A DNA stretch of 64,000 nucleotides from Halapricum desulfuricans (GTDB lineage Archaea > Halobacteriota > Halobacteria > Halobacteriales > Haloarculaceae), in the NCBI RefSeq assembly GCF_017094465.1, contig NZ_CP064791.1, positions 2,480,001-2,544,000 on the forward strand, in the 5' to 3' direction. Shown in pieces: positions 1 through 64,000 of the stretch (position 1 is the stretch's first letter; each line of letters opens with the position of its first letter). The translations under genes were made by a program, and so were the position numbers. The notes beneath the pieces are model-generated. The model made no database searches. It had not been told where the DNA came from and saw only the letters and a program-made list of their open reading frames with translations.

Positions 1-47
1 TGTGAAAATATCGCACAGTGATGTGTGTGGAGGTCGAACGTTCGCCC

Positions 48-374
48 ATGAGAGAACCGATCATGGACGAGTGTCTCCAGTTGCTCGCTGACGGTCGACG
101 GCGTCGGGTGATCCGGAGTCTACAGGTAGAGGGTGAGACGACAGTCGAAGACCTCACGATGCGGCTACTCGCCGATGGTCCCGAGAATTCCCGTGAGAAG
201 ATCCACACCGAACTCCATCACACGCACTTGCCGAAGCTCCAGTCCTACGGGATCGCCGAGTACGACCGCGACAGTGGGACCGTGCAGTATCAGTCCCACG
301 ACGGGCTCGAGCAGGTCCTGGATTCGCTCCCGGAGCAGACGATCGTTCCGCCCGCTACGGCTGGAAACAAGTAG
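48..374 (+). CDS. DUF7344-type winged-helix regulator
   Basis: Small acidic protein of about 108 residues, read as a DNA-binding regulator. It shows the pattern of the haloarchaeal DUF7344 family: an N-terminal LADGRRRRVIRSL helix (family form L-N-RRR-VL-L) and then HTHLPKLQSYGIAEYD, the usual end of the winged helix. It has no membrane segment, unlike its relatives at 3869 and 24781. In-frame starts are GTG 18, ATG 21, ATG 48 and ATG 63. I chose 48 because the family motif begins soon after it and a GGAGG lies at 29-33, but the start is uncertain. It is one of four such proteins in the first 25 kb, which suggests local control of surface-glycan genes (inference). Confidence 0.75.
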   Translation: MREPIMDECLQLLADGRRRRVIRSLQVEGETTVEDLTMRLLADGPENSREKIHTELHHTHLPKLQSYGIAEYDRDSGTVQYQSHDGLEQVLDSLPEQTIVPPATAGNK

Positions 375-377
375 GGC

Positions 378-1193
378 TCACGCCGACGAGTCGGTTCCGT
401 CGTCGTCAGTTCGATCGAGTTGCCAGGTGAATATCGCTTTCAGGACGACGACCAGGCTGTTCGTCTCACCCTTGCCCCAGATCGCGGTTTCCGACCGTGG
501 GTCGGACGGGGCCGCGTCGTCGCCGTTGACCAGGACACTCACGAGCGTCCGCTCTCTGTCGATCATCAGCAGTCGGCCGGCGGGCGTATCCGACCAGTCC
601 CACAGAGACTCGAAGGTCTCGACGTCCGGGACTTCCGCCTGGATGCGATCCCGGACTGGAGTCGAGACGCCCGCGAGGTTGACCGTGACGCCGCGCGCGC
701 TCGCGTCCTGCAATCCTTCGAGCAGGTCATCAGTCAGGAGGTCCGCGACGGTCATGTAAACGATCTCGTCTTCGGCACTGGCGAGAAACTCCACGATCCG
801 CTGGGTGACCGCTCGCTGGCCCTCGACCGTCCAGACGCCTCGCTGTTCGTCCTGTCGGGTTTCCGGTTCGAGTTCACTCAGTGCCGTCCGGAGCAGATCC
901 GTACGATGCTGGAGTTCGCGCTCGAAGGTTCGAGTCGCGGTTTCCGCCGAGATGGCCCAGAATTCCCTGGGCGAGGACTGCCGGACGTCGACGAGGCCCC
1001 GGCTGTGTAGTTCATCGATCGCGTCGTAGACCCGCGTGCGCGGGACATCCGACACTCGGCTCACGTCCCTTGCCGTTCCCGTACCGAGACTCGAGAGCGC
1101 GACGAACGTCTGCGCTGCGTACGCGCTCAACCCGAACTGTTCGAGTTGCTCGATGGCGGCCGTCTGTGGGTCCGCTGTTGGATCGGGTGTCAT
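378..1193 (-). CDS. TrmB family transcriptional regulator
   Basis: 271-residue TrmB-type regulator. The N-terminal winged helix (about residues 10-75) carries the TrmB signature DVPRTRVYDAIDELHSRGLV. The C-terminal half resembles the effector/PLD-like domain seen in haloarchaeal TrmB proteins, ending with a TAIWGKGETNSLVVVLKAIF segment. TrmB proteins typically sense sugars and act at promoters. ATG 1193 begins just before the conserved QLEQFGLSAYAAQTFVAL helix; longer upstream readings are cysteine/serine-rich and not haloarchaeal in composition. It is divergent from a paralogous TrmB at 1563, and the 370-bp gap between them holds a perfect palindrome at 1290-1309. It converges on the gene ending at 374. 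Confidence 0.88.
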   Translation of the reverse strand: MTPDPTADPQTAAIEQLEQFGLSAYAAQTFVALSSLGTGTARDVSRVSDVPRTRVYDAIDELHSRGLVDVRQSSPREFWAISAETATRTFERELQHRTDLLRTALSELEPETRQDEQRGVWTVEGQRAVTQRIVEFLASAEDEIVYMTVADLLTDDLLEGLQDASARGVTVNLAGVSTPVRDRIQAEVPDVETFESLWDWSDTPAGRLLMIDRERTLVSVLVNGDDAAPSDPRSETAIWGKGETNSLVVVLKAIFTWQLDRTDDDGTDSSA

Positions 1194-1289
1194 CACTCGG
1201 GAGTAGTATGTACCCAGCCGGGTGGACCGGCTGGGTGACACGCAGCAGCAAGGTGGTTGGGACACAGCACTGGACTGCGTGCCAGTTGC

Positions 1290-1309
1290 ACGGTACGGAA
1301 CCGTACCGT
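1290..1309. promoter_or_regulatory. Perfect 9+2+9 palindrome, probable operator
   Basis: ACGGTACGG, spacer AA, then CCGTACCGT form a perfect inverted repeat. It lies about 100 bp upstream of the minus-strand TrmB start (1193) and is followed directly by a TATA-like TATATCTC. A dyad of this size between two divergent TrmB genes is most simply an operator for one or both proteins. The regulator is inferred. The motif differs from the published TACT-N-AGTA TrmB site. Confidence 0.6.
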
Positions 1310-1406
1310 ATATCTCTTTTGTGATTAACTGAGTTACGTGATTCCACATCTACAGTTCGGGGCGCAGCCGGACCTATTCCGGACCCGAAAAGTGTGACTC
1401 GAATAC

Positions 1407-1493
1407 TCACAAATAGTTCGGCACCGTCGAATTGCGGGGCATAACAGCCGACAAACCCCAGCAGCCTGTCCGTCCAGTCACAAATAGAGTGAC
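1407..1493. repeat. Direct repeat TCACAAATAG in TrmB intergenic region
   Basis: TCACAAATAG occurs at 1407-1416 and again at 1478-1487. The second copy sits inside a GTCAC-N7-GTGAC dyad (1477-1493), about 75 bp before the plus-strand TrmB start at 1563. These are possible secondary binding sites; nothing in the sequence proves a function. Confidence 0.35.
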
Positions 1494-1562
1494 AATACAT
1501 ATCCGTTGTGGACGCGTACCAGTATACAAGGCCCGGGACAACTCCCGGGCGGTTGGGACACA

Positions 1563-2366
1563 ATGAGCACGAAGGAAAACCTGGAGGAAGCGATCGAACT
1601 CCTCCAACAACTCGGCTTGAAAGAGTACGAAGCGAGGTGTTTCGTCGGACTGTCGCGCCTGGAGACGGGCACGGCCAAACAACTCAGCGAGATGACCGAG
1701 GTGCCGCGCACGCGGGTCTACGACGCGATCCGGGTGCTAGAGGCACAGGGACTGGTCGAGATCCACCATTCGAGCCCACAGCGGTTTCGGGCAGTCTCGA
1801 TCTCGGAGGCCACCGAGACGCTCCGTGATCAGTACGAGGCCCGCGTCGAGCGGTTGCAGAACTCCCTCGATACGATCGAAGTGGTCGAGCAGGACGACGA
1901 ATCGCCCGTCCAGCAGGTGTGGTCGATGGTCGGTCAGGAGGCCATCGAGAACCGGACGAACGGACTCATAACCGATGCGAACGACGAGGTCGTGCTGGTA
2001 CTCGGCGACCAGTCGCTGCTGACCCCAGCACTCGTCGACACGCTCAACGCGGTTGAGGACGACATCGAGTTGATCGTCGGCGCGTTGAGCGAGCCGCTCC
2101 AGGAGCAGATCCGGGACGCCGTACCGAACGCGACGACGTTCGTCTCCGGGCTGGAGTGGCTGCAGGGAGGGAACGATACCCAGGACGAGACCGCTATCGG
2201 CCGGCTGCTCATGGTCGACCGGTCGACGCTTCTCGTGAGTTCGATCATGCCCGAGAGCAAGGAAGAACGGGCCATTTTCGGTGAGGGGTTCGGGAACGGA
2301 CTCGTCGTGATCTCACGGCGACTCATGGCGCAGGGCCTGCTACAGAACCGCGATCCCAAACACTGA
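1563..2366 (+). CDS. TrmB family transcriptional regulator
   Basis: 267-residue paralogue of the divergent TrmB at 378-1193. Shared motifs are PRTRVYDAI, GLVEIHHSSPQRFRAVS and the C-terminal ERAIFGEGFGNGLVVISRRL. The winged helix covers about residues 8-75, a short coiled-coil-like linker (YEARVERLQNSLDTIE) follows, and then an alpha/beta effector domain. ATG 1563 begins the acidic N-terminus directly before the first TrmB helix. Effector unknown; sugars are usual for the family. The next gene, at 2768, is convergent. Confidence 0.88.
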   Translation: MSTKENLEEAIELLQQLGLKEYEARCFVGLSRLETGTAKQLSEMTEVPRTRVYDAIRVLEAQGLVEIHHSSPQRFRAVSISEATETLRDQYEARVERLQNSLDTIEVVEQDDESPVQQVWSMVGQEAIENRTNGLITDANDEVVLVLGDQSLLTPALVDTLNAVEDDIELIVGALSEPLQEQIRDAVPNATTFVSGLEWLQGGNDTQDETAIGRLLMVDRSTLLVSSIMPESKEERAIFGEGFGNGLVVISRRLMAQGLLQNRDPKH

Positions 2367-2767
2367 CAGCAACCGCTGTGAAGGATCTGCGTCCACGGCC
2401 GGGCGACAGATCTCGCGAGAGCGGTGTCTCGGTCGGCACGAAACGGAAGGAATGTCGGATATGGTGGGTGTGGGAGCTACGTCGACGGTTCCTTCCGGTT
2501 GGAACGCAACCGATCAGGCCGGTCGTGGGTCCGCGCCAGGATTGGGCACGAATATACCCGTCTGAGGTGGGGGCGATCGATCGGGGGGATCTATCACAGT
2601 GATCGGAAACCGATCACGATCAGCGGGTGACCGATCCCGGCACAGCCAGCCGACCTGACAATATCTTCGGTCGGAATCGGGTTGTACGTTAGCATTGGAT
2701 ATCCACACCCAACGAGGCACACGACAGAACAGCGACAATCGATTCGGTGCCCGGCCGATGGTGGAAA
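2367..2767. other. Intergenic gap between convergent regulators
   Basis: About 400 bp with no convincing gene. Possible readings here are short, basic and tryptophan/arginine-rich, unlike haloarchaeal proteins. The notable structure is the perfect dyad at 2599-2617. Confidence 0.6.
2599..2617. repeat. Perfect 8+3+8 inverted repeat
   Basis: GTGATCGG, spacer AAA, then CCGATCAC. It lies in the gap between the plus-strand TrmB gene and the minus-strand HTH_10 gene, so it could be a bidirectional terminator hairpin or a protein site. There is no T-rich tract next to it. Confidence 0.5.
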
Positions 2768-3448
2768 CTAGCGCTGTTTCGGTGGTGCCTGCTTGTGTTC
2801 CTCGGACTGGTAGGGCAAGAGCAGTTGCTGTGAGAGCTTTTTGGTGGCTCGACGGATCCGGGCCGAGACCGCCTGATCGGAGATGTCCAGTTCCGCCGCC
2901 AGTTCCACGAGCGTCGTCTTTCGCGGCACGTCGAAATACCCCTTTTCGAGGGCGAGCTGGACGGTCCGGCGCTGGGATTTCGTGAGCTTCTCCTCCAGCG
3001 GGTCCGAGACGCTCTTGGTGGTGACTTTGTCGACGGAGATCGAGATCTCCCGGTCGGCACACTTCTTCTGGAAGGCGGAGACGGTTTCCTGGTCGGCAAA
3101 CCGGAGTTCAAACTCCCAGGCGCTGGCTGTGCCGCCAGCCCGGAGCACGACCAGGTCGGTGGTCCGGAGACAGCACAGGAACCCGTCCGTGTCGTCACAC
3201 CAGGCGACGTCGTACAGTGCCCGATCGTCCTCCTGGTGAACCATCTCCAGATCCTCGACGGCCGGATTCCGCTGGAGGAGCTGACAGAACAGCGTGTGAT
3301 CGTCCGTCGAGACCCACATGTACGGAAACAGCCGGCCGCCGGTCGGTACCACTCGATCGAACGTCACGTACACGTCCTCGATCGGCGCGAGCGACGTGCC
3401 GAGTTCGAACGCATCGCCGGGGACAGTGATCTCGGTAACGATCCCCAT
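2768..3448 (-). CDS. HTH_10 (bacterio-opsin-activator-type) regulator
   Basis: 226-residue regulator. Residues about 155-206 form the HTH_10 domain of haloarchaeal Bat-like proteins: a KLTKSQRRTVQLALEKGYFD start, a VPRKTTLVELAAELDIS middle, then SDQAVSARIRRATKKL. The N-terminal 150 residues are an alpha/beta sensor-like region (FDRVVPTGGRLFPYMWVSTD) typical of this group. ATG 3448 begins the characteristic MGIVTEITVPGDAFELG, which matches the common N-terminus of the family. Target genes are not evident. Confidence 0.88.
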   Translation of the reverse strand: MGIVTEITVPGDAFELGTSLAPIEDVYVTFDRVVPTGGRLFPYMWVSTDDHTLFCQLLQRNPAVEDLEMVHQEDDRALYDVAWCDDTDGFLCCLRTTDLVVLRAGGTASAWEFELRFADQETVSAFQKKCADREISISVDKVTTKSVSDPLEEKLTKSQRRTVQLALEKGYFDVPRKTTLVELAAELDISDQAVSARIRRATKKLSQQLLLPYQSEEHKQAPPKQR

Positions 3449-3761
3449 TGATCAACTCGCCTGTCCCGGGCTGTCGATCACCGGTCCGATCCTGGGCTGG
3501 CAGTGGCGGCCGTATCGTTTCGACAGGGTGCGACCCCCCATATCGTCGCACACCCGTCTAAACGGATGATCGCCTATCCGAGTACGCTGCTGTGTCCCAC
3601 ACATGCTGTCATACACACACTCCGGATTTACTTAAAAGGTAGCTATTGTCGCATAACCAGTCACAGGTAAACGAATCTATGTGCGAGTATGCTGCTTCTA
3701 GTGGCCGACACCTGAAGGAAGTCGGAACGTACTTATACGGCTTCCAGTCCAAGTGGGGGTG
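3449..3761. other. Intergenic region with divergent promoters
   Basis: Holds the upstream region of the HTH_10 gene (minus) and of the small gene at 3762 (plus). The 3595-3700 stretch is AT-rich. TTATAC at 3733-3738 is centred 27 bp before ATG 3762, which suits a leaderless transcript. No other feature seen. Confidence 0.5.
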
Positions 3762-3872
3762 ATGACGAAACACCTCTCGAAAGAAGACAAGGAACTGATT
3801 CGGAAGTTCGCGAACAGACCGCGGTACAAGCGGAGTCCGGAAGAACTGGTTCCCGTCGAGGACGAGGACTAG
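3762..3872 (+). CDS. 36-residue charged small protein
   Basis: Translation starts MTKHLSKEDKELIRKFANR and ends EELVPVEDED. It is highly charged and predicted helical. Support comes from a TATA box at 3733-3738 centred 27 bp upstream, a purine-rich GGGGGTG just before the ATG, and charged composition typical of haloarchaeal proteins rather than of shadow frames. The stop codon overlaps that of the convergent gene at 3869 (shared CTAG), so the two mRNAs overlap. Function unknown. Confidence 0.6.
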   Translation: MTKHLSKEDKELIRKFANRPRYKRSPEELVPVEDED

Positions 3873-4411
3873 TGCTCACTGCTCCTGGACACCCCCTGTG
3901 ACTCACGGCGCCGCACGAGGAAGTACTGGACAGTGAGGACACCGAACGCGAAGAGAATCGTGAGACCGACGATCGTCGGTGTGAGTGCAGCAAAGACGGG
4001 AAGCTCGAGGACTGTCGCGGTGAAGACGACGGTGCCGGCCACGACCAGAGCCAGATAATAGCGGTGCCACTGGTCGGACCGGTCTTCGTCGTCCTGTAGG
4101 TAGGTCGTGACATCGTCCGCATGGCCAGTCAGCGTGATCAGCCCGCTCTCGCTATCGTAGTCGACGACCCCTTCGGCTTCGAGTTTGGGAATATGTGTCT
4201 GGTACAGAGAGACGTACACACGTTTTTGCTGTTTCTTCGAGACCTCTTCGGCGGCGATCTCGTTCTCCCAGGCGGCGAGCTGGCGTGCGAGTTCCTGAAG
4301 CTTCTCTCCCTCGGGCTGGTCCGAGAGGTAATGCAGGGCATACCGACGACGCTGGTTGCTCAGGATATCGAACGCCTGGTCGGGCGAGAGCATATCTTTT
4401 TCTTCTGACAT
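3869..4411 (-). CDS. DUF7344 winged-helix protein with two membrane helices
   Basis: 180 residues. The N-terminal half is a DUF7344 winged helix: AFDILSNQRRRYALHYLSD, then YVSLYQTHIPKLEAEGVVDY. The C-terminal part has two hydrophobic segments (about 119-137 and 140-160), so the DNA-binding domain is tethered to the membrane. It has the same architecture as the protein at 24781-25419. DUF7344 proteins are presumed regulators. It sits just upstream of, and divergent from, the glycan operon starting at 4866, so it is a candidate controller (inference). Confidence 0.85.
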   Translation of the reverse strand: MSEEKDMLSPDQAFDILSNQRRRYALHYLSDQPEGEKLQELARQLAAWENEIAAEEVSKKQQKRVYVSLYQTHIPKLEAEGVVDYDSESGLITLTGHADDVTTYLQDDEDRSDQWHRYYLALVVAGTVVFTATVLELPVFAALTPTIVGLTILFAFGVLTVQYFLVRRRESQGVSRSSEH

Positions 4412-4865
4412 TATATCGGTGCTGTCTTGACCGCGTATACTCGTCCGAGCGATCAGACCTGCCGAAGAAGAGACAACGTATCCACTTTGTTACGACGTGA
4501 CTATGGTCACCAGCGGAGCGTAGTATTCACCTACTGTGGAGCGATACAGCCGCCTACCAATACGCGTAGATCGTCTCTCGGGAGTCCATTTATCGTGGTT
4601 GGTATGCGTCTTTTTCGGGTTTGACCGCACGACAGCGAAGCGGTGAGTGCCGAGAGCGAACGGCGTGACCGCTTCCGACGTGTGGTCGTCTCGGCAGGTC
4701 GGTATCGCAACCACGGCCACGCGGCTCACGGGAGAATATCGGACCGATGTCCTGCGATAGTACGAACCTGTGGTCCCCGCAAAGCACTCAATAACAAAGC
4801 GGCAATCGACCCGAGTCATGGCGTAAGCGCTGGCCACCCGTGAAACCGGTCAGCGAGGACCCGCA
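4412..4865. other. Intergenic region before the glycan operon
   Basis: About 450 bp, no gene supported. It carries promoters for the divergent flanking genes and a double-hairpin element at 4624-4669. Otherwise nothing recognisable. Confidence 0.5.
4624..4669. repeat. Double-hairpin (REP-like) element
   Basis: ACCGC (4624-4628) pairs with GCGGT (4640-4644), and GCCG (4649-4652) pairs with CGGC (4661-4664). GCGAA occurs beside both arms and GTGA/GTGACC follow each hairpin. The layout resembles the double hairpins around the tnpB element near 53.8 and 55.1 kb. Weak evidence by itself. Confidence 0.35.
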
Positions 4866-5450
4866 ATGGAATACGTCACACTCGGTATCGACTGTACAGT
4901 AGACGAGAATGCGACGCTCGGCCACTCCAACGGCAGCGACACGGATCAGACGCAGATCGGCAACGACGCGACGATCCGGTCGGGAACGGTGATCTACGAC
5001 GACGTCGAGATCGGTAACTCCTTCTCGACCGGTCACAACGTGCTGGTCCGGGAAGACACGACGATCGGCGACGACGTCCTGCTCGGGACGAATACCGTCG
5101 TCGACGGGGCCTGCACGATCGGTTCGTCGGTGAGCTGCCAGACGAACGTCTACGTTCCCCGGCAGACGACGATCGGCGATTCTGTCTTTCTCGGGCCGAG
5201 CGCGGTCCTGACCAACGACGAGTACCCGGTCCGCGTCGAGCAGGATCTGGAAGGCCCGACGCTGGAAGACGACGTCTCCATCGGCGCAAACGCGACGATC
5301 CTCCCCGGCGTGACCGTCGGCCGCGGATCGTTCGTCGCCGCCGGGAGCATCGTCACCGAGGATGTCCCACCGGAGACGCTGGCCGTGGGCACGCCCGCGC
5401 GACACGAACCGCTGCCGGACCCGCTCGAAGGGGGGAACACGATCGCATGA
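4866..5450 (+). CDS. UDP-sugar N-acetyltransferase, hexapeptide type (WbpD-like)
   Basis: 194 residues built of left-handed beta-helix hexapeptide repeats, for example [31 protein letters not shown] and [18 protein letters not shown]-like turns, ending in GTPARHEP. The length and the [20 protein letters not shown] segment fit WbpD/PglD-type acetyl-CoA transferases that acetylate an amino group on a UDP-sugar. It is first in a seven-gene operon and overlaps the aminotransferase gene by 4 bp (ATGA). With the next four pathway genes it completes the Wbp pathway, where WbpD makes the 3-acetamido group. ATG 4866 begins just before the first repeat. Confidence 0.88.
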
Positions 5451-6544
5451 TCTCGCTTGCAGCCCCGGACATCGGCGAGCCGGAGTTCGAGAGCGTCGAA
5501 GACGTAATCAAAGAGGGTCGACTCGTCGCCGGAGAAGAGGTCGAACAGTTCGAGGCGTCGTTCGCGGAGTACGTCGGTGCCGAGCACGGCGTCGCGACCG
5601 TCAACGGGACCGCGGCGCTGCACACCGCTCTGGAAGCGCTCGGTATCGGCGAGGGCGACAGCGTCGTCACGACACCGTTTTCGTTCATCGCGACCGCGAA
5701 CGCGATCCGGTTTGCCAACGCCGAGCCGGTGTTCGCCGATATCGATCCCGAGACTCTCAATCTCGACCCCGACAGCGCCGAGGCGGCCGTCCGCGAACAC
5801 GACGCCGACGCGATACTCGTCGTCCACCTCTACGGCCAGCCGGCGCGGATGGAGCGGTTCCGCGAGATCGCCGACGCCCACGACCTGGCGCTGATCGAGG
5901 ACGCCGCCCAGGCCCACGGCGCGACCATCGACGGCGAACACGTCGGCACGATCGGGGACGCCGGCTGTTTCTCGTTTTACCCGACCAAGAACATGACGAC
6001 CGGCGAGGGTGGGATGGTCGTCACCGACGACGAGGCCGTCGCTCGTCGAGCCGACCAGTTCATCAATCACGGGCGCACGGGCTCGTACACGCACGCGACG
6101 CTGGGACACAACTACCGGATGACCAACATCGCCGGCGCGATCGGTCTCACCCAGCTGCAGAAACTCCCGTACTACGTCGACCAGCGCCGCCGCAACGCCC
6201 AGCGCCTGCTCGAGGAACTGGACGGCGACAGGTTCGAGTTACCCGAACCTCGCCCTGGAACCGAGCACGCCTACCATCAGTTCACCGTCCAGTACCCCCA
6301 GCGCAACGCGCTGAAACTCGACCTCGAGGAGCGCGACATCGGAACCGGCGTCTACTACCCGACGACGATCCACAAGCAGGGGGCTTACGCCGGCGAGGAG
6401 GCCACCACTCCGGTCGCCGAGCGAGCCACGGATCAGGTGCTCTCGCTGCCGGTCCATCCGGGGCTCACGGACGAGGACATCACCGCTATCGTCGAGGCAG
6501 TCGAGAGACACCTCACTCGCGCCTGGGAGGCGATCGGCGAATGA
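5447..6544 (+). CDS. DegT/DnrJ/EryC1/StrS aminotransferase (WbpE-like)
   Basis: 365-residue PLP-dependent sugar aminotransferase. K181 in [15 protein letters not shown] is the Schiff-base lysine. The EDAAQAHGA motif around D152 binds the PLP ring nitrogen, and NGTAALH around 53-59 is the phosphate-binding area. In the Wbp pathway this enzyme transfers an amino group to the 3-keto intermediate made by the oxidoreductase encoded just downstream. Start overlaps the preceding stop (ATGA), and its stop overlaps the next ATG, so translation is coupled. Confidence 0.93.
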
Positions 6545-7521
6545 CCGACGAAACCCTCGCCGCCGGCGTCTACGGCGTCGGACAGATGGGTAGCCATCAC
6601 GCCCGCGTCTACGAGGAGCTCCCGAACGTCGATCTGGTGGGCGTCTATGACAGCGACCCGGAACGGGCGTCGTCGGTCGCCGCCGACCACGGGACGAGTC
6701 CCCGCGACCCCGAGGACCTCTTCGAGAGGGTCGACATCCTCTCGATCGCGGTCCCGACGGCGTATCACTACGATATCGCCAGCCGGGCGATCGACCGCGG
6801 CGTCCACGTGCTCGTCGAGAAACCGTTCGTCGAGACCGACGGACAGGCCGAGACGCTGATCGAGCAGGCCGAGGACAACGGCGTGGTGCTGCAGGTCGGG
6901 CACATCGAGCGGTTCAACCCCGCCGTCAGGACCCTCCAGGACGTCGTGGCCGACCTGGACGTGATCGCCGTCGACGCCCGCCGGCTCGGACCGCCACTGG
7001 ACCGGGACATGGGCACCAGCGTGGCGCTCGATCTCATGCTGCACGACCTGGACGTGGTTCTGGACGTGCTGGACGTTCCGGTCCGAAGCGTGACGGCCGA
7101 CGGGACCGAGGACGGTCAGTACGTCACCGCCTCGGTGACCTTCGAGGACGGTGTCATCGGGACGTTCACGGCCAGTCGACTCACCCAGCAGAAGATCCGG
7201 AAACTCTCGATCACCGCCCGCAGTTGTAAGGTCGATGTCGACTACATCGATCGCTCGGTCCACATCTACCGCAAGTCCTACCCCGAGTTCGTCGAGGAGC
7301 AGGGGTCGGTCCGGTATCGATACGAGAACCTGATCGAGCAGCCGATGGTCGGGAACGGCGAACCGCTGAAAAACCAGCTCGAATCGTTCACGGCCGCCGT
7401 CCGATCCGGCGAGGAACCGATCGTGACGGGCGAAGACGGACGGCGGGCACTGGCGCTGGCCAACCGTATCGATGCGCTGGCCGCGGACGAATCGGAGGTG
7501 GCACCAAATGTCACGATCTGA
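6541..7521 (+). CDS. Gfo/Idh/MocA oxidoreductase (WbpB-like)
   Basis: 326 residues. Rossmann motif GVYGVGQMGSHHARVY at 9-24 and the family EKPFVE motif with K94. The C-terminal beta-sheet domain has GHIERFNPA and a conserved LDLMLHDLDVVL segment. In the WbpB role it oxidises C3 of a UDP-GlcNAcA-type sugar using NAD. The neighbouring aminotransferase and 6-dehydrogenase support this role over a generic sugar dehydrogenase. ATG 6541 overlaps the preceding stop by 4 bp. The frame stays open far upstream, but that extension is arginine-rich and shadows the aminotransferase gene. Confidence 0.92.
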   Translation: MTDETLAAGVYGVGQMGSHHARVYEELPNVDLVGVYDSDPERASSVAADHGTSPRDPEDLFERVDILSIAVPTAYHYDIASRAIDRGVHVLVEKPFVETDGQAETLIEQAEDNGVVLQVGHIERFNPAVRTLQDVVADLDVIAVDARRLGPPLDRDMGTSVALDLMLHDLDVVLDVLDVPVRSVTADGTEDGQYVTASVTFEDGVIGTFTASRLTQQKIRKLSITARSCKVDVDYIDRSVHIYRKSYPEFVEEQGSVRYRYENLIEQPMVGNGEPLKNQLESFTAAVRSGEEPIVTGEDGRRALALANRIDALAADESEVAPNVTI

Positions 7522-8878
7522 ACAGTCACTGGAGCGGTTGTACGGTTCGGGAGCGACGCCGGACGAACAGCGGCGTGCGTTCACCGACGGACAGGTACCG
7601 GTCGCCGTGTACGGACTCGGAAAGATGGGGCTGCCGCTCGCGGCCGTCTACGCGTCCGTCTCTGGAAACGTCACCGGCGTCGACATCAGCGAGTCGGTCG
7701 TCGGGACGATCAACGACGGTCGCTCGCCCGTCGAGAACGAACCCGGGCTGGAGGCGGAGATCGAGCGAAACGTCTCCAGTGGAGCGCTGTCAGCCACCAC
7801 CGATGTCGAGGAAGCCGCCGCCGGTGCGAGCATCCACGTGTTGATCGTCCCCACCCTGCTCGACGATCAGGACGTGCCGGATCTGTCGACGCTGACGGCC
7901 CTTATCCGAGACATCGGCATGCATCTCGATCCCGGCGACATCGTCGTCGTCGAGTCGACGGTGCCGCCCGGGACCTGCGCGGAGACGCTGTGGCCGATCC
8001 TCCGCCGGACCGTCCCCGATCCCGAGAGCGTCGGGCTGGCGTTCTGTCCCGAGCGGACGATGAGCGGACGCGCGTTGCAGGACATCCGCGGGGCCTACCC
8101 GAAGATCGTCGGCGGGATCGACGACGAGAGCACGCGCGTCGCGAAACTCGTCTACGGGGAGATCACGACCAACGACGTCCACGCCGCCCCGGACGCCCGG
8201 ACTGCCGAGTGTGTGAAAGTGTTCGAGGGGATCTACCGCGACACCAACATCGCCCTGGCGAACGAACTCGCCATGGTCGCCCCCGAACTCGGCGTGGACG
8301 TCCCCGAGGCGATCGAACTCGCCAACACCCAGCCGTTCTGTGACATCCACAGGCCGGGTATCGGCGTCGGCGGTCACTGCATTCCGGTGTACCCCTACTT
8401 CCTGCTGGACAGCATCGAGACCTCGGCACCGATCGTGCGCATGGCCCGCCAGATCAACGACAGCATGCCGCTGTACGCGATCGAGCAACTCCGGGAGGCC
8501 ATGGACGGGTCGGATCACCCGCTGTTCGGCGCGAACGTCGCCGTCCTCGGAGTGACCTACCGGCCGGACGTCGACGAGATCCGGTACTCGCCGGCGTTCT
8601 CCGTCGTCCGGGATCTGAACCAGCTGGGCGCGAACGTCTACCTCGTCGATCCAGTCTGTTCGGACCTCTCCCCGTTCGAGGGAACGCCGGTAGCCGTCGA
8701 GCGACTGCACAGACTGGATCTCGACGCCGCCGTCCTCGTCACTGATCACAGCGCGTTCGACCGCATCCGGTGGGACCGGATGGACCCCATGGTCGTCGTC
8801 GACGGTCGGCAGGCGCTGACCCTCTCGGGTTCGGGTCACACCGTCCGAACGATCGGCGACGGCCGCGGGGTGGAGTGA
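7508..8878 (+). CDS. UDP-N-acetylhexosamine 6-dehydrogenase (WbpA/WecC-like)
   Basis: 456-residue nucleotide-sugar dehydrogenase. NAD-binding VAVYGLGKMGLPLAAVYAS at 32-50. The catalytic cysteine is C291 in GVGGHCIPVYPYF. CPERTMSGRA near 180 and a C-terminal UDP-binding domain (VLGVTYRPDVDEIRYSPA) are present. It oxidises C6 of UDP-GlcNAc or UDP-ManNAc to the uronic acid. Next to WbpB/E/D/I-like genes the expected substrate is UDP-GlcNAc. ATG 7508 overlaps the end of the preceding gene, and its stop shares a base with the next ATG. Confidence 0.93.
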   Translation: MSRSEQSLERLYGSGATPDEQRRAFTDGQVPVAVYGLGKMGLPLAAVYASVSGNVTGVDISESVVGTINDGRSPVENEPGLEAEIERNVSSGALSATTDVEEAAAGASIHVLIVPTLLDDQDVPDLSTLTALIRDIGMHLDPGDIVVVESTVPPGTCAETLWPILRRTVPDPESVGLAFCPERTMSGRALQDIRGAYPKIVGGIDDESTRVAKLVYGEITTNDVHAAPDARTAECVKVFEGIYRDTNIALANELAMVAPELGVDVPEAIELANTQPFCDIHRPGIGVGGHCIPVYPYFLLDSIETSAPIVRMARQINDSMPLYAIEQLREAMDGSDHPLFGANVAVLGVTYRPDVDEIRYSPAFSVVRDLNQLGANVYLVDPVCSDLSPFEGTPVAVERLHRLDLDAAVLVTDHSAFDRIRWDRMDPMVVVDGRQALTLSGSGHTVRTIGDGRGVE

Positions 8879-9867
8879 TGTACAAGGGCCAGACCGTTGG
8901 TGTCGTCATTCCCGCCTACAACGAGGCGGGGTTCGTCGGAGAGGTCATCGCGACGGTCCCGGCCTTTGTCGACCGGATCTACGCCGTCGACGACGCCTCG
9001 ACTGACGACACCTGGACAGAGATCACCGAACAGGCACAGCGAATGAACGACCGACAGAGCGAGCAGCCACTCGTCACGGCCGACGGCGGCGTCAGCTACC
9101 GGCAACGCGTCGTGACGGCCAGACACGAACGGAACCGGGGCGTCGGGGCCGCGATCAAGACGGGGTATCGCCAGGCCGTCGAGGACGGCATCGACGTCGT
9201 GGCTGTGATGAACGCCGACAGACAGATGGACCCCGACATCCTCAATCGGATCGTCGACCCGGTCGCGGAGGGGCGGGCCGACTACGCCAAGGGCAACCGG
9301 CTCGAACGACCGGAGTACCGGGCGGCGATGTCCCGCTGGCGACTGTTCGGCAACGCAATCTTGACCCTCCTCACCAAGGTCGCCAGCGGCTACTGGGGGA
9401 TGATGGACCCACAGAACGGGTACACGGCAGTCTCCCGGGAAGCACTGGAGACGATCGATCTCGACGCGGTGTACGACCGGTTCGGGTTCTGCAACGATAT
9501 GCTCGTTCACATGAACGTCCATCGGTTCCGGATCGCCGACGTCGACATGCCCGCGGTCTACGGCGAGGAGACCAGCCACATCGAGTACTCCTCGTTCGTG
9601 CCACAGCTCTCGCTGTTGCTGGCACGACAGTTCCTGTGGCGACTCCGGGTTCGCCATCTCGACGACGGTGTCCATCCCCTTGCCGCCTGCTACGGGTTCG
9701 GCGCGACCGGGTTGCTGGCCGGGTTCGGCCACGGCATCCGGTCGCTGTGGAGCGCCGGAGAGAGCGGGCGCACAGCCACGTACGGGCTGCTGTTCGGCGT
9801 CGTCATGTTGATCGCCGCGGTCCTGTTCGACCGGCGGGACAACGAGGAACTGGAGGTCGAGGGATGA
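8878..9867 (+). CDS. GT2 glycosyltransferase with C-terminal membrane helices
   Basis: 329 residues. GT-A fold of family 2: VGVVIPAYNEAGFVGEV near the start, AVDDASTDD for nucleotide binding, VMNADRQMDPD as the DXD-like metal site. Two hydrophobic C-terminal segments (about 268-290 and 300-320) anchor it, as in dolichol-phosphate sugar synthases and some EPS transferases. The context suggests transfer of a sugar, possibly the diacetamido-mannuronate, to a lipid or growing glycan; the acceptor is unknown. The TGATG junction with the gene before it indicates coupled translation. Confidence 0.9.
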   Translation: MYKGQTVGVVIPAYNEAGFVGEVIATVPAFVDRIYAVDDASTDDTWTEITEQAQRMNDRQSEQPLVTADGGVSYRQRVVTARHERNRGVGAAIKTGYRQAVEDGIDVVAVMNADRQMDPDILNRIVDPVAEGRADYAKGNRLERPEYRAAMSRWRLFGNAILTLLTKVASGYWGMMDPQNGYTAVSREALETIDLDAVYDRFGFCNDMLVHMNVHRFRIADVDMPAVYGEETSHIEYSSFVPQLSLLLARQFLWRLRVRHLDDGVHPLAACYGFGATGLLAGFGHGIRSLWSAGESGRTATYGLLFGVVMLIAAVLFDRRDNEELEVEG

Positions 9868-10949
9868 AAGTCCTCACCGTCGTCGGTGCCCGACCGCAGT
9901 TCGTCAAGGCCTTTCCCGTCTCCGAACAGCTCAGCCGCCACGAAGAGGTACTCGTCCACACGGGCCAGCACTACGACGAGATGCTGTCGTCGGTGTTCTT
10001 CGAGGAACTCCCGATCCCGGAACCAGCGTACAATCTCGGCGTCGGCTCGGGCAGTCACGCCGTCCAGACCGCCCAGGTCATGGAGCGACTCGACGACGTC
10101 GTCGACGAGGAAGCCCCCGACGTCGTACTCGTCTACGGCGACACGAACTCCACGCTCGGGGCTGGTCTGGTCGCCGCAAAGCGCCCGGTTCGGCTCGTCC
10201 ACGTCGAAGCCGGCGTCCGCAGCGGCGACTGGTCGATGCCCGAGGAGGTCAACCGCGTGGTTGTCGACCAGTGTGCGGACCTACTGTGTGCCCCCACTGA
10301 CCGGGCTGCCGAAACGCTGCGAGCCGGCGACGTCCGGGGCGAGGTCGTCGTGACCGGCGACGTGATGTACGACGCGCTGCTGGCGGTCCGGGAGCACGCA
10401 CTGGCGCACTCCACGGTCGTCGATGACCTGGGACTGACCGGCGAGTCGTACGTCCTCGCGACGGTTCACCGCGAGCGAAACACCGATTCCGAGGATCACC
10501 TGCGGTCGATCGTCGAGGGACTCGCGAGCGTGTCAGCCACGGTGGTCCTGCCCGCTCACCCGCGTACGGTCGCGGCACTCGAGGAGTACGGTCTCCACGA
10601 GGAGGCGGCCTCGGCACTGGAACTCGTCGACCCGGTTGGCTACCTGGACTTCGTGGCCTTGCTTTCGGGCGCAGAGCGAGTCGCCACCGACTCGGGCGGC
10701 GTCCAGAAGGAGGCGTTCTATCTCGACCGCCCCTGTGTGACCCTCCGGGAGACGACCGAGTGGCCCGAGACGGTCGAGGCCGGCTGGAACGTCCTCGTCG
10801 GTGCCGACCCGGCGTCGATCCGGACAGCACTCACACGCCCGCTTCCGAACGCCGCGGCGAAGCCGACGCTGTACGGTGGCGGGGAGGCAGCCGAGCGCGT
10901 CGTCCGGGCGCTGAGTCACCCACACGCTGCCACCGCGGACGATGATTGA
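9864..10949 (+). CDS. UDP-N-acetylglucosamine 2-epimerase (WecB/WbpI-like)
   Basis: 361-residue non-hydrolysing 2-epimerase. N-terminal VVGARPQFVKAFPVSEQL, then HTGQHYDEMLSSVFF, VYGDTNSTL, VHVEAGVRSGD, DSGGVQKEAFYL and the RETTEWPET loop are all family landmarks. In this operon it most likely converts UDP-GlcNAc3NAcA to UDP-ManNAc3NAcA (WbpI role); making UDP-ManNAc is the alternative. ATG 9864 overlaps the preceding stop by 4 bp, and it overlaps the deacetylase gene by 8 bp. Confidence 0.93.
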   Translation: MKVLTVVGARPQFVKAFPVSEQLSRHEEVLVHTGQHYDEMLSSVFFEELPIPEPAYNLGVGSGSHAVQTAQVMERLDDVVDEEAPDVVLVYGDTNSTLGAGLVAAKRPVRLVHVEAGVRSGDWSMPEEVNRVVVDQCADLLCAPTDRAAETLRAGDVRGEVVVTGDVMYDALLAVREHALAHSTVVDDLGLTGESYVLATVHRERNTDSEDHLRSIVEGLASVSATVVLPAHPRTVAALEEYGLHEEAASALELVDPVGYLDFVALLSGAERVATDSGGVQKEAFYLDRPCVTLRETTEWPETVEAGWNVLVGADPASIRTALTRPLPNAAAKPTLYGGGEAAERVVRALSHPHAATADDD

Positions 10950-11856
10950 CGATCACTCCTTCGCGCTGTGTCTCACGCACGACGTTGATCGGCCGTACAA
11001 GCGGTTCCACCAGGCGCTGTATTACACACTCGCGGAGCGGTCGATGGATCACCTGCGGTCGTTTTTCGCCCGGGAGAACCCCTACTGGCAGTTCGAGGAG
11101 ATCATGGCGTTGGAAGACGATCTGGGCGTTCGATCGGCGTTTTACTTCCTCAGCGAGCCGGGACTCTTCGCCAGCGGAAGACCCCTCGACTGGGTCCGAC
11201 CCGACACCTGGATCCAGAAGCTCGGTCGGTACGATCCGACCAACGACGACATCGCAGCAGTGATCCGAGAACTCGACGACGGCGGGTGGGAGGTCGGTCT
11301 CCACGGCTCGTATCACTCCGGAGACGACATCGAGCGTCTGCGTCAGGAGAAAGCGCGACTGGAGGACGTGCTCGGCCATTCGGTCCGTGGCGGCCGCCAG
11401 CACTACCTCCGGATGAACACACCAGGAACCTGGCAGATACAGGCCGAACTGGGGCTGGAGTACGACTCGACGCTCGGATCCAGCACCGACTACGGCTTCG
11501 TGTATGATTACGGACTCGTGAAGCCACTCTCGGAGTCGTTCACCGTGTTCCCGCTGACGCTGATGGAACAGGCCCTTCCCGATCCCGCGTCACGACCCCA
11601 GGCGGCCTGGCAGGTCTGTGCGGACCTCGTCGCCGAGGCGCGCGAGAACGAGGGCGTGATGACGGTGCTGTGGCACCCGCGGTATTTCAACGAACGGGAG
11701 TTCCCGGGCTACCGACGGTTGTACCGTCGATTGATCGAACTCTCCCAGGACGCCGGCGCGTGGATCGGACCGCCGGCGGCACTGCTTGATCACCTTGACG
11801 AGTCTACCCCGGGGACGACACGCTCGTCTCTGGCGGCGGGCACGGAAACCTGGTAG
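10942..11856 (+). CDS. Polysaccharide deacetylase-like (NodB fold) protein
   Basis: 304 residues. The CLTHDVDRPYKR motif has D14 and D16, and H121 and H125 in GLHGSYHSGDD give the His-x3-His metal site of NodB-type deacetylases. A later WHPRYFNE supplies another conserved histidine. No signal peptide, so it would act in the cytoplasm, probably removing an N- or O-acetyl group from a lipid-linked or nucleotide-linked sugar; substrate unknown. It is last in the operon, overlapping the epimerase gene by 8 bp. No terminator is obvious after it. Confidence 0.83.
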   Translation: MIDDHSFALCLTHDVDRPYKRFHQALYYTLAERSMDHLRSFFARENPYWQFEEIMALEDDLGVRSAFYFLSEPGLFASGRPLDWVRPDTWIQKLGRYDPTNDDIAAVIRELDDGGWEVGLHGSYHSGDDIERLRQEKARLEDVLGHSVRGGRQHYLRMNTPGTWQIQAELGLEYDSTLGSSTDYGFVYDYGLVKPLSESFTVFPLTLMEQALPDPASRPQAAWQVCADLVAEARENEGVMTVLWHPRYFNEREFPGYRRLYRRLIELSQDAGAWIGPPAALLDHLDESTPGTTRSSLAAGTETW

Positions 11857-11956
11857 CCCGCCACCGGAGAGACGGACCGCCCGAGCGAGACGCACTCGTC
11901 CGGACAGGATCGTCACGGGCGCAGACGTGTCGGATAGTAATACCCATAGGATAATG

Positions 11957-11964
11957 ATTATATT
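11957..11964 (+). promoter_or_regulatory. TATA box for DUF7344/DICT pair
   Basis: ATTATATT centred about 27 bp before ATG 11987 in a markedly AT-rich stretch (11935-11985). Spacing suits a leaderless transcript. Confidence 0.55.
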
Positions 11965-11986
11965 GATCTATAATGAATAATATCGT

Positions 11987-12361
11987 ATGGCCAATCCCGA
12001 AAAGACCGATCGAAGAGCCGCCAGTAGCAGCGACTCACGGCTGTCCGAGGACCGGTTCTACGACGCGCTCTCGTCGGTCCAGCGACGCCGGGTGCTGTAT
12101 CACTTGCTCGAAGAAGGGGAGACCCCGATCGAGGAACTCGCCACTGTGCTCACGGGATGGGAGGCCACCCAAAGAGGAACGATGAGCACCCCAGCCGATC
12201 ACACGAAGCACCATCTCGCGCTCCACCATATCCATCTACCGTTGCTCGCCGAGGCAGGCCTGGTAGCCTGGGACCGCGAGAGCGGGGCAGTCACGCCCGA
12301 GTCGCTCGAACCTCTCGTCCGGGATATCGTCCGCCGGAGTGTCGAAGCCAGCCGTTCGTGA
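11987..12361 (+). CDS. DUF7344-type winged-helix regulator
   Basis: 124-residue soluble winged-helix protein. FYDALSSVQRRRVLYHLLEEGETPIEELATVL, broken here into family blocks FYDAL, QRRRVLYHL and IEELATVL, matches DUF7344. HHLALHHIHLPLLAEAGLVAW is the recognition helix and wing. The next gene starts 2 bp after its stop and encodes a DICT sensor, so the two probably form a sensor-regulator unit. The TATA at 11957-11964 supports ATG 11987. Confidence 0.88.
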   Translation: MANPEKTDRRAASSSDSRLSEDRFYDALSSVQRRRVLYHLLEEGETPIEELATVLTGWEATQRGTMSTPADHTKHHLALHHIHLPLLAEAGLVAWDRESGAVTPESLEPLVRDIVRRSVEASRS

Positions 12362-12363
12362 CG

Positions 12364-13077
12364 ATGTTCGAGTCGTACTTCCAGGAGTTCCAAGCCACTG
12401 ATTACCGGCTCACAGTCTATCGAAGCGATGGGCCAACCGACATCGAGGAGTGGTTCGACGCACACGGCGTCACCGTCGAACACCGCCACCTGCCTCCGGG
12501 CGGTCCGGACCCGTTCGTCGCCCTCGAGGCGGACGGCGAGTTCGTGGGATCGCTGGGAGTCACGGCACTCGAAGGGTTGCTCGAACCGCCGCTCGTCCGG
12601 CCGACCGAGCGCGAGGGGGTCGCGGCGGGCTACAGCGCTGTCTTCGATCTGATCGACGACACGCTGGTCAGAGGAATGACTCGACGCGAACTGCTCGCGG
12701 TCAGTCGGGAGATCGAAGACCGCGCCTATCGCGTCGGACGCGGGACGCTCCGGGTGAGCTTCCAGGCGCTCTCGACGTTCGAGTCCCAGGCCGACGTGTA
12801 TCGAACGCTCGCGACCGACACGGACCTCGACATTCACATCTACGGCGTCGCCGACTGGAACCCACCGGGGATCCAGGGAGTCACCTACCACGGCCGGCCA
12901 GCCGAGGGGATCGACCGCCACTGGGTCCTCGCGTTCGACGGCGGGACTGACGTGACGCAGGCCTGTGGACTGCTCGCACGGGAGCAAGCGGACGGATACG
13001 ACGGGGTCTGGACCAACGATCCCGAGCAGGTTGCGGAGATCGCGACGACCCTCGCCGAGAGTGGTGCCGACGAATGA
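12364..13077 (+). CDS. DICT sensory-domain protein
   Basis: 237 residues with the DICT (diguanylate cyclase and two-component associated) fold found across haloarchaea. Landmarks are SRRELLAVSREIEDRAYRVG-type helix text (here MTRRELLAVSREIEDRAYRVG), LSTFESQADVYRTLA, VYGVADWNPP-like HIYGVADWNPPG and WVLAFDGGTDVTQACGL. DICT domains are thought to bind a small ligand such as a tetrapyrrole or light-related cofactor; this is not established for this protein. Start 2 bp after the DUF7344 stop indicates one mRNA. The stop codon lies in the left arm of the inverted repeat 13077-13158. Confidence 0.85.
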   Translation: MFESYFQEFQATDYRLTVYRSDGPTDIEEWFDAHGVTVEHRHLPPGGPDPFVALEADGEFVGSLGVTALEGLLEPPLVRPTEREGVAAGYSAVFDLIDDTLVRGMTRRELLAVSREIEDRAYRVGRGTLRVSFQALSTFESQADVYRTLATDTDLDIHIYGVADWNPPGIQGVTYHGRPAEGIDRHWVLAFDGGTDVTQACGLLAREQADGYDGVWTNDPEQVAEIATTLAESGADE

Positions 13078-13158
13078 TAGTGACTGCTGTACCGATATAC
13101 CGCTGCGATCGCCTGCAGTCGGGCAATCGATCCAGAAGGGACGTACAGCAGCCACTAT
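13077..13158. repeat. 16-bp inverted repeat with 50-nt loop
   Basis: ATAGTGACTGCTGTAC (13077-13092) pairs with GTACAGCAGCCACTAT (13143-13158), 15 of 16 matched. It begins at the stop of the DICT gene and lies about 220 bp before the ATP-grasp gene. Possible terminator, mRNA-stabilising hairpin or attenuator; the longer loop could also be remnant ends of a small mobile element. Confidence 0.5.
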
Positions 13159-13381
13159 GATAGGGATTAGCGTCGCCGATCGGAGGGACCCCCACTCCGA
13201 TCGGGCGACCGGATCATCGTTCCCGGGCGAAATCTACAGCGTTCTACGCTCGTCCCGATGAACGAGACCGGTTCTTCCCCCGACGCGGTCGTGACGACGT
13301 TACCCGGGCGGAGTCCCCGTGCCCGCAAGTAGCCGATCCATTACTAACTGGAATAGCCGCCCTGAATCGAACAGGCCTTCA

Positions 13382-14680
13382 ATGCAGTCTAATACTGAGC
13401 CAGGTTCCGACCGCTCCGACGGGCGAGTGCCGGTCCATCGCGAGCGTAACACACCGGGGGACAGCCCCCCGACAGTGCTGCTGCTCGACGGTGACTACGA
13501 CAACACGCTCGCTGTCGCGAGAGAGCTATCCGAGGATCTCGACGCCCGGATAATCGGGACGGGGACGACCCGATACAGTCGACTCTTGCGGTCGAACTAC
13601 TGTGATATTGGCGAGGTCGTTCCAGCCCCTGGCGAAGCTGGGTATGCCGACGCGCTACTCAAACTGATGGCCAAATACCGGCCGCAGATCGTCTTGCCCG
13701 TCGGATACGACTCGATGGCGGCCGTCGATTCGATCCGATCGGAGATCCCGGACGCGGTCGAGATCTGTCTCCCGCCGTCGCAATCGTTTCACGTCGCCGT
13801 AGACAAAGCCAGCACGTTACAGCGGGCCGACCGTCTCGGGATCCCCGTCCCGACCGACTATTCGGGTGCTGCCGAGGAACTCGACGAGATCGGGCGCCCG
13901 ACTCCCGCCGACACGCTCCCGTTTCCGGTGTTTCTCAAGGCCAGACGCGAGAACGGAACCGTGACGACGGCCCGTGTCGACGAGCCGGCGGATTTCTGGA
14001 CGGCCTACGACGGCATCGCTGCCGAGGCCTCCGACGGAAACGTGCTGGTCCAGGAGTACATCGACGGTCCCGACGTGACGTTCGGCTGTGGCGTGCTCTG
14101 TCTCGACAACGAGATCGAGTTGCTGGTCAGCCACCAGGAACTCCGTTCCGTGCCGCGCCACGGCGGCAGCGGGACCCATCTCCGTCTCGTCGGAAACCCG
14201 ACGATCGAAGCGAACACGGCAGCGTTGCTCCGCGATATCGGCTGGAACGGGATCGCTCTCGTCGAGTTCAGACAGCGGTCCGACGGCACGTACGTGCTGA
14301 TGGAGATCAACCCGAAGTTCTGGGCCTCCTACGCGCTGGCCAGCCGGTTCGGCTACCGGTTCGCCTCGACGATGGTCGCCAGTGCCCTCAACCTCGACGT
14401 GCCCCGCCCGGTCGGCACCCCACAGCGAACTGGAGAGATGGTGTTTCCCCTCCGTGAACTCCAGCAGTACGTTCGGAACCGGCGTGACGAGCGCCTGCTC
14501 GACTGCGTCGGCACGGTCCTGGCGGCCGACGCCTGCTGGGACATCGACACGTCGGATCTCGGTGCCTGGTTGACGCCACCGACAAGGATACTCCGGAAGA
14601 TACCCACGCTCCCCGGAAGCCGACGAGCGGAGCGGACGCGCTCCGGGCCCGAGCGAGCGACAGCACCCAGCGAAAAATAG
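13382..14680 (+). CDS. ATP-grasp ligase (carbamoyl-phosphate-synthase-like)
   Basis: 432 residues. N-terminal Rossmann-like domain (VLLLDGDYDNTLAVARELS), then an ATP-grasp fold: DKASTLQRADRLGIPVPTDY, the lysine strand FPVFLKARRENG, VLVQEYIDGPDVTFG, and the metal-binding ALVEFRQ...VLMEINPKFWAS. The E-I-N-P-K-F-W triad is shared with the enzymes at 16288 and 28890. ATP-grasp enzymes join a carboxylate to an amine or thiol through an acyl phosphate; the substrate here is unknown. The next gene (14692) starts 11 bp after it. A GTG at 13319 is possible; I prefer ATG 13382 because upstream residues are arginine/serine-rich. Confidence 0.86.
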   Translation: MQSNTEPGSDRSDGRVPVHRERNTPGDSPPTVLLLDGDYDNTLAVARELSEDLDARIIGTGTTRYSRLLRSNYCDIGEVVPAPGEAGYADALLKLMAKYRPQIVLPVGYDSMAAVDSIRSEIPDAVEICLPPSQSFHVAVDKASTLQRADRLGIPVPTDYSGAAEELDEIGRPTPADTLPFPVFLKARRENGTVTTARVDEPADFWTAYDGIAAEASDGNVLVQEYIDGPDVTFGCGVLCLDNEIELLVSHQELRSVPRHGGSGTHLRLVGNPTIEANTAALLRDIGWNGIALVEFRQRSDGTYVLMEINPKFWASYALASRFGYRFASTMVASALNLDVPRPVGTPQRTGEMVFPLRELQQYVRNRRDERLLDCVGTVLAADACWDIDTSDLGAWLTPPTRILRKIPTLPGSRRAERTRSGPERATAPSEK

Positions 14681-14691
14681 GGACAAAACAC

Positions 14692-15906
14692 ATGGATCAA
14701 AAGCAGGTCACACCGTCAGGAGAATCACACGCCGTCTCGACCGACGTCGTTACCCTCTGTCGAGACGTGCTCGCGTATTCGCGCGAGCGAGACTACACCG
14801 GCTGGGATTACGTCGACGGGTTGAGTAGCGAGTTCGTCCAGCGACTCCCCATCGAGAACAGGTACCTCAATCTCGCCGTCCAGGAAGGCATCAAGCGTGC
14901 GCCCGTCAATCTGCGCCCGTACTTCCGCGTCGAGCAGCGGCGCAGCTACCTGGGGGCAGCGCTGTTCGCGATGGCGAACATCGATATGTACCGGCTCACC
15001 GGGGAGGACCGATACGCCCGGGAAGCGACGGCTCTCGTCTCCTGGCTGGACAGCGAGCAAGTCGAGGGGTTCAGCGGCTACGCGGGCGGCGGTCACCGAC
15101 ACCCGATCCAGAGTCTGGGGCGTGACACGGCCTCGACGCCCGGAGAGAGCTCGGGCGTCGTCTCGGCGACGCTCGGTGCGGAGGCGTTCCTCCGGTACGA
15201 CGAGACGTTCGATGCGCCCGAATACGCCGAACTCGCACACTCGGCCGCCGACTTCGTCATCGAAGACCTCGAGTACACGGCGGTCGATGAGGGTGCACAT
15301 ATCAATTACATCCCAAGAGACACGGATGCGTACACGCTCAACGCCAACGCACTGGGCGCTCGCCTGCTCGTGAACCTGTATGCGCGGTTCGACGAGGACC
15401 GGTTGCTCGACGCCGCGAGAGAGATTATGGACTACGTCGCCTCGAAACAGGCCATAAACGGCGGGTGGATGTACATGGACCCGCCCTCGGCGTCTCACCT
15501 CTCGATGGACAACTTCCACAACGGGTTCATCATCGAATCGCTCCTGCGCTATCGGGCGGTGACTGACTCGGACCGGTATGATCCGACAATCCAGCGTGCC
15601 CGGGAGTTCTACCGGGAGCAGCTGTTCGAGGCCGACGGTGCTCCGAACTGGGACGAATCGAGCACGTACCCCCGTGACATCCACGCGGCCGCGCAGGGGA
15701 TCATCGTGTTCACCGAACTGGGCGAGTTCGCGTTCGCCCGCCGGATCATCGACTGGGCGCGGGACACGCTCTACGCCGGTGGCGGTCAGTTCTACTACCA
15801 GCAGCGGCGGTTCTACACGAAACGGTTCACCCTCATGCGGTGGTGTCAGGCCTGGATGGCTTACGCGCTCTCGACGTACGCCGCGGCAAGCGAAACCGCC
15901 CGGTAG
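14692..15906 (+). CDS. All-helical (six-hairpin-like) TGWDY family protein, copy 1
   Basis: 404 residues, no signal peptide or membrane segment. Repeating helical hairpins with aromatic and glycine turns suggest an (alpha/alpha) toroid, as in epimerases and glycoside hydrolases. Blocks conserved with the copies at 23097 and 27331: YTGWDYVDGLSS, KRAPVNLRPYFRVEQRRSY, FSGYAGGGHRHP, HLSMDNFHNGFIIES, YPRDIHAAAQGIIVF and TLMRWCQAWMAYAL. Invariant D, H, E and R residues imply an enzyme on a sugar or glycan, but the reaction is unknown. Homologues are sometimes labelled as ABC permeases, which the lack of membrane helices contradicts. Co-transcribed with the ATP-grasp gene upstream. Confidence 0.8.
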   Translation: MDQKQVTPSGESHAVSTDVVTLCRDVLAYSRERDYTGWDYVDGLSSEFVQRLPIENRYLNLAVQEGIKRAPVNLRPYFRVEQRRSYLGAALFAMANIDMYRLTGEDRYAREATALVSWLDSEQVEGFSGYAGGGHRHPIQSLGRDTASTPGESSGVVSATLGAEAFLRYDETFDAPEYAELAHSAADFVIEDLEYTAVDEGAHINYIPRDTDAYTLNANALGARLLVNLYARFDEDRLLDAAREIMDYVASKQAINGGWMYMDPPSASHLSMDNFHNGFIIESLLRYRAVTDSDRYDPTIQRAREFYREQLFEADGAPNWDESSTYPRDIHAAAQGIIVFTELGEFAFARRIIDWARDTLYAGGGQFYYQQRRFYTKRFTLMRWCQAWMAYALSTYAAASETAR

Positions 15907-15946
15907 CCGGGTGTCACTTCTCATCCGGCAGGAATCTTGGAGGGGG

Positions 15947-15955
15947 TTTTATAAT
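15947..15955 (+). promoter_or_regulatory. TATA box for HalOD1 gene
   Basis: TTTTATAAT centred 28 bp before ATG 15979; consistent with a leaderless transcript. Confidence 0.55.
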
Positions 15956-15978
15956 TTTGTGGGTTACAAGCGTATACT

Positions 15979-16245
15979 ATGGGAGCCTCTGATCTGGCGG
16001 AGCCTGCTACCTTCAACGTGGTAAATACCGTTGCCGAGACGAAGGGCGTTTCGCCCGAAGACCTTACACCCCTTGCGGACGTCATCGATCCGGATGCACT
16101 CGAGGCGCTGTTCGATTCTCCGTCGGATCATCGACAGGAGTTGCGGTTCGAGTACGAAGGTTGCACTGTGATCGTAACGAACGACACAGGAGTCACGGTG
16201 CGTGCACACGCCGACCAACACGCTGCAAACCCACCAGTCAACTGA
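15979..16245 (+). CDS. HalOD1 output-domain protein
   Basis: 88 residues comprising a single HalOD1 domain, a haloarchaeal module found at the end of signalling proteins and as stand-alone small proteins. Landmarks: VNTVAETKGVSPEDLTPLAD, IDPDALEALFD and a final beta-hairpin LRFEYEGCTVIVTNDTGVTV. Role presumed to be regulation or protein interaction; no partner identified. TATA at 15947-15955 supports the start. Converges on the ATP-grasp gene ending at 16288. Confidence 0.85.
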   Translation: MGASDLAEPATFNVVNTVAETKGVSPEDLTPLADVIDPDALEALFDSPSDHRQELRFEYEGCTVIVTNDTGVTVRAHADQHAANPPVN

Positions 16246-16287
16246 TTCGCTCGGCAGAGATCGCCCCCAGCGGCCGCGAAGACCGGG

Positions 16288-17493
16288 CTACAGCAGCTGG
16301 CTCTCGACGAGACGCTTGACGCCGACGACAGCCGGGAGCGGGTCGTCGGCGTGGAAGTCGTCGAAATTCGGCGTTTCGGCGAATGACGCGAGTATCTTCA
16401 GCAGTTCAACAGGCGGTGACGGGCGCTCGACGAACGGCGACTCTTCCTGAAACAGGCTGCGGAAGTATTTCATCTCCCCGTACAGCGTGTGGGTTCCGAC
16501 GCCGGTCTCGTAGTCGCTGTCGATCTCGTCCGAGCGTCCCTGCGACTGGAGCCAGTAATATACCGGAAAGTCCGCTCCCGCCTGGATCGCACAGTTGGTC
16601 GACTGCCACAGCCGCGGGTTGATCTCGATGAATTTGAACTCGCCCGTTCGGGCGTCCTCCATGTACTCGATACAGGCGAGCCCGTGCCACTCGAGGCTGT
16701 CGAGCAACGCCCGCCCGGTCGATTCGAGTTCCGGGATGTCGACCGATTTCCGGTAGACACCGCCGCCGTGAGTGTACGAATCGCCGCGGATCTGTCGGTG
16801 CTGGAACGTCGCCAGCGCGTCGCCGTGATCGTACAGCGCACCGAAGACGTACTTCCCGGCGCTGTGGATGTACTCCTGCACGACCGGTTCGTGGTACATC
16901 GCCTCCCTGATCGCGTCGGTGTCCGGGACTGTTCCGTCCCGAACGAACTCGACCGTTTTGACTGTGCCGGGGATCACACTCGTATCTTGACCGAGGTACT
17001 CGTCCGCCAGGAGGTTGTACCGGGCTTTGATTATCAGATCGGAGTCCCAATCATCCACGTCGCCGAGCAACCGCGTCTCAGCCGTCGGGACGCCGGCTTC
17101 CCGGGCTGCTTCTGCCAGACGGAGTCTGTCGTGACAGAGCCGCAAAGTATCGAACGACGGGACGACGAGATCGACGTACTGTTCGAACTCCGATCTGTAT
17201 TTCGCGAAGACGTACGGGTCCTGGGGCCGTATCGGGAGGATCGTATCGACGTCCGGCCTGGCGGCAATCCCGACGAGCGCGTCCTTGTACGCCTCCAGGT
17301 CCGCCGAGATCGGCGGAATCGATATCGATTCGTCACAGCTCCGCGACGCAGCGGCGGGAAGATCATCGTACTCCGATGCGACGATCGTGTCGAGACCGGC
17401 ACGCGACAGCGACCGCACACAGGAGTAACTCTTCCCGGGATCGATTCCCGCGGGCACGACGACCGTGTTCTGGTTCGGCTCCGGCTTTGCCAT
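16288..17493 (-). CDS. ATP-grasp ligase
   Basis: 401 residues. N-terminal domain VVVPAGIDPGKSYSCVRSLS resembles the preATP-grasp fold. The ATP-grasp core has DLIIKARYNLL (lysine strand), PVVQEYIHSAGKYVFGALYD, and LACIEYMEDA followed by KFIEINPRLWQSTN with the E-I-N metal site. It belongs to the same subfamily as 13382 and 28890. The substrate is unknown; the FemAB-like and phosphodiesterase genes next to it, on the same strand, suggest surface-polymer work. The ATG at 17493 fits a TATA-like element near 17526-17533 and begins the domain; an ATG at 17520 is an alternative. Confidence 0.86.
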   Translation of the reverse strand: MAKPEPNQNTVVVPAGIDPGKSYSCVRSLSRAGLDTIVASEYDDLPAAASRSCDESISIPPISADLEAYKDALVGIAARPDVDTILPIRPQDPYVFAKYRSEFEQYVDLVVPSFDTLRLCHDRLRLAEAAREAGVPTAETRLLGDVDDWDSDLIIKARYNLLADEYLGQDTSVIPGTVKTVEFVRDGTVPDTDAIREAMYHEPVVQEYIHSAGKYVFGALYDHGDALATFQHRQIRGDSYTHGGGVYRKSVDIPELESTGRALLDSLEWHGLACIEYMEDARTGEFKFIEINPRLWQSTNCAIQAGADFPVYYWLQSQGRSDEIDSDYETGVGTHTLYGEMKYFRSLFQEESPFVERPSPPVELLKILASFAETPNFDDFHADDPLPAVVGVKRLVESQLL

Positions 17494-17686
17494 GTGCGAT
17501 CGTACACGACTCGGTCCCATCAGTATAGACTTGATACCACCCAGACGGCCGTTCCAGAACAGCGGACGTTCACTGTCGTCTGGCGATCGATCCGAGGCAG
17601 GCACATGGTGATCCGAGGTAGTCGCCGAGCCGACGCAGGCACACAGTCGTCTGTATGTGACTCTATCCGTCGTCTCGGCGGGCGCG

Positions 17687-18697
17687 TCACTTCCGGTGTT
17701 TGTACAGCCGTGCTGCAAGTGAGCCGAGCAAGGAGGCCCGCTCGATTTCGTAGAACGGTGTCAGTCTCGGCCCGAATTTCGACTTGTAGCGGTTGATACG
17801 GGGGGTGTTCGCGCCGACGAGATCGTACGTCGTGCAACCGATCTCCCGCCCGGCGCACAGCACTTCCCAGTCCAGCACGTCGTTGACCGGGAAGTCCCGA
17901 TCTGCGTCGGGTTTGACACCACCCTGCCAGCGGGCGATGGTGTCGCCGAACGCCACGGTCAGGATGCCGCCGACGAACGATCCGTCAACGCGGCAGGTAA
18001 AGGGGCGAATCGTTCCGTCGGGTGTTTGCTCGTACAGCTCCCGGACGAACGAGGGTGTCACGTCGTAGGGAACGTCCTGGGCCGCATAGCGCGAGCGGAC
18101 CTGCTTGACGATCCGGTCGATCGCCCCCGGGCCACGCTCGTCGACGTCGTAGTCGGTCGCCGCGGCGTCCCTGATGTTGGTGCGGGCGTCCCGACTGAAC
18201 CGATCGAGGAGGTCCGACTCCGGGCCGGTGATATCGAGGTGATAGGTGTAGGTCGGGGACACCGCACAGTCGTTCCAGGTGAACGGGCGGACGTCCGGGT
18301 ATCCCGGCGTGGTCCGGACGTGGATGTAGCTAGGATCGATGCGCTCGTCGATCCACGCCAGGACGCCGTCGATGAACGCCCGCTGGCGCCGCTCGGTCTT
18401 TCGCTGCGTGAGTTTGTCCATGTTGAGCAGCCCGGGACCGAGATAGACGATCCGGAGCCCCGGCGGCGGGGAGAAGACTGCCGTTATCGGTCCATAGCGT
18501 CGTTCGAATACCGGGAAGACTCCCACAGGCTCCTGACCCTTGTATCCGATCAACCGGTGGACAGTGCTGTCGGTCTCTCTCGCGATGACCGCCAGCGCTT
18601 CCCACTGGTGCATCGCGTCGGTGTAGCGCGCGCGTTCGACGAGGCCGTTCCACTCTGCGGGCGTCAGTCCCTCCGCGCTCGCGATCTCGATGGTCAT
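17687..18697 (-). CDS. FemAB/GNAT-fold acyl- or aminoacyl-transferase, copy 1
   Basis: 336 residues with the double-GNAT organisation of FemAB/CelD-like proteins. Motifs shared with the copy at 21982: FSPPPG near 75, FSRDARTNIRDAA near 173, RWQGG, and the C-terminal YDLVGANTPRINRYKSKFGP. FemAB enzymes add amino acids from tRNA to cell-wall precursors; CelD/BioF-like relatives act in EPS synthesis with acyl-CoA. Which applies is undecided. The start overlaps the phosphodiesterase stop by 4 bp (same strand, upstream), and the ATP-grasp gene follows 193 bp downstream. Confidence 0.85.
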   Translation of the reverse strand: MTIEIASAEGLTPAEWNGLVERARYTDAMHQWEALAVIARETDSTVHRLIGYKGQEPVGVFPVFERRYGPITAVFSPPPGLRIVYLGPGLLNMDKLTQRKTERRQRAFIDGVLAWIDERIDPSYIHVRTTPGYPDVRPFTWNDCAVSPTYTYHLDITGPESDLLDRFSRDARTNIRDAAATDYDVDERGPGAIDRIVKQVRSRYAAQDVPYDVTPSFVRELYEQTPDGTIRPFTCRVDGSFVGGILTVAFGDTIARWQGGVKPDADRDFPVNDVLDWEVLCAGREIGCTTYDLVGANTPRINRYKSKFGPRLTPFYEIERASLLGSLAARLYKHRK

Positions 18698-20328
18698 TCT
18701 ATGTAGCCCAGATCTGTCAGGCGTTGCTCGACGGTCGCGTCGTCGGTCGTGGTCCGCGTGGCCCGCTGTGGGTCGGGATAGTCCTGCCGGCCAACCCCCT
18801 CGACGATCCGTAGCACCGTCCCGTCCATCCGTCGGTCGGCCGGGACATCGAACGTCGCGAGGACGGTCGGCGCGATATCGAGCAGCGTCGCCCCCTCGAG
18901 CGACTGGCTCGCGTCGATCGCCTCGCCTCGAGCGGCGACGAGACCGTCCAGCTTGTGGTTCCAGGATTCGGTCGGTCGGCCGAACACCGAGCCCCGGATC
19001 TCCGCCGACAGGAAGTGCTCGAACCCCGCCGGGACGAGGACGATGTCGACCGCCCGCTCGGTCTGTGGCCCCTCGAACACCGCTTCTCGCGGCAGAACCC
19101 CCTCGAACAGGGAGGAGCCGTCGGGAGCCTCGACCTCACGGAGCACCGCGATCAGTTCGGCCCGGACGGTCTCATACTCCGCGGGCGGGACGACGCCGTC
19201 CGGCTCGCGCCCGACGAGATTGAGGCGGATCCCGCACTCGGTTCTGGAGCGCATGTACGCGGCCGAGTTCGGGAAGTCGACCCGCTCGGTGCCGGATCTG
19301 ATCACGCTCGTCGGAACCGCGCGAGCAACCGTCTCGGCGAGCCCGACGCGCTCGAGTGCGCGACCGATCCGCTGACTCGTGAGTCCGAGGCGAGCGGCCG
19401 TACTGACCGCGGCTGCCAGGGCGCTGTCCCGCAGTGCCGCCACCTGCTCCCGGCGCGGCGGATCCGCCGCGTCCCCGCCGGCTTTCAGCTCGCTGTCACG
19501 AACCGTCGACCAGGTCGGCATCCCGTCACCGCCTGCAACGGTCCGAACGTCCCCGCGCCCGGCGAGGAAGTCGTTGGCGCGGAACTCGACGCCCGCGAGC
19601 GGTCCCATCCCGTGGTCGCTGACGACGAAGACGTTGTCCGGATCGCAGGCGTCCAGTACCAGCTGTATTTCGGTGTCGACCGCACGGTAGATCGCCTCGA
19701 TGGTCTCCCAGTCGTCCGGCCGATCGTGAAAGACCGTGTCCGTCGCCTGAAACTGCAGGAAGCCGAAGTCCGGGTCGAACCGATCGGCGAGGTAGCGAAA
19801 CGCCGCGCCCCGAGAGGAGACAGCGGCCGTGTATCCGTGCTCGCCCTCAGACTCGTCGGGATAGATTCGATAGGATCCGATCGCGTCTTCCAGTTCATCG
19901 AAGAGACCGGCCGGATGGCACGTCGGCGATTCTGGAGCCATATACCCGGGCACCAGCGCGCCGTCGAACGCCGTCGGCGGATGTGTCACCGGGACGTTTA
20001 CGACGACGCTACGGAACCCGTAACGATCGAGCAGTTCCCAGATCGGTCGTTCTCGGCAGTGGGTGGCGTTGACGACGTCCCACTCGTATCCATCGAAGGA
20101 CAGGAAGTCGAAGATTCCGTGTTTGCCCGGATTCATCCCTGTATAGATGGAGGGCCACGCGCTGGGTGTCCAGGGAGGCACCTGTGACCGCAGGGGGGCG
20201 TCGACACCGGCCTCGAATATCGAACGGAGCGTCGGGACCGCGTCCTCGGGGAGTCGATCGAGAACGCTGTGACACGCGGCGTCGAGGCCAAAGACGACCG
20301 TCCGCACGCCGCTATCCCGATTGTCCAT
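18694..20328 (-). CDS. Alkaline-phosphatase-superfamily phosphodiesterase, copy 1
   Basis: 544 residues of the type I phosphodiesterase/nucleotide pyrophosphatase family. VVFGLDAACHSVL near the N-terminus holds the first metal-binding aspartate, PPWTPSAWPSIYTGMNPGKHG carries the T/S nucleophile region, VVSDHGMGPL is the metal-binding HG motif, and a late SWNHKLDGLVAARG supplies another histidine. No signal peptide, so cytoplasmic; the likely job is hydrolysis or transfer of a phosphoester on a nucleotide or lipid-linked sugar. Family copies also occur at 31372 and 43186. Overlaps the FemAB-like gene by 4 bp. Confidence 0.88.
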   Translation of the reverse strand: MDNRDSGVRTVVFGLDAACHSVLDRLPEDAVPTLRSIFEAGVDAPLRSQVPPWTPSAWPSIYTGMNPGKHGIFDFLSFDGYEWDVVNATHCRERPIWELLDRYGFRSVVVNVPVTHPPTAFDGALVPGYMAPESPTCHPAGLFDELEDAIGSYRIYPDESEGEHGYTAAVSSRGAAFRYLADRFDPDFGFLQFQATDTVFHDRPDDWETIEAIYRAVDTEIQLVLDACDPDNVFVVSDHGMGPLAGVEFRANDFLAGRGDVRTVAGGDGMPTWSTVRDSELKAGGDAADPPRREQVAALRDSALAAAVSTAARLGLTSQRIGRALERVGLAETVARAVPTSVIRSGTERVDFPNSAAYMRSRTECGIRLNLVGREPDGVVPPAEYETVRAELIAVLREVEAPDGSSLFEGVLPREAVFEGPQTERAVDIVLVPAGFEHFLSAEIRGSVFGRPTESWNHKLDGLVAARGEAIDASQSLEGATLLDIAPTVLATFDVPADRRMDGTVLRIVEGVGRQDYPDPQRATRTTTDDATVEQRLTDLGYIE

Positions 20329-20452
20329 AGCCGACAGACGACCGCACGCGGCTATTGTTATGGCTATGCTTACGAAACACCTCACAGAAACAACAGAATG
20401 GGCCGCGGATAACGACTGTATACTAATACGCGGATACGGCTTGCATTTCAGC

Positions 20453-21748
20453 ATGGTAGACAGGAAAATCGATTCGCTGACCAGACGAACTGTTCTGGGC
20501 GCGACCGGCACACTGATGCTTGGCGGGACCGCCTTCGGGACGAGCCGGGTCGGGGGCGAATCGGGAACGTTCGTGCTCGAGCAGGGCGAGAAGTGCCTCC
20601 CGATCACGCCCCTCCGCGGAGACGAAACGGCCGAGGACCTCTACGACTGGCGAAAGGCACAGACTCAGTACAGCTCCGCCGGCACGACCGATCTCCAGCG
20701 TGACGATACGAGTCTCCTCTTCCTGTATCGAGACCCGCAGGGCGAGTACTATCTCGTCGTCGTTCACGACAGATACGACACTGACCGTTCCGGGAGTCAG
20801 TACGGCGGTGGTTCGGCCACGTTCCGATTCAATGGCCCGGATTCGGGACAATGGGTCGTCACCGACGACCTGTACTCGGGCCCGGCGCGCTACGACAGGT
20901 GGGCGCTCGATCAGGATCCCCAGCAGATCGACTGGACCTGGGACGACTTCCGGACCGACGGCGGCGTGTACGGTCCGCTGGGCGATTCCTTCGAGGTGAC
21001 GATCGATCCGGCGTTCAACGAGGACGCTGCACTGTTCGACCAGCACTACGAGGGTCGGATCACCGACTGGCAGGTGCTCTCGGGGGATCGGTCGGATCCC
21101 GATCGGACCTCGATATCGATGGTCGAGCCGATCCGGATCCACACGGGTCACTGCGAGGACGAGCCACAGTCGGGTCGACTCGACGTCAGGATCCCGCAGG
21201 ACCGCGTTAACCCACGCAGTCGCGGGCTACTCGGTGTCGATCTCTACTCGACCGACACGCATCCGGTCGAGGACCTCGATCACGGAACCATCCGCACGCA
21301 TAGCGGTGTTCGACCCGTCAAGATACGCCGCCAGTCAGACCGGGACGGGGTCGTCAGGCTGTTCTTCCGGATGTCGGACGTAGACCTCACGGGCGAGGAA
21401 ACCGCGACGATCCGGCTCGAAGCCGAGACCGCTGCCGGCACCCACGGGACCGGATCGGCGACCGTCCGGCTGGTCCCTCGGTCCCGAGGGGGGCGGGACG
21501 AAGCAGACCGGGATCGTTCGGGCCATCGCGAAGACGATGGCGGTGACTCGAAGGACAACGACGATGACGAACAGCGAGGGCCCCCGGACCACGCGAATAC
21601 GAACGGTCGAAACGGAGGTGATACCGATGATGCGAAGGAAGACGATGACGAACAGCGAGGGCCCCCGGACCACGCGAATACGAACGGTCGAAACGGTGAC
21701 GACAGCCGTGGAGGCCCACCCAGGGGACCTGGCCGACGCAGTCCCTGA
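20453..21748 (+). CDS. Tat-exported protein with duplicated acidic/Asn-Gly tail
   Basis: 431 residues. The N-terminus LTRRTVLGATGTLMLGGTAFG is a twin-arginine signal, so the folded protein is exported. The central 300 residues are beta-rich (VVVHDRYDTDRSGSQYGGG, TWDDFRTDGGVYGP), of unrecognised family. The tail is low-complexity and carries EQRGPPDHANTNGRNG twice, from a perfect 55-bp DNA duplication at 21561/21642. It may be a surface or glycan-associated protein. A TATA-like GTATACTAAT near 20418-20427 sits about 30 bp before ATG 20453. Divergent from the phosphodiesterase gene. Confidence 0.8.
   Translation: MVDRKIDSLTRRTVLGATGTLMLGGTAFGTSRVGGESGTFVLEQGEKCLPITPLRGDETAEDLYDWRKAQTQYSSAGTTDLQRDDTSLLFLYRDPQGEYYLVVVHDRYDTDRSGSQYGGGSATFRFNGPDSGQWVVTDDLYSGPARYDRWALDQDPQQIDWTWDDFRTDGGVYGPLGDSFEVTIDPAFNEDAALFDQHYEGRITDWQVLSGDRSDPDRTSISMVEPIRIHTGHCEDEPQSGRLDVRIPQDRVNPRSRGLLGVDLYSTDTHPVEDLDHGTIRTHSGVRPVKIRRQSDRDGVVRLFFRMSDVDLTGEETATIRLEAETAAGTHGTGSATVRLVPRSRGGRDEADRDRSGHREDDGGDSKDNDDDEQRGPPDHANTNGRNGGDTDDAKEDDDEQRGPPDHANTNGRNGDDSRGGPPRGPGRRSP
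21561..21696 (+). repeat. Perfect 55-bp direct repeat, 81-bp period
   Basis: 21561-21615 and 21642-21696 are identical, separated by 26 bp. The period of 81 bp (27 codons) keeps the reading frame, so the repeat lengthens the protein tail rather than breaking it. Zero divergence implies recent duplication or ongoing gene conversion. Confidence 0.9.
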
Positions 21749-21981
21749 TGGTACGCATGTCCGTGCCAGGTCGGTCGCGGGATCGTTCAGCCCCATCCGC
21801 GCTGCCGGCCGCTGTAACTGTCTGCAGGGACGGCAGCCACGACACCGTCGTCGGAGTTTCGAACCCAGCGTATACCGTCGGCTGTACTCGCGTGAGTGAC
21901 GGCGTCACCCCCGGATGGCGACTGTCCGCACGGAGAGGCAGCCAGCAGTATCAAACACAGCCGATACCACAGTACTAGGCC

Positions 21982-23016
21982 ATGGAAATCAAACGAGTGA
22001 CGCTGGACGAGTGGGGACAGCTGCTCCCGGCGTCCGGGTTCGAGGTGTTTCACACTCCGGAAGCGCTGTCAGTTCTCGATTCCCACACGAGCGGCGACTT
22101 ACAGTTGCTCGGCGGTTTCAAAGGGACGTCCCCGGTCGCCCTGTTGCCGGTGTTCGTCCGCGAACTGTCTGTCGGTCGGGCGGTCTTCTCCCCGCCGCCG
22201 GGGATGGGCGTGCCGCGTCTCGGGCCGATCGTCATGCCCAACAGCCCCAAGCGGAGCAAGCAGGAAGCGGTCACACGCGCGTTCATCGAGGGCGTGATCG
22301 AAGAACTCGACGCGAACGATCCGCTGTCGCTGCTCAGAATGCAGTGTGGTCTGTCGTTCACTGATCCCCGTCCCTTTCACTGGGAGGGGTTCCACGTGGA
22401 ACCGGCGTTCACGTATCTCGTCGACGTCGACAAGCCGGATCTCGAGACGATCCTCGAGTCGTTCAGCCGGAGCCGTCGCCGGGAGTTTCGGCGGGCGGCC
22501 GAGACGGAACTCACGGTAACGAGAGAGGGGCTGGAGGCCGCCGAACGGATCGTGGATCACGTCGGCAATCGGTACGACGAGCGCGACGATATCGGACAGG
22601 TCGCGTGGCCGTACGTCCGGGATCTGCTCGATGCACTCCCGGATCGTTCGAGAGTCTACGTCGCCCGAGATTCCACTGGAGAGTACCTCAGCGGCATCAT
22701 CACGCTCATCTCTGACGGTATGGTGTACTTCTGGCAGGGAGGCGTCAGTGAAAGCTACGAAACAACTGACGACGGTGACGGCAGCACCGTCAGCGTGAAC
22801 TCGTTAGTACATCGGACGATCATCGAGGACACCCTGATGGACCCGGAGTTCTCGAACGTCGGCTACTACGACCTGGTCGGTGCGAACACCCGCCGACTGT
22901 GCGCGTACAAATCGAAGTTCGGCGGGCAGCTATCCCCGTACTACGTCGTCGAATCCTCGGGCATGAGTACGACACTCGCGAAAGCAGGCTACCGGTTTCT
23001 GACCCGTCACCGGTAG
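21982..23016 (+). CDS. FemAB/GNAT-fold acyl- or aminoacyl-transferase, copy 2
   Basis: 344-residue paralogue of the protein at 17687-18697. Shared blocks: FSPPPGMGVPRLGP, FSRSRRREFRRAAE, VYFWQGGVSES, and YDLVGANTRRLCAYKSKFGG near the C-terminus. The double-GNAT fold suggests transfer of an amino acid or acyl group to a surface-polymer precursor. It stands alone: the next gene (24377-23097) is convergent, and a 233-bp gap without a gene separates it from the Tat protein. ATG 21982 begins right at the conserved first strand. Confidence 0.85.
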   Translation: MEIKRVTLDEWGQLLPASGFEVFHTPEALSVLDSHTSGDLQLLGGFKGTSPVALLPVFVRELSVGRAVFSPPPGMGVPRLGPIVMPNSPKRSKQEAVTRAFIEGVIEELDANDPLSLLRMQCGLSFTDPRPFHWEGFHVEPAFTYLVDVDKPDLETILESFSRSRRREFRRAAETELTVTREGLEAAERIVDHVGNRYDERDDIGQVAWPYVRDLLDALPDRSRVYVARDSTGEYLSGIITLISDGMVYFWQGGVSESYETTDDGDGSTVSVNSLVHRTIIEDTLMDPEFSNVGYYDLVGANTRRLCAYKSKFGGQLSPYYVVESSGMSTTLAKAGYRFLTRHR

Positions 23017-23096
23017 CTATCGGCATGAGCGTAGAAACCCATAGCGGGAAGCTGACATCCGTCTCCCGGTCGGAGTGGGGCCCACCGACGGCGACG

Positions 23097-24377
23097 CTAC
23101 TCCCTGTGCTGGCAGGACGCGAGCGGTAACTGCCGGCGTCGCTGTGGCGGTTCCTGGCTGGTGACACGGAGGTGTTCTGCGAGCGCGTAGGCCATCCAGG
23201 CCTGGCACCATCGCATGAGTGTGATCCGCTGCGTGTAGAAGCGATGCTTCCGGAAGTAGTACCGCCCATCACCGACGTAGAGGTTGTCGAGGACCCACTG
23301 AATGACGGTCCGCGCCCTGCCGAACTCCCCGGCGTAGGTGAACACGAGGATTCCCTGGGTGGCTGCGTGGATGTCCCGCGGGTACGCTGCGGACTCGTCG
23401 AAGCGCGGCGCACCGTCGGCCTCGAACAGTGACCGATAGAACGGTAGCGCTCGATCGAGCGTGTCCGTGTAGCGAGCGTCGTCGGCGACCTCGGCGTATC
23501 GCTGGAAGGACTCGATGACGAAGCCGTTGTGATGGGTATCCATCGAGAGATGGGACGCATCGGCCGGGTCGCGATAGTACCATCCGCCGCGATCGGTCTG
23601 CAATCCGGCGATGTGATCCAGCAGAGCCGTCGCCCGGTCGAGATGCGTCTCGTCGCCGACGGCCACGTAGAGGTCCAGAAACAGGCGGGCTCCGAGTGCA
23701 CCGGCGTTGATCGTGTAGTGATCGCCGTGGTTTAGGTGATAATCGATGATCGCGCCGTCCTCGACCTCACGGTAGTCGAGGTCCTCGACGACGAACTGAG
23801 CGGCACTGCGGGCCGCCTGCAGATAGCGATCCCCGAGGTCCGCGTTCGAGAGTAACGCCCGAACGGCGTAGGACGTCGACACCACGTCCGGATCGGTTGG
23901 GTCCCCGACTTGCCCGTTGAGATGCTGCAGTCGGTGCTGGTGTCCGCCACAGAACCCGCTGTAGCCGGGACACTGGTTGTCGAGCAACCAGTCCAGCAGT
24001 CGAATCGTTTCCGCTCGCACGTCGAGATCTGTGTGCTCACCTGCCCCGTCAGTGAGCTGGTAGCACGTTCGGTTGGCCATCGCGAACAGGGCCGTTCCCT
24101 TGAAGTTGCGGCGCTGTTCGACCAGAAACAGCGGCCTGAGGTTGATCGGCGGTCGCTTGACGGTCTCCTGGAACGCGATGTTCAGCCACTTGCTCTCGAT
24201 AGGGAGTGCCTGCAGGAGTCGACTACTCATCCCGTCCCCGTAGTCCCAGCCTGTGTAGTCGTGGCGGCGACTGTACGCCAGTGTCTTCCGAAGTAGTGAA
24301 ACCACTTCCCGGTCCGTGAGATGGGGGCCTGCAGCTGATGGGTCGATTGAGCCGACTCGAGCGCGCTGTTTAGTCAT
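23097..24377 (-). CDS. All-helical TGWDY family protein, copy 2
   Basis: 426 residues. Shares YTGWDYGDGMSS, KRPPINLRPLFLVEQRRNFKG, GYSGFCGGHQHR, HLSMDTHHNGFVIES, YPRDIHAATQGILVF and TLMRWCQAWMAYAL with copies 1 and 3, and is closer to copy 3 (27331). No signal or membrane segment; enzyme class unknown, probably glycan-related. A TATA-like element on the minus strand at 24440-24431 sits about 27 bp before a GTG at 24410, which would be a leaderless start 11 codons upstream of the ATG 24377 given here; both are possible. Confidence 0.8.
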   Translation of the reverse strand: MTKQRARVGSIDPSAAGPHLTDREVVSLLRKTLAYSRRHDYTGWDYGDGMSSRLLQALPIESKWLNIAFQETVKRPPINLRPLFLVEQRRNFKGTALFAMANRTCYQLTDGAGEHTDLDVRAETIRLLDWLLDNQCPGYSGFCGGHQHRLQHLNGQVGDPTDPDVVSTSYAVRALLSNADLGDRYLQAARSAAQFVVEDLDYREVEDGAIIDYHLNHGDHYTINAGALGARLFLDLYVAVGDETHLDRATALLDHIAGLQTDRGGWYYRDPADASHLSMDTHHNGFVIESFQRYAEVADDARYTDTLDRALPFYRSLFEADGAPRFDESAAYPRDIHAATQGILVFTYAGEFGRARTVIQWVLDNLYVGDGRYYFRKHRFYTQRITLMRWCQAWMAYALAEHLRVTSQEPPQRRRQLPLASCQHRE

Positions 24378-24780
24378 CTGTGTGGACGCCCCACGGGACG
24401 AACTGCGCACGAGAGAACGACGATGTGGGTCATATAAAAGATATCTCGGCCTGACCTGAATTGGTAATATTCGTATTACCAGCGGAAAGGTGCTCTGAAC
24501 AGGTGGGGCATACTAAAAGCGTTGGTGGCCCAACCAGTTAGTTCTCGGTAGTATGCCAGAAACGTACTCCTATGAGCGTGGGGATACGGCCGCTCGGTGG
24601 TAGAGAGTTGACTAGCGGTGGTGGAGAGTGGGCTAGGAAACTCATACTGGGGCATCGATGCAGGGACACAGCTAAAACAGGGGGCAATCGCATGACATCG
24701 AAACGAACCCGTACGACGATCGGCGAATCGAGTCTGAACAGGTCACACACGGGAGGAACGGCTCTGCAGAGGGGGGTTCG
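24378..24780. other. Intergenic region between divergent genes
   Basis: About 400 bp. It contains the minus-strand TATA (24431-24440), an AT-rich stretch at 24455-24545, and a 30-codon open frame from ATG 24692 that overlaps the next gene by ATGA; that peptide is basic and I do not call it. Nothing else recognised. Confidence 0.45.
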
Positions 24781-25419
24781 ATGAGTAGTATTGGTCAGGC
24801 TACCAAAGAGGCGCTGGAAGATGCGACATCGAGTGTGGCCTCCGAGAAGAGCGAAACCGAAGACGAAACGGTAGTCGAGGAGCCAGCCGAACCAGCGCCT
24901 GATCTCTCGGTCGACATCATCTTCGAGGTTCTCAAGAACGAGCGCAGGCGGCGAGTGATCCAGTACCTGCAAGCGAACGAGGGCCCGGCGAAACTCGGGA
25001 CTGTCGCCGAACACATCGCGGCGCTGGAAAACGACAAGGACGAGTCGGCAATCTCCTACGACGAGCGCAAGCGCGTCTACGTCGGCCTGTATCAGTGCCA
25101 TCTTCCGAAGATGGACGACATGGGGGTCATCGACTTCAACCGGGCGCGCGGCCGGATGGAGCTGACCGATCAGGCCCAGCAGCTCGATCCCTACCTGCAG
25201 GGACCTGTGTCGCGCCGCCCGTGGTATCACTACTACGGTATGATCGTGCTCGGCGGTCTGGGGATGTACGCCGCGGTGCTCGCACAGATCGCACCGTCGA
25301 TACTGACGCCACAGGTGGTTCTCGGCGGTGTACTCGCCGCGATGGCCGTGTGTACGGTCTTTCACTCGTTCGACGAAACGTCACAGGACGCCCCGGACCT
25401 ATCGCTGCAGTCGCGATAG
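24781..25419 (+). CDS. DUF7344 winged-helix protein with two membrane helices
   Basis: 212 residues. An acidic N-terminus, then the DUF7344 winged helix at about 45-140: IIFEVLKNERRRRVIQYLQ, and YVGLYQCHLPKMDDMGVIDF. Two hydrophobic segments follow (about 157-175 and 180-197). Same layout as the protein at 3869-4411, so a membrane-tethered regulator. A GGGGGG run just before ATG 24781 can serve as ribosome-binding site. Converges on the asparagine-synthetase-like gene. Confidence 0.86.
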   Translation: MSSIGQATKEALEDATSSVASEKSETEDETVVEEPAEPAPDLSVDIIFEVLKNERRRRVIQYLQANEGPAKLGTVAEHIAALENDKDESAISYDERKRVYVGLYQCHLPKMDDMGVIDFNRARGRMELTDQAQQLDPYLQGPVSRRPWYHYYGMIVLGGLGMYAAVLAQIAPSILTPQVVLGGVLAAMAVCTVFHSFDETSQDAPDLSLQSR

Positions 25420-25432
25420 TGACCGGTATACG

Positions 25433-27220
25433 TCACTCGCGGTGTCGATCGAAGTGTTGCTGGAGCCAGATCTCGAGCGTCGTGAGTGCGCTGATCACGT
25501 TCATGTCGGCTCCGTCGCCCAGTTGTTCCCGGTAGGCGGCGACCGCCTCGTCGTCAATAAACGGTCGTTCACCGACGGCGTCGAGGAGATCGTCAATTTT
25601 CGTCCGGAACTCCTCGTGGGTGTTGTACCACGTCTCGGTCCTGCTGCTTGCGCTTCCGTAGGTCGGCCTGGACAGCAACTGTGCGATGGCGGTCGCGGTG
25701 TAGAACCCGATCACGTGGAGGGGATACGGCATGGAGGGTTTCAGCCGCGACCGCTCGTAGGGGATCTCCGCGAGGTCGGCGTTGAGCGTACGGATCAGTT
25801 GGATCTTCGGCTCGACGAGACCGTAAATGAGTTCCCCGTCCGAGAACGGGAGCGCGCCCATCCGCCAGGAGACGGGGAGTTTCGCGGCTTGCGACAGGAA
25901 CTCCCCGTCGGCGTAGGGGACGCGTGTTCCGACCTGATTGCGCGCGACGGGATTGCTCGCGTGCGCGAGACGCGGGAAGTAGTTCTGGTAGTGGGCGTCG
26001 ACGATTCCCTCGGTGAGCGTCGGTTCGTCGATCCGGCGGGCTTCCTTGCGGAACGAGCCCAGCGGGTCCACCGGCACGGTCAGCAGGTCTTCGACCGCTT
26101 CGGCCGTCAGGGTCGCCTCGCTCGCGTACATCGACTCGACGAGCGACGACGGTTCGGTCAGGTGGTGTCGGGAGAGATGGTGGCCGGCGAACGACCCCGC
26201 GATCCCCTCTAGCATGATGTCCGGGTCGCGATCGTCGATGTTGAACGTGGCGGTGAGGTTGAGCAGCGTGTTCCACTTCAACATCCCGTCAGTGACGGAG
26301 ACCGCCTTCTCCAGCATCGGGGTGAACTGCTCGACCGTCAGCGGAACCGTCTCGTTGTCGAGGCCGAGGACCTCGGCCGTCTCCGCGGCCAGCCTGAGGT
26401 TGACCCCGCCGCCGGGGTTCGCGTCGTAGGTGTACGTCACCAGCGACTCGAGGGTCCCGTCGTCGGCGCGAGCGAGTTCGTTCGCCGTCGCTCGGCTGTC
26501 GAGGCCGCCAGACAGCCACAGCCCGACGTCACCCGCCATCGTGTTGACTGTCCGTTCGGCCGAGCGCTGGTAGGCGTTCGTCCACTCGTGACGGTACTCG
26601 TCGGTCGGCTTCGCCGGCCTGTAGTCGGGCTTCCAGTATCGTCGTTCGTCGATCTCCCCCGCTCGATACTCGATGACCGTCGCGGGATGGACTGCGTTGA
26701 CTCCCTCCAGAAGCGTCGTGTCACTCCACATGTGCCCCATGAGCAGGAGGTCGCTGACGCCCTGGGTATCGATCGCTGCCTCGTCGAGATATCCCAGGAA
26801 CGGTGCCAGCCTGGACGCGAAGGCGAAGCCACGCTCGGTCGTGTAGAGGGGGATTCGACTGCCGATCCGGTCGGTCGCGAGAATCACTCTGTCGTCGGCG
26901 GCGTCCACACAGGCGATCGTAAACGGCCCGTCGAGCGCTCGAAGCGTCGCCTCCGGGGAGCGAAGGAGGCGCTCGAATATCTCCCGGTCGTCCCAGCCCA
27001 GCGCGTCACGGTTCGAGACCGCGCCGTCGATCACGCCCGCGGCCTGCCCGTCGCCCCAGAACGTGTATCCCTTGGGGTCTTTCTCACCGTGGTGCTTGAG
27101 CGCGAGGCCGAGTTCACCGGCCTCGAAGCGCTCTGTCTCGTACCACGGCTCCTGTGGCAGTGTCTCGACCATCCCTTCTAGCTGTGCCCGATCGACGGTG
27201 CCGCCGACGATTCCGGTCAT
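25433..27220 (-). CDS. Asparagine-synthetase-like amidotransferase lacking the N-terminal Cys
   Basis: 595 residues with the two-domain plan of AsnB-type enzymes. The N-terminal Ntn-like domain begins MTGIVGG, where active glutaminases have cysteine as residue 2; here it is threonine, so glutamine hydrolysis is unlikely. The C-terminal domain has the PP-loop SGGLDS at 237-242 and can adenylate a carboxylate. It may amidate a uronic acid using free ammonia, or make another amide; homologues occur in EPS clusters. Divergent from the TGWDY copy at 27331, with about 110 bp between starts. ATG 27220 is preferred over the ATG at 27247 because MTGIVGG aligns with the family N-terminus. Confidence 0.85.
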   Translation of the reverse strand: MTGIVGGTVDRAQLEGMVETLPQEPWYETERFEAGELGLALKHHGEKDPKGYTFWGDGQAAGVIDGAVSNRDALGWDDREIFERLLRSPEATLRALDGPFTIACVDAADDRVILATDRIGSRIPLYTTERGFAFASRLAPFLGYLDEAAIDTQGVSDLLLMGHMWSDTTLLEGVNAVHPATVIEYRAGEIDERRYWKPDYRPAKPTDEYRHEWTNAYQRSAERTVNTMAGDVGLWLSGGLDSRATANELARADDGTLESLVTYTYDANPGGGVNLRLAAETAEVLGLDNETVPLTVEQFTPMLEKAVSVTDGMLKWNTLLNLTATFNIDDRDPDIMLEGIAGSFAGHHLSRHHLTEPSSLVESMYASEATLTAEAVEDLLTVPVDPLGSFRKEARRIDEPTLTEGIVDAHYQNYFPRLAHASNPVARNQVGTRVPYADGEFLSQAAKLPVSWRMGALPFSDGELIYGLVEPKIQLIRTLNADLAEIPYERSRLKPSMPYPLHVIGFYTATAIAQLLSRPTYGSASSRTETWYNTHEEFRTKIDDLLDAVGERPFIDDEAVAAYREQLGDGADMNVISALTTLEIWLQQHFDRHRE

Positions 27221-27330
27221 TGGGGATACAATACCCGGTCCAGTCAATCAGTATACGCCCGCTACCTGTCGAGACAGGGGCCTATAACGAAGTGTCCGCC
27301 GGCGTCACCCACGGACGCACGTCGATTCAC

Positions 27331-28545
27331 ATGGTTGCCAACCGCCGGTCGCCTGCCGGGCGACAGCACGCGAGTTCCTCGACGGACAGCGCCGCGGCCG
27401 CCGGGCTCGCGGCGCTCGAGTACGCCGCCCGACGGGAGTACACGGGCTGGGACTACGCCGACGGCATGAGCAGTCGCCTCCGGGAGACGCTCCCGTTCGA
27501 CAACCGATGGGTGAACCTCGCCTTCCAGGAGACGATCAAGCGCAGTCCCGTCAACGTTCGCCCGCTGTTTCTGGTCGAACAGCGCCGCAACTTCAAGGGA
27601 ACGGCACTGTTCGCGCTGGCCCACCGGGCGTTCGACCGCACGTCGCTCGACACCGACTTCGAGCACGCGCGCGAGGCGACGCGACTGGCCGACTGGCTGC
27701 TCGACAACCAGTGCCCCGGCTATAGCGGGTTCTGCGGTGGCCATCGCCACGAGAACCAGCACCTCGACCACCGGACGTTGCCGACCGAGCCCGACGTCGT
27801 GTCGACTGCCTACGGCGTCAAGGCACTGCTCGCGGTGGCCGAGTACGATCCGGAATACGCGGCCGTCGCACGCACGGCCGAAGCGTTCCTGGTCGAGGAT
27901 ATGCACTACCGCGAGGTCGAAGACGGCGCGAAGATAGACTACTACCCGAAAGACACGGCCGACCACTACACGCTCAACGCCGGCGCGCTCGCTGCCCGGA
28001 CGCTCGTGGACCTCTACGCCCACGTCGGCGACGACCCGCTCCGCGAACGGGCACGGAAACTCCTCGATTACGTCGTCGCGCGCCAGACCGACAGCGGCGG
28101 GTGGTACTACCGCGACCCGCCCGACGCGTCCCATCTCTCGATGGATACCCATCACAACGGGTTCGTCATCGAGTGCCTCCAGCGGTACCGCGAGGTCACG
28201 GGCTCGCGGCGATACGACGGGGCGCTCGATCGCGCGGTCGAGTTCTTCCGGGACGCGCTGTTCGAGGCCGACGGCGCGCCGCGCTTCGACGAGTCCGCGG
28301 CGTACCCGCGGGACATCCACGCGGCCGCGCAGGGAATCCTCGTGTTCACCTACGCCGGCGACCTGCAGTTCGCACGCCGGATCATCGACTGGACGCTGGA
28401 GCACCTCTATGCCGGGGACGGACGGTTTTACGTCCAGAAACGCCGCTTCTACACGAAGCGGATCACCCTGATGCGGTGGTGTCAGGCCTGGATGGCCTAC
28501 GCGCTCGCGGTGTACTGCCGGTCAGCAGAAGCCGATGGCGAATGA
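27331..28545 (+). CDS. All-helical TGWDY family protein, copy 3
   Basis: 404 residues. Blocks YTGWDYADGMSS, KRSPVNVRPLFLVEQRRNFKG, GYSGFCGGHRHE, HLSMDTHHNGFVIE, YPRDIHAAAQGILVF and TLMRWCQAWMAYAL match copies 1 and 2. Predicted soluble (alpha/alpha) toroid with unknown activity. Copies 2 and 3 share more blocks with each other than with copy 1, indicating a later duplication. The frame extends upstream to 27154, but that stretch shadows the divergent gene and is arginine-rich, so ATG 27331 is chosen. Confidence 0.8.
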   Translation: MVANRRSPAGRQHASSSTDSAAAAGLAALEYAARREYTGWDYADGMSSRLRETLPFDNRWVNLAFQETIKRSPVNVRPLFLVEQRRNFKGTALFALAHRAFDRTSLDTDFEHAREATRLADWLLDNQCPGYSGFCGGHRHENQHLDHRTLPTEPDVVSTAYGVKALLAVAEYDPEYAAVARTAEAFLVEDMHYREVEDGAKIDYYPKDTADHYTLNAGALAARTLVDLYAHVGDDPLRERARKLLDYVVARQTDSGGWYYRDPPDASHLSMDTHHNGFVIECLQRYREVTGSRRYDGALDRAVEFFRDALFEADGAPRFDESAAYPRDIHAAAQGILVFTYAGDLQFARRIIDWTLEHLYAGDGRFYVQKRRFYTKRITLMRWCQAWMAYALAVYCRSAEADGE

Positions 28546-28639
28546 TCCCTGCCAGTCGGCAGCAGCCAGTAGCGAGTGACTCCCTCAACGCGAGCGAGCG
28601 CTCGGGAACGACGGGGTAGCCGGAGCGATGGAATCCGCG

Positions 28640-28849
28640 TCAGAGGACGAACGTAATGATCGCGAGCACGACAAAGAGAATGACGAGCCATTTGGCGATG
28701 GTCATACTCAATCCGGCGACCCCGCTCGCGCCGGCGATCCCCGCGATCACCGCCAGGATGAGAAAGAGAATCGCGAGTTCGATGAGATCGCCGCCGAACT
28801 GGAGCGGTATGCGTGTGGCTTCGGTGAGTGTGACCGGTGTGAGTGCCAT
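28640..28849 (-). CDS. DUF1328-type small membrane protein
   Basis: 69 residues with two hydrophobic helices ([19 protein letters not shown] and [18 protein letters not shown]) joined by a glycine-rich turn ASGVAGLS. This matches the DUF1328/YtjA small membrane protein family. The N-terminal [20 protein letters not shown] is short and polar. Function unknown; the family is often stress-related. It lies downstream of the ATP-grasp pair on the same strand, 40 bp from the end of the first. Confidence 0.85.
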
Positions 28850-28889
28850 GTCAGGGCCTTCGACAGCAGGTCGTATAGTTAACAGACCG

Positions 28890-30134
28890 TTACGACTGGC
28901 TCTCGCCAGGGAGCACGCGCTGTCGTATCGACTCTGCAGCCAGATAGGCACCTTGCAGGAGCGCACCGGCGGTCGGAACCGGGTCGTCGAGCGAAACGAA
29001 CGTGTGGCGCGTCGTCCCGAACGAGCGGACGAACGGGACGACTGCTCCGGGGCGACCGCTGGCGAGGTGCTCTCCGAGCCACTTGATGTCCTCGTAGAGC
29101 AATCGGCGCTGGAGCACGTCGGTCCGGTAGGCCCCGACGTCGATCAGCGGTGACGGATCGAAGCCCCTGAGCAGGAGATAGTGGAACCACGGGATGTCCA
29201 CGCCGCTCTCGACGGCGAACGGGAGCGATCCCCAGTATCTGCCGTTGACCTCGATGACGTAGAACTCCCCGTCCGGCGTCCGCATGAACTCCACCATGAC
29301 CGGCCCCGTCCAGTCGAGGCGGTCGAGCACGCGCTCAGTGTATTCGAGCATCGTCGGCTCTCGAACCGCCGCCAGTAGCGCCGAGTTCCCGCCCGAGGCG
29401 GGGTAGGTCCGGAGTCGCTCCTCCTGGAAGTACGCCAGCACGTCACCGCCGTCCGCGAGCGCGACCGTCGTGGTCGTCGTTCCCGGCACGTACTCCTGAA
29501 CGAGGGGATAGCGCCCCTCTGCGTAGTCCTGTTCGCGACTGAGTCGCCGATAGGTTCGTCGCAGTTCCGCGGGCGAGTGGACGTAGTTCTCGTCACCGAC
29601 GAGCGTCACCGTATAGCCGGTGTCGTGGAGGTGACTCTTGCAACGGGGCTTGACCAGCGCCGGGTATTCGATCTCGTCCGCGATCGCAGCGACGTCGTTC
29701 ATATCGGCCGGACTGTGCGTCTCCGGCGTCGGCACGTCGATTGAGGCGAGCGCGTCCGCGAGTTTGCCCTTGTCGAACGCCCGGTCGAACGTCTCCCAGT
29801 CCTCGACGGCGACGGTCGTTCCCGTCCGCTCGATCCGCTCTTTGTACCGCGAGAGGATGAGCGAGGAGTGATCGGTGGCCGGGATGACGGCGACGTAGTC
29901 GGACCGACGCAGGTGATCGACGAGGTGATCGACGAACGCCGTATGATCCGAGTCGGGATCGGGATAGACGTACGTCTCGTCGCTATACCGCGAGAACATC
30001 CCCAGCGACCATCGGGAAGAACCACCAGCAGTGATCGGCACGTGTTTGCTACCCAGCGAGCGGATCACGCTCATCGCACACTGCGTGTCGCTGTCCAGAA
30101 CGAGCACGCCGTCGGTGCCGTCACGGGATGTCAC
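28890..30134 (-). CDS. ATP-grasp ligase
   Basis: 414 residues. An N-terminal [20 protein letters not shown] preATP-grasp domain, then [20 protein letters not shown], the lysine strand [30 protein letters not shown], and VMVEFMRT with [14 protein letters not shown] as the metal site. Same subfamily as 13382 and 16288, with VNGRYW replacing INP(K/R)(F/L)W. The GTG start (30134) overlaps the stop of the upstream ATP-grasp gene as GTGA, so the two are translationally coupled and may form a two-step ligation unit. Substrate unknown. Confidence 0.86.
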
Positions 30135-31216
30135 GCGAGCCCCCTCCGTTCGGACGAGAGAACGCCGTGATGTCGATAGAACCGGCGCACGCGGTCGTCG
30201 GCGAGGAGCGGACCGTGTGCCTGTATGTCCGCGTCGGCTGACTGTGGATCCCCCTCTAACACCGTGATGGACCCCGCGTCGTCCCGGACGACGACATCCC
30301 AGCCCACGTGTGGCCACAGTCGGGCGTACGCCCCGGCGAGTTCGCGGACGGACGCGCTGATCCGTTCCCATCCGGGGACGGTGCAGTCGACGATCCGGGT
30401 TCCGGTCTCGGGGTGACTGTCGTTCCATCCCTCGACGACTGTGTCACTGTGTGGATTCGCCACGGCCCTGCTCAACGTCCCGGTATCGAGATCGATCTCG
30501 GCGCTGAGCCCGCCCGCCTCCCAGTTGTCGATGTGTCCGCTCGATGGTGTCCCGAACCGATGGACCGCTCTGGCGACGAACGGCTCGCCGGTTTCGGGAT
30601 CGGACATCGTGAGAAGCCGGATCGTGTTCGTCGAGTCCGGGGCGATCCGTGCCGCGTACTCGGCCTGACTGACGTGTTCGATGAGGAGTCGGTCCCGGCC
30701 CCCGGTCAGGGTCTCGGACAGGGCCGTCCGTTCGATCGGGCGACCGTCGAGACGGAGTTGTCCGTCCAGCCTGTCGATGCGCTGTATCTCGTCACCCCTG
30801 GCGGCCTGTATGGGTTTCGCGATAGCGGGGGCGTCCGCCAGTCTCTCGAGGAGCTGTTCGAACGAGCCGGCCTCCGAGATCCCCGGGACATCGACGAACG
30901 TGCCGTCCATGACGACGCCGTAGATGTCCGGGAGGAGGTGGTCGTGCGTCGGCGAAACGAGCAGGTGAAACAGCAATTTGTTCGCCAGGGCCTCGGTATA
31001 GGGATCGTCGATACCTCTGACCCGGCGGTACTCGACGTCCGACAGGTACTGTGCTACAGTCCCGGGTGTGAGATCCCAGACGGCGTCTTTCGTGGAGAGA
31101 AACCCGTGCCGGTAGAGCCAGAGCCGACGCTCCCACGTGAGATCGGATTGGTCGACCCCTCGAATCTCGGTCTCGAGGGCCGAGCGGGTCGACTCGAGAA
31201 GTGCGCGCAACCCCAT
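30131..31216 (-). CDS. Sugar-transfer-associated ATP-grasp protein
   Basis: 361 residues resembling the ATPgrasp_ST family found in capsule and EPS clusters. WLYRHGFLSTKDAVWDLT and LANKLLFHLLVSP form the N-terminal helical part. AIAKPIQAARGDEI gives the ATP-binding lysine, LLIEHVSQ the hinge strand, NTIRLLTM the next strand, and VGWDVVVRDDAG with ITVLEGDPQ the metal-binding end (D replacing the usual N). The family is thought to ligate a substituent onto glycans. Coupled by GTGA overlap to the ATP-grasp gene downstream. ATG 31216 begins the conserved MGLRALLESTRSAL. Confidence 0.85.
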   Translation of the reverse strand: MGLRALLESTRSALETEIRGVDQSDLTWERRLWLYRHGFLSTKDAVWDLTPGTVAQYLSDVEYRRVRGIDDPYTEALANKLLFHLLVSPTHDHLLPDIYGVVMDGTFVDVPGISEAGSFEQLLERLADAPAIAKPIQAARGDEIQRIDRLDGQLRLDGRPIERTALSETLTGGRDRLLIEHVSQAEYAARIAPDSTNTIRLLTMSDPETGEPFVARAVHRFGTPSSGHIDNWEAGGLSAEIDLDTGTLSRAVANPHSDTVVEGWNDSHPETGTRIVDCTVPGWERISASVRELAGAYARLWPHVGWDVVVRDDAGSITVLEGDPQSADADIQAHGPLLADDRVRRFYRHHGVLSSERRGLA

Positions 31217-31371
31217 TGTCGAGGCGTTGTATCCCGCAGGCGTTGTTATGAGCCCCATTCACCCGCGACGGCGGACTGTCACGACGGAAGACAGGTACTA
31301 CTGGATCGATCCGACGGTAGCGAACAGCTTACAACACGGCTGTGACGCCATCCTCGACCGACAGCAACCGC

Positions 31372-32313
31372 ATGATCTCTACACGGCAACTCAAACAGGC
31401 ACTCACGTGGGCCATCGCGAGCCCGAACCTCCTCGTGAGAGAGGCGAACCGACTGTACCACACGCGCGGCTACAGACGCTCGTTCAACCACGACGGCATC
31501 GACGTCGTTGCCGAGGACTGGGACACGCTGATCGTCCTCGATGCGTGCCGATACGATCTCTTCGCAGAGCGGTCCACGCTCCCTGGGACGTTGCGCGCGC
31601 GCGAGTCACGGGCGGCCCACACCTCCGAGTTCATCCGGGGGAACTTCCACGAGCGGGACCTGACGGACACCGTCTACGTGACCGCGAGTCCGATCCTCCA
31701 GCGGGGGTACCCCGAGCGGTACAACCCGGCGTTTCACGCCGTGGTCAACGTCTGGCAGGAGGACGGCTGGGACGCGGAGTACAACTCCGTCCATCCGGAG
31801 ACGATGGTCGAGTACGCGCTCGACGCCGCGGAGCAGTACCCCCAGAAACGACTCGTCGTCCACTTCATGCAACCGCACTACCCGTTTATCGCGTCCGATA
31901 CGAAACTGGACAAACAGACCGTGCCCGACCCGACCGAGATCACGACCGACATCTGGAACGAGATGATGTACAAATCGGCCGACATCGACCCAGAGACGAT
32001 TGTCGACGCCTACCGAGCGAACTTCGATCTGGTCGTTCCGTACGTCCAGCAACTGCTCGACGAACTGTCGGGAAAGACAGTCGTGACGTCTGACCACGGC
32101 AATATGCTCGGCGAGCGGTCCTGGCCGCTGCCGATCCGCGAGTGGGGACACCCACCCGGCGTGTACACCCCCGAACTCGTCCGCGTCCCCTGGCTGGAGT
32201 ACGAGTCCGGGCCGCGGCGGACGATCGTCGCCGAGCCCCCCGAAAGCGACACGGCAGACGTCGAAGACGACGTCGTTCGTGACCGGCTCCGACAGCTCGG
32301 CTACGCGGAATAA
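31372..32313 (+). CDS. Sulfatase/alkaline-phosphatase-superfamily protein, copy 2
   Basis: 313 residues. LIVLDACRYDLFAE carries the first metal-binding aspartate and the C/R pair common in haloarchaeal EPS-linked members. SDHGNMLGERSWPLP is the second metal site, and an HFMQPHYPFI motif contributes histidines. It ends RDRLRQLGYAE, similar in style to the LTDLGYIE end of copy 1. No signal peptide. Likely a phospho- or sulfo-transferase/hydrolase acting on a glycan intermediate. ATG 31342 is ten codons upstream in frame and cannot be excluded. Confidence 0.83.
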   Translation: MISTRQLKQALTWAIASPNLLVREANRLYHTRGYRRSFNHDGIDVVAEDWDTLIVLDACRYDLFAERSTLPGTLRARESRAAHTSEFIRGNFHERDLTDTVYVTASPILQRGYPERYNPAFHAVVNVWQEDGWDAEYNSVHPETMVEYALDAAEQYPQKRLVVHFMQPHYPFIASDTKLDKQTVPDPTEITTDIWNEMMYKSADIDPETIVDAYRANFDLVVPYVQQLLDELSGKTVVTSDHGNMLGERSWPLPIREWGHPPGVYTPELVRVPWLEYESGPRRTIVAEPPESDTADVEDDVVRDRLRQLGYAE

Positions 32314-32761
32314 ACTATCATCTTCTGCGAGTGAGTTGGCAGTGGTAGCGGATGACTGTCTTCGTCACAGGGAGCACACACCCCACCGAAAACAGCGACC
32401 GGCCATATCAGTACGAGAACGCGCTGTGACGGGGGGCGGTAAACATCGATTATCGACGGACAGGCCGATCTCCGCCCCACAAGCCCGTTCATAACAAAGA
32501 GAATATTGAACCGTCTGTCTGTATGCGCCTCAGAGACGCGAATCGTGATCCGACGCGTGCGACCACGACTCGCAGCGCTCCCTTCCGAACCCGTGTGCAA
32601 CTCGCGCCCGGCAGTGGCCCGGTGCAACGTCCGTCACTGACCGGCTACTCGAAACGGCCATCGACATCCGGTTCGAACGCTCACTGCCAGCCGTGTTGGG
32701 CAATATATCATACTGGAGTGGCTGAGGACCCGTCCGCCGTCACGTCGGAGGTGTCGCTCTG
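32314..32761. other. Intergenic region before glmS
   Basis: About 450 bp. Possible frames (for example 32523-32762) are basic, arginine/threonine-rich and unlike the acidic real genes here, so none is called. An AT-rich stretch at 32490-32512 could be a promoter element. No glmS ribozyme-like feature was recognised. Confidence 0.45.
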
Positions 32762-34573
32762 ATGTGTGGGATCACCGCCCGGGTCGGGAGCGACGACTCG
32801 CTCGACCCGCTGCTGACCTCGCTCCAGAACCTCGAATACCGCGGGTACGATTCGGCGGGTATCGCAATCCAGAACGGGACAGGCATCGATATCAACAAGC
32901 GTGAAGGTCAGGTTTCGGAACTGCAGTCCGAACTCGCCGCGGGTGACGTCGACGGGCCGGTCGGCATCGGCCACACGCGCTGGAGCACACACGGTCCGCC
33001 GACTGACGACAACGCCCACCCACACACCGACTGTCACGAGCGGGTCGCGGCCGTTCACAACGGGATCATCGAGAACTACACCGAGCTTCGGGAGGGACTG
33101 CAGGCCCGCGGCCACGAGTTCACCAGCGACACCGACACGGAAGTGATCCCCCACCTCGTCGAGGAGCGACTCGCCGCGGGCCAGGACCCCGAATCCGCCT
33201 TCCGCGACGCGGTCGACCAGCTCGAGGGCAGCTACGCCATCGCGCTGCTGGTCGACGGCGACCCAACAGTGTATGCGACTCGAAACGGCTCGCCGCTGGT
33301 GATCGGAGACGGTCAGTCGGCGAACTACCTGGCCAGTGACGTCCCCGCGTTCCTGGAGTTCACCGACCGCGTCGTCTATCTGGAGGACGACGACATCGCT
33401 GCGATCACGCCCGAGGGGTACCGGATCACCGACGTCGACGGGACCCCTGTCTCCCGTCCGGTCGAGACCGTCGACTGGGATCCCGAAGACGCCGAGAAGG
33501 GGAGTTACGACCACTACATGCTCAAGGAGATCAACGAGCAACCGATGGCACTCCGGCAGACGTTGCACGGTCGGATCGACGGCAGCGACGTCGTGCTCGA
33601 GGACTTCCCGCCAGGGTCGTTCGAGGACGTCTCGAACGTCCAGTTCGTCGCCTGTGGAACCTCCTACCACGCGGGGATGTACGGTGAGCGACTGCTCTCG
33701 GATTGGGGAATCAACGCCGACACGTTCATCGCCAGCGAGTACGCCGCCTATCCTGCCCCCGTCGACGAGAACACGCTGGTGATCGGTGTCACCCAGTCCG
33801 GCGAGACGGCGGACACTCTGGAAGCGCTGCAGCGCGCTCGGGACCGTGGCGCGCGGACGCTCGCGCTGACGAACGTGATCGGCTCGACCGCCGCCCGCAC
33901 GTGTGACGACGCGCTGTTCATCCGTGCCGGACCCGAGATCGGCGTCGCCGCGACCAAGACGTTCTCCTCGCAGGTCGCGACGCTGGTCCTCCTCGGGGAG
34001 CGGCTCGTTCGGGACGTCACCGGTGAGCCGACCGAGGGCCACGAACAGCGCCTGCGTGCGCTCGAAGCACTCCCGGAGAACGTCGAGTCGGTGATCGAAA
34101 CCACCGACGCGGAAGCCGTCAGCCGACGCTGCCTCGGTGACAACGGCCACTTCTTCATCGGCCGCGGGAGCGCCTTCTCGGTCGCGCTGGAGGGCGCCCT
34201 GAAATTCAAGGAGATTACCTACGAACACGCCGAAGGATTCGCTGCGGGAGAACTGAAACACGGCCCGCTGGCGCTCGTGACCTCGGAGACGCCGGTCTTC
34301 GCCATCGGCACGGGCCAGCACCTGAACCGCCTCGAGAGCAACGTCCGGGAGATCCAGACCCGCGGGGGGCCAGTCGTCGCCGTCGGACCGCGCACGGCGT
34401 CGCAACTCGCACAGACGGCCGACGAGTTCCTCCCCGTCCCCGCGACGCATCCGGATCTGGTCGCTGCGCTCGCGAACGTCCAGCTCCAGCTAATCGCCTA
34501 CCACGCCGCCAACGAGATGGGGCGCTCCATCGACAAACCGCGCAACCTCGCGAAGAGCGTGACCGTCGAGTAA
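32762..34573 (+). CDS. glmS: Glutamine--fructose-6-phosphate aminotransferase (isomerising)
   Basis: 603 residues, full length for GlmS. MCGI with catalytic C2 starts the Ntn glutaminase domain, followed by the EYRGYDSAGIA and GHTRWSTHGPP motifs. Two SIS domains follow, with CGTSYHAGMYGERLL, VIGVTQSGETADTL, GRGSAFSVALEGALKFKE and EGFAAGELKHGP, and the conserved end is PRNLAKSVTVE. It makes glucosamine-6-phosphate from fructose-6-phosphate and glutamine, the entry point for the UDP-GlcNAc used by the operon at 4866-11856. No riboswitch seen upstream. Confidence 0.97.
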   Translation: MCGITARVGSDDSLDPLLTSLQNLEYRGYDSAGIAIQNGTGIDINKREGQVSELQSELAAGDVDGPVGIGHTRWSTHGPPTDDNAHPHTDCHERVAAVHNGIIENYTELREGLQARGHEFTSDTDTEVIPHLVEERLAAGQDPESAFRDAVDQLEGSYAIALLVDGDPTVYATRNGSPLVIGDGQSANYLASDVPAFLEFTDRVVYLEDDDIAAITPEGYRITDVDGTPVSRPVETVDWDPEDAEKGSYDHYMLKEINEQPMALRQTLHGRIDGSDVVLEDFPPGSFEDVSNVQFVACGTSYHAGMYGERLLSDWGINADTFIASEYAAYPAPVDENTLVIGVTQSGETADTLEALQRARDRGARTLALTNVIGSTAARTCDDALFIRAGPEIGVAATKTFSSQVATLVLLGERLVRDVTGEPTEGHEQRLRALEALPENVESVIETTDAEAVSRRCLGDNGHFFIGRGSAFSVALEGALKFKEITYEHAEGFAAGELKHGPLALVTSETPVFAIGTGQHLNRLESNVREIQTRGGPVVAVGPRTASQLAQTADEFLPVPATHPDLVAALANVQLQLIAYHAANEMGRSIDKPRNLAKSVTVE

Positions 34574-34606
34574 TCGCCTACAGACTGATCGCGATACTAC
34601 AACAAT

Positions 34607-35206
34607 ATGGCAGACGACAAAAACGGCAGAGAAAACCAGGCGGATCGAGAGGTACAGAGACAGCGAGAACGGGAGATCGAGGCGGAACTACAGCGCGGGG
34701 ACGAACCCGAGCCCCCGGTCGATACCTCCACGCTCGCCTTCTTCGAGACGGAACTAGACACGGTAGCGTTCCCGGCAACGGGGGCCGAGATCGTCGAGAC
34801 GGTCGGTGATCGGGAGATCGAAGCCGAGACCGGCGTCTACACCGTCGCCGAGCTGCTTCCGGTGACGGACGTCGAGACCTTCGAGTCGCCAGCCGCCGTC
34901 CGGACGCGGGTCCAGCGGCCGACGATCGCCTCGGCCATGAAACGGATCGTCGAGGCAGCTGCAGGGATCGCGCAAGCGGACTTTGGCACGTCTCAACGGG
35001 AGGCCTACGAGCGGACCTTTCTGGAACTGCAGGCGATCGACGCTGTCGACGACGACGAGGGCATCTCGGTGGTCCGTGACTGGGTCGTAGAACAGATCGA
35101 TACGAAGGGCAAACTCCCGGGATCACGCGACGTGCGCCGGCGAGCGGCGAAGTACTGCCGGGCGAACGGCTATCAGGTCAGCAACGACGAGTGGCTCGGT
35201 GTGTGA
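34607..35206 (+). CDS. Conserved haloarchaeal protein (DUF5789-like)
   Basis: 199 residues. A charged N-terminal helix (REVQRQREREIEAELQRGDE) leads to a domain with TLAFFETELDTVAFPATGAEIVE and YTVAELLPVTDVETF, which resembles the small haloarchaeal DUF5789 domain. The C-terminal half, ending VRRRAAKYCRANGYQVSNDE, is helical and basic for this genome. Function unknown; the C-terminal pattern could bind nucleic acid (inference). It starts 33 bp after glmS and may be co-transcribed. Confidence 0.72.
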   Translation: MADDKNGRENQADREVQRQREREIEAELQRGDEPEPPVDTSTLAFFETELDTVAFPATGAEIVETVGDREIEAETGVYTVAELLPVTDVETFESPAAVRTRVQRPTIASAMKRIVEAAAGIAQADFGTSQREAYERTFLELQAIDAVDDDEGISVVRDWVVEQIDTKGKLPGSRDVRRRAAKYCRANGYQVSNDEWLGV

Positions 35207-35236
35207 TCGCAGTTTGCGACCCTTTCGTCGACGGGA

Positions 35237-37594
35237 TCAGATCGCCGAGACGTCGACCGCTTCGCCGTCGACGAAGACGTCGGCTTCGCCTTGCAGGAAC
35301 TCGACGCTCGTCAGTTCGCCGGTAAAGGTGAACTCGTCGACGTGCGAGGAGTTGGTGACCCAGCCGTTCGCGGTGTCGCCGGAGACGTCGTCCCAGCCTT
35401 CGAGAGTGTCCGAGACGCCCTCGATCTCGCCGCCGACCTCGACGGCGTATTCAGTGGGCGTGCCGGTCCCCTGAATCGTCAGTGTGCTCTCCGTCGGGTA
35501 GATCCGGTCGCCGTTCCGATAGACTTCCGCGCGGCCCTCGAGGAACTCGAAGGACGCGATCTCGCCCTCGATCCAGAACTCGTCGCTGTGGCCGGTCTCG
35601 GTGACGTAGCCCGTGGCGCTCGTACCCGAGACGTCGTCCCACTTCTCGATGGTCCCGGAAACGGGTTGCAGCTGTTCGCTCACCTCGAAGGCGTACTCGG
35701 TGGTGGTGCCGGTCCCCCGGATCTCGAGTCGATCCATGGTCGGGTCGATCTGCTCGCCGTCGACGAAGACGTCGGCCTCGCCTTCGAGGAACTCGAAGGA
35801 CGTGATCTCGCCGTCGAAGGTAAACTCGTCGCTGTGGCTGGTTTCAGTGACGTAGCCCATGGCGCTCGTCTCGGTGACGTCGTCCCACTCCTCGATGGTC
35901 CCGGAGACGGGTTGCAGCTGTTCGCTCACCTCGAAGGCGTACTCGGTGGTGATGCCGGTTCCGCGGATCTCCAGGTGCTTCTCCAGAGCGGTTTCGCTGA
36001 CAGACACCTCGGTCGTCGTCGAATCGGTCGCACCGTCGTCGTCCTCGACGACCAGCGTGACGCTGTAGGTCCCCTCGGAATCGAAGGTGTGTGAAACCGA
36101 CTTGCCCTGGTAGGAACTGCCGTTGACATCCCAGTCGTAGGCGACGATATCGCCGTCACTGTCCGTGGAGTCCGCGCCCGAGAGCTCGACCGTGAGGTCG
36201 GTCTTGTCCGTCACCGTAATCGACGCCGACGGTCCTCCGTTGGTGTTTCCGCCGCATCCGCCGTTCGAGACGTTCTCCGTGTCGAAGGTTTCGATCGACG
36301 CGTTCGGCATGTCGATACAGGAGTCGCGGATGACGCTCCCGTCGCGGTCCGCCGCGTCGAAGCCACGCCCGGAGCCGGTAAACGAACAGTTCTCGAGTAC
36401 GACCGCGTCGTCGTCGGGCGACACCGAATCCGCGTTGACAGTCAGCGTCTTCTCGCCGTCGTTGTGGACGGTGCAGTCGTAGAACTCCGCGCTCCCGTGA
36501 CCGCCCCAGTCGGGCAGGGCGATGACGCCACGGCCCGCTTCTTTGGTCCACTCGATCTCGATGTCACGAAAGACCGCTCCGGCGTAGCCGTTGTCACTCG
36601 CGTCGACGCGGATGGCATCGCCGGAGTGGCGGGACCCGTCGACCTTGACGTAGCAGCCGGTCGCGCTGGAGACTTTCGATGGGTGATTGCCGGCACCGAA
36701 GCGGATGTTCGCGTTCTGGTTGTTGACGAACTCCACGTTCTCGAGGGTCGTCACGCCGGGCCCGGCCGTCAGCCGCGTCGCGGCGGAGTTGCGCTCGTGG
36801 ATCGCGGAGTCCCGGAGGATGACCTCACCCTCGTGGCCGACGCCGGCGCGGAAGAAGGCCACACCGTCCGGGTAATCAGCCTTTACTGCCGGCTTGTCGA
36901 GGCCAGCGTAGACGTTCTCCCAGATCCCGACGGCGTCCTGATCCCAGACGTCGACCGCGAGCGAGTGGCCGTTTTTGTCGTCCAGCGGGGTCACCCCGAG
37001 GAACTCGATGTTGTTGACGTACACGCCCTTGTTCGATCTGATGTCGAGATACATCATCGATACCTCGTCGTCCCGTTCGTTGAACGAGACGTTCTCGACC
37101 GTGTACGGGCCCGGGCCGCCTCCCTCGAAGAACCCGATCGCCGATCCTTTCGCCGGAAGGAACTGGACATCCCGACGATGGTTCCCGAGTCCACGGACGC
37201 CGAACCGTGAGACGTCCGAGATGTAGTGATCGTCTTCGAGCAGGTACTCGCCAGGCGGGAACTCGATGAGCGTCCCCGTTTCGAGCGCGCTCTCGAAGGC
37301 AGCATCGATCGGCTCACTCCCCGTCGGGTCCATTCCCAGATCGTCGACGGCGTCGACCACTCGATCGAACGTGATCCCGTTGTACGTCGTCTCGGCGGAC
37401 GCGATACCGGACAGTCCAGAAACTGCGGCCGCAACTGAGGTCGAACCGATCAGCTTCAGAAGCGAACGGCGCTGTAGGTCGCTGTTACTGCCGGTAGGGT
37501 CTTCATTCTCCCCGTCACTGAAACTGGTAGTATTATCTTTCGTGCCACTCTCCGTCTCGTCGCATGGCGTATGATCATCGTACCTGTCTGCCAT
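35237..37594 (-). CDS. Tat-exported beta-helix/PKD protein with three C-terminal repeats
   Basis: 785 residues. Twin-arginine signal QRRSLLKLIGSTSVAAAVSG at 41-60 with an ASA cleavage site near 65-67. Residues about 70-445 form a right-handed parallel beta-helix of pectate-lyase type (VENVSFNERDD, VYVNNIEFLGV, TLENVEFVNNQNANI), then a PKD domain at about 448-530 (SGADSTDSDGDIVAYDWD, HTFDSEGTYSVTLVVED). Three repeats of 80-85 residues follow, each with L-I-G-TG-TEYAVEV-like start and SFEFLEGEADVFVDG-like end. Likely an extracellular polysaccharide-binding or -degrading protein; catalytic residues are not identifiable. Confidence 0.88.
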   Translation of the reverse strand: MADRYDDHTPCDETESGTKDNTTSFSDGENEDPTGSNSDLQRRSLLKLIGSTSVAAAVSGLSGIASAETTYNGITFDRVVDAVDDLGMDPTGSEPIDAAFESALETGTLIEFPPGEYLLEDDHYISDVSRFGVRGLGNHRRDVQFLPAKGSAIGFFEGGGPGPYTVENVSFNERDDEVSMMYLDIRSNKGVYVNNIEFLGVTPLDDKNGHSLAVDVWDQDAVGIWENVYAGLDKPAVKADYPDGVAFFRAGVGHEGEVILRDSAIHERNSAATRLTAGPGVTTLENVEFVNNQNANIRFGAGNHPSKVSSATGCYVKVDGSRHSGDAIRVDASDNGYAGAVFRDIEIEWTKEAGRGVIALPDWGGHGSAEFYDCTVHNDGEKTLTVNADSVSPDDDAVVLENCSFTGSGRGFDAADRDGSVIRDSCIDMPNASIETFDTENVSNGGCGGNTNGGPSASITVTDKTDLTVELSGADSTDSDGDIVAYDWDVNGSSYQGKSVSHTFDSEGTYSVTLVVEDDDGATDSTTTEVSVSETALEKHLEIRGTGITTEYAFEVSEQLQPVSGTIEEWDDVTETSAMGYVTETSHSDEFTFDGEITSFEFLEGEADVFVDGEQIDPTMDRLEIRGTGTTTEYAFEVSEQLQPVSGTIEKWDDVSGTSATGYVTETGHSDEFWIEGEIASFEFLEGRAEVYRNGDRIYPTESTLTIQGTGTPTEYAVEVGGEIEGVSDTLEGWDDVSGDTANGWVTNSSHVDEFTFTGELTSVEFLQGEADVFVDGEAVDVSAI
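35249..35991 (-). repeat. Three tandem ~240-bp coding repeats
   Basis: The 3' end of the beta-helix gene holds three copies with a period of about 240-250 bp. The first two (encoding LEIRGTGITTEYAF and LEIRGTGTTTEYAF units) are nearly identical over long stretches, such as 35661-35710 against 35901-35950. The last (LTIQGTGTPTEYAVEV) has diverged, yet it shares the CGCCGTCGACGAAGACGTCG string with the first. Confidence 0.85.
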
Positions 37595-37994
37595 GGCTCG
37601 GTAGGAGTACCATTCCCGTAAAACTCTTCTCGCCCGTTCAGTAGTGGTACGGCCAATTTCTGTGCCGGATGGATACCAGATACATATTATATATTCCCGG
37701 ATAGCGATATTTGACCATCTCTATCACTTGATCGATCTGCGATCGAGTATGATACTCTTACTGCGCGCCAGCCCAGGTAGGAACAACATACGATCGGCAG
37801 AACCGTCGAAATCAGCCGGTAATATCACCTTACTGCCGATCGCACGGATTCTACGCCGACGTGCTGCTTGACTACCGATCGAAGCGGTGGCCGTACGGCA
37901 ACTGGCATAGACCACAGTGGACAGTACCAGCAACGAGGGAGCTTACTGCGTGTATCGAAGTAATAACTACCCGTCCAGCGTGACAGGACTGTAC
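37595..37994. other. AT-rich intergenic region
   Basis: About 400 bp between divergent genes. ATACATATTATATATTC near 37679-37695 is a strong TATA-like run, probably serving the exported beta-helix gene or an unseen RNA. No gene of haloarchaeal composition found. Confidence 0.45.
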
Positions 37995-38207
37995 ATGGCC
38001 GAACAGACACACCGAGAGCGAGCCCGGGATACGAGCAAGCAGGTCTATACGATGGCCTTGCAGGCCACGGCCGCACTCGTCGTCCTTCTCGTCTTCGCGG
38101 GCCTCGCATACCTCGTCAGTATCGATCGAATCGACGGAAGCGCGCTCCTGCTGTATGCTGGCGTCCTCCTCGGGTATATTCTCAGCGCCACGTGGCGCCG
38201 ACGGTGA
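37995..38207 (+). CDS. Small two-helix membrane protein
   Basis: 70 residues. A charged N-terminus MAEQTHRERARDTSKQVY, then two hydrophobic helices (ALVVLLVFAGLAYLVSI and ALLLYAGVLLGYILSA) and a positively charged end TWRRR, which places the C-terminus inside by the positive-inside rule. No family recognised. The frame is open from 37917, but ATG 37995 begins the haloarchaeal-like sequence. It precedes the convergent TFIIB gene. Confidence 0.72.
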   Translation: MAEQTHRERARDTSKQVYTMALQATAALVVLLVFAGLAYLVSIDRIDGSALLLYAGVLLGYILSATWRRR

Positions 38208-38311
38208 GACGGACGGAGGGGCTCATTCGGGGGTGTACCTAAGCCGCGAGTGCGTCGAGATATTGGCCACACTGGGATGGTGGATACCCCAAAATGTCAC
38301 AGCCGGCAGTA

Positions 38312-39271
38312 TCAGCTGTGGATCCCCATCGCTTCGATCTGCTCCTGGTAGCGGTTCCGGATCGTGACTTCCGTCACCTGAGCGACGTCGGCGACTTCGC
38401 GCTGGGTCTTTTTCTCGTTACAGAGCAGGGAGGCGGCGTAGATCGCGGCGGCAGCGTACCCCGTCGGGGACTTCCCCGAGAGCAGTCCCTGCTCGGCTGT
38501 CTCTTCGATTATCTCGTTGGCTTTCGTCTGGACCTCTTCGGAGAGGTCGAGTTCAGAACAGAAGCGGGGGACGTACTTCTTGGGGTCGACGGGCTCCATC
38601 TCCAGGGCGAGTTCCTGGGAGATGTACCGATACGTGCGGCCGATCTCCTTGCGTTCGACCCGCGAGACCTCGGAGATCTCCTCGAGGCTTCGGGGGATTC
38701 CCTCCTTCCGGCAGGCGGCGTACAGCGCCGAGGTGGCGACGCCCTCGATCGAGCGTCCGCGGATGAGATCGTCGTCGAGTGCGCGCCGATAGATGACCGA
38801 GGCGACTTCACGGACGGAGCGCGGGACCCCGAGCGCCGAGGCCATCCGGTCGATCTCCGAGAGTGCGAACTGGAGGTTGCGCTCGCCGGCGTCTTTCGTC
38901 CGGATCCGTTCCTGCCACTTCCGGAGGCGGTGCATCTGGCTGCGCTTCTTCGAGGAAATCGAGCGGCCGTAGGCGTCCTTGTCCTTCCAGTCGATGGTCG
39001 TCGTCAGGCCCTTGTCGTGCATCGTCTTCGTCGTCGGTGCGCCGACCCGGGATTTCTCCTGGCGCTCCTGATGGTTGAACGCCCGCCACTCCGGACCCGG
39101 GTCGATGTTCCCCTCTTCGACGACGAGCCCGCAGTCGTCACACACCAGTTCACCCCGATCGTCCTTGACGAGTTCTCCCGACCCACACTCCGGACACTCC
39201 TGAACGGCTTCCTCCTCCGCTTCTGTTTCCGTCTCGGACTCGCGCTCCCGCTGACGGGTAGACCGTGTCAT
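38312..39271 (-). CDS. tfb: Transcription initiation factor IIB
   Basis: 319 residues. The N-terminal zinc ribbon [22 protein letters not shown] is preceded by an acidic/glutamate run, the B-finger region covers [19 protein letters not shown], and two cyclin repeats follow ([20 protein letters not shown] and [19 protein letters not shown]). It recruits RNA polymerase to the TBP-TATA complex. Haloarchaea carry several TFBs, so the paralogue number cannot be assigned. The promoter region 39272-39330 is AT-rich, with ATTTAAGTT about 31-39 bp upstream on the minus strand. Confidence 0.96.
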
Positions 39272-39406
39272 CGCACTTTTATAGTAGTATTTTCCCCCAA
39301 CTTAAATCTTCGGCGAGGTGGAAAATATGACCTTTCGTTAAGGACAGGAATCGACAGTTCCCGTAATCGCAACCCGTAAGCCCGTTCCGGCGTGAAATCG
39401 TCTCGA

Positions 39407-40000
39407 ATGCCGGTCATAGAGTGCGATCCAGAACGCGCGCGAGAGCGACTAGAGGCGGCTGGAGTGGCGATCGAGTCCGGAAACACGGACCACGAACGCT
39501 GGCGCGCGCACCACGGCGGCGCGACCGCGGTCGCCTACGACGGGAAGATCGTCGTGCAGGGCGACGACCCCGAGCGTCTCGCCGGCCTGCTCCGTGACCA
39601 CGGCGGTCGGGCGCACGCGTACTTCGACGGCGCGTCGCGGGGCAATCCCGGCCCGGCGGCGGTCGGCTGGGTCCTGTTGACCGGTGAGGGCATCGTCAGC
39701 GAGGGCGGGGAACGGATCGGGCGGGCGACCAACAACCGCGCCGAGTACGAGGGGCTGATCAAAGCGCTGGAGGTCGCCGCCGACTACGGCTTCGAGGAGG
39801 TTCGGATCCGCAGCGATTCGGAACTCGTGGTCAAACAGCTCCGCGGGGAGTGGGACACGAACGATCCGGACCTTCGCGAGCGGCGGGTCCGTGCCCGGGA
39901 ACTGCTCACGCAGTTCGACTCGTGGTCGATCGAACACGTCCCGCGGGAACTAAACGAGCGCGCCGACGGACTGGCCAACGAGGCGCTCGACGGGGAGTGA
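39407..40000 (+). CDS. rnhA: Ribonuclease HI
   Basis: 197 residues. The RNase H fold occupies about 68-197, with catalytic D74 in AYFDGASRGNPGPAAVGW, E113 in NNRAEYEGLIKAL, D137 in IRSDSELVVKQL and D187 in ERADGLANEAL. The N-terminal 65 residues (VIECDPERARERLEAAGVA, RWRAHHGGATAVAYDGKIVV) are a short alpha/beta domain common to haloarchaeal type 1 RNase HI. It degrades the RNA strand of RNA-DNA hybrids. ATG 39407 is preferred to GTG 39392. The companion gene at 40044 is its usual operon partner. Confidence 0.94.
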   Translation: MPVIECDPERARERLEAAGVAIESGNTDHERWRAHHGGATAVAYDGKIVVQGDDPERLAGLLRDHGGRAHAYFDGASRGNPGPAAVGWVLLTGEGIVSEGGERIGRATNNRAEYEGLIKALEVAADYGFEEVRIRSDSELVVKQLRGEWDTNDPDLRERRVRARELLTQFDSWSIEHVPRELNERADGLANEALDGE

Positions 40001-40043
40001 CTGTGATGGGAATCCGACCACGACTGGCCCGCTGGAGGCGACT

Positions 40044-40583
40044 ATGACCGAGTTACCGGACGACGTTGTCGACGAGGCCGAGCGACTGACCCGGCTGACT
40101 CGCCGGGCCAGCGGCGAGGAGGCCGCGGCGTATCGGCGCGACCGCGACGAGCGGCTCGCGGAGTACGGTTACACGGCCCGGATCCGGGAGAAAGACGATA
40201 CGCTCGTCTGCTACCCCGCCGAGTGGCTCGACGAGGACGAGCAGGTCCGGACTGAGTGGATCGAGGATGTCTCACGCGGCGTCGAGCGGTCCCTATCCGG
40301 ACCGGGCGACCCCGACGACTGGGACGCCGTCGACGCACACAACCGCGAGGTCGCCGCCCGCGTCGCCGACGAACACGGCGAACCGCACGGGGAGACGGCG
40401 CGGGCGCTGGCCGCGTTCGCGAGCAACCACTACGCGAAACCGATCGAGGATCTCACCGAGCCGGAACTGACGGAGTTCCGCGAGGAGTACTTCCCGCGCA
40501 ACGCCTGGCCGAGCGACGAGCAACGCGAACAGCTGTCGCTCTCGGTCGAATATACGAAAGCGATAGCCGAAGAGAACAGTTAG
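40044..40583 (+). CDS. RnhA operon protein (DUF7108-like)
   Basis: 179 residues, conserved next to rnhA in haloarchaea. Landmarks: DEAERLTRLTRRASGEEAAA, ARIREKDDTLVCYPAEWLDE, VERSLSGPGDPDDWDAVDAHN and FASNHYAKPIEDLTEPELTEF. No catalytic motif recognised; helical and acidic. It begins 43 bp after rnhA, so one mRNA is likely. Its stop codon overlaps that of the convergent PadR gene (shared TTAGTT region at 40580-40583). Confidence 0.87.
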   Translation: MTELPDDVVDEAERLTRLTRRASGEEAAAYRRDRDERLAEYGYTARIREKDDTLVCYPAEWLDEDEQVRTEWIEDVSRGVERSLSGPGDPDDWDAVDAHNREVAARVADEHGEPHGETARALAAFASNHYAKPIEDLTEPELTEFREEYFPRNAWPSDEQREQLSLSVEYTKAIAEENS

Positions 40584-40939
40584 TTCGCTCGCTCGATGCG
40601 CTCGCGCAGATCCGCCGCCCGGTCCTCGTCAGTCGCGATCTTCGAGAACTCCCAGCCGAGCTGGTCGAGCAGCGCCTCGTAGCCCACCTCGGTCAGCTCG
40701 TACTGGTTGGTTCGCTTGTCCAGTTCGCTTTTCTCGACCAGATCCATCTCGACGAGGTCGTCGAGGTTCGGGTACAGACGGCCGTGGTTGACTTCCGAGT
40801 CGTAGTACGACTCCAGTTCCCGCTTGATCGCGAGCCCGTACCGTGGTTCCTCGGCCAGAATAACCAGCACGTTCCGCTGAAACGCCGTCAGCTCCTTGGT
40901 CACGCCAGGATCGTTCCGAACCGCTTGTGCTTCTGACAT
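40580..40939 (-). CDS. PadR-family transcriptional regulator
   Basis: 119 residues. The PadR winged helix spans about 12-95: ELTAFQRNVLVILAEEPRYG, LAIKRELESYYDSEVNHGRLY, PNLDDLVEMDLVEKSELDKR, and TNQYELTEVGYEALLD. The short C-terminal helix DEDRAADLRERIERAN matches the small PadR-s2 subtype, which dimerises through it. A perfect dyad at 40949-40965, just upstream of the start, has the ATGT-N7-ACAT form known for PadR operators and suggests autoregulation. Confidence 0.92.
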   Translation of the reverse strand: MSEAQAVRNDPGVTKELTAFQRNVLVILAEEPRYGLAIKRELESYYDSEVNHGRLYPNLDDLVEMDLVEKSELDKRTNQYELTEVGYEALLDQLGWEFSKIATDEDRAADLRERIERAN

Positions 40940-40948
40940 GGTTAGTTG

Positions 40949-40965
40949 AATGTCACCAGGACATT
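40949..40965. promoter_or_regulatory. PadR-type operator (AATGTC-N5-GACATT)
   Basis: AATGTC (40949-40954), ACCAG, GACATT (40960-40965) is a perfect dyad 10 bp upstream of the PadR ATG. It contains ATGT-N7-ACAT, close to the PadR-family consensus. The overlap with the 5' end of the transcript predicts self-repression. TTTAACC follows, close to a TATA position. Confidence 0.7.
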
Positions 40966-41160
40966 TAACCCTTATTAACTCTCTTTTCCAGTCCGGTCGT
41001 TTTCGAGGCTTTTCGGCGGGATGACTACTGTATCGGTTGTATCGGAATAATGTAGTATATCTTTCGTAGTAGTAACTATCGGTCGTCTCGTTGTCGCGCC
41101 CGCTTCCCGTAGGGACTGCTGTCGAAAGGACTTTTTGGCCGCTACCCGGAGGAGCGAGTG

Positions 41161-41694
41161 ATGACGAACCTCTGGGAAGACCTCGAAACCGGACCGAACC
41201 CGCCCGAAGAGATCTACGCCGTCGTCGAGTGTCTCAAGGGCGAGCGAAACAAATACGAGTACGACAAGGACATCCCCGGCGTCGTGCTGGATCGGGTCCT
41301 CCACAGCAACGTCCACTATCCCTCCGACTACGGGTTCATCCCGCAGAGCTACTACGACGACGAAGACCCCTTCGACGTCCTCGTCCTCGTCGAGGACCAG
41401 ACGTTCCCCGGCTGTGTCATCGAGGCGCGCCCGGTCGCGCTGATGAAGATGGACGACGACGGCGAACAGGACGACAAGGTCATCGCCGTCCCGAGCGAGG
41501 ATCCCCGCTACGATCACATCGAGGATCTGGACGACATCCCACAGCAGACCCTCGACGAGATCGACGAGTTCTTCGCGACCTACAAGAACCTCGAAGAAGG
41601 CAAGGAAGTCGAGACGCTCGGCTGGGAGGACAAGCAGGCGGCCTTCGACGCGATCGAACACGCCCAGGACCTCTACGACGAGCAGTTCGCGTAG
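41161..41694 (+). CDS. ppa: Inorganic pyrophosphatase (family I)
   Basis: 177 residues, typical for class I soluble pyrophosphatases. Active-site text: VVECLKGERNKYEYDK, VHYPSDYGFIPQSYYDDEDP, the signature DEDPFDVLVL, ALMKMDDDGEQDDKVIAVP, and a late KNLEEGKEVETLGW. It hydrolyses PPi and pulls biosynthetic reactions such as sugar-nucleotide formation. A GTG directly precedes the ATG at 41161; the ATG is the likelier start. Confidence 0.96.
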   Translation: MTNLWEDLETGPNPPEEIYAVVECLKGERNKYEYDKDIPGVVLDRVLHSNVHYPSDYGFIPQSYYDDEDPFDVLVLVEDQTFPGCVIEARPVALMKMDDDGEQDDKVIAVPSEDPRYDHIEDLDDIPQQTLDEIDEFFATYKNLEEGKEVETLGWEDKQAAFDAIEHAQDLYDEQFA

Positions 41695-41780
41695 CGACGG
41701 CTCGTTTTCGCCGCTTCGTTCGCACTGTCGAGTCACTCGTACCGGAAAGATTTGTCACCCCGGCTTTCGTGAAACATCGT

Positions 41781-42845
41781 ATGTCCTCGTTCTTCCGGGC
41801 GCGGCCGACCGTGTGGCGGCTGGGCGCAGCCGGGTTCATCAGCCTCCTCGGAGTCGTATTGGTCGTCCCGACGATCGCGCATCTGATTGCCCTCCAGGGA
41901 CCGCTCTCGGGACTCGTCGTCGCCGGCGTCGGATCCCTCGTTGCGGCGGTCCTCGTCGCTGCGGGATTTCTCCTGTACTGGGCGGATCTCACCGGCGCTC
42001 ACCTGCTTCGGATCGCCGGCTGGGCGACGCTCGGAACGGTGCTGCTTGGCCTGGTCATCACGCTTATCGTGTTTGCGGGCATCGATCTGCCGGTCTACGC
42101 CGCGGCGACGTTGCTCTCGGTGAGTACGTTCGCTCACGTCCTCATCGGCGTCCGGGACGTGCAGCGAATCCGCGCCGAAGAACTCGCCCGGCAACGGGAA
42201 CAACTGGCCGTTCTCAACCGGATCGTGCGACACAACCTCCGGCAAGTGGCCCAGCGCCTGCTGGGGGTCGGCGGCCGGCTCCCGCACGTCGAGGACGACG
42301 CGCGGGCCGAACTCGGGGACGACATCGAGGGGATCGCGACGGATCTCACGGAGATGAACGAGATGCTGGATCGTAGCCGTGCCGTCATCGATACCGACCG
42401 GGCCGGCGAGTCAGTCGTGAACCTGACACAGACGATCGAAGACGTCGCCGCGAAGTACCGCGATGCGCATCCGAACGCGGCTATCGAGACCGACTTCGGC
42501 GGGAAATATCACGTCCGCGGCGGGGATCACTTGCGGGACGCGCTCGCCGAACTCGTGGAAAACGCGATCGTCCACGCCGAAACGACCCCGCACGTGACGA
42601 TCGCGGCGAACGCGCGTGGAGGACGTGTCATCGTCGAGATCGCGGACCGAGGGCCGGGGATCCCGGAGAGCGAGCGGGCAGTGATCATGCGGGAAGCCGA
42701 GATCGACCAACTCACGCACAGTCAGGGGCTCGGACTGTGGTTCGTCCGATGGGTCATGGATACCTACGACGGCGATATCGAAATCGAATCCGACCGATCG
42801 GGGGGCACGACGGTCCGTCTGGAGCTGCCCCTCGCGCAGCCTTGA
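41781..42845 (+). CDS. Membrane sensor histidine kinase
   Basis: 354 residues. Four hydrophobic segments lie in the first 122 residues (for example AGFISLLGVVLVVPTIAHLI and LSGLVVAGVGSLVAAVLVAAG), resembling the 4-helix sensor of haloarchaeal kinases. The HisKA-like helix has H151 in LNRIVRHNLRQ. The HATPase domain has N-box AELVENAIVHA, G1 ADRGPGIP and G2 QGLGLWFVRWV. No response regulator lies next to it, so the partner is elsewhere. The open frame extends upstream across the pyrophosphatase gene, but that is shadow. Confidence 0.9.
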   Translation: MSSFFRARPTVWRLGAAGFISLLGVVLVVPTIAHLIALQGPLSGLVVAGVGSLVAAVLVAAGFLLYWADLTGAHLLRIAGWATLGTVLLGLVITLIVFAGIDLPVYAAATLLSVSTFAHVLIGVRDVQRIRAEELARQREQLAVLNRIVRHNLRQVAQRLLGVGGRLPHVEDDARAELGDDIEGIATDLTEMNEMLDRSRAVIDTDRAGESVVNLTQTIEDVAAKYRDAHPNAAIETDFGGKYHVRGGDHLRDALAELVENAIVHAETTPHVTIAANARGGRVIVEIADRGPGIPESERAVIMREAEIDQLTHSQGLGLWFVRWVMDTYDGDIEIESDRSGGTTVRLELPLAQP

Positions 42846-42985
42846 GGTCAGACCCGTCCCGCGCCTTCTGACCTCGTTGGCTTCTGTCCACGACGTGTCA
42901 TTCCTCGTGCGCATCGTGACCGCCGTCCGCATGAATTATGAGCATGAGTAATTATATGTGTGTCCGGCCCGTCCGTTCGATTGCA

Positions 42986-43120
42986 ATGTCATCTACCCGT
43001 CCGCCAGCGGGGATGGACCATCCGACGGTCGTTCCCGAGCGCCGTCCCGAGTCGGGGCTCGACCACGTGACAGTCGTGCCGGCGAACTACGATCCGTCGG
43101 CGGACGAGAACGAGCAGTAA
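42986..43120 (+). CDS. 44-residue small protein
   Basis: MSSTRPPAGMDHPTVVPERR begins it, and GLDHVTVVPANYDPSADENE ends it. The repeated D-H-x-T-V-V-P is notable. Support: TATA-like AATTATAT at 42950-42957 about 32 bp upstream, acidic end, and haloarchaeal composition. A longer form from ATG 42938 would run through the TATA and is less likely. Function unknown. Confidence 0.6.
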   Translation: MSSTRPPAGMDHPTVVPERRPESGLDHVTVVPANYDPSADENEQ

Positions 43121-43185
43121 TTGCCGATTTCTGGAACGCAGTCGCTAGAAGAAGCTTCTTGTGCCCGTCCCTGGTAGCGAGGGGT

Positions 43186-44529
43186 ATGGGACTGTTCGAT
43201 CGGATTCGCGGTGACGACGGCCCCCGCGTCGCGTTCTTCGGGATCGACGGGGTGCCCTACAGCTTGCTCGCTGAGCACACTGAGGAGTTTCCGAACCTCG
43301 CCGCGATGGCGTCGGAGGGTAGCGCCGGCGCGATCGACAGCATCGTACCACCGGAATCGTCCGCTTGCTGGCCGTCGCTGACGACCGGCGTCAATCCCGG
43401 CGAGACGGGCGTCTACGGCTTCCAGGACCGCGAGGTCGGCTCCTACGACACCTACGTCCCGATGGGTCGGGACGTCCAGGCCACCCGCGTATGGGACCGC
43501 ATCGAGGACGCCGACCGGAGCGCGACCGTCATGAACGTCCCCGTGACGTTCCCGCCCCAGCGCGACGTCCAGCGGATGGTCTCGGGCTTTCTCTCGCCCG
43601 GCGTCGAGAAGGCCGCCTACCCCGACGAACTCCGGGACTACCTCGAGGGGATCGACTACCGGATCGACGTCAACGCCAAACTCGGCCACGACGAGGACAA
43701 GAGCGACTTCATCGAGGACGCCCACGAGACGCTCGACAAACGCTTCGAGGCGTTCAAACACTACATTCAGGAGGACGACTGGGACCTGTTTTTCGGCGTC
43801 TTCATGACGACCGACCGGGTCAACCACTTCCTGTTCAAACACTACGAGCAGGACGGGGAGTACAAAGAGGAGTTCCTCGAGTTCTACCGGACGGTCGACG
43901 ACTATCTCGGCCAGCTTCGGGAGCTACTCCCCGACGACGTGACGATGATGGTCGCCTCCGATCACGGGTTCACCAGCCTCGAATACGAGGTCCACTTCAA
44001 CGAGTGGCTCGCCCGTGAGGGGTGGCTCTCCTACGCCGACGACGACCACGAGGAACTGGGCGACATCGCGTCGGAGACGACGGCCTATTCGCTGATCCCG
44101 GGTCGCTTCTATCTCAACCTGGAGGGGCGCGAACCCCGCGGGAGCGTCCCCGAATCCGAGTACGAGGCGGTCCGATCCGAACTCAAGGCTGAACTCGAAG
44201 CGCTCGAGGGGCCTGACGGCAACCCGGTCGCGGATCGGGTCGTCACCGGCGAGGACGCCTTCCGCGGCGACCACGACGACATCGCGCCCGATCTCGTCGT
44301 AATTCCCAACCACGGATTCGACCTGAAGGCCGGGTTCAAAGGCGACAACGACGTCTTCGGCGTGGGGCCGCGCAACGGCATGCACAGCTTCGACAACGCG
44401 ACGCTGTACGTCGATGACCCCGACGCGACGATCGACGACGCCGACCTGTTCGACATCACGCCGACGATCCTCTCGCTGATGGACATCGAGTACGACCGGA
44501 CGGAGTTCGACGGCCGCAGTCTCGTCTAG
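43186..44529 (+). CDS. Alkaline-phosphatase-superfamily phosphodiesterase, copy 3
   Basis: 447 residues. VAFFGIDGVPYSLL has the first metal aspartate, PPESSACWPSLTTGVNPGE the nucleophile region, FFGVFMTTDRVNHFLF and VASDHGFTSLEYEVHFNEW metal-site residues, and NGMHSFDNATLYV a late histidine. Close in plan to copy 1 at 18694 (nucleotide pyrophosphatase/phosphodiesterase type), but it stands outside the glycan locus near core genes, so it may be the ancestral copy. Cytoplasmic. ATG 43186 starts at MGLFDRIRGDDGPRV. Confidence 0.9.
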   Translation: MGLFDRIRGDDGPRVAFFGIDGVPYSLLAEHTEEFPNLAAMASEGSAGAIDSIVPPESSACWPSLTTGVNPGETGVYGFQDREVGSYDTYVPMGRDVQATRVWDRIEDADRSATVMNVPVTFPPQRDVQRMVSGFLSPGVEKAAYPDELRDYLEGIDYRIDVNAKLGHDEDKSDFIEDAHETLDKRFEAFKHYIQEDDWDLFFGVFMTTDRVNHFLFKHYEQDGEYKEEFLEFYRTVDDYLGQLRELLPDDVTMMVASDHGFTSLEYEVHFNEWLAREGWLSYADDDHEELGDIASETTAYSLIPGRFYLNLEGREPRGSVPESEYEAVRSELKAELEALEGPDGNPVADRVVTGEDAFRGDHDDIAPDLVVIPNHGFDLKAGFKGDNDVFGVGPRNGMHSFDNATLYVDDPDATIDDADLFDITPTILSLMDIEYDRTEFDGRSLV

Positions 44530-44704
44530 CTGACGCTGTCACACCCTTGGCTCTTGCACAACTCCGCGAAACACGTTGGCGATGAAGCAGTCAAGAAGCC
44601 CGTGCAGTGGTGCTCCAGCAAGATTGAGCGTCCGGACGAACCCGTACGGACGGACTGCTCCAGTCCTGGTTTGGAGAGCCCACGGAATTTCTCCAGCCAC
44701 GGAT
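44530..44704 (-). pseudogene. Remnant of an insertion-sequence transposase C-terminus
   Basis: Read on the minus strand, NPWLEKFRGLSKPGLEQ in one frame, then VRPYGFVRTLNLAGAPLHGL and LDCFIANVFR in a second, then LCKSQG back in the first. Together they resemble the end of a haloarchaeal transposase that has picked up two frameshifts. The segment fills the whole gap between the phosphodiesterase stop and the M48 protease stop. Family assignment (possibly IS1595/ISH-type) is from memory of similar ends and is tentative. Confidence 0.5.
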
Positions 44705-45766
44705 TCAGTCGCTGTAGTCCGCTGTGAGTTCCTGCAGTCGATCGATCCGTGTAGCAGTTGCAGGGTGAAACGCGGTTCGCCGAACGATCCACTCACGCAG
44801 TGTCTCCGGGAGAATCTCGAGCGGCGTCTGCCAGCCACTCGTCCAGGCGTCGGTCGAATCGGCGACAGGAACGATCGCCAGCGGGTTCGCCCCGCCAATC
44901 CGCGGATCAGTGTCCGGGACCGAGCGACCGTCAACGGTCTCCAGTGCTGTCGCCATCGCCGTCGGGCTCCCCGTTAGCGCGGCCGCACCGCGGTCGGCTG
45001 CTAGCTCCCGATAGCGAGCGAACGCGGCCGTCGCGAACGAGGCGAGAATCCAGAACAGTCCAGCGAAGACGCCATATACAGCGGAGACAACTCCCTCGAA
45101 CTGCACGCCACGATAGACTGCTCTGGGATGAGATGCGGTCGATTTGTCCTTGGGACCGGTCGTGGCCGCCGTCCAGAGCCCGGACGCGACGACGACCGGC
45201 AGCATCACTGCATTCATCACCGCTGCGTCGCCGTTCTTGATGTGGCTCAACTCGTGTGCGAGGACGGCACGACGCTGCTCGGGCGAGAGAGTCGCGACGA
45301 GTGCGGTCGTGACTGTGATCTGTGCCGACGCAGGTCGCAATCCGGTCGTGAACGCTGTCAGGGCGCTCGACTCGATCACCCGAAGGTCGGGAACCGGTAC
45401 GTCCGCGGTCGTCGCGAGCATCGTCAACTGGCGCTGGAGTTCCGACGGCGGGTCGCGCGTTCCGGCCCCAATCCGCTTTCTGAGCAGGCCCCGACGCCAA
45501 CGGTGTAGCCACGTCAGGCCAGCGAACACGGAACCGGCTGCCACGACCGGGATTCCCCATGCGTACCACCAGGGTCGGCCGCCCGACTCGACGGAAAGGA
45601 CGATATCCGGGAGACGTGCGAGCGACTGGACGGACAGCGCGAGTATCGCTATCCGGACCAGCAATGCGAGGACACACGCGAATAGGACCGTCAAAAGCCC
45701 GATCAGCACCGCCGTAACAGCCATATGTGCGATCAGTCTGTAATCGCGCGACCAGCTGTCGGACAT
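44705..45766 (-). CDS. M48-family membrane metalloprotease (HtpX-like)
   Basis: 353 residues. Two N-terminal membrane helices (about 12-45 and 68-90), then the zinc motif HELSH in AVLAHELSHIKNGDAAVMN, two further hydrophobic segments, and the third-ligand region YRELAADRGAAALTG. M48 HtpX-type enzymes cleave membrane proteins under stress. The stop codon abuts the transposase remnant, so the extreme C-terminus may have been altered by that insertion. The upstream gene (45771) ends 4 bp before this start, which suggests one transcript. Confidence 0.9.
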   Translation of the reverse strand: MSDSWSRDYRLIAHMAVTAVLIGLLTVLFACVLALLVRIAILALSVQSLARLPDIVLSVESGGRPWWYAWGIPVVAAGSVFAGLTWLHRWRRGLLRKRIGAGTRDPPSELQRQLTMLATTADVPVPDLRVIESSALTAFTTGLRPASAQITVTTALVATLSPEQRRAVLAHELSHIKNGDAAVMNAVMLPVVVASGLWTAATTGPKDKSTASHPRAVYRGVQFEGVVSAVYGVFAGLFWILASFATAAFARYRELAADRGAAALTGSPTAMATALETVDGRSVPDTDPRIGGANPLAIVPVADSTDAWTSGWQTPLEILPETLREWIVRRTAFHPATATRIDRLQELTADYSD

Positions 45767-45770
45767 AGTC

Positions 45771-46265
45771 CTAGTCGAAGTATTCCGGCCAGAGCAGCGT
45801 CGATGCGATAGCGATCGTTCCAATAGCAACGATAGCGGCTATTGTATCTAGAGATGCCTGGAATGTCACGTATCCCCACATACCGCTAGTGATTGACACT
45901 AATCCAACCGTTTGGATAATTCTAATGTTTTGGATATGGTTGTATGCGATGGCGACCGTTCCGAGAGCAACGAAAGCGGCTAATGCATACAGAGACGCTA
46001 TCTGTATCACGTATGTCCAGATTCCAAGGAAGACTGAAATACTCCCAATCATTTGCATAATTCGCTGTTTCGGCACTACCTTTACCGGCCCTAGTAGCAT
46101 AACCGAAGCAAGTGTAATATAAGCCACGCGAATCGACAATGATCTATCTGCCCACGGAGGAGGAACAACACCGACAGCGATAACAAGGACAACGCCAGTC
46201 AAAAATATTGCACTCGGAAGTATATATCTTGGATCGGTATTAATATAATTTGATAAATTAGTCAT
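45771..46265 (-). CDS. AT-rich polytopic membrane protein with internal duplication
   Basis: 164 residues, about five or six hydrophobic segments. Two halves of the C-terminal part are related: MQMIGSISVFLGIWTYVIQI with ALAAFVALGTVAIAYNHIQN, and IQTVGLVSITSGMWGYVTFQ with IAAIVAIGTIAIASTLLWP. The DNA is clearly richer in A+T than its neighbours and codon use is atypical (isoleucine-rich), which suggests acquisition. No family recognised. It is followed 4 bp later by the M48 protease gene. Confidence 0.75.
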   Translation of the reverse strand: MTNLSNYINTDPRYILPSAIFLTGVVLVIAVGVVPPPWADRSLSIRVAYITLASVMLLGPVKVVPKQRIMQMIGSISVFLGIWTYVIQIASLYALAAFVALGTVAIAYNHIQNIRIIQTVGLVSITSGMWGYVTFQASLDTIAAIVAIGTIAIASTLLWPEYFD

Positions 46266-46282
46266 TTTTTATGATGAGTTTG

Positions 46283-46497
46283 TTATGCAGCGGCAGGGAT
46301 AAACACTGATCCAATGACGATTGCGAGGGCTACGAATGCTAGCTTTACTGCAACAGAATTCCCCGTTGTCCCACGGTTCAGACGCCGGTCGCTAAGGTAT
46401 TCGATCATCTTTGAAATATCCGGAGAATAGTCCTGAAGTTCATCGACAACATCATCAACTGCTGCAGTAGGACTGGGTGGACAGTCCGTCGCTTCAT
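46283..46497 (-). pseudogene. Frameshifted small membrane-protein gene
   Basis: A minus-strand frame ending at 46283 reads DDVVDELQDYSPDISKMIEY then LSDRRLNRGTTGNSVAVKLA and a hydrophobic FVALAIVIGSVFIPAAA. This has good coding character, but there is no start codon upstream before an in-frame stop except an internal ATG at 46408 (41 residues). An ATG at 46497 opens a different frame (MKRRTVHP), and a one-base change near the CCACCC at about 46475-46480 would join them. So it is either a frameshifted gene or a 41-residue protein from 46408. It lies in the same AT-rich patch as the gene at 45771. Confidence 0.45.
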
Positions 46498-46631
46498 ATC
46501 TGCAACTGGTTCGTCTTAGTACGCAGAATTAAATCTTTTGATCTATACTATATTCAAGTATTTTTTACGACAGGTATATAAAATCCGGAATAGACGATAT
46601 CGACGATGACTCGCGGATCCGACACAGGTGT

Positions 46632-46639
46632 ATTTATAC
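46632..46639 (+). promoter_or_regulatory. TATA box for 46662 gene
   Basis: ATTTATAC centred 27 bp before ATG 46662; supports a leaderless start there. Confidence 0.6.
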
Positions 46640-46661
46640 CTCGACCGAGATATTGGAAACG

Positions 46662-47075
46662 ATGGCGGACGTTTCCCTGGACCTCGATGCGGCGATGATC
46701 GACAATCTGCGCCGCGAGGCCGACGAGCACGGGTTCGACGACATCGACGGCTACGTCGAGTGGCTGCTCGGCCATCGCGATACGGTGCTCGGCGAACACG
46801 ACGTCTGGGACGAACCTCCGGGTGTCGACCCCGACGCCGATCTTGGGCAGTCCTCGGGTCCGTCGCTTGATCCCGGCCGCTCCGGCGAGGCCTCGCTGGA
46901 ATCCGATAGCACACCTTCGGCTGCGGACGCCGCTAGCGACGCCGAACCGTCCGAGTCGGACGCCGACGACACGGCATCGTCCGACTCGGACGGCGAATCG
47001 CCGGAAGACGGCGCTGACGACGACGACGTCGCCGCGGCGCTCGAAGAGATCGAATTCGACGACGAAACGGAGTGA
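46662..47075 (+). CDS. Small protein with helical head and Asp/Ser-rich tail
   Basis: 137 residues. The first 45 (VSLDLDAAMIDNLRREADEH, FDDIDGYVEWLLGHRDTVLG) look like a short helical, possibly ribbon-helix-helix-like module. The rest is a disordered tail of Asp, Ser, Ala and Glu (ESDADDTASSDSDGESPEDG) ending in a helix VAAALEEIEFDDET. The TATA at 46632-46639 fixes ATG 46662. It converges on cetZ. No family recognised; the conserved head and acidic tail suggest a regulator or scaffold (inference). Confidence 0.7.
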   Translation: MADVSLDLDAAMIDNLRREADEHGFDDIDGYVEWLLGHRDTVLGEHDVWDEPPGVDPDADLGQSSGPSLDPGRSGEASLESDSTPSAADAASDAEPSESDADDTASSDSDGESPEDGADDDDVAAALEEIEFDDETE

Positions 47076-47126
47076 CGGCCACCCCCATCCGACCGTCCTC
47101 GGAACAGATCGACTCAGTGATCGGCC

Positions 47127-48206
47127 TCAGAACAGATCGTCTAGCTGCTCGTTCTCGAACGCGTCGTCGGGATCCGGCGTCGGCTCGCTGGCCCGCTCGT
47201 GGGCTTCGCGGGCCCGCTGGAGGAATTCGTCGATCCGGTCCGATCGCTCGACGCCGCCGAGCAACACCAGCGCGGCCAGCCGCTCGCTGTCGAGCGGGAA
47301 GTCACCGCCGCGGACCTCCAGACTCCCGGTCTCTTCCTCGACCCAGTTGCGCGCACGCTCGACGCCCTTTCGCGAGATGCGATCGGGGTCGCCGGCGACG
47401 ACGAGCAGTGCCGTGTCGGCTTCGACCGCGTCCGGCAGGCTCGTCCCCGCGAGCAGGGCGTTTCGCGTCGCAGTGATGATGTTGTTGACGTTGTCGGCGC
47501 TGTCCTCGGCGGCCGCCGCCGAGGCGTAGCCGATCGAGGCGATCCCGCCAGGTCGGAGCGTGTTGATGACCTCGCTGGAGTCGACGACGCTCTCGCCGAC
47601 GCCGTCGACGACCTCGCCCGAGGCGAACAACAGTCCCACACGCTGGGCGATGTTCTGATTGATCGTCTCGAAGCCGGCCTGGATGCTCTCCTCGTTGTCG
47701 TGCCAGGCGTCGTTGTCGATCAGGATCGTCGCGTTGGCCTCGCGTGCGACTGTCTTCAGCGACCGGCCGGCGTTGGCCTGGTAGATCGCGCCCTCGTCCC
47801 GACCGGGGAGCACTCCGAGCACGTAGATCGGGATGTCGTAGATCCGCTTGAGCTCGCGGGCGAGCATCGGCGCGCCGCCGGATCCGGTCCCGCCGCCGAG
47901 GCCAGCGACGATCACGACCCCTTCCGCGCGGGAGGTGATCCGGCCGTCGAGTTCGTCGATCACTTCCGTCGACCCCTCGCGCATGATCTCCGCGCCGAGT
48001 TCGTTGTCGCCGCCGACCCCGTGGCCTTTCACGCGATCGCGTCCGATCAGCTGTGTGTCGATATCGAGTGCCTGCAGATCGGCCTCGGCGGTGTTGACCG
48101 CCAGCGCCCCCTGTACTGCGTCGAACCCCATCTCGTAGTCGTGTTCGGCGAGGGCCTGGGTGATCTTGCCGCCGGCTTGACCGACCCCGATCAGGACGAC
48201 CTTCAT
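47127..48206 (-). CDS. cetZ: CetZ-type tubulin/FtsZ-superfamily protein
   Basis: 359 residues. The N-terminal MKVVLIGVGQAGGKITQAL is the tubulin/FtsZ T1 loop start, VKGHGVGGDNELGAEIM is typical of CetZ, and GLGGGTGSGGAPMLAREL is the GTP-binding T4 glycine loop. The T7-like region and an acidic C-terminal tail (PTPDPDDAFENEQLDDLF) follow. CetZ proteins control cell shape and motility in haloarchaea. Which paralogue this is cannot be told; it is shorter than CetZ1. The start is fixed by MKVV at 48206. Confidence 0.9.
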   Translation of the reverse strand: MKVVLIGVGQAGGKITQALAEHDYEMGFDAVQGALAVNTAEADLQALDIDTQLIGRDRVKGHGVGGDNELGAEIMREGSTEVIDELDGRITSRAEGVVIVAGLGGGTGSGGAPMLARELKRIYDIPIYVLGVLPGRDEGAIYQANAGRSLKTVAREANATILIDNDAWHDNEESIQAGFETINQNIAQRVGLLFASGEVVDGVGESVVDSSEVINTLRPGGIASIGYASAAAAEDSADNVNNIITATRNALLAGTSLPDAVEADTALLVVAGDPDRISRKGVERARNWVEEETGSLEVRGGDFPLDSERLAALVLLGGVERSDRIDEFLQRAREAHERASEPTPDPDDAFENEQLDDLF

Positions 48207-48297
48207 ACACGCAGGGTCGGCACACCGCGTAATCAACGTTTGGTCCGCATCGGTCGATATCTGATCGACGTTCGATCCGCGCCGAGCGCCTCGGTGG

Positions 48298-49587
48298 CTA
48301 CACTAACTCTCCGACCACGTCCTCGACCGGGACCTGTTCCTCGTCGCCACTCGCCATGTCCCTGACGGTCACTTCGTCGTTTTCGAGGTCGCGCTGGCCG
48401 ACGATCAGGACCGTCTCGGCGTTGATGCTGTCGGCGTAGCCGAACTGCCCGCCCAGACCGCGACCCGCCAGCCCCGTCTCGACGACCAGTCCCGCCTCGC
48501 GGAGTTCGCTCGCGAATCCGAGTGCCGCCTCGCGCACGTCGTCCGAGACCGCCGCCACGTACACGTCCGTCGACAGCGCTTCGCCGGGCCACTCGCCCTC
48601 TTTTTTGAGCAGCTCGCGGGTCGTCGAGTAGCCGAAGGCGAACCCGACGGCAGGCACGTCCTGGCTGCCGAACAGCCCGACCAGGTCGTCGTAGCGACCG
48701 CCGCCGAACAGCGCGCGCAGCTCGCCCTCGCTGTCGAAGGCCTCGAACACCAGGCCGGTGTAGTAGGCCAGCCCGCGGACAATCGACAGATCGAGCTTGC
48801 AGGCGTCGGCGACGCCGTACGATTCCAGGGCGTCGGCCAGATCGGCCATGCGGTCGACCGCGGCTTGGGCGTCCTCGTCGTCGGGCGCGATGGCGGCCAT
48901 TCGCTCGACTTCCTCACGGATCGGCCCCCGGACGCTGGTCGTCTCCACGACGTTGTCCACGATATCGCTGCTGACCCCCGCACCGAGGAGTTCGGTTCGG
49001 AACTCCGCGTCGGAGAGTTTCTCCTTGTCGTCGATCACTCCCATGACCGCTTCGGTATTGTCGATGCCGTAGGCGCTGAGAATCGACTCCAGCAGCGTGC
49101 GATCGTTGATCAGAAACTCGACGCGGTCGGCGACGCCGAGCCGCTCGTAAATAGTCGCGGCGACGGCGATGACTTCGGCGTCGGCCTCGACGCTCTCGAT
49201 CCCGAAGACGTCGATGTCGGTCTGGAAAAACTCCCGGTCGCGCCCCTTCTGGACGTTCTCGTAGCGCCATCGCTTGGAGGTGTCGTACCACTTCATCGGC
49301 GTCTTGAGGTCCTTGCGCTGCTGGACCAGCCGGGCGCGAGTCGGGGTCTGCTCGGGCGTGAGCGTCACCGCTCGCCCGCCCTTGTCCTCGAAGCTGTAGG
49401 TCTGGTCCATCAGCTCTTCGCCGGATTTGATCTCGTACAGCTCCCGGCGCTCGACGGCCGGCGTGTCGATCTCCCGAAAGCCGAACTCGGCCGCAGTGGT
49501 CTCCACGACGTCGATGACCTCCCGCCAGGCCGCGAACTCCTCGGGGTACCGGTCGTAAAAGCCCTTCAGGCTCTCGATGTCAGTCAT
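48298..49587 (-). CDS. hisS: Histidyl-tRNA synthetase
   Basis: 429 residues, class II aminoacyl-tRNA synthetase. Motif 1 region VIDVVETTAAEFGFREIDTP, motif 2 around KWYDTSKRWRYENVQKGRDREF (shortened here as RWRYENVQKGRDREF), the HisA signature LDLSIVRGLAYYTGLVFEAF, and motif 3 ALFGGGRYDDLVGLFG. The C-terminal anticodon-binding domain reads VYVAAVSDDVREAALGFA and ETVLIVGQRDLENDEV. It charges tRNA-His. No tRNA gene is recognisable nearby. Confidence 0.97.
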   Translation of the reverse strand: MTDIESLKGFYDRYPEEFAAWREVIDVVETTAAEFGFREIDTPAVERRELYEIKSGEELMDQTYSFEDKGGRAVTLTPEQTPTRARLVQQRKDLKTPMKWYDTSKRWRYENVQKGRDREFFQTDIDVFGIESVEADAEVIAVAATIYERLGVADRVEFLINDRTLLESILSAYGIDNTEAVMGVIDDKEKLSDAEFRTELLGAGVSSDIVDNVVETTSVRGPIREEVERMAAIAPDDEDAQAAVDRMADLADALESYGVADACKLDLSIVRGLAYYTGLVFEAFDSEGELRALFGGGRYDDLVGLFGSQDVPAVGFAFGYSTTRELLKKEGEWPGEALSTDVYVAAVSDDVREAALGFASELREAGLVVETGLAGRGLGGQFGYADSINAETVLIVGQRDLENDEVTVRDMASGDEEQVPVEDVVGELV

Positions 49588-49753
49588 TACCCCGTTGTGG
49601 TCACGGCAGCGACATAGGGGTTCGGAAACGCGACTCCGACGCTGGATATCTGTATTTCTCTTGTGCGACTCGTCGCCGATACTCCAACGGACCGGGCCGT
49701 GACGCCGAAGTAGCAGCCGAAACGGCTATCTGTTGGTCGGGAGAACACTATTT

Positions 49754-49909
49754 ATGGACGCTTTCCAGATTACGCTCGCCCTTATGGGTCTGGCCGGGTT
49801 CGTCATACCCATCTTCTTCATTATCGGCCAGGACACTGACGGAGCAGTCGCTGACCCCTCCCTCGAAGAGATGGAGCAGCGACAGCAGCGTGATCGCGAC
49901 GACGAATAG
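49754..49909 (+). CDS. 51-residue single-helix membrane protein
   Basis: MDAFQITLALMGLAGFVIPI then FFIIGQDTDG form one membrane helix with a short outside start. A charged cytoplasmic tail EEMEQRQQRDRDDE follows. Composition and helix-plus-acid-tail layout are typical of genuine small haloarchaeal membrane proteins. Function unknown. It lies alone between hisS (divergent) and nadA (same strand). Confidence 0.6.
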   Translation: MDAFQITLALMGLAGFVIPIFFIIGQDTDGAVADPSLEEMEQRQQRDRDDE

Positions 49910-50099
49910 TTCCCTCTCCTGGATTTTTCGGCCGGATTTCTCGGAATCGTAATCGTTCATCCCGACGACTGTAGTCCTGTATCCCATCTATAGCTAGTAT
50001 CGACTGCCCGGGCCGTCCATACTCCATCTTTGAAGACAAAATATTTTCAGTACTGCAGATAGCATGGCTAGATACATTCAGTGATCCACTGTGCCCGCA

Positions 50100-51221
50100 A
50101 TGAATGCAGCAACGTTCGACACTGACCTCAGTTTGTTCAAATACGACAATCTGGAGCAGTTGCCACCGGAGTACCGGGATCTGGACGAGTCGGAGCGAGC
50201 CGACCGCATCGGGGCTGCCCTCGAAACCCTCGGTGACGATGTCGTCGTGCTGGGCCACAACTACCAGCGCAGAGAGATCGTCGAGCACGCCGATTTCGTC
50301 GGTGACTCCTACCAGTTAAGCAAACAGGCAGCCGAGGCCGACGCCGAGTACGTCGTCTTCGGCGGCGTGACGTTCATGGCCGAGTCGGCCGACATCATCA
50401 CCGACGACGATCAGACGGTGATACTGCCGAGCATGGAGGCCTCCTGTCCTATGGCGGGGATGGCCGAAGCGCTACAGGTCGATGCCGCCTGGGCGGAGCT
50501 GACCGCCGAGACCGACGCCGATATCGTGCCGGTCACGTACATGAACAGCTACGCCGATCTGAAGGCCTTCTGTGCCGAGCAGGGCGGGCTGGTCTGTACG
50601 TCCTCGAACGCCGGGCGGGCCTTCGAGTACGCTCTCGATCGGGGGGAGACGGTCCTGTTCATGCCCGACAAACACCTCGGGGAGAACACCGCTCACGCGA
50701 TGGGACTGGCGGAGGAGACCGTCGCGTGGGATCCCTGGGATCCCGACTCGAAGGACGCGAGCAGGATCGTCGACAACGACGTGATCCTCTGGGAGGGGTA
50801 CTGTCAGGTCCACGAGCGCTTCCGGGTCGAACACGTCGAAGCGGTCCGGGAAGAACATCCCGACGCCAACGTGATCGTCCATCCGGAGTGTCGTCGCGAG
50901 GTCGTCGAGGCCGCCGACGAGGCCGGCTCGACTGCCGATATCACCCGCGCCGTCGAGGAGGCCGACCCCGGCGAGACGTGGGCGATCGGTACGGAGGTCC
51001 ACCTCACCAACCACCTTCAGCGGTGGCACCCCGAGGTGAACGTCGTCCCGCTGTGTGGTGATTCCTGCATGGATTGTAACGCGATGCGTCAGATCGACCC
51101 CAACTATCTGACGTGGGTCCTCGAAGAGCTGGTCGAGGGTCGCGAGCGCAACGTCATCGAGGTTGATCCCGAGGAGAAAGAACTCGCGGAACTGGCACTC
51201 GACCGAATGCTCTCGATTTGA
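50100..51221 (+). CDS. nadA: Quinolinate synthase
   Basis: 373 residues. NadA condenses iminoaspartate with dihydroxyacetone phosphate using a [4Fe-4S] cluster. Motifs: VVVLGHNYQRREIVEHADF, VVFGGVTFMAESADII, PSMEASCPMAGMAEA (cluster cysteine), VTYMNSYADLKAFC, MPDKHLGENTA, VIVHPECRREVV (cluster cysteine) and LCGDSCMDCNAM (cluster cysteine region). TATA-like CTAGATAC near 50068-50075 suggests a leaderless start at ATG 50100; GTG 50091 is an alternative. First gene of the nadABC operon. Confidence 0.96.
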   Translation: MNAATFDTDLSLFKYDNLEQLPPEYRDLDESERADRIGAALETLGDDVVVLGHNYQRREIVEHADFVGDSYQLSKQAAEADAEYVVFGGVTFMAESADIITDDDQTVILPSMEASCPMAGMAEALQVDAAWAELTAETDADIVPVTYMNSYADLKAFCAEQGGLVCTSSNAGRAFEYALDRGETVLFMPDKHLGENTAHAMGLAEETVAWDPWDPDSKDASRIVDNDVILWEGYCQVHERFRVEHVEAVREEHPDANVIVHPECRREVVEAADEAGSTADITRAVEEADPGETWAIGTEVHLTNHLQRWHPEVNVVPLCGDSCMDCNAMRQIDPNYLTWVLEELVEGRERNVIEVDPEEKELAELALDRMLSI

Positions 51222-51231
51222 GGTGCTCAGA

Positions 51232-52803
51232 ATGAGCGAACACACCACCGACGTACTCGTGATCGGTTCGGGCATCGCCGGCTGTGCCGCCGCGCTTGCG
51301 GCGACTGGCCAGGGGGCAGACGTGACCATCGCGACCAAGGCGACCCGCCCGGAGGGGGCCTCTTCGTGGTGGGCACAGGGTGGCATCGCCGTCTCGAAAG
51401 ACGACCCCGAGCAGTTCAAACGGGACATCGTCAAGGCCAGCGACGGCACGGCCGATCCCGAGGCCGTCGACGTACTCGCCGAACACGCAAACGACGCCGT
51501 CCGCGAGGTGCTACTGGAGACCCTGTCCGTCGAGTTCGACCGCGTCGAGTCACGCACGACGGACGACGAACGGGCGGAGCCCGTGAGTAGCGCCGACGGC
51601 ACGGGTGACTCGTCTGTGGGCAAACGGAACCTGGATTTCGGACAGGAAGCCGCCCACAGCGACGAGCGGATTCTGCACGTCGACGCCTCCACTGGCAAGG
51701 CGATCCACGTTCCCTTCCTGAACTACCTTGAGGATCACGACAACGCCGAGATCCGCGAGGACACCGCCGCCCTGGAGTTGCTCAGCCGTGAGGGGCGCGT
51801 CTACGGTGCGATGGTCGAATCCGACGGCGAGGTCGAACCCCTCTTCGCGGATGCGACGATTCTCGCGACCGGCGGCATCGGCGAACTCTACCCGAACTCG
51901 ACCAACCCGAAGGGGATGACCGGCGACGGGATCGGGATGGCCGCGCTCGCCGGCGCGGCGGTCACCGACATGGAGTACGTCCAGTTCCACCCGACGGTCT
52001 GTACCGAGGCCGACGAGCAGTTCCTGGTCAGCGAGGCCGTCCGCGGCGAAGGTGCACTCCTGCGAAACGGCGAGGGCGAGCGGTTTATGCCCGACTATCA
52101 CACTGACGCCGAGCTCGCGCCCCGGGACGTGGTCGCGCGTGCGGTCACGACCGAGCGCGACCGGACCGGCGAGGTCCGACTCGACGTCAGTCCCCTCGAT
52201 TTCGCCGGCGAGTTCCCGGATCTGGCCGAACTGTGCGAGGACAACGGCATCGACTACCGTGAGGGGGTTCCAGTCGCGCCGGCCGAACACTTTCTCTGTG
52301 GCGGCGTTGTCGTCGACGACCGGGGCCGAGCCTCTCTGGAGGGTCTCTATGCGGTCGGCGAGACTGCCCGGACCGGCGTCCACGGCGCGAACCGCCTGGC
52401 GAGCACGAGCCTGCTGGAGGGGCTGGTCTGGGGACTGCGCGCTGGCGAGGACGCCGCCGGGTCGCGCCGTGACGGGGAGATACGAACGATCGATCCCCCG
52501 GAGCTGCTGGAGCGTGATCCCGACCTGCCCGAGCGGTTCGCCCGCGAGAAGTTCCGCCGCCTGCGGCGCGTGATGGACAAACACGTCGGCCTCGAACGCA
52601 CGCCCGAGGACCTCGAACGCGCTCAGGGCGTCCTGCGGCGACTCAAGGGCGAGGTCGATGCGTACGCTCGCACGCGAACCTCGCGGTCGCTGTACGAACT
52701 CCGCCACGCGACGGTCACGGCGCTGTTGATCGCCCGGGCCGCGAGCGAGAACAGAGAGAGCCTCGGCACCCACTACCTCGTCAACGAAGCGAGCGCGGAC
52801 TGA
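51232..52803 (+). CDS. nadB: L-aspartate oxidase
   Basis: 523 residues, FAD-dependent. N-terminal dinucleotide motif VLVIGSGIAGCAAALAA, SSWWAQGGIAV substrate loop, ILATGGIGELYPNSTNPKG, VQFHPTV and the C-terminal HGANRLASTSLLEGLVWG. It makes iminoaspartate for NadA. Insertion DDERAEPVSSADGTGDSSVG around 115-135 is a short acidic loop. It starts 10 bp after nadA and is followed 4 bp later by nadC, so the three form one operon. Confidence 0.96.
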   Translation: MSEHTTDVLVIGSGIAGCAAALAATGQGADVTIATKATRPEGASSWWAQGGIAVSKDDPEQFKRDIVKASDGTADPEAVDVLAEHANDAVREVLLETLSVEFDRVESRTTDDERAEPVSSADGTGDSSVGKRNLDFGQEAAHSDERILHVDASTGKAIHVPFLNYLEDHDNAEIREDTAALELLSREGRVYGAMVESDGEVEPLFADATILATGGIGELYPNSTNPKGMTGDGIGMAALAGAAVTDMEYVQFHPTVCTEADEQFLVSEAVRGEGALLRNGEGERFMPDYHTDAELAPRDVVARAVTTERDRTGEVRLDVSPLDFAGEFPDLAELCEDNGIDYREGVPVAPAEHFLCGGVVVDDRGRASLEGLYAVGETARTGVHGANRLASTSLLEGLVWGLRAGEDAAGSRRDGEIRTIDPPELLERDPDLPERFAREKFRRLRRVMDKHVGLERTPEDLERAQGVLRRLKGEVDAYARTRTSRSLYELRHATVTALLIARAASENRESLGTHYLVNEASAD

Positions 52804-52807
52804 CAGC

Positions 52808-53623
52808 ATGCTCACCGACAGCAAAATAGAGTCCTGGCTCCGGGAGGATCTGGGCCATCACGACGTGACGAACGCGGTACCGGGCGTGACTGAGGGTCGA
52901 CTCCTCGCCAACGAAGCCGGCGTCGTCGCGGGACTGGACGCCGCTCGTGCGGTCTTCGAGTACCTCGGCGTCGACGTCGAGACGCCGGTCGAACCCGGCG
53001 ATTGGATCGAGGCCGGTGATGTCGTCCTCCGGACAGACGGACCTGCTCGCGAGACGCTGCGGGGCGAGCGCGTCGCGGTCAACGTCGCCGGCCACGCCTC
53101 GGGTATCGCGACCAAAACGCGCCGGGCAGTCGACGCTGCTCAGGCAGTCGAGGATAGCGTCCGGATCGCCTGCACGCGCAAGACGACGCCCGGCCTTCGG
53201 GGGATCGAGAAGCGCGCGGTCGTCGCCGGCGGCGGCGACACCCATCGGCTGGACCTCTCGCATATGGTGATGGTCAAGGACAATCACGTCGCCGAGATGG
53301 GGCTCCCGGGCGCGATCGAGCATTTCCGGAAGCAGGCGTCCTTCACAACGAAGATCGAGGTCGAGGTCGAATCCCCGGACGACGCCCCGCGAGCGGCCGA
53401 AGCCGGCGCTGACATCGTCCTGCTGGACAATATGGATCCGGAGATGACCGCCCGAGCCGTCGGGTTGCTCCGTGATGTCGAGTCAGACGTGCTCGCGGAC
53501 GCCTCGGGCGGGATCACCGTCGACGACGTGCCTGCCTACGCCGCGACGGGCGTGGACGTCATCTCGATGGGGTCGCTGACCCACTCGGCGGCGACGCTGG
53601 ATCTGTCCTTTCGGACGGGCTGA
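52808..53623 (+). CDS. nadC: Nicotinate-nucleotide pyrophosphorylase
   Basis: 271 residues, usual length for NadC. REDLGHHDVTNAV start, RVAVNVAGHASGIATKTRR, RIACTRKTTPGLRGIEKRAV with the R-T-R-K-T catalytic group, HRLDLSHMVMVKDNH, TKIEVEVESPDDA, IVLLDNMDPE and DASGGITVDDVPAYAATGVD, VISMGSLTHSA. It uses PRPP to turn quinolinate into nicotinate mononucleotide. Last gene of nadABC; the mobile-element region starts about 30 bp downstream. Confidence 0.97.
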   Translation: MLTDSKIESWLREDLGHHDVTNAVPGVTEGRLLANEAGVVAGLDAARAVFEYLGVDVETPVEPGDWIEAGDVVLRTDGPARETLRGERVAVNVAGHASGIATKTRRAVDAAQAVEDSVRIACTRKTTPGLRGIEKRAVVAGGGDTHRLDLSHMVMVKDNHVAEMGLPGAIEHFRKQASFTTKIEVEVESPDDAPRAAEAGADIVLLDNMDPEMTARAVGLLRDVESDVLADASGGITVDDVPAYAATGVDVISMGSLTHSAATLDLSFRTG

Positions 53624-53654
53624 TGCCGTCCGGATTCACCTAATTCGAGGCGGA

Positions 53655-53774
53655 GGCCCCACCCTCAAGGAGTCGTGCGAGAATCGAAGATTCTCGTGAT
53701 CCCGAAAATCGGAGATTTTCGGACGACGCCGGGCTTCCGGCCCCGGCGGAAGCACAAGCGAGTAGGGTGGGGAG
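53655..53774 (+). repeat. IS605/IS1341-type right-end-like structure without transposase (relic)
   Basis: An outer stem CCCCACCCT (53657-53665) / AGGGTGGGG (53764-53772) encloses hairpins CGAGAATC-GAA-GATTCTCG (53678-53696), CCGAAAATC-GGA-GATTTTCGG (53702-53722) and a GCCGGG/CCCGGC stem. The CCCT-CAAGGAG...GCGAGTAGGG edges match those of the true right end at 55260-55313. With no reading frame before it, it looks like the surviving right end of an earlier element next to the present tnpB unit. Confidence 0.6.
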
Positions 53775-53778
53775 GACA

Positions 53779-53833
53779 GCGAGGGATCGAAGATCCCTCG
53801 GGCCGTGCGAACGGGCCTGCGGCCCGTGAGCAG
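53779..53833 (+). repeat. Double-hairpin element, left copy
   Basis: CGAGGGATC-GAA-GATCCCTCG (53780-53800), the linker GGCCGTGCGA, ACGGGCC-TGC-GGCCCGT (53811-53827), then GAGCAG. Near-identical in layout to 55130-55180, where stems and loops vary but pairing is kept. Confidence 0.75.
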
Positions 53834-53920
53834 AAGCCGACCCAGTACTGACCACTCTCCAGACTATTGCCTACTAACCCCCAACTATTAAGTAACCACA
53901 ATTAGATATATGAAAATATT

Positions 53921-55176
53921 GTGGAGTACCGTCGTACCGCCGTTATCAAGCTCGACACGCCCGAAGGCGCGGATAAACATCTGCGGGAGACTATCGAGCA
54001 ATTCAAATACTGTTCCAACACCGCGAGCGAGTGGTGCTGGCACGGTGACGACGGCTACCACGTCACATCCAAGGCGAAGGCCGAAGATGCGCTGTACGAC
54101 CAACTACGCGAGGACACGGAGTTGACCGCGAATCTCGTCCAGAAAGGGATTCATCAGGCCGTCGAATCCATCAAGAGCGGCGTCGAACGGCTCAAAAACG
54201 ACCAAGATACGTCCCGTCCGAAATTCACGGCGGATACCGCCGTCTACGACAAGCGAAGTGCCACGTTCCACCGCGACCACGTTTCGCTATCGACACCGGA
54301 CGGGCGAATCGAGTGCGATTATATTCTCCCTGAAAATCCCAAGACACCGCCGACGAAGTACGTCGCCAACGAGGACTACGAGTTTCGGCGGGCAACACTA
54401 CATCGGCGCGACGGTGACTGGTATCTCCATGCGTCGATGCTCAAAGAGGACGACGACACCGAACCCACCACCGGGCACAGAACAGTCCTCGGTGTGGACC
54501 TCGGTGTGAACCAACTCGCAGTCGCTTCGACCGGACGGTTCTGGTCGGCAGACGAGTTCACCCACTGAAGCAAGAGTACGAACAGCGGCGGGGCGACCTC
54601 CAGCAGTGTGGAACACGGGCGGCACACGACGCGATAGCAGGTGTCGAGCGCAAGGAGGACGGACGCTTCGAGATATTCCTGCATCGTGTCGCCAACGAAA
54701 TCGTTGCTGAGGCCGTCGAACACGACTGTTCGCATATCGTATTCGAGGACCTGACCGACATTCGTGAGAACGTCCCACAGGCGTCGTGGCACCATCTGTG
54801 GGCGTTCCGCCGCCTCTACGAGTACGTCGAATATAAAGCCAGAGAGCAGGGCATCGAGGCCGTCCAGGTGGACCCACGGAACACCTCGAAGCGGTGTTCG
54901 ACCTGTGGGTTTACCCACGATGATAACCGCGACGGTGAGGACTTCGAGTGTCTGGATTGCGGCTACCAGAACCACGCCGACTACAACGCGGCGAAAAACA
55001 TCGGCCTTCAGTATCTCCGGCGTCCCCAGAAATCTTCGATTTCTGGTGTGCGAACGAGACGCTCCGCGTCTCGTCAACGTCGGCAAAACGCAGACGACGG
55101 AGGCGCACCTGTAGACGTGCGCTTGAATAGCGAGGGATCGGAGATCCCTCGGACCATGCGAACGGCGAAGCCGTGA
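53921..55176 (+). pseudogene. tnpB: RNA-guided nuclease/transposase-associated TnpB, frameshifted
   Basis: N-terminal part (GTG 53921) reads EYRRTAVIKLDTPEGADKHL and runs to the RuvC-I motif [14 protein letters not shown], then stops at 54566-54568 (TGA). From 54568 the next frame continues [37 protein letters not shown] (RuvC-II glutamate), the zinc ribbon CSTCG...CLDCG and [18 protein letters not shown] (RuvC-III aspartate). Restoring one G (CACTGAAG to CACTGGAAG) rejoins the frames, so a single-base deletion disabled it. The C-terminus is further altered by two hairpin insertions (55024-55083 and 55130-55180). Confidence 0.85.
55024..55083 (+). repeat. 60-nt hairpin insertion inside tnpB
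   Basis: CCAGAAATC-TTC-GATTTCTGG (55026-55046), linker containing TGCGAAC, then ACGAGACG-CTCCG-CGTCTCGT (55054-55074). Removing 60 nt would join YLRR to [16 protein letters not shown], the usual TnpB ending, in frame. Confidence 0.6.
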
Positions 55177-55180
55177 GCAG
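55130..55180 (+). repeat. Double-hairpin element, right copy
   Basis: CGAGGGATC-GGA-GATCCCTCG (55131-55151), linker GACCATGCGAAC, ACGGC-GAA-GCCGT (55162-55174), then GAGCAG. It interrupts the VRLNS/GTLNVSGEY region of the tnpB tail and brings in the present stop codon at 55174-55176. Confidence 0.7.
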
Positions 55181-55317
55181 ATCGCGGGACGCTGAACGTA
55201 AGTGGGGAGTACAACCCTCCTGCCTCAGCTGAGGCATAGAACGGGAGTCCACGCGAAAGCCCTTCCCTCAACGAGCGAGCGGGGCCATTGCCCCCGAGCG
55301 AAGTAGGGGAGGGTAGT

Positions 55318-55524
55318 TTACTCCTCTTCGAGCAATCCCAGATCGTCGGCGACCAGGTCGGCGATTCGATCGGCAATCTCGGGATCGACCTGTGCGATCT
55401 GCTCGCCGTCGTGGCGGTTCTCGTTGTGCCGCTCCAGCGTGTCGGCCAGGCTCTCCAAGGGGACGCGCGTTTCCGTCCCGCACGCCTCACAGATGATCGG
55501 CACTGTCGGGTCCTCATCAGCCAT
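55318..55524 (-). CDS. Small zinc-ribbon-like protein
   Basis: 68 residues. One CEACGTET knuckle near 12-19 with H33 and H38 further on (ERHNENRHDGEQ), which could complete a zinc site. The rest is an acidic helix (DPEIADRIADLVADDLGLLEEE). Function unknown; similar one-knuckle proteins are frequent in haloarchaea. The tnpB element ends about 4 bp past its stop codon, so the element inserted just downstream of this gene. Confidence 0.75.
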   Translation of the reverse strand: MADEDPTVPIICEACGTETRVPLESLADTLERHNENRHDGEQIAQVDPEIADRIADLVADDLGLLEEE

Positions 55525-55640
55525 AGCTCGTAGTGGGTACTCTCGCGCCCACCGAAAAAGCGTGTTCGGTTCGACTGTCCCGGCCAGTCGTATTTTGCCG
55601 CTGTGTGGTATTGGATGCGATGCAGTGCCTAAAACAAAAA

Positions 55641-55650
55641 ATTATTAATA
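55641..55650 (+). promoter_or_regulatory. TATA box for 55675 gene
   Basis: ATTATTAATA, centred about 29 bp before ATG 55675, in an A-rich run (55631-55655). Confidence 0.55.
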
Positions 55651-55674
55651 ATCGACGAGAATATCATCCCGACG

Positions 55675-55851
55675 ATGCAACGCGACAACCTAGTGCTTGC
55701 GGCTTCGATCGTGGCCGCGATTGCTGGCGCATATCTCGTCTCCGGTGTAACGGGTGACAACCGACTCGCGGTTGGCGTGCTCCTCGCCATCGGTGTCGTC
55801 GTGCCGACGATTCTCACCGGCGGCTACGGCGCACTGCCGGACCGGTCCTGA
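55675..55851 (+). CDS. 58-residue two-helix membrane protein
   Basis: MQRDNLVLAASIVAAIAGAY begins with the first helix, a GVTGDNRLA turn follows, and VGVLLAIGVVVPTILTGGYG is the second helix. The TATA at 55641-55650 fixes a leaderless start. No family recognised. It converges on the Hsp70 gene ending at 55933. Confidence 0.65.
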   Translation: MQRDNLVLAASIVAAIAGAYLVSGVTGDNRLAVGVLLAIGVVVPTILTGGYGALPDRS

Positions 55852-55932
55852 CGTTGTCGGTATCGCTTCCGGGATTGCACAGATACATCTAGCTTCACTG
55901 ACTATTCCATCACCGAAAACAAGGCTCTGACG

Positions 55933-57519
55933 CTACGCTTCCTTCTGGTCGGCACCGGCGACGGCGCGGTCTTTCAGCGTCGGCAGCGCCTCTTTCATCT
56001 GCTCGATCTCCTTCTCGGAGAGGCGGACGCCCGATTCGATCGTCGTGTCGACCGACTCGCCCGATTCGACGTGGGTCGCCGACGCCTCCAGCGTGCCGTC
56101 CGATTGCACCTCGAAGTCGATTTCCAGCGTCGGCTCGCCGGCGGGTGCTTTCGGGATGCCTGAGAGCACCATCTCGCCGAGTTTGGTGTTCTCCTCGGCC
56201 GCCTCGGCCTGTCCCTGATAGATCGGGAACCGGACGCCGGTCTGATCGTCCATGACGGTTGTAAAGCGGTCGTCGCTCTGGCTGATCGGGACCTTCTCGT
56301 CCTGGTCGACGACCGGCGCGAAGTCGCCGTCGTGGAGTTCGATCCCGATCGGCTGGGGCGTGACGTCCACGAGCAGCAGGTCCTCCTCGCCCGGCAGCAC
56401 GTCGTCGGCAGTCGTGTCCCCGCTCGTGGACATCAACTCGGCCTGGGTTGCGGCACCGAGCGCGACCGCCTCGTCGGGGTTGACAGAGCGCAGCGGCTCC
56501 ATCCCGAAGTAGGATTCGACCGTCTGCTGGACCTGTGTCATCCGGGTCGCACCGCCGATCAACAGCACCTCGTCGACCTCCTCGATGTCCTTCTCCGAAC
56601 GGTCGAACAGCTCGTCGACCGAGTCGATAGTCTGATCGAGCAGGTCCGCGGTCAACTCCTGGAACGTCTCGCGAGTGAGCGTCGTCTCCAGGTTGTACTC
56701 GGGACCGAGATACGGGATCGTGATCTCGGTCTGCTCGCGACTGGACAGATCGTGTTTCGCCCGCACCGCGGCGTCGTAGAGCCGTTGTTCCTGTTCTGGA
56801 TCGCCCGCGACCTCAAGGTCGCCCTCCTCGCGTGCGATATCTGCGAGGTGGTCGACGATCCGCTGGGTCCAGTCCTCGCCGCCGAGCTGGCGGTCGCCGT
56901 CGGTGTTTTTGACCTCGATGTGGTTGTGTTCGAGATCGATTTCGACCAGCGTCGCGTCGAAGGTTCCCCCGCCGAGATCGTAGACGAACACGTGCCGGCG
57001 CTCGTGGGTCTCCTCCTCGTCGGCGTCGCCTGTCTCCTGGAGTCCGTAGGCCAGACAGGCCGCCGTCGGCTCGGTCATGACGTGTTCGACGTCGATCCCC
57101 GCGATCTCGCCGGCGCTGCGGGTGGCCTGCCGTTCCGCGTCGCCGAAATAGGCCGGCACAGTGATGACCGCCGAGTCGACGTCACGACCCAGGTATGCCT
57201 CGCCGTCGGCCAGCAGCCGCGAGAGGATCAGCGCCGAGATCTGTTCGGGCCGATACGCCTCGCCGTCAATCTCGACGGCGTAGTCCTCCTCGCCCATGTG
57301 ACGCTTGATGCGCTGTATCGTCCGCCCGGCCTTGCTGACGGCCTGGTTGGCCGCCGACTGCCCCACGACCGTCTCGTCGTTCTCGTCGATCATGACGACA
57401 GACGGCGTCGTTCGTTCCCCGTCGCTGTTCGGAATGATCTCAGGTTCGTCCCCCGTGACCGCCGCGATGGCGCTGTTGGTCGTTCCGAGGTCGATCCCCA
57501 CTGCGTACCCGTCTACCAT
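55933..57519 (-). CDS. Hsp70-family ATPase, short DnaK paralogue
   Basis: 528 residues against about 620-640 for DnaK. The nucleotide-binding domain is complete: AVGIDLGTTNSAIAAV, VITVPAYFGDAERQATRSAG, VFVYDLGGGTFDATLVEID and VLLIGGATRMTQVQ. The substrate-binding beta domain is present (LLLVDVTPQPIGIELHDGDF, VPISQSDDRFTTVMDDQTGV), but the helical lid is cut to a short helix (SEKEIEQMKEALPTLKD). It is divergent from a membrane J-like gene with about 100 bp between starts, which suggests a dedicated chaperone pair. Not the main DnaK. Confidence 0.93.
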   Translation of the reverse strand: MVDGYAVGIDLGTTNSAIAAVTGDEPEIIPNSDGERTTPSVVMIDENDETVVGQSAANQAVSKAGRTIQRIKRHMGEEDYAVEIDGEAYRPEQISALILSRLLADGEAYLGRDVDSAVITVPAYFGDAERQATRSAGEIAGIDVEHVMTEPTAACLAYGLQETGDADEEETHERRHVFVYDLGGGTFDATLVEIDLEHNHIEVKNTDGDRQLGGEDWTQRIVDHLADIAREEGDLEVAGDPEQEQRLYDAAVRAKHDLSSREQTEITIPYLGPEYNLETTLTRETFQELTADLLDQTIDSVDELFDRSEKDIEEVDEVLLIGGATRMTQVQQTVESYFGMEPLRSVNPDEAVALGAATQAELMSTSGDTTADDVLPGEEDLLLVDVTPQPIGIELHDGDFAPVVDQDEKVPISQSDDRFTTVMDDQTGVRFPIYQGQAEAAEENTKLGEMVLSGIPKAPAGEPTLEIDFEVQSDGTLEASATHVESGESVDTTIESGVRLSEKEIEQMKEALPTLKDRAVAGADQKEA

Positions 57520-57619
57520 ACCCCTATGTGCTCGGTCATCTCCTAAATGGTTTTTTGTTGTGTCCGTCCGACACGAGATCCTTATACGACGCCGGTGTTA
57601 CACGTCCGATACGGCAGGC

Positions 57620-59212
57620 ATGCCAGAGCCCGACCCGGACGCCATCGATTACTACGCGCGGATCGGCGTGTCGCCCGAGGCCGACCGCGAGGCGATCGAG
57701 CGCCGGCGCAAGCAGGCCGATCGGCGCTTCTCTCCGATGGGGTCCAGCCCCGACGCCGACGAGAAACGCCACATGCGGATCAACGAGGCCAGTAACGTCC
57801 TCGAAGACGCCGACAGACGGCGCCGCTACGACAGTCTCTACGAGTCGCTCGGCCCGATCAACGGGACGCTGGCGTTCGAGACGCTCTCGACGGACGTGAT
57901 CGACGCCGTCCGGGACAGCGAGCGTCTGTCCGCGCATCTCCGCGGGTTCATCGAGGTTCTCGGGCCGGAAGCCGGCTCCCGCCAGTTCGCCCGCTATTAC
58001 GACCGTCTGGAGACGCCCGTCCCGGACGCGATCGACTCCACGGCGTTACCGAACGGCTATTCGGTCGCGGACACCGGATTCGGCATCGCTGCCTGGAGCT
58101 GGCAGCAGGCCGGCCGACCCTGCTCGTTCTCGCTGTGGGTGACCGGCGGCCAGCAACTCTGGCGCACGGCAGTTCTGGAGCCCGAATCGGTCGATCGGCT
58201 GGTTGGCGACCTTCGGGCGAGCGGTCCGGCAGCCGTCCCTGATCCGGCCGGCGACGCGTCGTCCGACCCGTCCCTGGATCACAGTGACGGCGTGTCGAGC
58301 GACGGCACGCCGACGACACAGATCAGTCTCGGCCATCCGAGCTCGGCCGTCGTCGACCGGCTCGAAGACGACGACTCGCTCCCGTCGATGGCCGAGACCT
58401 CCTCGTGGGTATCGACGCCGGTCGACCGACTTCGCCGCGTCGTCTCGTACGTCGTCGCGACGGGCGGCTGGGCCGTTGGCACTGCTGTCGGCTCGATCGG
58501 CAGCGGGGTCGTCGGCTCGCTCCTGGCGGCAGTCGCGTTCCTGCCGCTGTTGGCCGTCACGCTCGTGGTCCAGTCGTCGCTGCCCGAGCTATCGATCACC
58601 GGACTCCCGCTTGTCGACCCCGCCAGCCCAGTCACGTCTCTCGGGCTCTTCCACTACCTGGTCGCCGGTGTGGCCGCGACCACCGCCGCGTGGATCACGG
58701 GACGACTGCTCGTGCGGATCCACCGTCACAGAGCGGCGTCGCTCCCGCGTGACGCCTGGCTCGTGTTCGGCTCGGCGCTGCTGGCGCTCGCGGGCGCGCT
58801 GTTCCTCGGTATCGGCCAGTCCGAACTGTCACAGTGGCCGGGGCTGGCCCTCACTGCCGTGCTGGCGGCGTTCACCTTCCAGGCGTCGATGGACGTCGGC
58901 GCACCGCGGTCGCTGGCGCGTCTGTGTCGAACCGTCGCGACGCTCTCGTTCGCGCTGGCCGGCGCAGTCGCCGCTCTCGCCGTTCTCGCTCTCGTCGCCG
59001 CGAACGTGTCGTCGTCGGCCTTCGAGGCCGTCGCCACGGTCGTCGTGACTGTCCCGGTCGTCGATTCGACGCTGTTCAGCCCGGCAAACGCCGAACTGGT
59101 CGTCGTCGGGTTCGCCGCGCTGGCTATCGTTCCGCTCGCGCTGACGACGCTGTACAGCCTGGCCTACGCGCTCGAATCAGCCGCGCTTCGCATCCGCTCG
59201 TACGTGTCCTGA
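57620..59212 (+). CDS. Membrane J-domain-like protein without HPD motif
   Basis: 530 residues. Residues about 7-75 follow the J-domain plan: DAIDYYARIGVSPEADREAI, MRINEASNVLEDADRRRRYD. In the loop where DnaJ has HPD, this protein has FSPMGSSPDADEKR, so stimulation of Hsp70 by the usual contact is doubtful. A soluble middle of about 200 residues follows, then about six hydrophobic segments in 290-525 (for example VGSLLAAVAFLPLLAVTLVV). TATA CTTATAC at 57581-57587 sits about 36 bp before ATG 57620. It is divergent from the Hsp70 gene and presumably works with it at the membrane. Confidence 0.83.
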   Translation: MPEPDPDAIDYYARIGVSPEADREAIERRRKQADRRFSPMGSSPDADEKRHMRINEASNVLEDADRRRRYDSLYESLGPINGTLAFETLSTDVIDAVRDSERLSAHLRGFIEVLGPEAGSRQFARYYDRLETPVPDAIDSTALPNGYSVADTGFGIAAWSWQQAGRPCSFSLWVTGGQQLWRTAVLEPESVDRLVGDLRASGPAAVPDPAGDASSDPSLDHSDGVSSDGTPTTQISLGHPSSAVVDRLEDDDSLPSMAETSSWVSTPVDRLRRVVSYVVATGGWAVGTAVGSIGSGVVGSLLAAVAFLPLLAVTLVVQSSLPELSITGLPLVDPASPVTSLGLFHYLVAGVAATTAAWITGRLLVRIHRHRAASLPRDAWLVFGSALLALAGALFLGIGQSELSQWPGLALTAVLAAFTFQASMDVGAPRSLARLCRTVATLSFALAGAVAALAVLALVAANVSSSAFEAVATVVVTVPVVDSTLFSPANAELVVVGFAALAIVPLALTTLYSLAYALESAALRIRSYVS

Positions 59213-59251
59213 TTTGTGCTTGCGACGCGACCGTACGGATAGCCGGGCGTA

Positions 59252-60265
59252 TCAGTACTCGAACCCCTCGGCGAATTCGCTTCTCGTCTCTCGCCAGTCC
59301 GCGACGAGCGCGTCAATGAACGCGTCGTCTTCGCTGGTTATCGCGTCGCGCTCTTCGAGATACGCGATGACCTCCCGGGCGCCGCGTTCGAGGCTGATCG
59401 ACTGCTCGTAGCCCAGGTCCCGACGCGCTTTCTCGGTGTCGAAGGTCGTGCTGTAGCGGCCGTGGTCCGCCAGAAAGTCAGTCTTCTCGGGCGCAATCTC
59501 CAGCAGCACGTCGGTGGGGACGTGCACCAGTTCGGGTTCGGGCGCACCCAGCGCGTCCGCGAGCGTTCGGTAGTACTCGTTCCAGGTCGGGACCCCCTCG
59601 GCGGTGACGTTGTAGGCCTCCCCGTAGGCGGCCCGGTTACCCACAGCACCGACGTAGGCCCCGGCCACGTCCCGCCGGTGGGTCGGGCCCCACAGGCCAG
59701 TCCCGTCGCCGTGGACGACGATCGGCTCGCCGTCACGGAGCCGCCGCAGATAGGTCGTATCGACGCCGAACGTGTGACAGAGGTTTCCGTTTCCGTGCGG
59801 GCCGTAGGTCGTCCACGGGCGGACGATCGTGGCCGCGAACGCCCCGCGGTCGTGGGCAGCGCGGATCGCGTCTTCGGCGTTGGCCTTTCTGGCCCCGTAG
59901 TCGCTGGTCGGCGGCCGGCGCGGGGCGCTCTCTGTGACGGGGTTTGATTCGACCGGGCGGCGATACACGTCGATCGTCGACGTCAGCACGTACTGATCGA
60001 TCCGGTCTTCGAAGGCCTCGATCGCGAGCTCGGCGTCACTTTCAGAGAAGCACAGCATGTCGATCACGACCTCGGGATCAGTGCCCGAGACTCGTGCGGG
60101 GAACTCGTCGCCGAACCGATCCGCCCGGACGTGATCGACCGACTCCGGAATCGCGGCGTCGCTCTCGCCGCGGTTGCAAACGGTCACGTCGTGGCCGGTG
60201 GCGTCGAGTTGCCTGGTTATCGCCGTCGAGATGAGGCCCGTACCGCCGAGGATCAGCACGTCCAT
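59252..60265 (-). CDS. NAD-dependent epimerase/dehydratase (extended SDR)
   Basis: 337 residues. N-terminal VLILGGTGLISTAITRQL with the GGTGLIS dinucleotide loop, LTSTIDVYRRP, and the YGARKANAE (Y-x3-K) catalytic pair, then IVRPWTTYGPHGNGN and a C-terminal sugar-binding part (RDVAGAYVGAVGN). It belongs to the atypical group used on nucleotide-sugars or as reductases; substrate unknown. ATG 60265 (MDVLILGG) is preferred because the strand begins there; ATG 60286 is possible. Alone, with gaps on both sides. Confidence 0.88.
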   Translation of the reverse strand: MDVLILGGTGLISTAITRQLDATGHDVTVCNRGESDAAIPESVDHVRADRFGDEFPARVSGTDPEVVIDMLCFSESDAELAIEAFEDRIDQYVLTSTIDVYRRPVESNPVTESAPRRPPTSDYGARKANAEDAIRAAHDRGAFAATIVRPWTTYGPHGNGNLCHTFGVDTTYLRRLRDGEPIVVHGDGTGLWGPTHRRDVAGAYVGAVGNRAAYGEAYNVTAEGVPTWNEYYRTLADALGAPEPELVHVPTDVLLEIAPEKTDFLADHGRYSTTFDTEKARRDLGYEQSISLERGAREVIAYLEERDAITSEDDAFIDALVADWRETRSEFAEGFEY

Positions 60266-60286
60266 GTCCGTTTCTCCGTCGGGCAT

Positions 60287-60735
60287 CGCTTAGTAATTAG
60301 GGCAGAACGAAACTCGACCGGGGAATACAAGCCCGATATCCGGCACGTGAATCTGTGAAGCCGCTCTAGACCCCATTCATGACAACTATCTGTGGGATAA
60401 ACGGCGGGAGAATCGATCATGTGCCATATATTTACTCATCACTATGACAGATATTCTATACTCGCTTCGCTATCGCTCAATATCCGAATATTCTGAGATC
60501 TTTTCTTTACTACTGATTCAAGTATTCGACGGGATAGGACGATATAGTCATTCAGTGAAACTACTCTGCAGAGAGTTATATCCATCTCCAAATAAGCGCA
60601 TTTCAGTCGTTAAGGCGTGTTTTAGGGCGATCAAGACCGGAAGCAGTCTGCCACAATCCGTATCAGGAATGATAGGATATGGGGGCGGCCGATCGGCGCT
60701 ATCTCCACATTTTTACTAGTACTCTCGAACCAGCA
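60287..60735. other. AT-rich intergenic region
   Basis: About 450 bp, AT-rich from 60410 to 60600. A plus frame at 60444-60719 reads MTDILYSLRYRSISEYSEIF and contains VVKACFRAIKTG; its composition (Ser, Ile, Tyr, Lys-rich, not acidic) is unlike real genes here, so it may be an eroded insertion or chance. No other feature seen. Confidence 0.4.
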
Positions 60736-60737
60736 GT

Positions 60738-60768
60738 AAACATATGTATTAGTAGTGCAACACACTAC
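60738..60768 (+). promoter_or_regulatory. Hydrogenase promoter with start-site palindrome
   Basis: AAACATATGTATT (60738-60750) is a TATA box centred 27 bp before ATG 60771. GTAGTG (60752-60757), CAACA, CACTAC (60763-60768) is a perfect 6+5+6 dyad lying between the TATA and the start codon, where a repressor would block initiation. The cognate regulator is unknown. Confidence 0.6.
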
Positions 60769-60770
60769 CT

Positions 60771-61991
60771 ATGGCGACGGCCCAACAGGGTAGGCGTCCC
60801 ACGGAACGGCTACACCAGGACTCGAAGTACGATTTCCTCTCGCTGGCAGTCGACCGCGAGCCGGGCGACGTGATCTCGGAGTTCTCGACGGAGATCAACG
60901 CTGCGCTGGATCGTGCCGTCGAAGACGATCTCGATGTCGCATGGCTTCAGGGGCAGAGCTGCACCGGCTGTACGATCTCGCTGCTCCAGGGGGAGTACCC
61001 GGAACAGTTCCAGCTCGAACGGTTCCGGGAGTCGATCGCCTTCCACCCGACGCTGATGACCGACGCTGGAGACAGGGCACTCGAGGCGATCGAGACTGCT
61101 CCGGACGTGTTGATCGTCGAAGGATCGATTCCGGTAGACGTCCCGCGCGCAGCGACGCTCGGCGTCGATCGGGACGGGGCTCGTCGACCGATCCTCGACT
61201 GGGTGGTCGAACTCGCGGAACGCGCCGAGGTGGTCATCGCCGTCGGGAGCTGTGCCGCCTACGGCGGGCTGCCGGCCGCCGGGAAGCGTGATCCGGAGGC
61301 GGTTCGAGCGAGTCCGACCGGTGCGTCCGGCGTCCAGTTCGAGGGGATCGACCGGGGCGGCGTGTTGGGTCCGGAGTTCACCGCCGGCTCCGACCTTCCG
61401 GTGATCAACGTTCCCGGCTGTCCCACGCACCCGGATCACATCCTGTTGACGCTCGCGACCGTCCTGAACGGCTACATCCCGACTCTCGACGAGTTCAACC
61501 GGCCGCTGCCGCTTTTCGCCCCGCTCGTTCACGACGACTGTACCCGTCGGCCGGACTACGAGGCGAAAAACTTCGCGTCGGAGCCGGGCGAATCGGGGTG
61601 TCTCTACGAGGCCGGCTGTGCCGGCGTCCACGCCAACTGTGACGACTCCAAGCGGCTGCGAAACGGCGGGACCACCATCTGCCGGGACGTCGGCGCGCCC
61701 TGCATTGGCTGTGTCGAGCCGGCCTTCTGGGACCGGTTCACCCCGTTCTACGAGACCCGCGAGACGAGAGAGGAGATCGGCGAGCCCGAACCGATCGAGG
61801 AATCGAGTCGCGCGATACCGAGGCCGGAGAGCCGTCTCGCCGGGTTGCTGATCGCGATTCCGGTGTGTGTCCTGCTTTTGCCCCTGCTTCCCGTCGTTGG
61901 GGCGTTGTGGCTCGTCGGTCGCTGGTTCGGCCCGGACGGACCGATCGCCTGGCGCGACGATCCACGAAACCGAACGGTCGGTGATCGCTGA
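60771..61991 (+). CDS. [NiFe] hydrogenase small subunit
   Basis: 406 residues. The proximal cluster ligands are C64 and C67 (CTGC), C161 (GSCAAYGG) and C217 (PGCPTHP). Distal and medial ligands come from H254, C257 (HDDCTRRPDYE), C277, C283, C290, C304, C311 and C314 (CIGCVEPAFWD). This pattern fits group 1-like electron-transferring subunits. One C-terminal membrane helix (about 356-383, LAGLLIAIPVCVLLLPLLPV) anchors it. No twin-arginine signal is present although GRR occurs at 7-9, so an inner-face location is possible. Its stop overlaps the large-subunit start. Confidence 0.93.
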   Translation: MATAQQGRRPTERLHQDSKYDFLSLAVDREPGDVISEFSTEINAALDRAVEDDLDVAWLQGQSCTGCTISLLQGEYPEQFQLERFRESIAFHPTLMTDAGDRALEAIETAPDVLIVEGSIPVDVPRAATLGVDRDGARRPILDWVVELAERAEVVIAVGSCAAYGGLPAAGKRDPEAVRASPTGASGVQFEGIDRGGVLGPEFTAGSDLPVINVPGCPTHPDHILLTLATVLNGYIPTLDEFNRPLPLFAPLVHDDCTRRPDYEAKNFASEPGESGCLYEAGCAGVHANCDDSKRLRNGGTTICRDVGAPCIGCVEPAFWDRFTPFYETRETREEIGEPEPIEESSRAIPRPESRLAGLLIAIPVCVLLLPLLPVVGALWLVGRWFGPDGPIAWRDDPRNRTVGDR

Positions 61992-63517
61992 TGCCGGAGA
62001 TCGAGATCAACCCGACGACGCGAATCGAAGGCCACCACAGCACGACGATCGACGTGCGGGACGGACAGATCGCGTCGGCCAAAAGCCACATGGAGATGTT
62101 CCGGGGCATCGAGAACATCACCGTCGGACGACCCCCCTCGGACGTCCCACAGATCACGCAGATGGTCTGTGGAGTCTGTTTCACTTCCCACCGGAAGGCG
62201 GCGACACTTGCGCTCGAGGACGCGGCCGCTCGCGCTGGCGTCTTCGGCGGTGTACCGTACAACGCTCGCCTCCTCCAGAACGTCATGGAGGGGATGTTCC
62301 TGCTCTGGAACCACGCGATCCACCTGTTCACGCTGGCCGGACCGGACTACAGCGACGCCGTCGCGGACACTGGCTACGCGCGACTGAACCCGAACGAGGG
62401 AGCGGGGTACGAGAGCGCGCTGTCCAACCAACGGACGCTGTTACAGGCGTTCACCGAGTTCGGCGGCCGCGCACCCCATCCGCTGACGTACGCGCCGGGG
62501 GGCGTCGTCGCCCAGCCCGACGAAGAGACGATGGATCGGGTCCGCGAGCGCATCGCGTCGGTCGACGAGTGGGTTGGGCCGACCGACGCGGTCCCGGAGG
62601 TGCTGGCTGCGGTCCGCGACCGGCGCGGGCCACCGAGTGACGCTCGCGGGCTGTACGACATGGTGAGCGTCCTCGTCGCGGCCGCGGAGGAAGGCGCCGA
62701 CGAGTTCGGTGTCGGTCCCGGACGCTTCTACGCCAACGGGATGTTCTACGACGACAGCGGCGGCCTCGTGTTCCCCGGCGGTGTCTTCGTCGACGGCTCG
62801 GTACGCGACCCGAGTCGGACGGAGTTGCTCGCGAGTATCACGGAAGACACGAGTCACGCCTGGTACACCGAGGAATCCGGTGGCCACCCCCAACGTGCGC
62901 CGCCGCCCGAGCCGGCACCGGACAAGGAAGGCGCGTACTCTTGGGGAAAGGCCCCTCGGTTCGACGGCCAGGCAGTCGAGACCGGGCCGCTCGCCCGGCT
63001 GATCGCCGCCGGCGACGACCCGTTCGATCTCCGATCGGAACTCGGCGGCGATCCCCAGCGGAGCAGCACGCTGAACCGTCTCATCGCCCGCGTGCAAGAG
63101 TTCCTGCTCGTCAGGGACATGCTCGGAGAGTGGATCGAGTCGGTGGACATCCACGGGCCACTGCGAGCCGAGTGGACCGACGACTTCACCGCCGAGGGCG
63201 TCGGTCTCTGGGGCGCTTCGCGGGGCGCGCTCTCGCACTGGGTGCGGGTCGAAAACGGCGAGATCGCCAACTACCAGATCATCTCACCGACGCTGTGGAA
63301 TCTCGGCCCCCGGGACAAAGCGGGTAACCCGAGCATCCTGGAGTACGCACTCGAAGGGATGGCAGTCGAGGATCCCCGCGACCCGGTGAACGTGATGCGG
63401 ACGATCCGGTCGTACGACCCCTGTCTCGGCTGTGCCGTCCACGTCCAGGACGGCGAGGAAACGCGGTTCGTCGGGGATCTGGAGCCACCGCGCCCCACGG
63501 ATTCGCTCGGCGACTAG
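61991..63517 (+). CDS. [NiFe] hydrogenase large subunit
   Basis: 508 residues. Active-site motifs: RIEGHH near 11-16 (L1), C60 and C63 in VCGVCFTSH (L2), and C478, C481, H484 in DPCLGCAVH (L5), giving all four cysteines for the Ni-Fe(CN)2CO centre. APGGV near 171 is another family mark. A 24-residue extension follows H484 (VQDGEETRFVGDLEPP and more), which a maturation endopeptidase would remove. No protease, Hyp genes or cytochrome b are in the window. ATG 61991 overlaps the small-subunit stop by one base. Confidence 0.95.
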   Translation: MPEIEINPTTRIEGHHSTTIDVRDGQIASAKSHMEMFRGIENITVGRPPSDVPQITQMVCGVCFTSHRKAATLALEDAAARAGVFGGVPYNARLLQNVMEGMFLLWNHAIHLFTLAGPDYSDAVADTGYARLNPNEGAGYESALSNQRTLLQAFTEFGGRAPHPLTYAPGGVVAQPDEETMDRVRERIASVDEWVGPTDAVPEVLAAVRDRRGPPSDARGLYDMVSVLVAAAEEGADEFGVGPGRFYANGMFYDDSGGLVFPGGVFVDGSVRDPSRTELLASITEDTSHAWYTEESGGHPQRAPPPEPAPDKEGAYSWGKAPRFDGQAVETGPLARLIAAGDDPFDLRSELGGDPQRSSTLNRLIARVQEFLLVRDMLGEWIESVDIHGPLRAEWTDDFTAEGVGLWGASRGALSHWVRVENGEIANYQIISPTLWNLGPRDKAGNPSILEYALEGMAVEDPRDPVNVMRTIRSYDPCLGCAVHVQDGEETRFVGDLEPPRPTDSLGD

Positions 63518-63573
63518 AGCCGAAGGGCGGACTCGCGGATCGTCAGGACGGTGCGATCGCTCTCGGACAATAG

Positions 63574-63961
63574 TGGCTGCGGGGAGTAAGCCCCCTTCTG
63601 TTCGGCCCGGCATTCGGCTGAGCGTCCGCGCCGCGTCCGGGCTACCTTGTGGCGCGGACTTGCACCGGTGAGGATTCGCCGTTCCATCCGTTCTCTGCTG
63701 TCGGCCTTCGGCGGGTCAACTCCCCGTTCCTTTCTCGGCAGGTCACCCTGCCGGGCTTTCGTCCGGCAGTCGACCCGACCTTCGTCAGTCGGGGTTCGCA
63801 CGCCTCATTAGTCGAGCAGAGCGGTCTCGTTTCTGTTCCAGTGCCAGCGGTCTCCCGCTCCGGGTTTGCACCCGGTCACCTGCCCGGTCGGTGGGGGGAC
63901 TTTCCTCATGCCCGTTCTGCGGAACGCAGTCTCGGGCACGGGAACCGGGCTCCCGCTGCCA
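63574..63961 (-). ncRNA. rnpB: RNase P RNA (archaeal type A)
   Basis: On the minus strand the P1 stem pairs TGGCAGCGGGAG (63961-63950) with CTCCCCGCAGCCA (63586-63574), allowing one bulge and one mismatch. The universal 5' core GAGGAAAGTCCCCCCAC lies at 63907-63891, and the 3' partner AGAAGGGGGCTTACTCCCC at 63599-63581 forms P4. The internal GGTGCAAGTCCGCGCC fits the specificity domain. Length about 388 nt suits haloarchaea. It processes the 5' ends of tRNA. A TTAAT near 63984-63988 is about 25 bp before the start and could be its TATA. Confidence 0.95.
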
Positions 63962-64000
63962 TCAGCGTTACTCCGCGCTCGGGATTAACGCTGTCGACTG

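Follow-up and report, generated by a model that had tools for sequence, protein, structure and literature searches.

The DNA analysed here (the window) comprises 64,000 nucleotides of Halapricum desulfuricans (NZ_CP064791.1 of assembly GCF_017094465.1, positions 2,480,001-2,544,000, forward strand). A gene for a short, lidless Hsp70 of 528 amino acids (positions 55933 to 57519, minus strand; assigned from its open reading frame and PF00012) and a gene for a membrane J-like protein of 530 amino acids (57620 to 59212, plus strand; open reading frame and Pfam) lie back to back, both at the positions given in a preliminary description of this DNA. A gap of 100 bp (57520 to 57619) separates their start codons, in agreement with the common divergent promoter region proposed there. 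Within this gap, TTATA at 57582 to 57586, picked out by eye and oriented to the J gene, is a putative promoter element; a sigma-70 promoter scan, which is not meaningful for archaea, found nothing. Downstream of the Hsp70 gene lies a zinc-finger-like open reading frame of 68 amino acids (55318 to 55524, minus strand).

The Hsp70 matched PF00012 with 475 bits (E = 2.9e-142) over profile positions 1 to 514 of 599. Residues of Hsp70 proteins are numbered here after Escherichia coli DnaK (NC_000913). Past the equivalent of DnaK residue 500 the protein has 36 residues, compared with 138 in the 638-amino-acid DnaK of E. coli; the lid is therefore absent, in line with the earlier remark that most of it was missing. 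In the alignment, the ATP-site residues K70, E171, T199, and D201 were retained, as was a VLLLDVTP-like interdomain linker (LLLVDVTP), and four residues were missing from the GrpE-signature loop region. Scores against DnaK models were below the cut-offs, both for the DnaK equivalog PRK00290 (510.5 bits versus 648) and for TIGR02350 (NCBIfam DnaK; 490.3 bits versus 822.55), and the Arg167 of DnaK was replaced by His. The codons for H167 to A175, with the His codon CAC at the 5' end, occupy positions 57059 to 57084 (contig positions 2537059-2537084, minus strand). All five Halapricum short Hsp70s carried His at position 167 (R167 to H) and Thr at position 170 (N170 to T) and retained the linker residue D393 as well as D481, whereas each of the 16 aligned canonical DnaKs from haloarchaea had both Arg167 and Asn170.

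The J-like protein is clearly homologous to J-domains by its sequence. Residues 10 to 71 (57647 to 57832, plus strand) matched PF00226 with 28.6 bits, slightly over the cut-off of 27.8, and a phmmer comparison with solved J-domains gave a best E value of 7.8e-9 (4j7z). At the position of the HPD motif the alignment placed S-P-M (residues 38 to 40; 57731 to 57739, plus strand), so that H33 is replaced by S and D35 by M and P34 is retained. HMMER offered an alternative alignment in which D35 falls in a gap; either alignment leaves no acid at position 35. The loss of HPD that the preliminary description had reported is thus borne out, although its spelling of the loop as FSP-GSSPD is corrected to F-S-P-M-G-S-S-P-D, in which SPM takes the place of HPD. 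Since its J-domain is recognizable and HPD is replaced nonconservatively, the protein is, as judged from these alignments, a type IV J protein by definition (PMC13254874). In a low-confidence AlphaFold2 model of the J-like domain alone, built from two sequences only (pLDDT 64.8, pTM 0.27), helices at residues 11 to 15, 19 to 36, 44 to 61, and 64 to 76 were placed as in a J-domain, and the sole Foldseek match of this model was a J-domain, at a nonsignificant E of 9.6; the full-length protein, modeled from three sequences only, reached a pLDDT of 35.5. Kyte-Doolittle analysis located the membrane part at about residues 288 to 518 (58481 to 59173, plus strand). It contains four main hydrophobic stretches, some of which could hold more than one helix, which supports a membrane part of some four to six helices; the "about six" suggested before is plausible.

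The Hsp70 and J-like genes were adjacent and divergent in all five near-complete Halapricum genomes, and because they stay together in each of these their neighborhood is not due to chance. The Hsp70 was 91 to 95% identical to the other four copies. A sixth, incomplete genome (G392) held a fragment of the Hsp70 at a contig end, and Halapricum sp. CBA1109 held a fragment of the J protein, likewise at a contig end. Of 392 genomes of the order, 5 yielded the full-length J protein, and all 5 belong to Halapricum. A check for conservation across haloarchaea, as proposed earlier, therefore upheld the linkage within the genus but not beyond it, this form of the pair being confined to one genus, and the idea of a haloarchaeal core pair was rejected. 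A plasmid search returned a single record, from Nostoc, that matched at 39% within the J-domain alone. An anti-phage defense system was also considered and rejected, with PADLOC profiles assigning the two window proteins to 0 families.

Within the J-like protein, constraint was strongest around the altered loop. S-P-M was identical in the five orthologues. Helix II, the loop, and helix III together have 36 positions, 30 of them invariant, whereas the soluble middle has 55 invariant positions among 123 and the membrane part 103 among 254. Likewise, pN/pS was 0.126 for residues 25 to 60 and 0.453 and 0.490 for the other two regions; that of the Hsp70 was 0.115. Because the SPM loop and helices II and III are the most constrained part of the protein, the SPM region does not represent decay. 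Helix II carries the basic residues R28, R30, and K31.

The two altered sites correspond to the two sides of a known contact. Arg167 of DnaK is where HPD points and is contacted by Asp35, according to PMC5519331 and PMC7289447. In the model presented in the latter, Asp35 draws Arg167 off aspartates of the linker and the substrate domain, thereby favoring ATP hydrolysis, and stimulation by a J partner is reported to be ineffective when the residue at 167 is altered. DnaK R167H is reported as a suppressor of DnaJ D35N (Suh et al. 1998, as quoted in PMC5519331 and PMC7289447). In the genome of H. desulfuricans, one of six J-domain matches lacked HPD and the other five all had it, and of the two Hsp70s the canonical DnaK had Arg167 and the short one did not; the HPD-less J protein and the Arg167-less Hsp70 are neighbors. 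The replacement in this Hsp70 of Arg167, the contact of HPD, by His and of Asn170 by Thr is indirect evidence for altered control of its ATPase. What appears to be new here is a partner Hsp70 without Arg167 that matches the loss of HPD in the J-like protein. A search confined to the open-access literature brought up no natural pair in which loss of HPD is matched by loss of Arg167, which is no proof that none exists.

Second Hsp70s were sought in 373 of 393 genomes, by PF00012 in 366 and by the Hsp70 protein alone in 7; the remaining 20, made up of G391 and 19 genomes of lower completeness, were covered only by one protein query. No short second Hsp70 was seen in 320 of the genomes searched with PF00012, and in two of these (G366 and G002) PF00012 had no match at all. 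G099 carries, on separate contigs, two pieces of Hsp70 that have Arg167 and are of canonical type, and fragments in G013 and G127 were of canonical type as well. We read 48 regions, drawn from 37 genomes, that surround a second Hsp70 gene, in addition to those of G168, G367, and G368; some, such as L180 and L188, were shorter at contig ends. The module of a short Hsp70 and a J protein was sporadic and diverse in haloarchaea and mostly retained HPD and Arg167. Among the 48 regions, 22 had an adjacent J protein with Pro-Asp, 3 had a degenerate one (L168, L175, and L176), and 23 had none scored as adjacent. All 25 J-linked loci that retain Pro-Asp (HPD, or NPD, LPD, and QPD in L164, L165, and L167) also retain Arg167, and all 8 that lack Pro-Asp (the five Halapricum loci, L168, L175, and L176) have lost Arg167, counts that are inflated by relatedness. 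L168, from G339, encodes two Hsp70s with Lys and Gln at position 167 and, 2.9 kb from the nearer one, a J protein with a KPE loop. L175 and L176 have Glu at 167, weak J-domains with a loop read as SDD by eye and as DGD in the alignment, and no retained linker; they nominally keep Asp35, and the rule of Pro and Asp was phrased after seeing the data. Fisher tests gave P = 7e-8 by locus, which is pseudoreplicated, and P = 0.0045 for 9 versus 3 hand-made lineages, which is post hoc, and we do not rely on either. Of the 23 regions with no J gene scored as adjacent, L166 has a weak J protein with SPD beside an Hsp70 with Arg167, and L177 has an HPD J protein 3.7 kb away. In G339, a neighboring gene has a weak HerA match in PADLOC.

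In the Hsp70 tree, from which 13 rows had been dropped (fragments, fusions of about 1,100 amino acids, very divergent ones, and L033, a copy of L074), the Halapricum proteins formed a clade (support 100/100). Its sister group, at 93/91, united G168/G367 (Arg, HPD) with G339 (Lys/Gln, KPE) and was itself supported at 100/99. The nearest relatives, G168/G367, thus retain both Arg167 and HPD, and a constraint placing Halapricum and G339 together was rejected (p-AU = 0.028). On a tree made without columns 167 to 170, the fewest changes in the state of residue 167 among 34 J-linked rows were two, a minimum that is also compatible with one loss and one regain. Two independent pairs were available and both were concordant, with a sign test (P = 0.5) that has no power at this number. 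The weight of the covariation accordingly lies in its agreement with prior genetics, in the constraint, and in the contrast within the genome, the independent lineages being few.

In plan, the closest system is E. coli HscC with DjlB and DjlC, and the Halapricum pair shares its arrangement, in which a short Hsp70 and a membrane J protein whose HPD has changed are neighbors. HscC (556 amino acids) is a divergent, shorter Hsp70 encoded near J proteins and lacks the same residues in the GrpE-signature loop region as the Halapricum Hsp70 (alignment; PMC8215388), and DjlB and DjlC have a hydrophobic C-terminal stretch and an altered motif (HPE). However, HscC still has Arg167 and some of the lid region, both of which are gone in Halapricum, and DjlB and DjlC keep the His and an acid of HPD, whereas the Halapricum protein has lost both His and Asp. 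By phylogeny the Halapricum Hsp70 is not of the HscC type, since it groups with G168/G367/G339 and HscC stands apart on a very long branch (2.52). The laboratory combination of DnaK R167H and DnaJ D35N, as quoted in the sources above, involves the same Hsp70 position, the same His, and the same J position. Those alleles belong to the general system, whereas the Halapricum pair is natural, fixed in the genus, and composed of a lidless Hsp70 and a membrane J-like protein in which D35 is M or absent rather than N and H33 is lost as well. The type IV J proteins Pam16 and DNAJB13 likewise have a J-domain with nonconservative replacement of HPD, but the part of PMC13254874 consulted describes for neither of them a dedicated Hsp70 with a corresponding change, whereas in Halapricum the partner is encoded next door and has changed as well. 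The other haloarchaeal modules (G168, G367, G368, and the 22 loci) resemble the pair in having a lidless Hsp70 beside a J protein, mostly with hydrophobic stretches; they differ in keeping Arg167 and Pro-Asp and in gene orientation, the two genes being codirectional in 24 of 25 but divergent in Halapricum.

Because both partners have lost the matching residues that switch Hsp70 (Arg167 and Asp35), these results suggest that Halapricum has a chaperone pair of its own whose switch has been rewired. The explanation that we prefer, and to which we give about an even chance, is a dedicated membrane Hsp70-J pair whose two members changed their sides of the R167-D35 trigger jointly and in which the J-like protein docks rather than triggering through HPD. 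With His at 167 the arginine lock would be gone and the lever weakened or absent, and for that reason HPD may not be needed as a lever by the short Hsp70. Helix II, through R28, R30, and K31, would dock at the nucleotide-binding domain and linker, and helix III could do so too. Embedded in the membrane, the J-like protein would recruit the lidless Hsp70 and position it on clients there, and the Hsp70 would be insulated from the five HPD-bearing J proteins of the cell. We infer the physical contact, the docking, the ATPase behavior, the insulation, and the membrane clients from the features described above.

Other readings account for parts of the data. The J-like protein might act as a pseudo-J protein in the manner of Pam16, an import-motor J protein with DKE or DKS in place of HPD (PMC13254874), and pair with, restrain, or place an HPD-bearing J protein that triggers the short Hsp70. 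Five such proteins are encoded in the genome, but a scan of the four other Halapricum regions and of the end of the window turned up no second J gene, and it is the Hsp70 itself that has lost the Arg167 whose alteration reportedly defeats J stimulation (PMC7289447); we consider this unlikely. That the two changes merely coincide, with the J-like fold kept for another partner or for self-assembly, the Hsp70 running without a J protein, and the contact relaxed, would fit the 23 regions without a scored adjacent J gene, where residue 167 was Arg in 14 and another residue in 9, so that loss of Arg167 need not answer a J partner. The D-V-x-P linker, however, was present in none of those 9 Hsp70s, whereas Halapricum keeps LLLVDVTP, and neither the invariable adjacency of the genes nor the concentration of constraint on the helix II-loop-helix III face would be expected from such drift, which we regard as quite improbable. 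An intact trigger displaced by a few residues is very unlikely. In that case an aspartate of the following SSPDAD stretch would replace Asp35 and contact His167, and the trigger would work much as usual; SPDAD is identical in five of five orthologues, and the HMMER placement is possible with only D35 missing. Yet a similar SPEAEEK follows the intact HPD of the ordinary J-domain 4j7z (DnaJ 2), and the SPDAD stretch is for this reason no special replacement.

A wider form of the preferred explanation, which we hold tentatively and find somewhat doubtful, is that the Arg167-Asp35 lock has been abandoned on both sides more than once, giving a natural orthogonal Hsp70-J pair with a membrane chaperone insulated from the DnaJ network. 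Evolution would then have followed the route of the laboratory suppressor, with His and SPM in Halapricum and Lys/Gln and KPE in G339. In Halapricum the substitution at HPD has gone to fixation and is maintained by purifying selection, and the neighboring Hsp70 carries exactly the residue that genetics would lead one to expect as a compensating change. Since the pair is small and natural, the question of matched changes is directly testable, and relatives with both ancestral residues are at hand for comparison. The Halapricum pair would serve as a blueprint for insulated chaperone pairs, and His167 could make the lock responsive to pH or ions. Finally, the zinc-finger-like open reading frame was conserved in all five Halapricum loci, its copy at L033 giving a weak Pfam match under the cut-off, and it is possibly a third member of the module.

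Downstream of the Hsp70 gene in the window, on the minus strand at positions 55318-55524, a zinc-finger-like ORF of 68 amino acids (containing the sequence CEACGTETR) was identified. This ORF was kept in all five of the five Halapricum loci, and the Pfam treble-clef match of its copy in locus L033 was weak and fell under the cutoff. It could be a third member of the Hsp70/J-like pair or, alternatively, a gene unrelated to the pair. Two-piece transposon OrfB/TnpB-like ORFs (53921-55176, plus strand; Pfam match weak and under the cutoff, second piece judged by eye) lay between the Hsp70 gene and a nadC-like gene. The window also contained NiFe-hydrogenase small and large subunit genes (60771-63517, plus strand), which adjoin the pair in the Halapricum hydrolyticum locus L033 too, and an archaeal RNase P RNA (63575-63960, minus strand; RF00373, 168 bits).

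Among the haloarchaeal loci, the short Hsp70s of L163, L170, L171, L172, L180, L187, and L188 formed one clade (support, 100/100) and were without both Arg167 (E. coli DnaK numbering), the residue contacted by Asp35 of the J-protein HPD motif, and an interdomain linker of the VLLLDVTP type. No J protein was found around these genes in regions of up to approximately 8 kb (shorter at contig ends). These short Hsp70s are possibly J independent.

The J proteins of L164, L165, L167, and L079 had a J-domain followed by Ig-like or carboxypeptidase-regulatory-like repeats, assigned by Pfam for L079 only and by eye for the other three. In L164, L165, and L167, NPD, LPD, or QPD occupied the HPD position, and the Hsp70 retained Arg167. 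A cluster in genome G339 (L168; contig C6, 2827-12490) comprised two divergent short Hsp70s, with Q and K at position 167, a membrane J gene with KPE at the HPD position, HEAT-repeat-like ORFs (by eye), and one ORF that matched HerA weakly.

The Hsp70-like ORFs of L147, L158, L159, L161, and L181 encoded 1,089 to 1,236 amino acids, apparently with long additional C-terminal parts. In L175, L176, L177, L178, and L193, another Hsp70-like ORF, highly divergent and 617 to 751 amino acids long, came after the short Hsp70.
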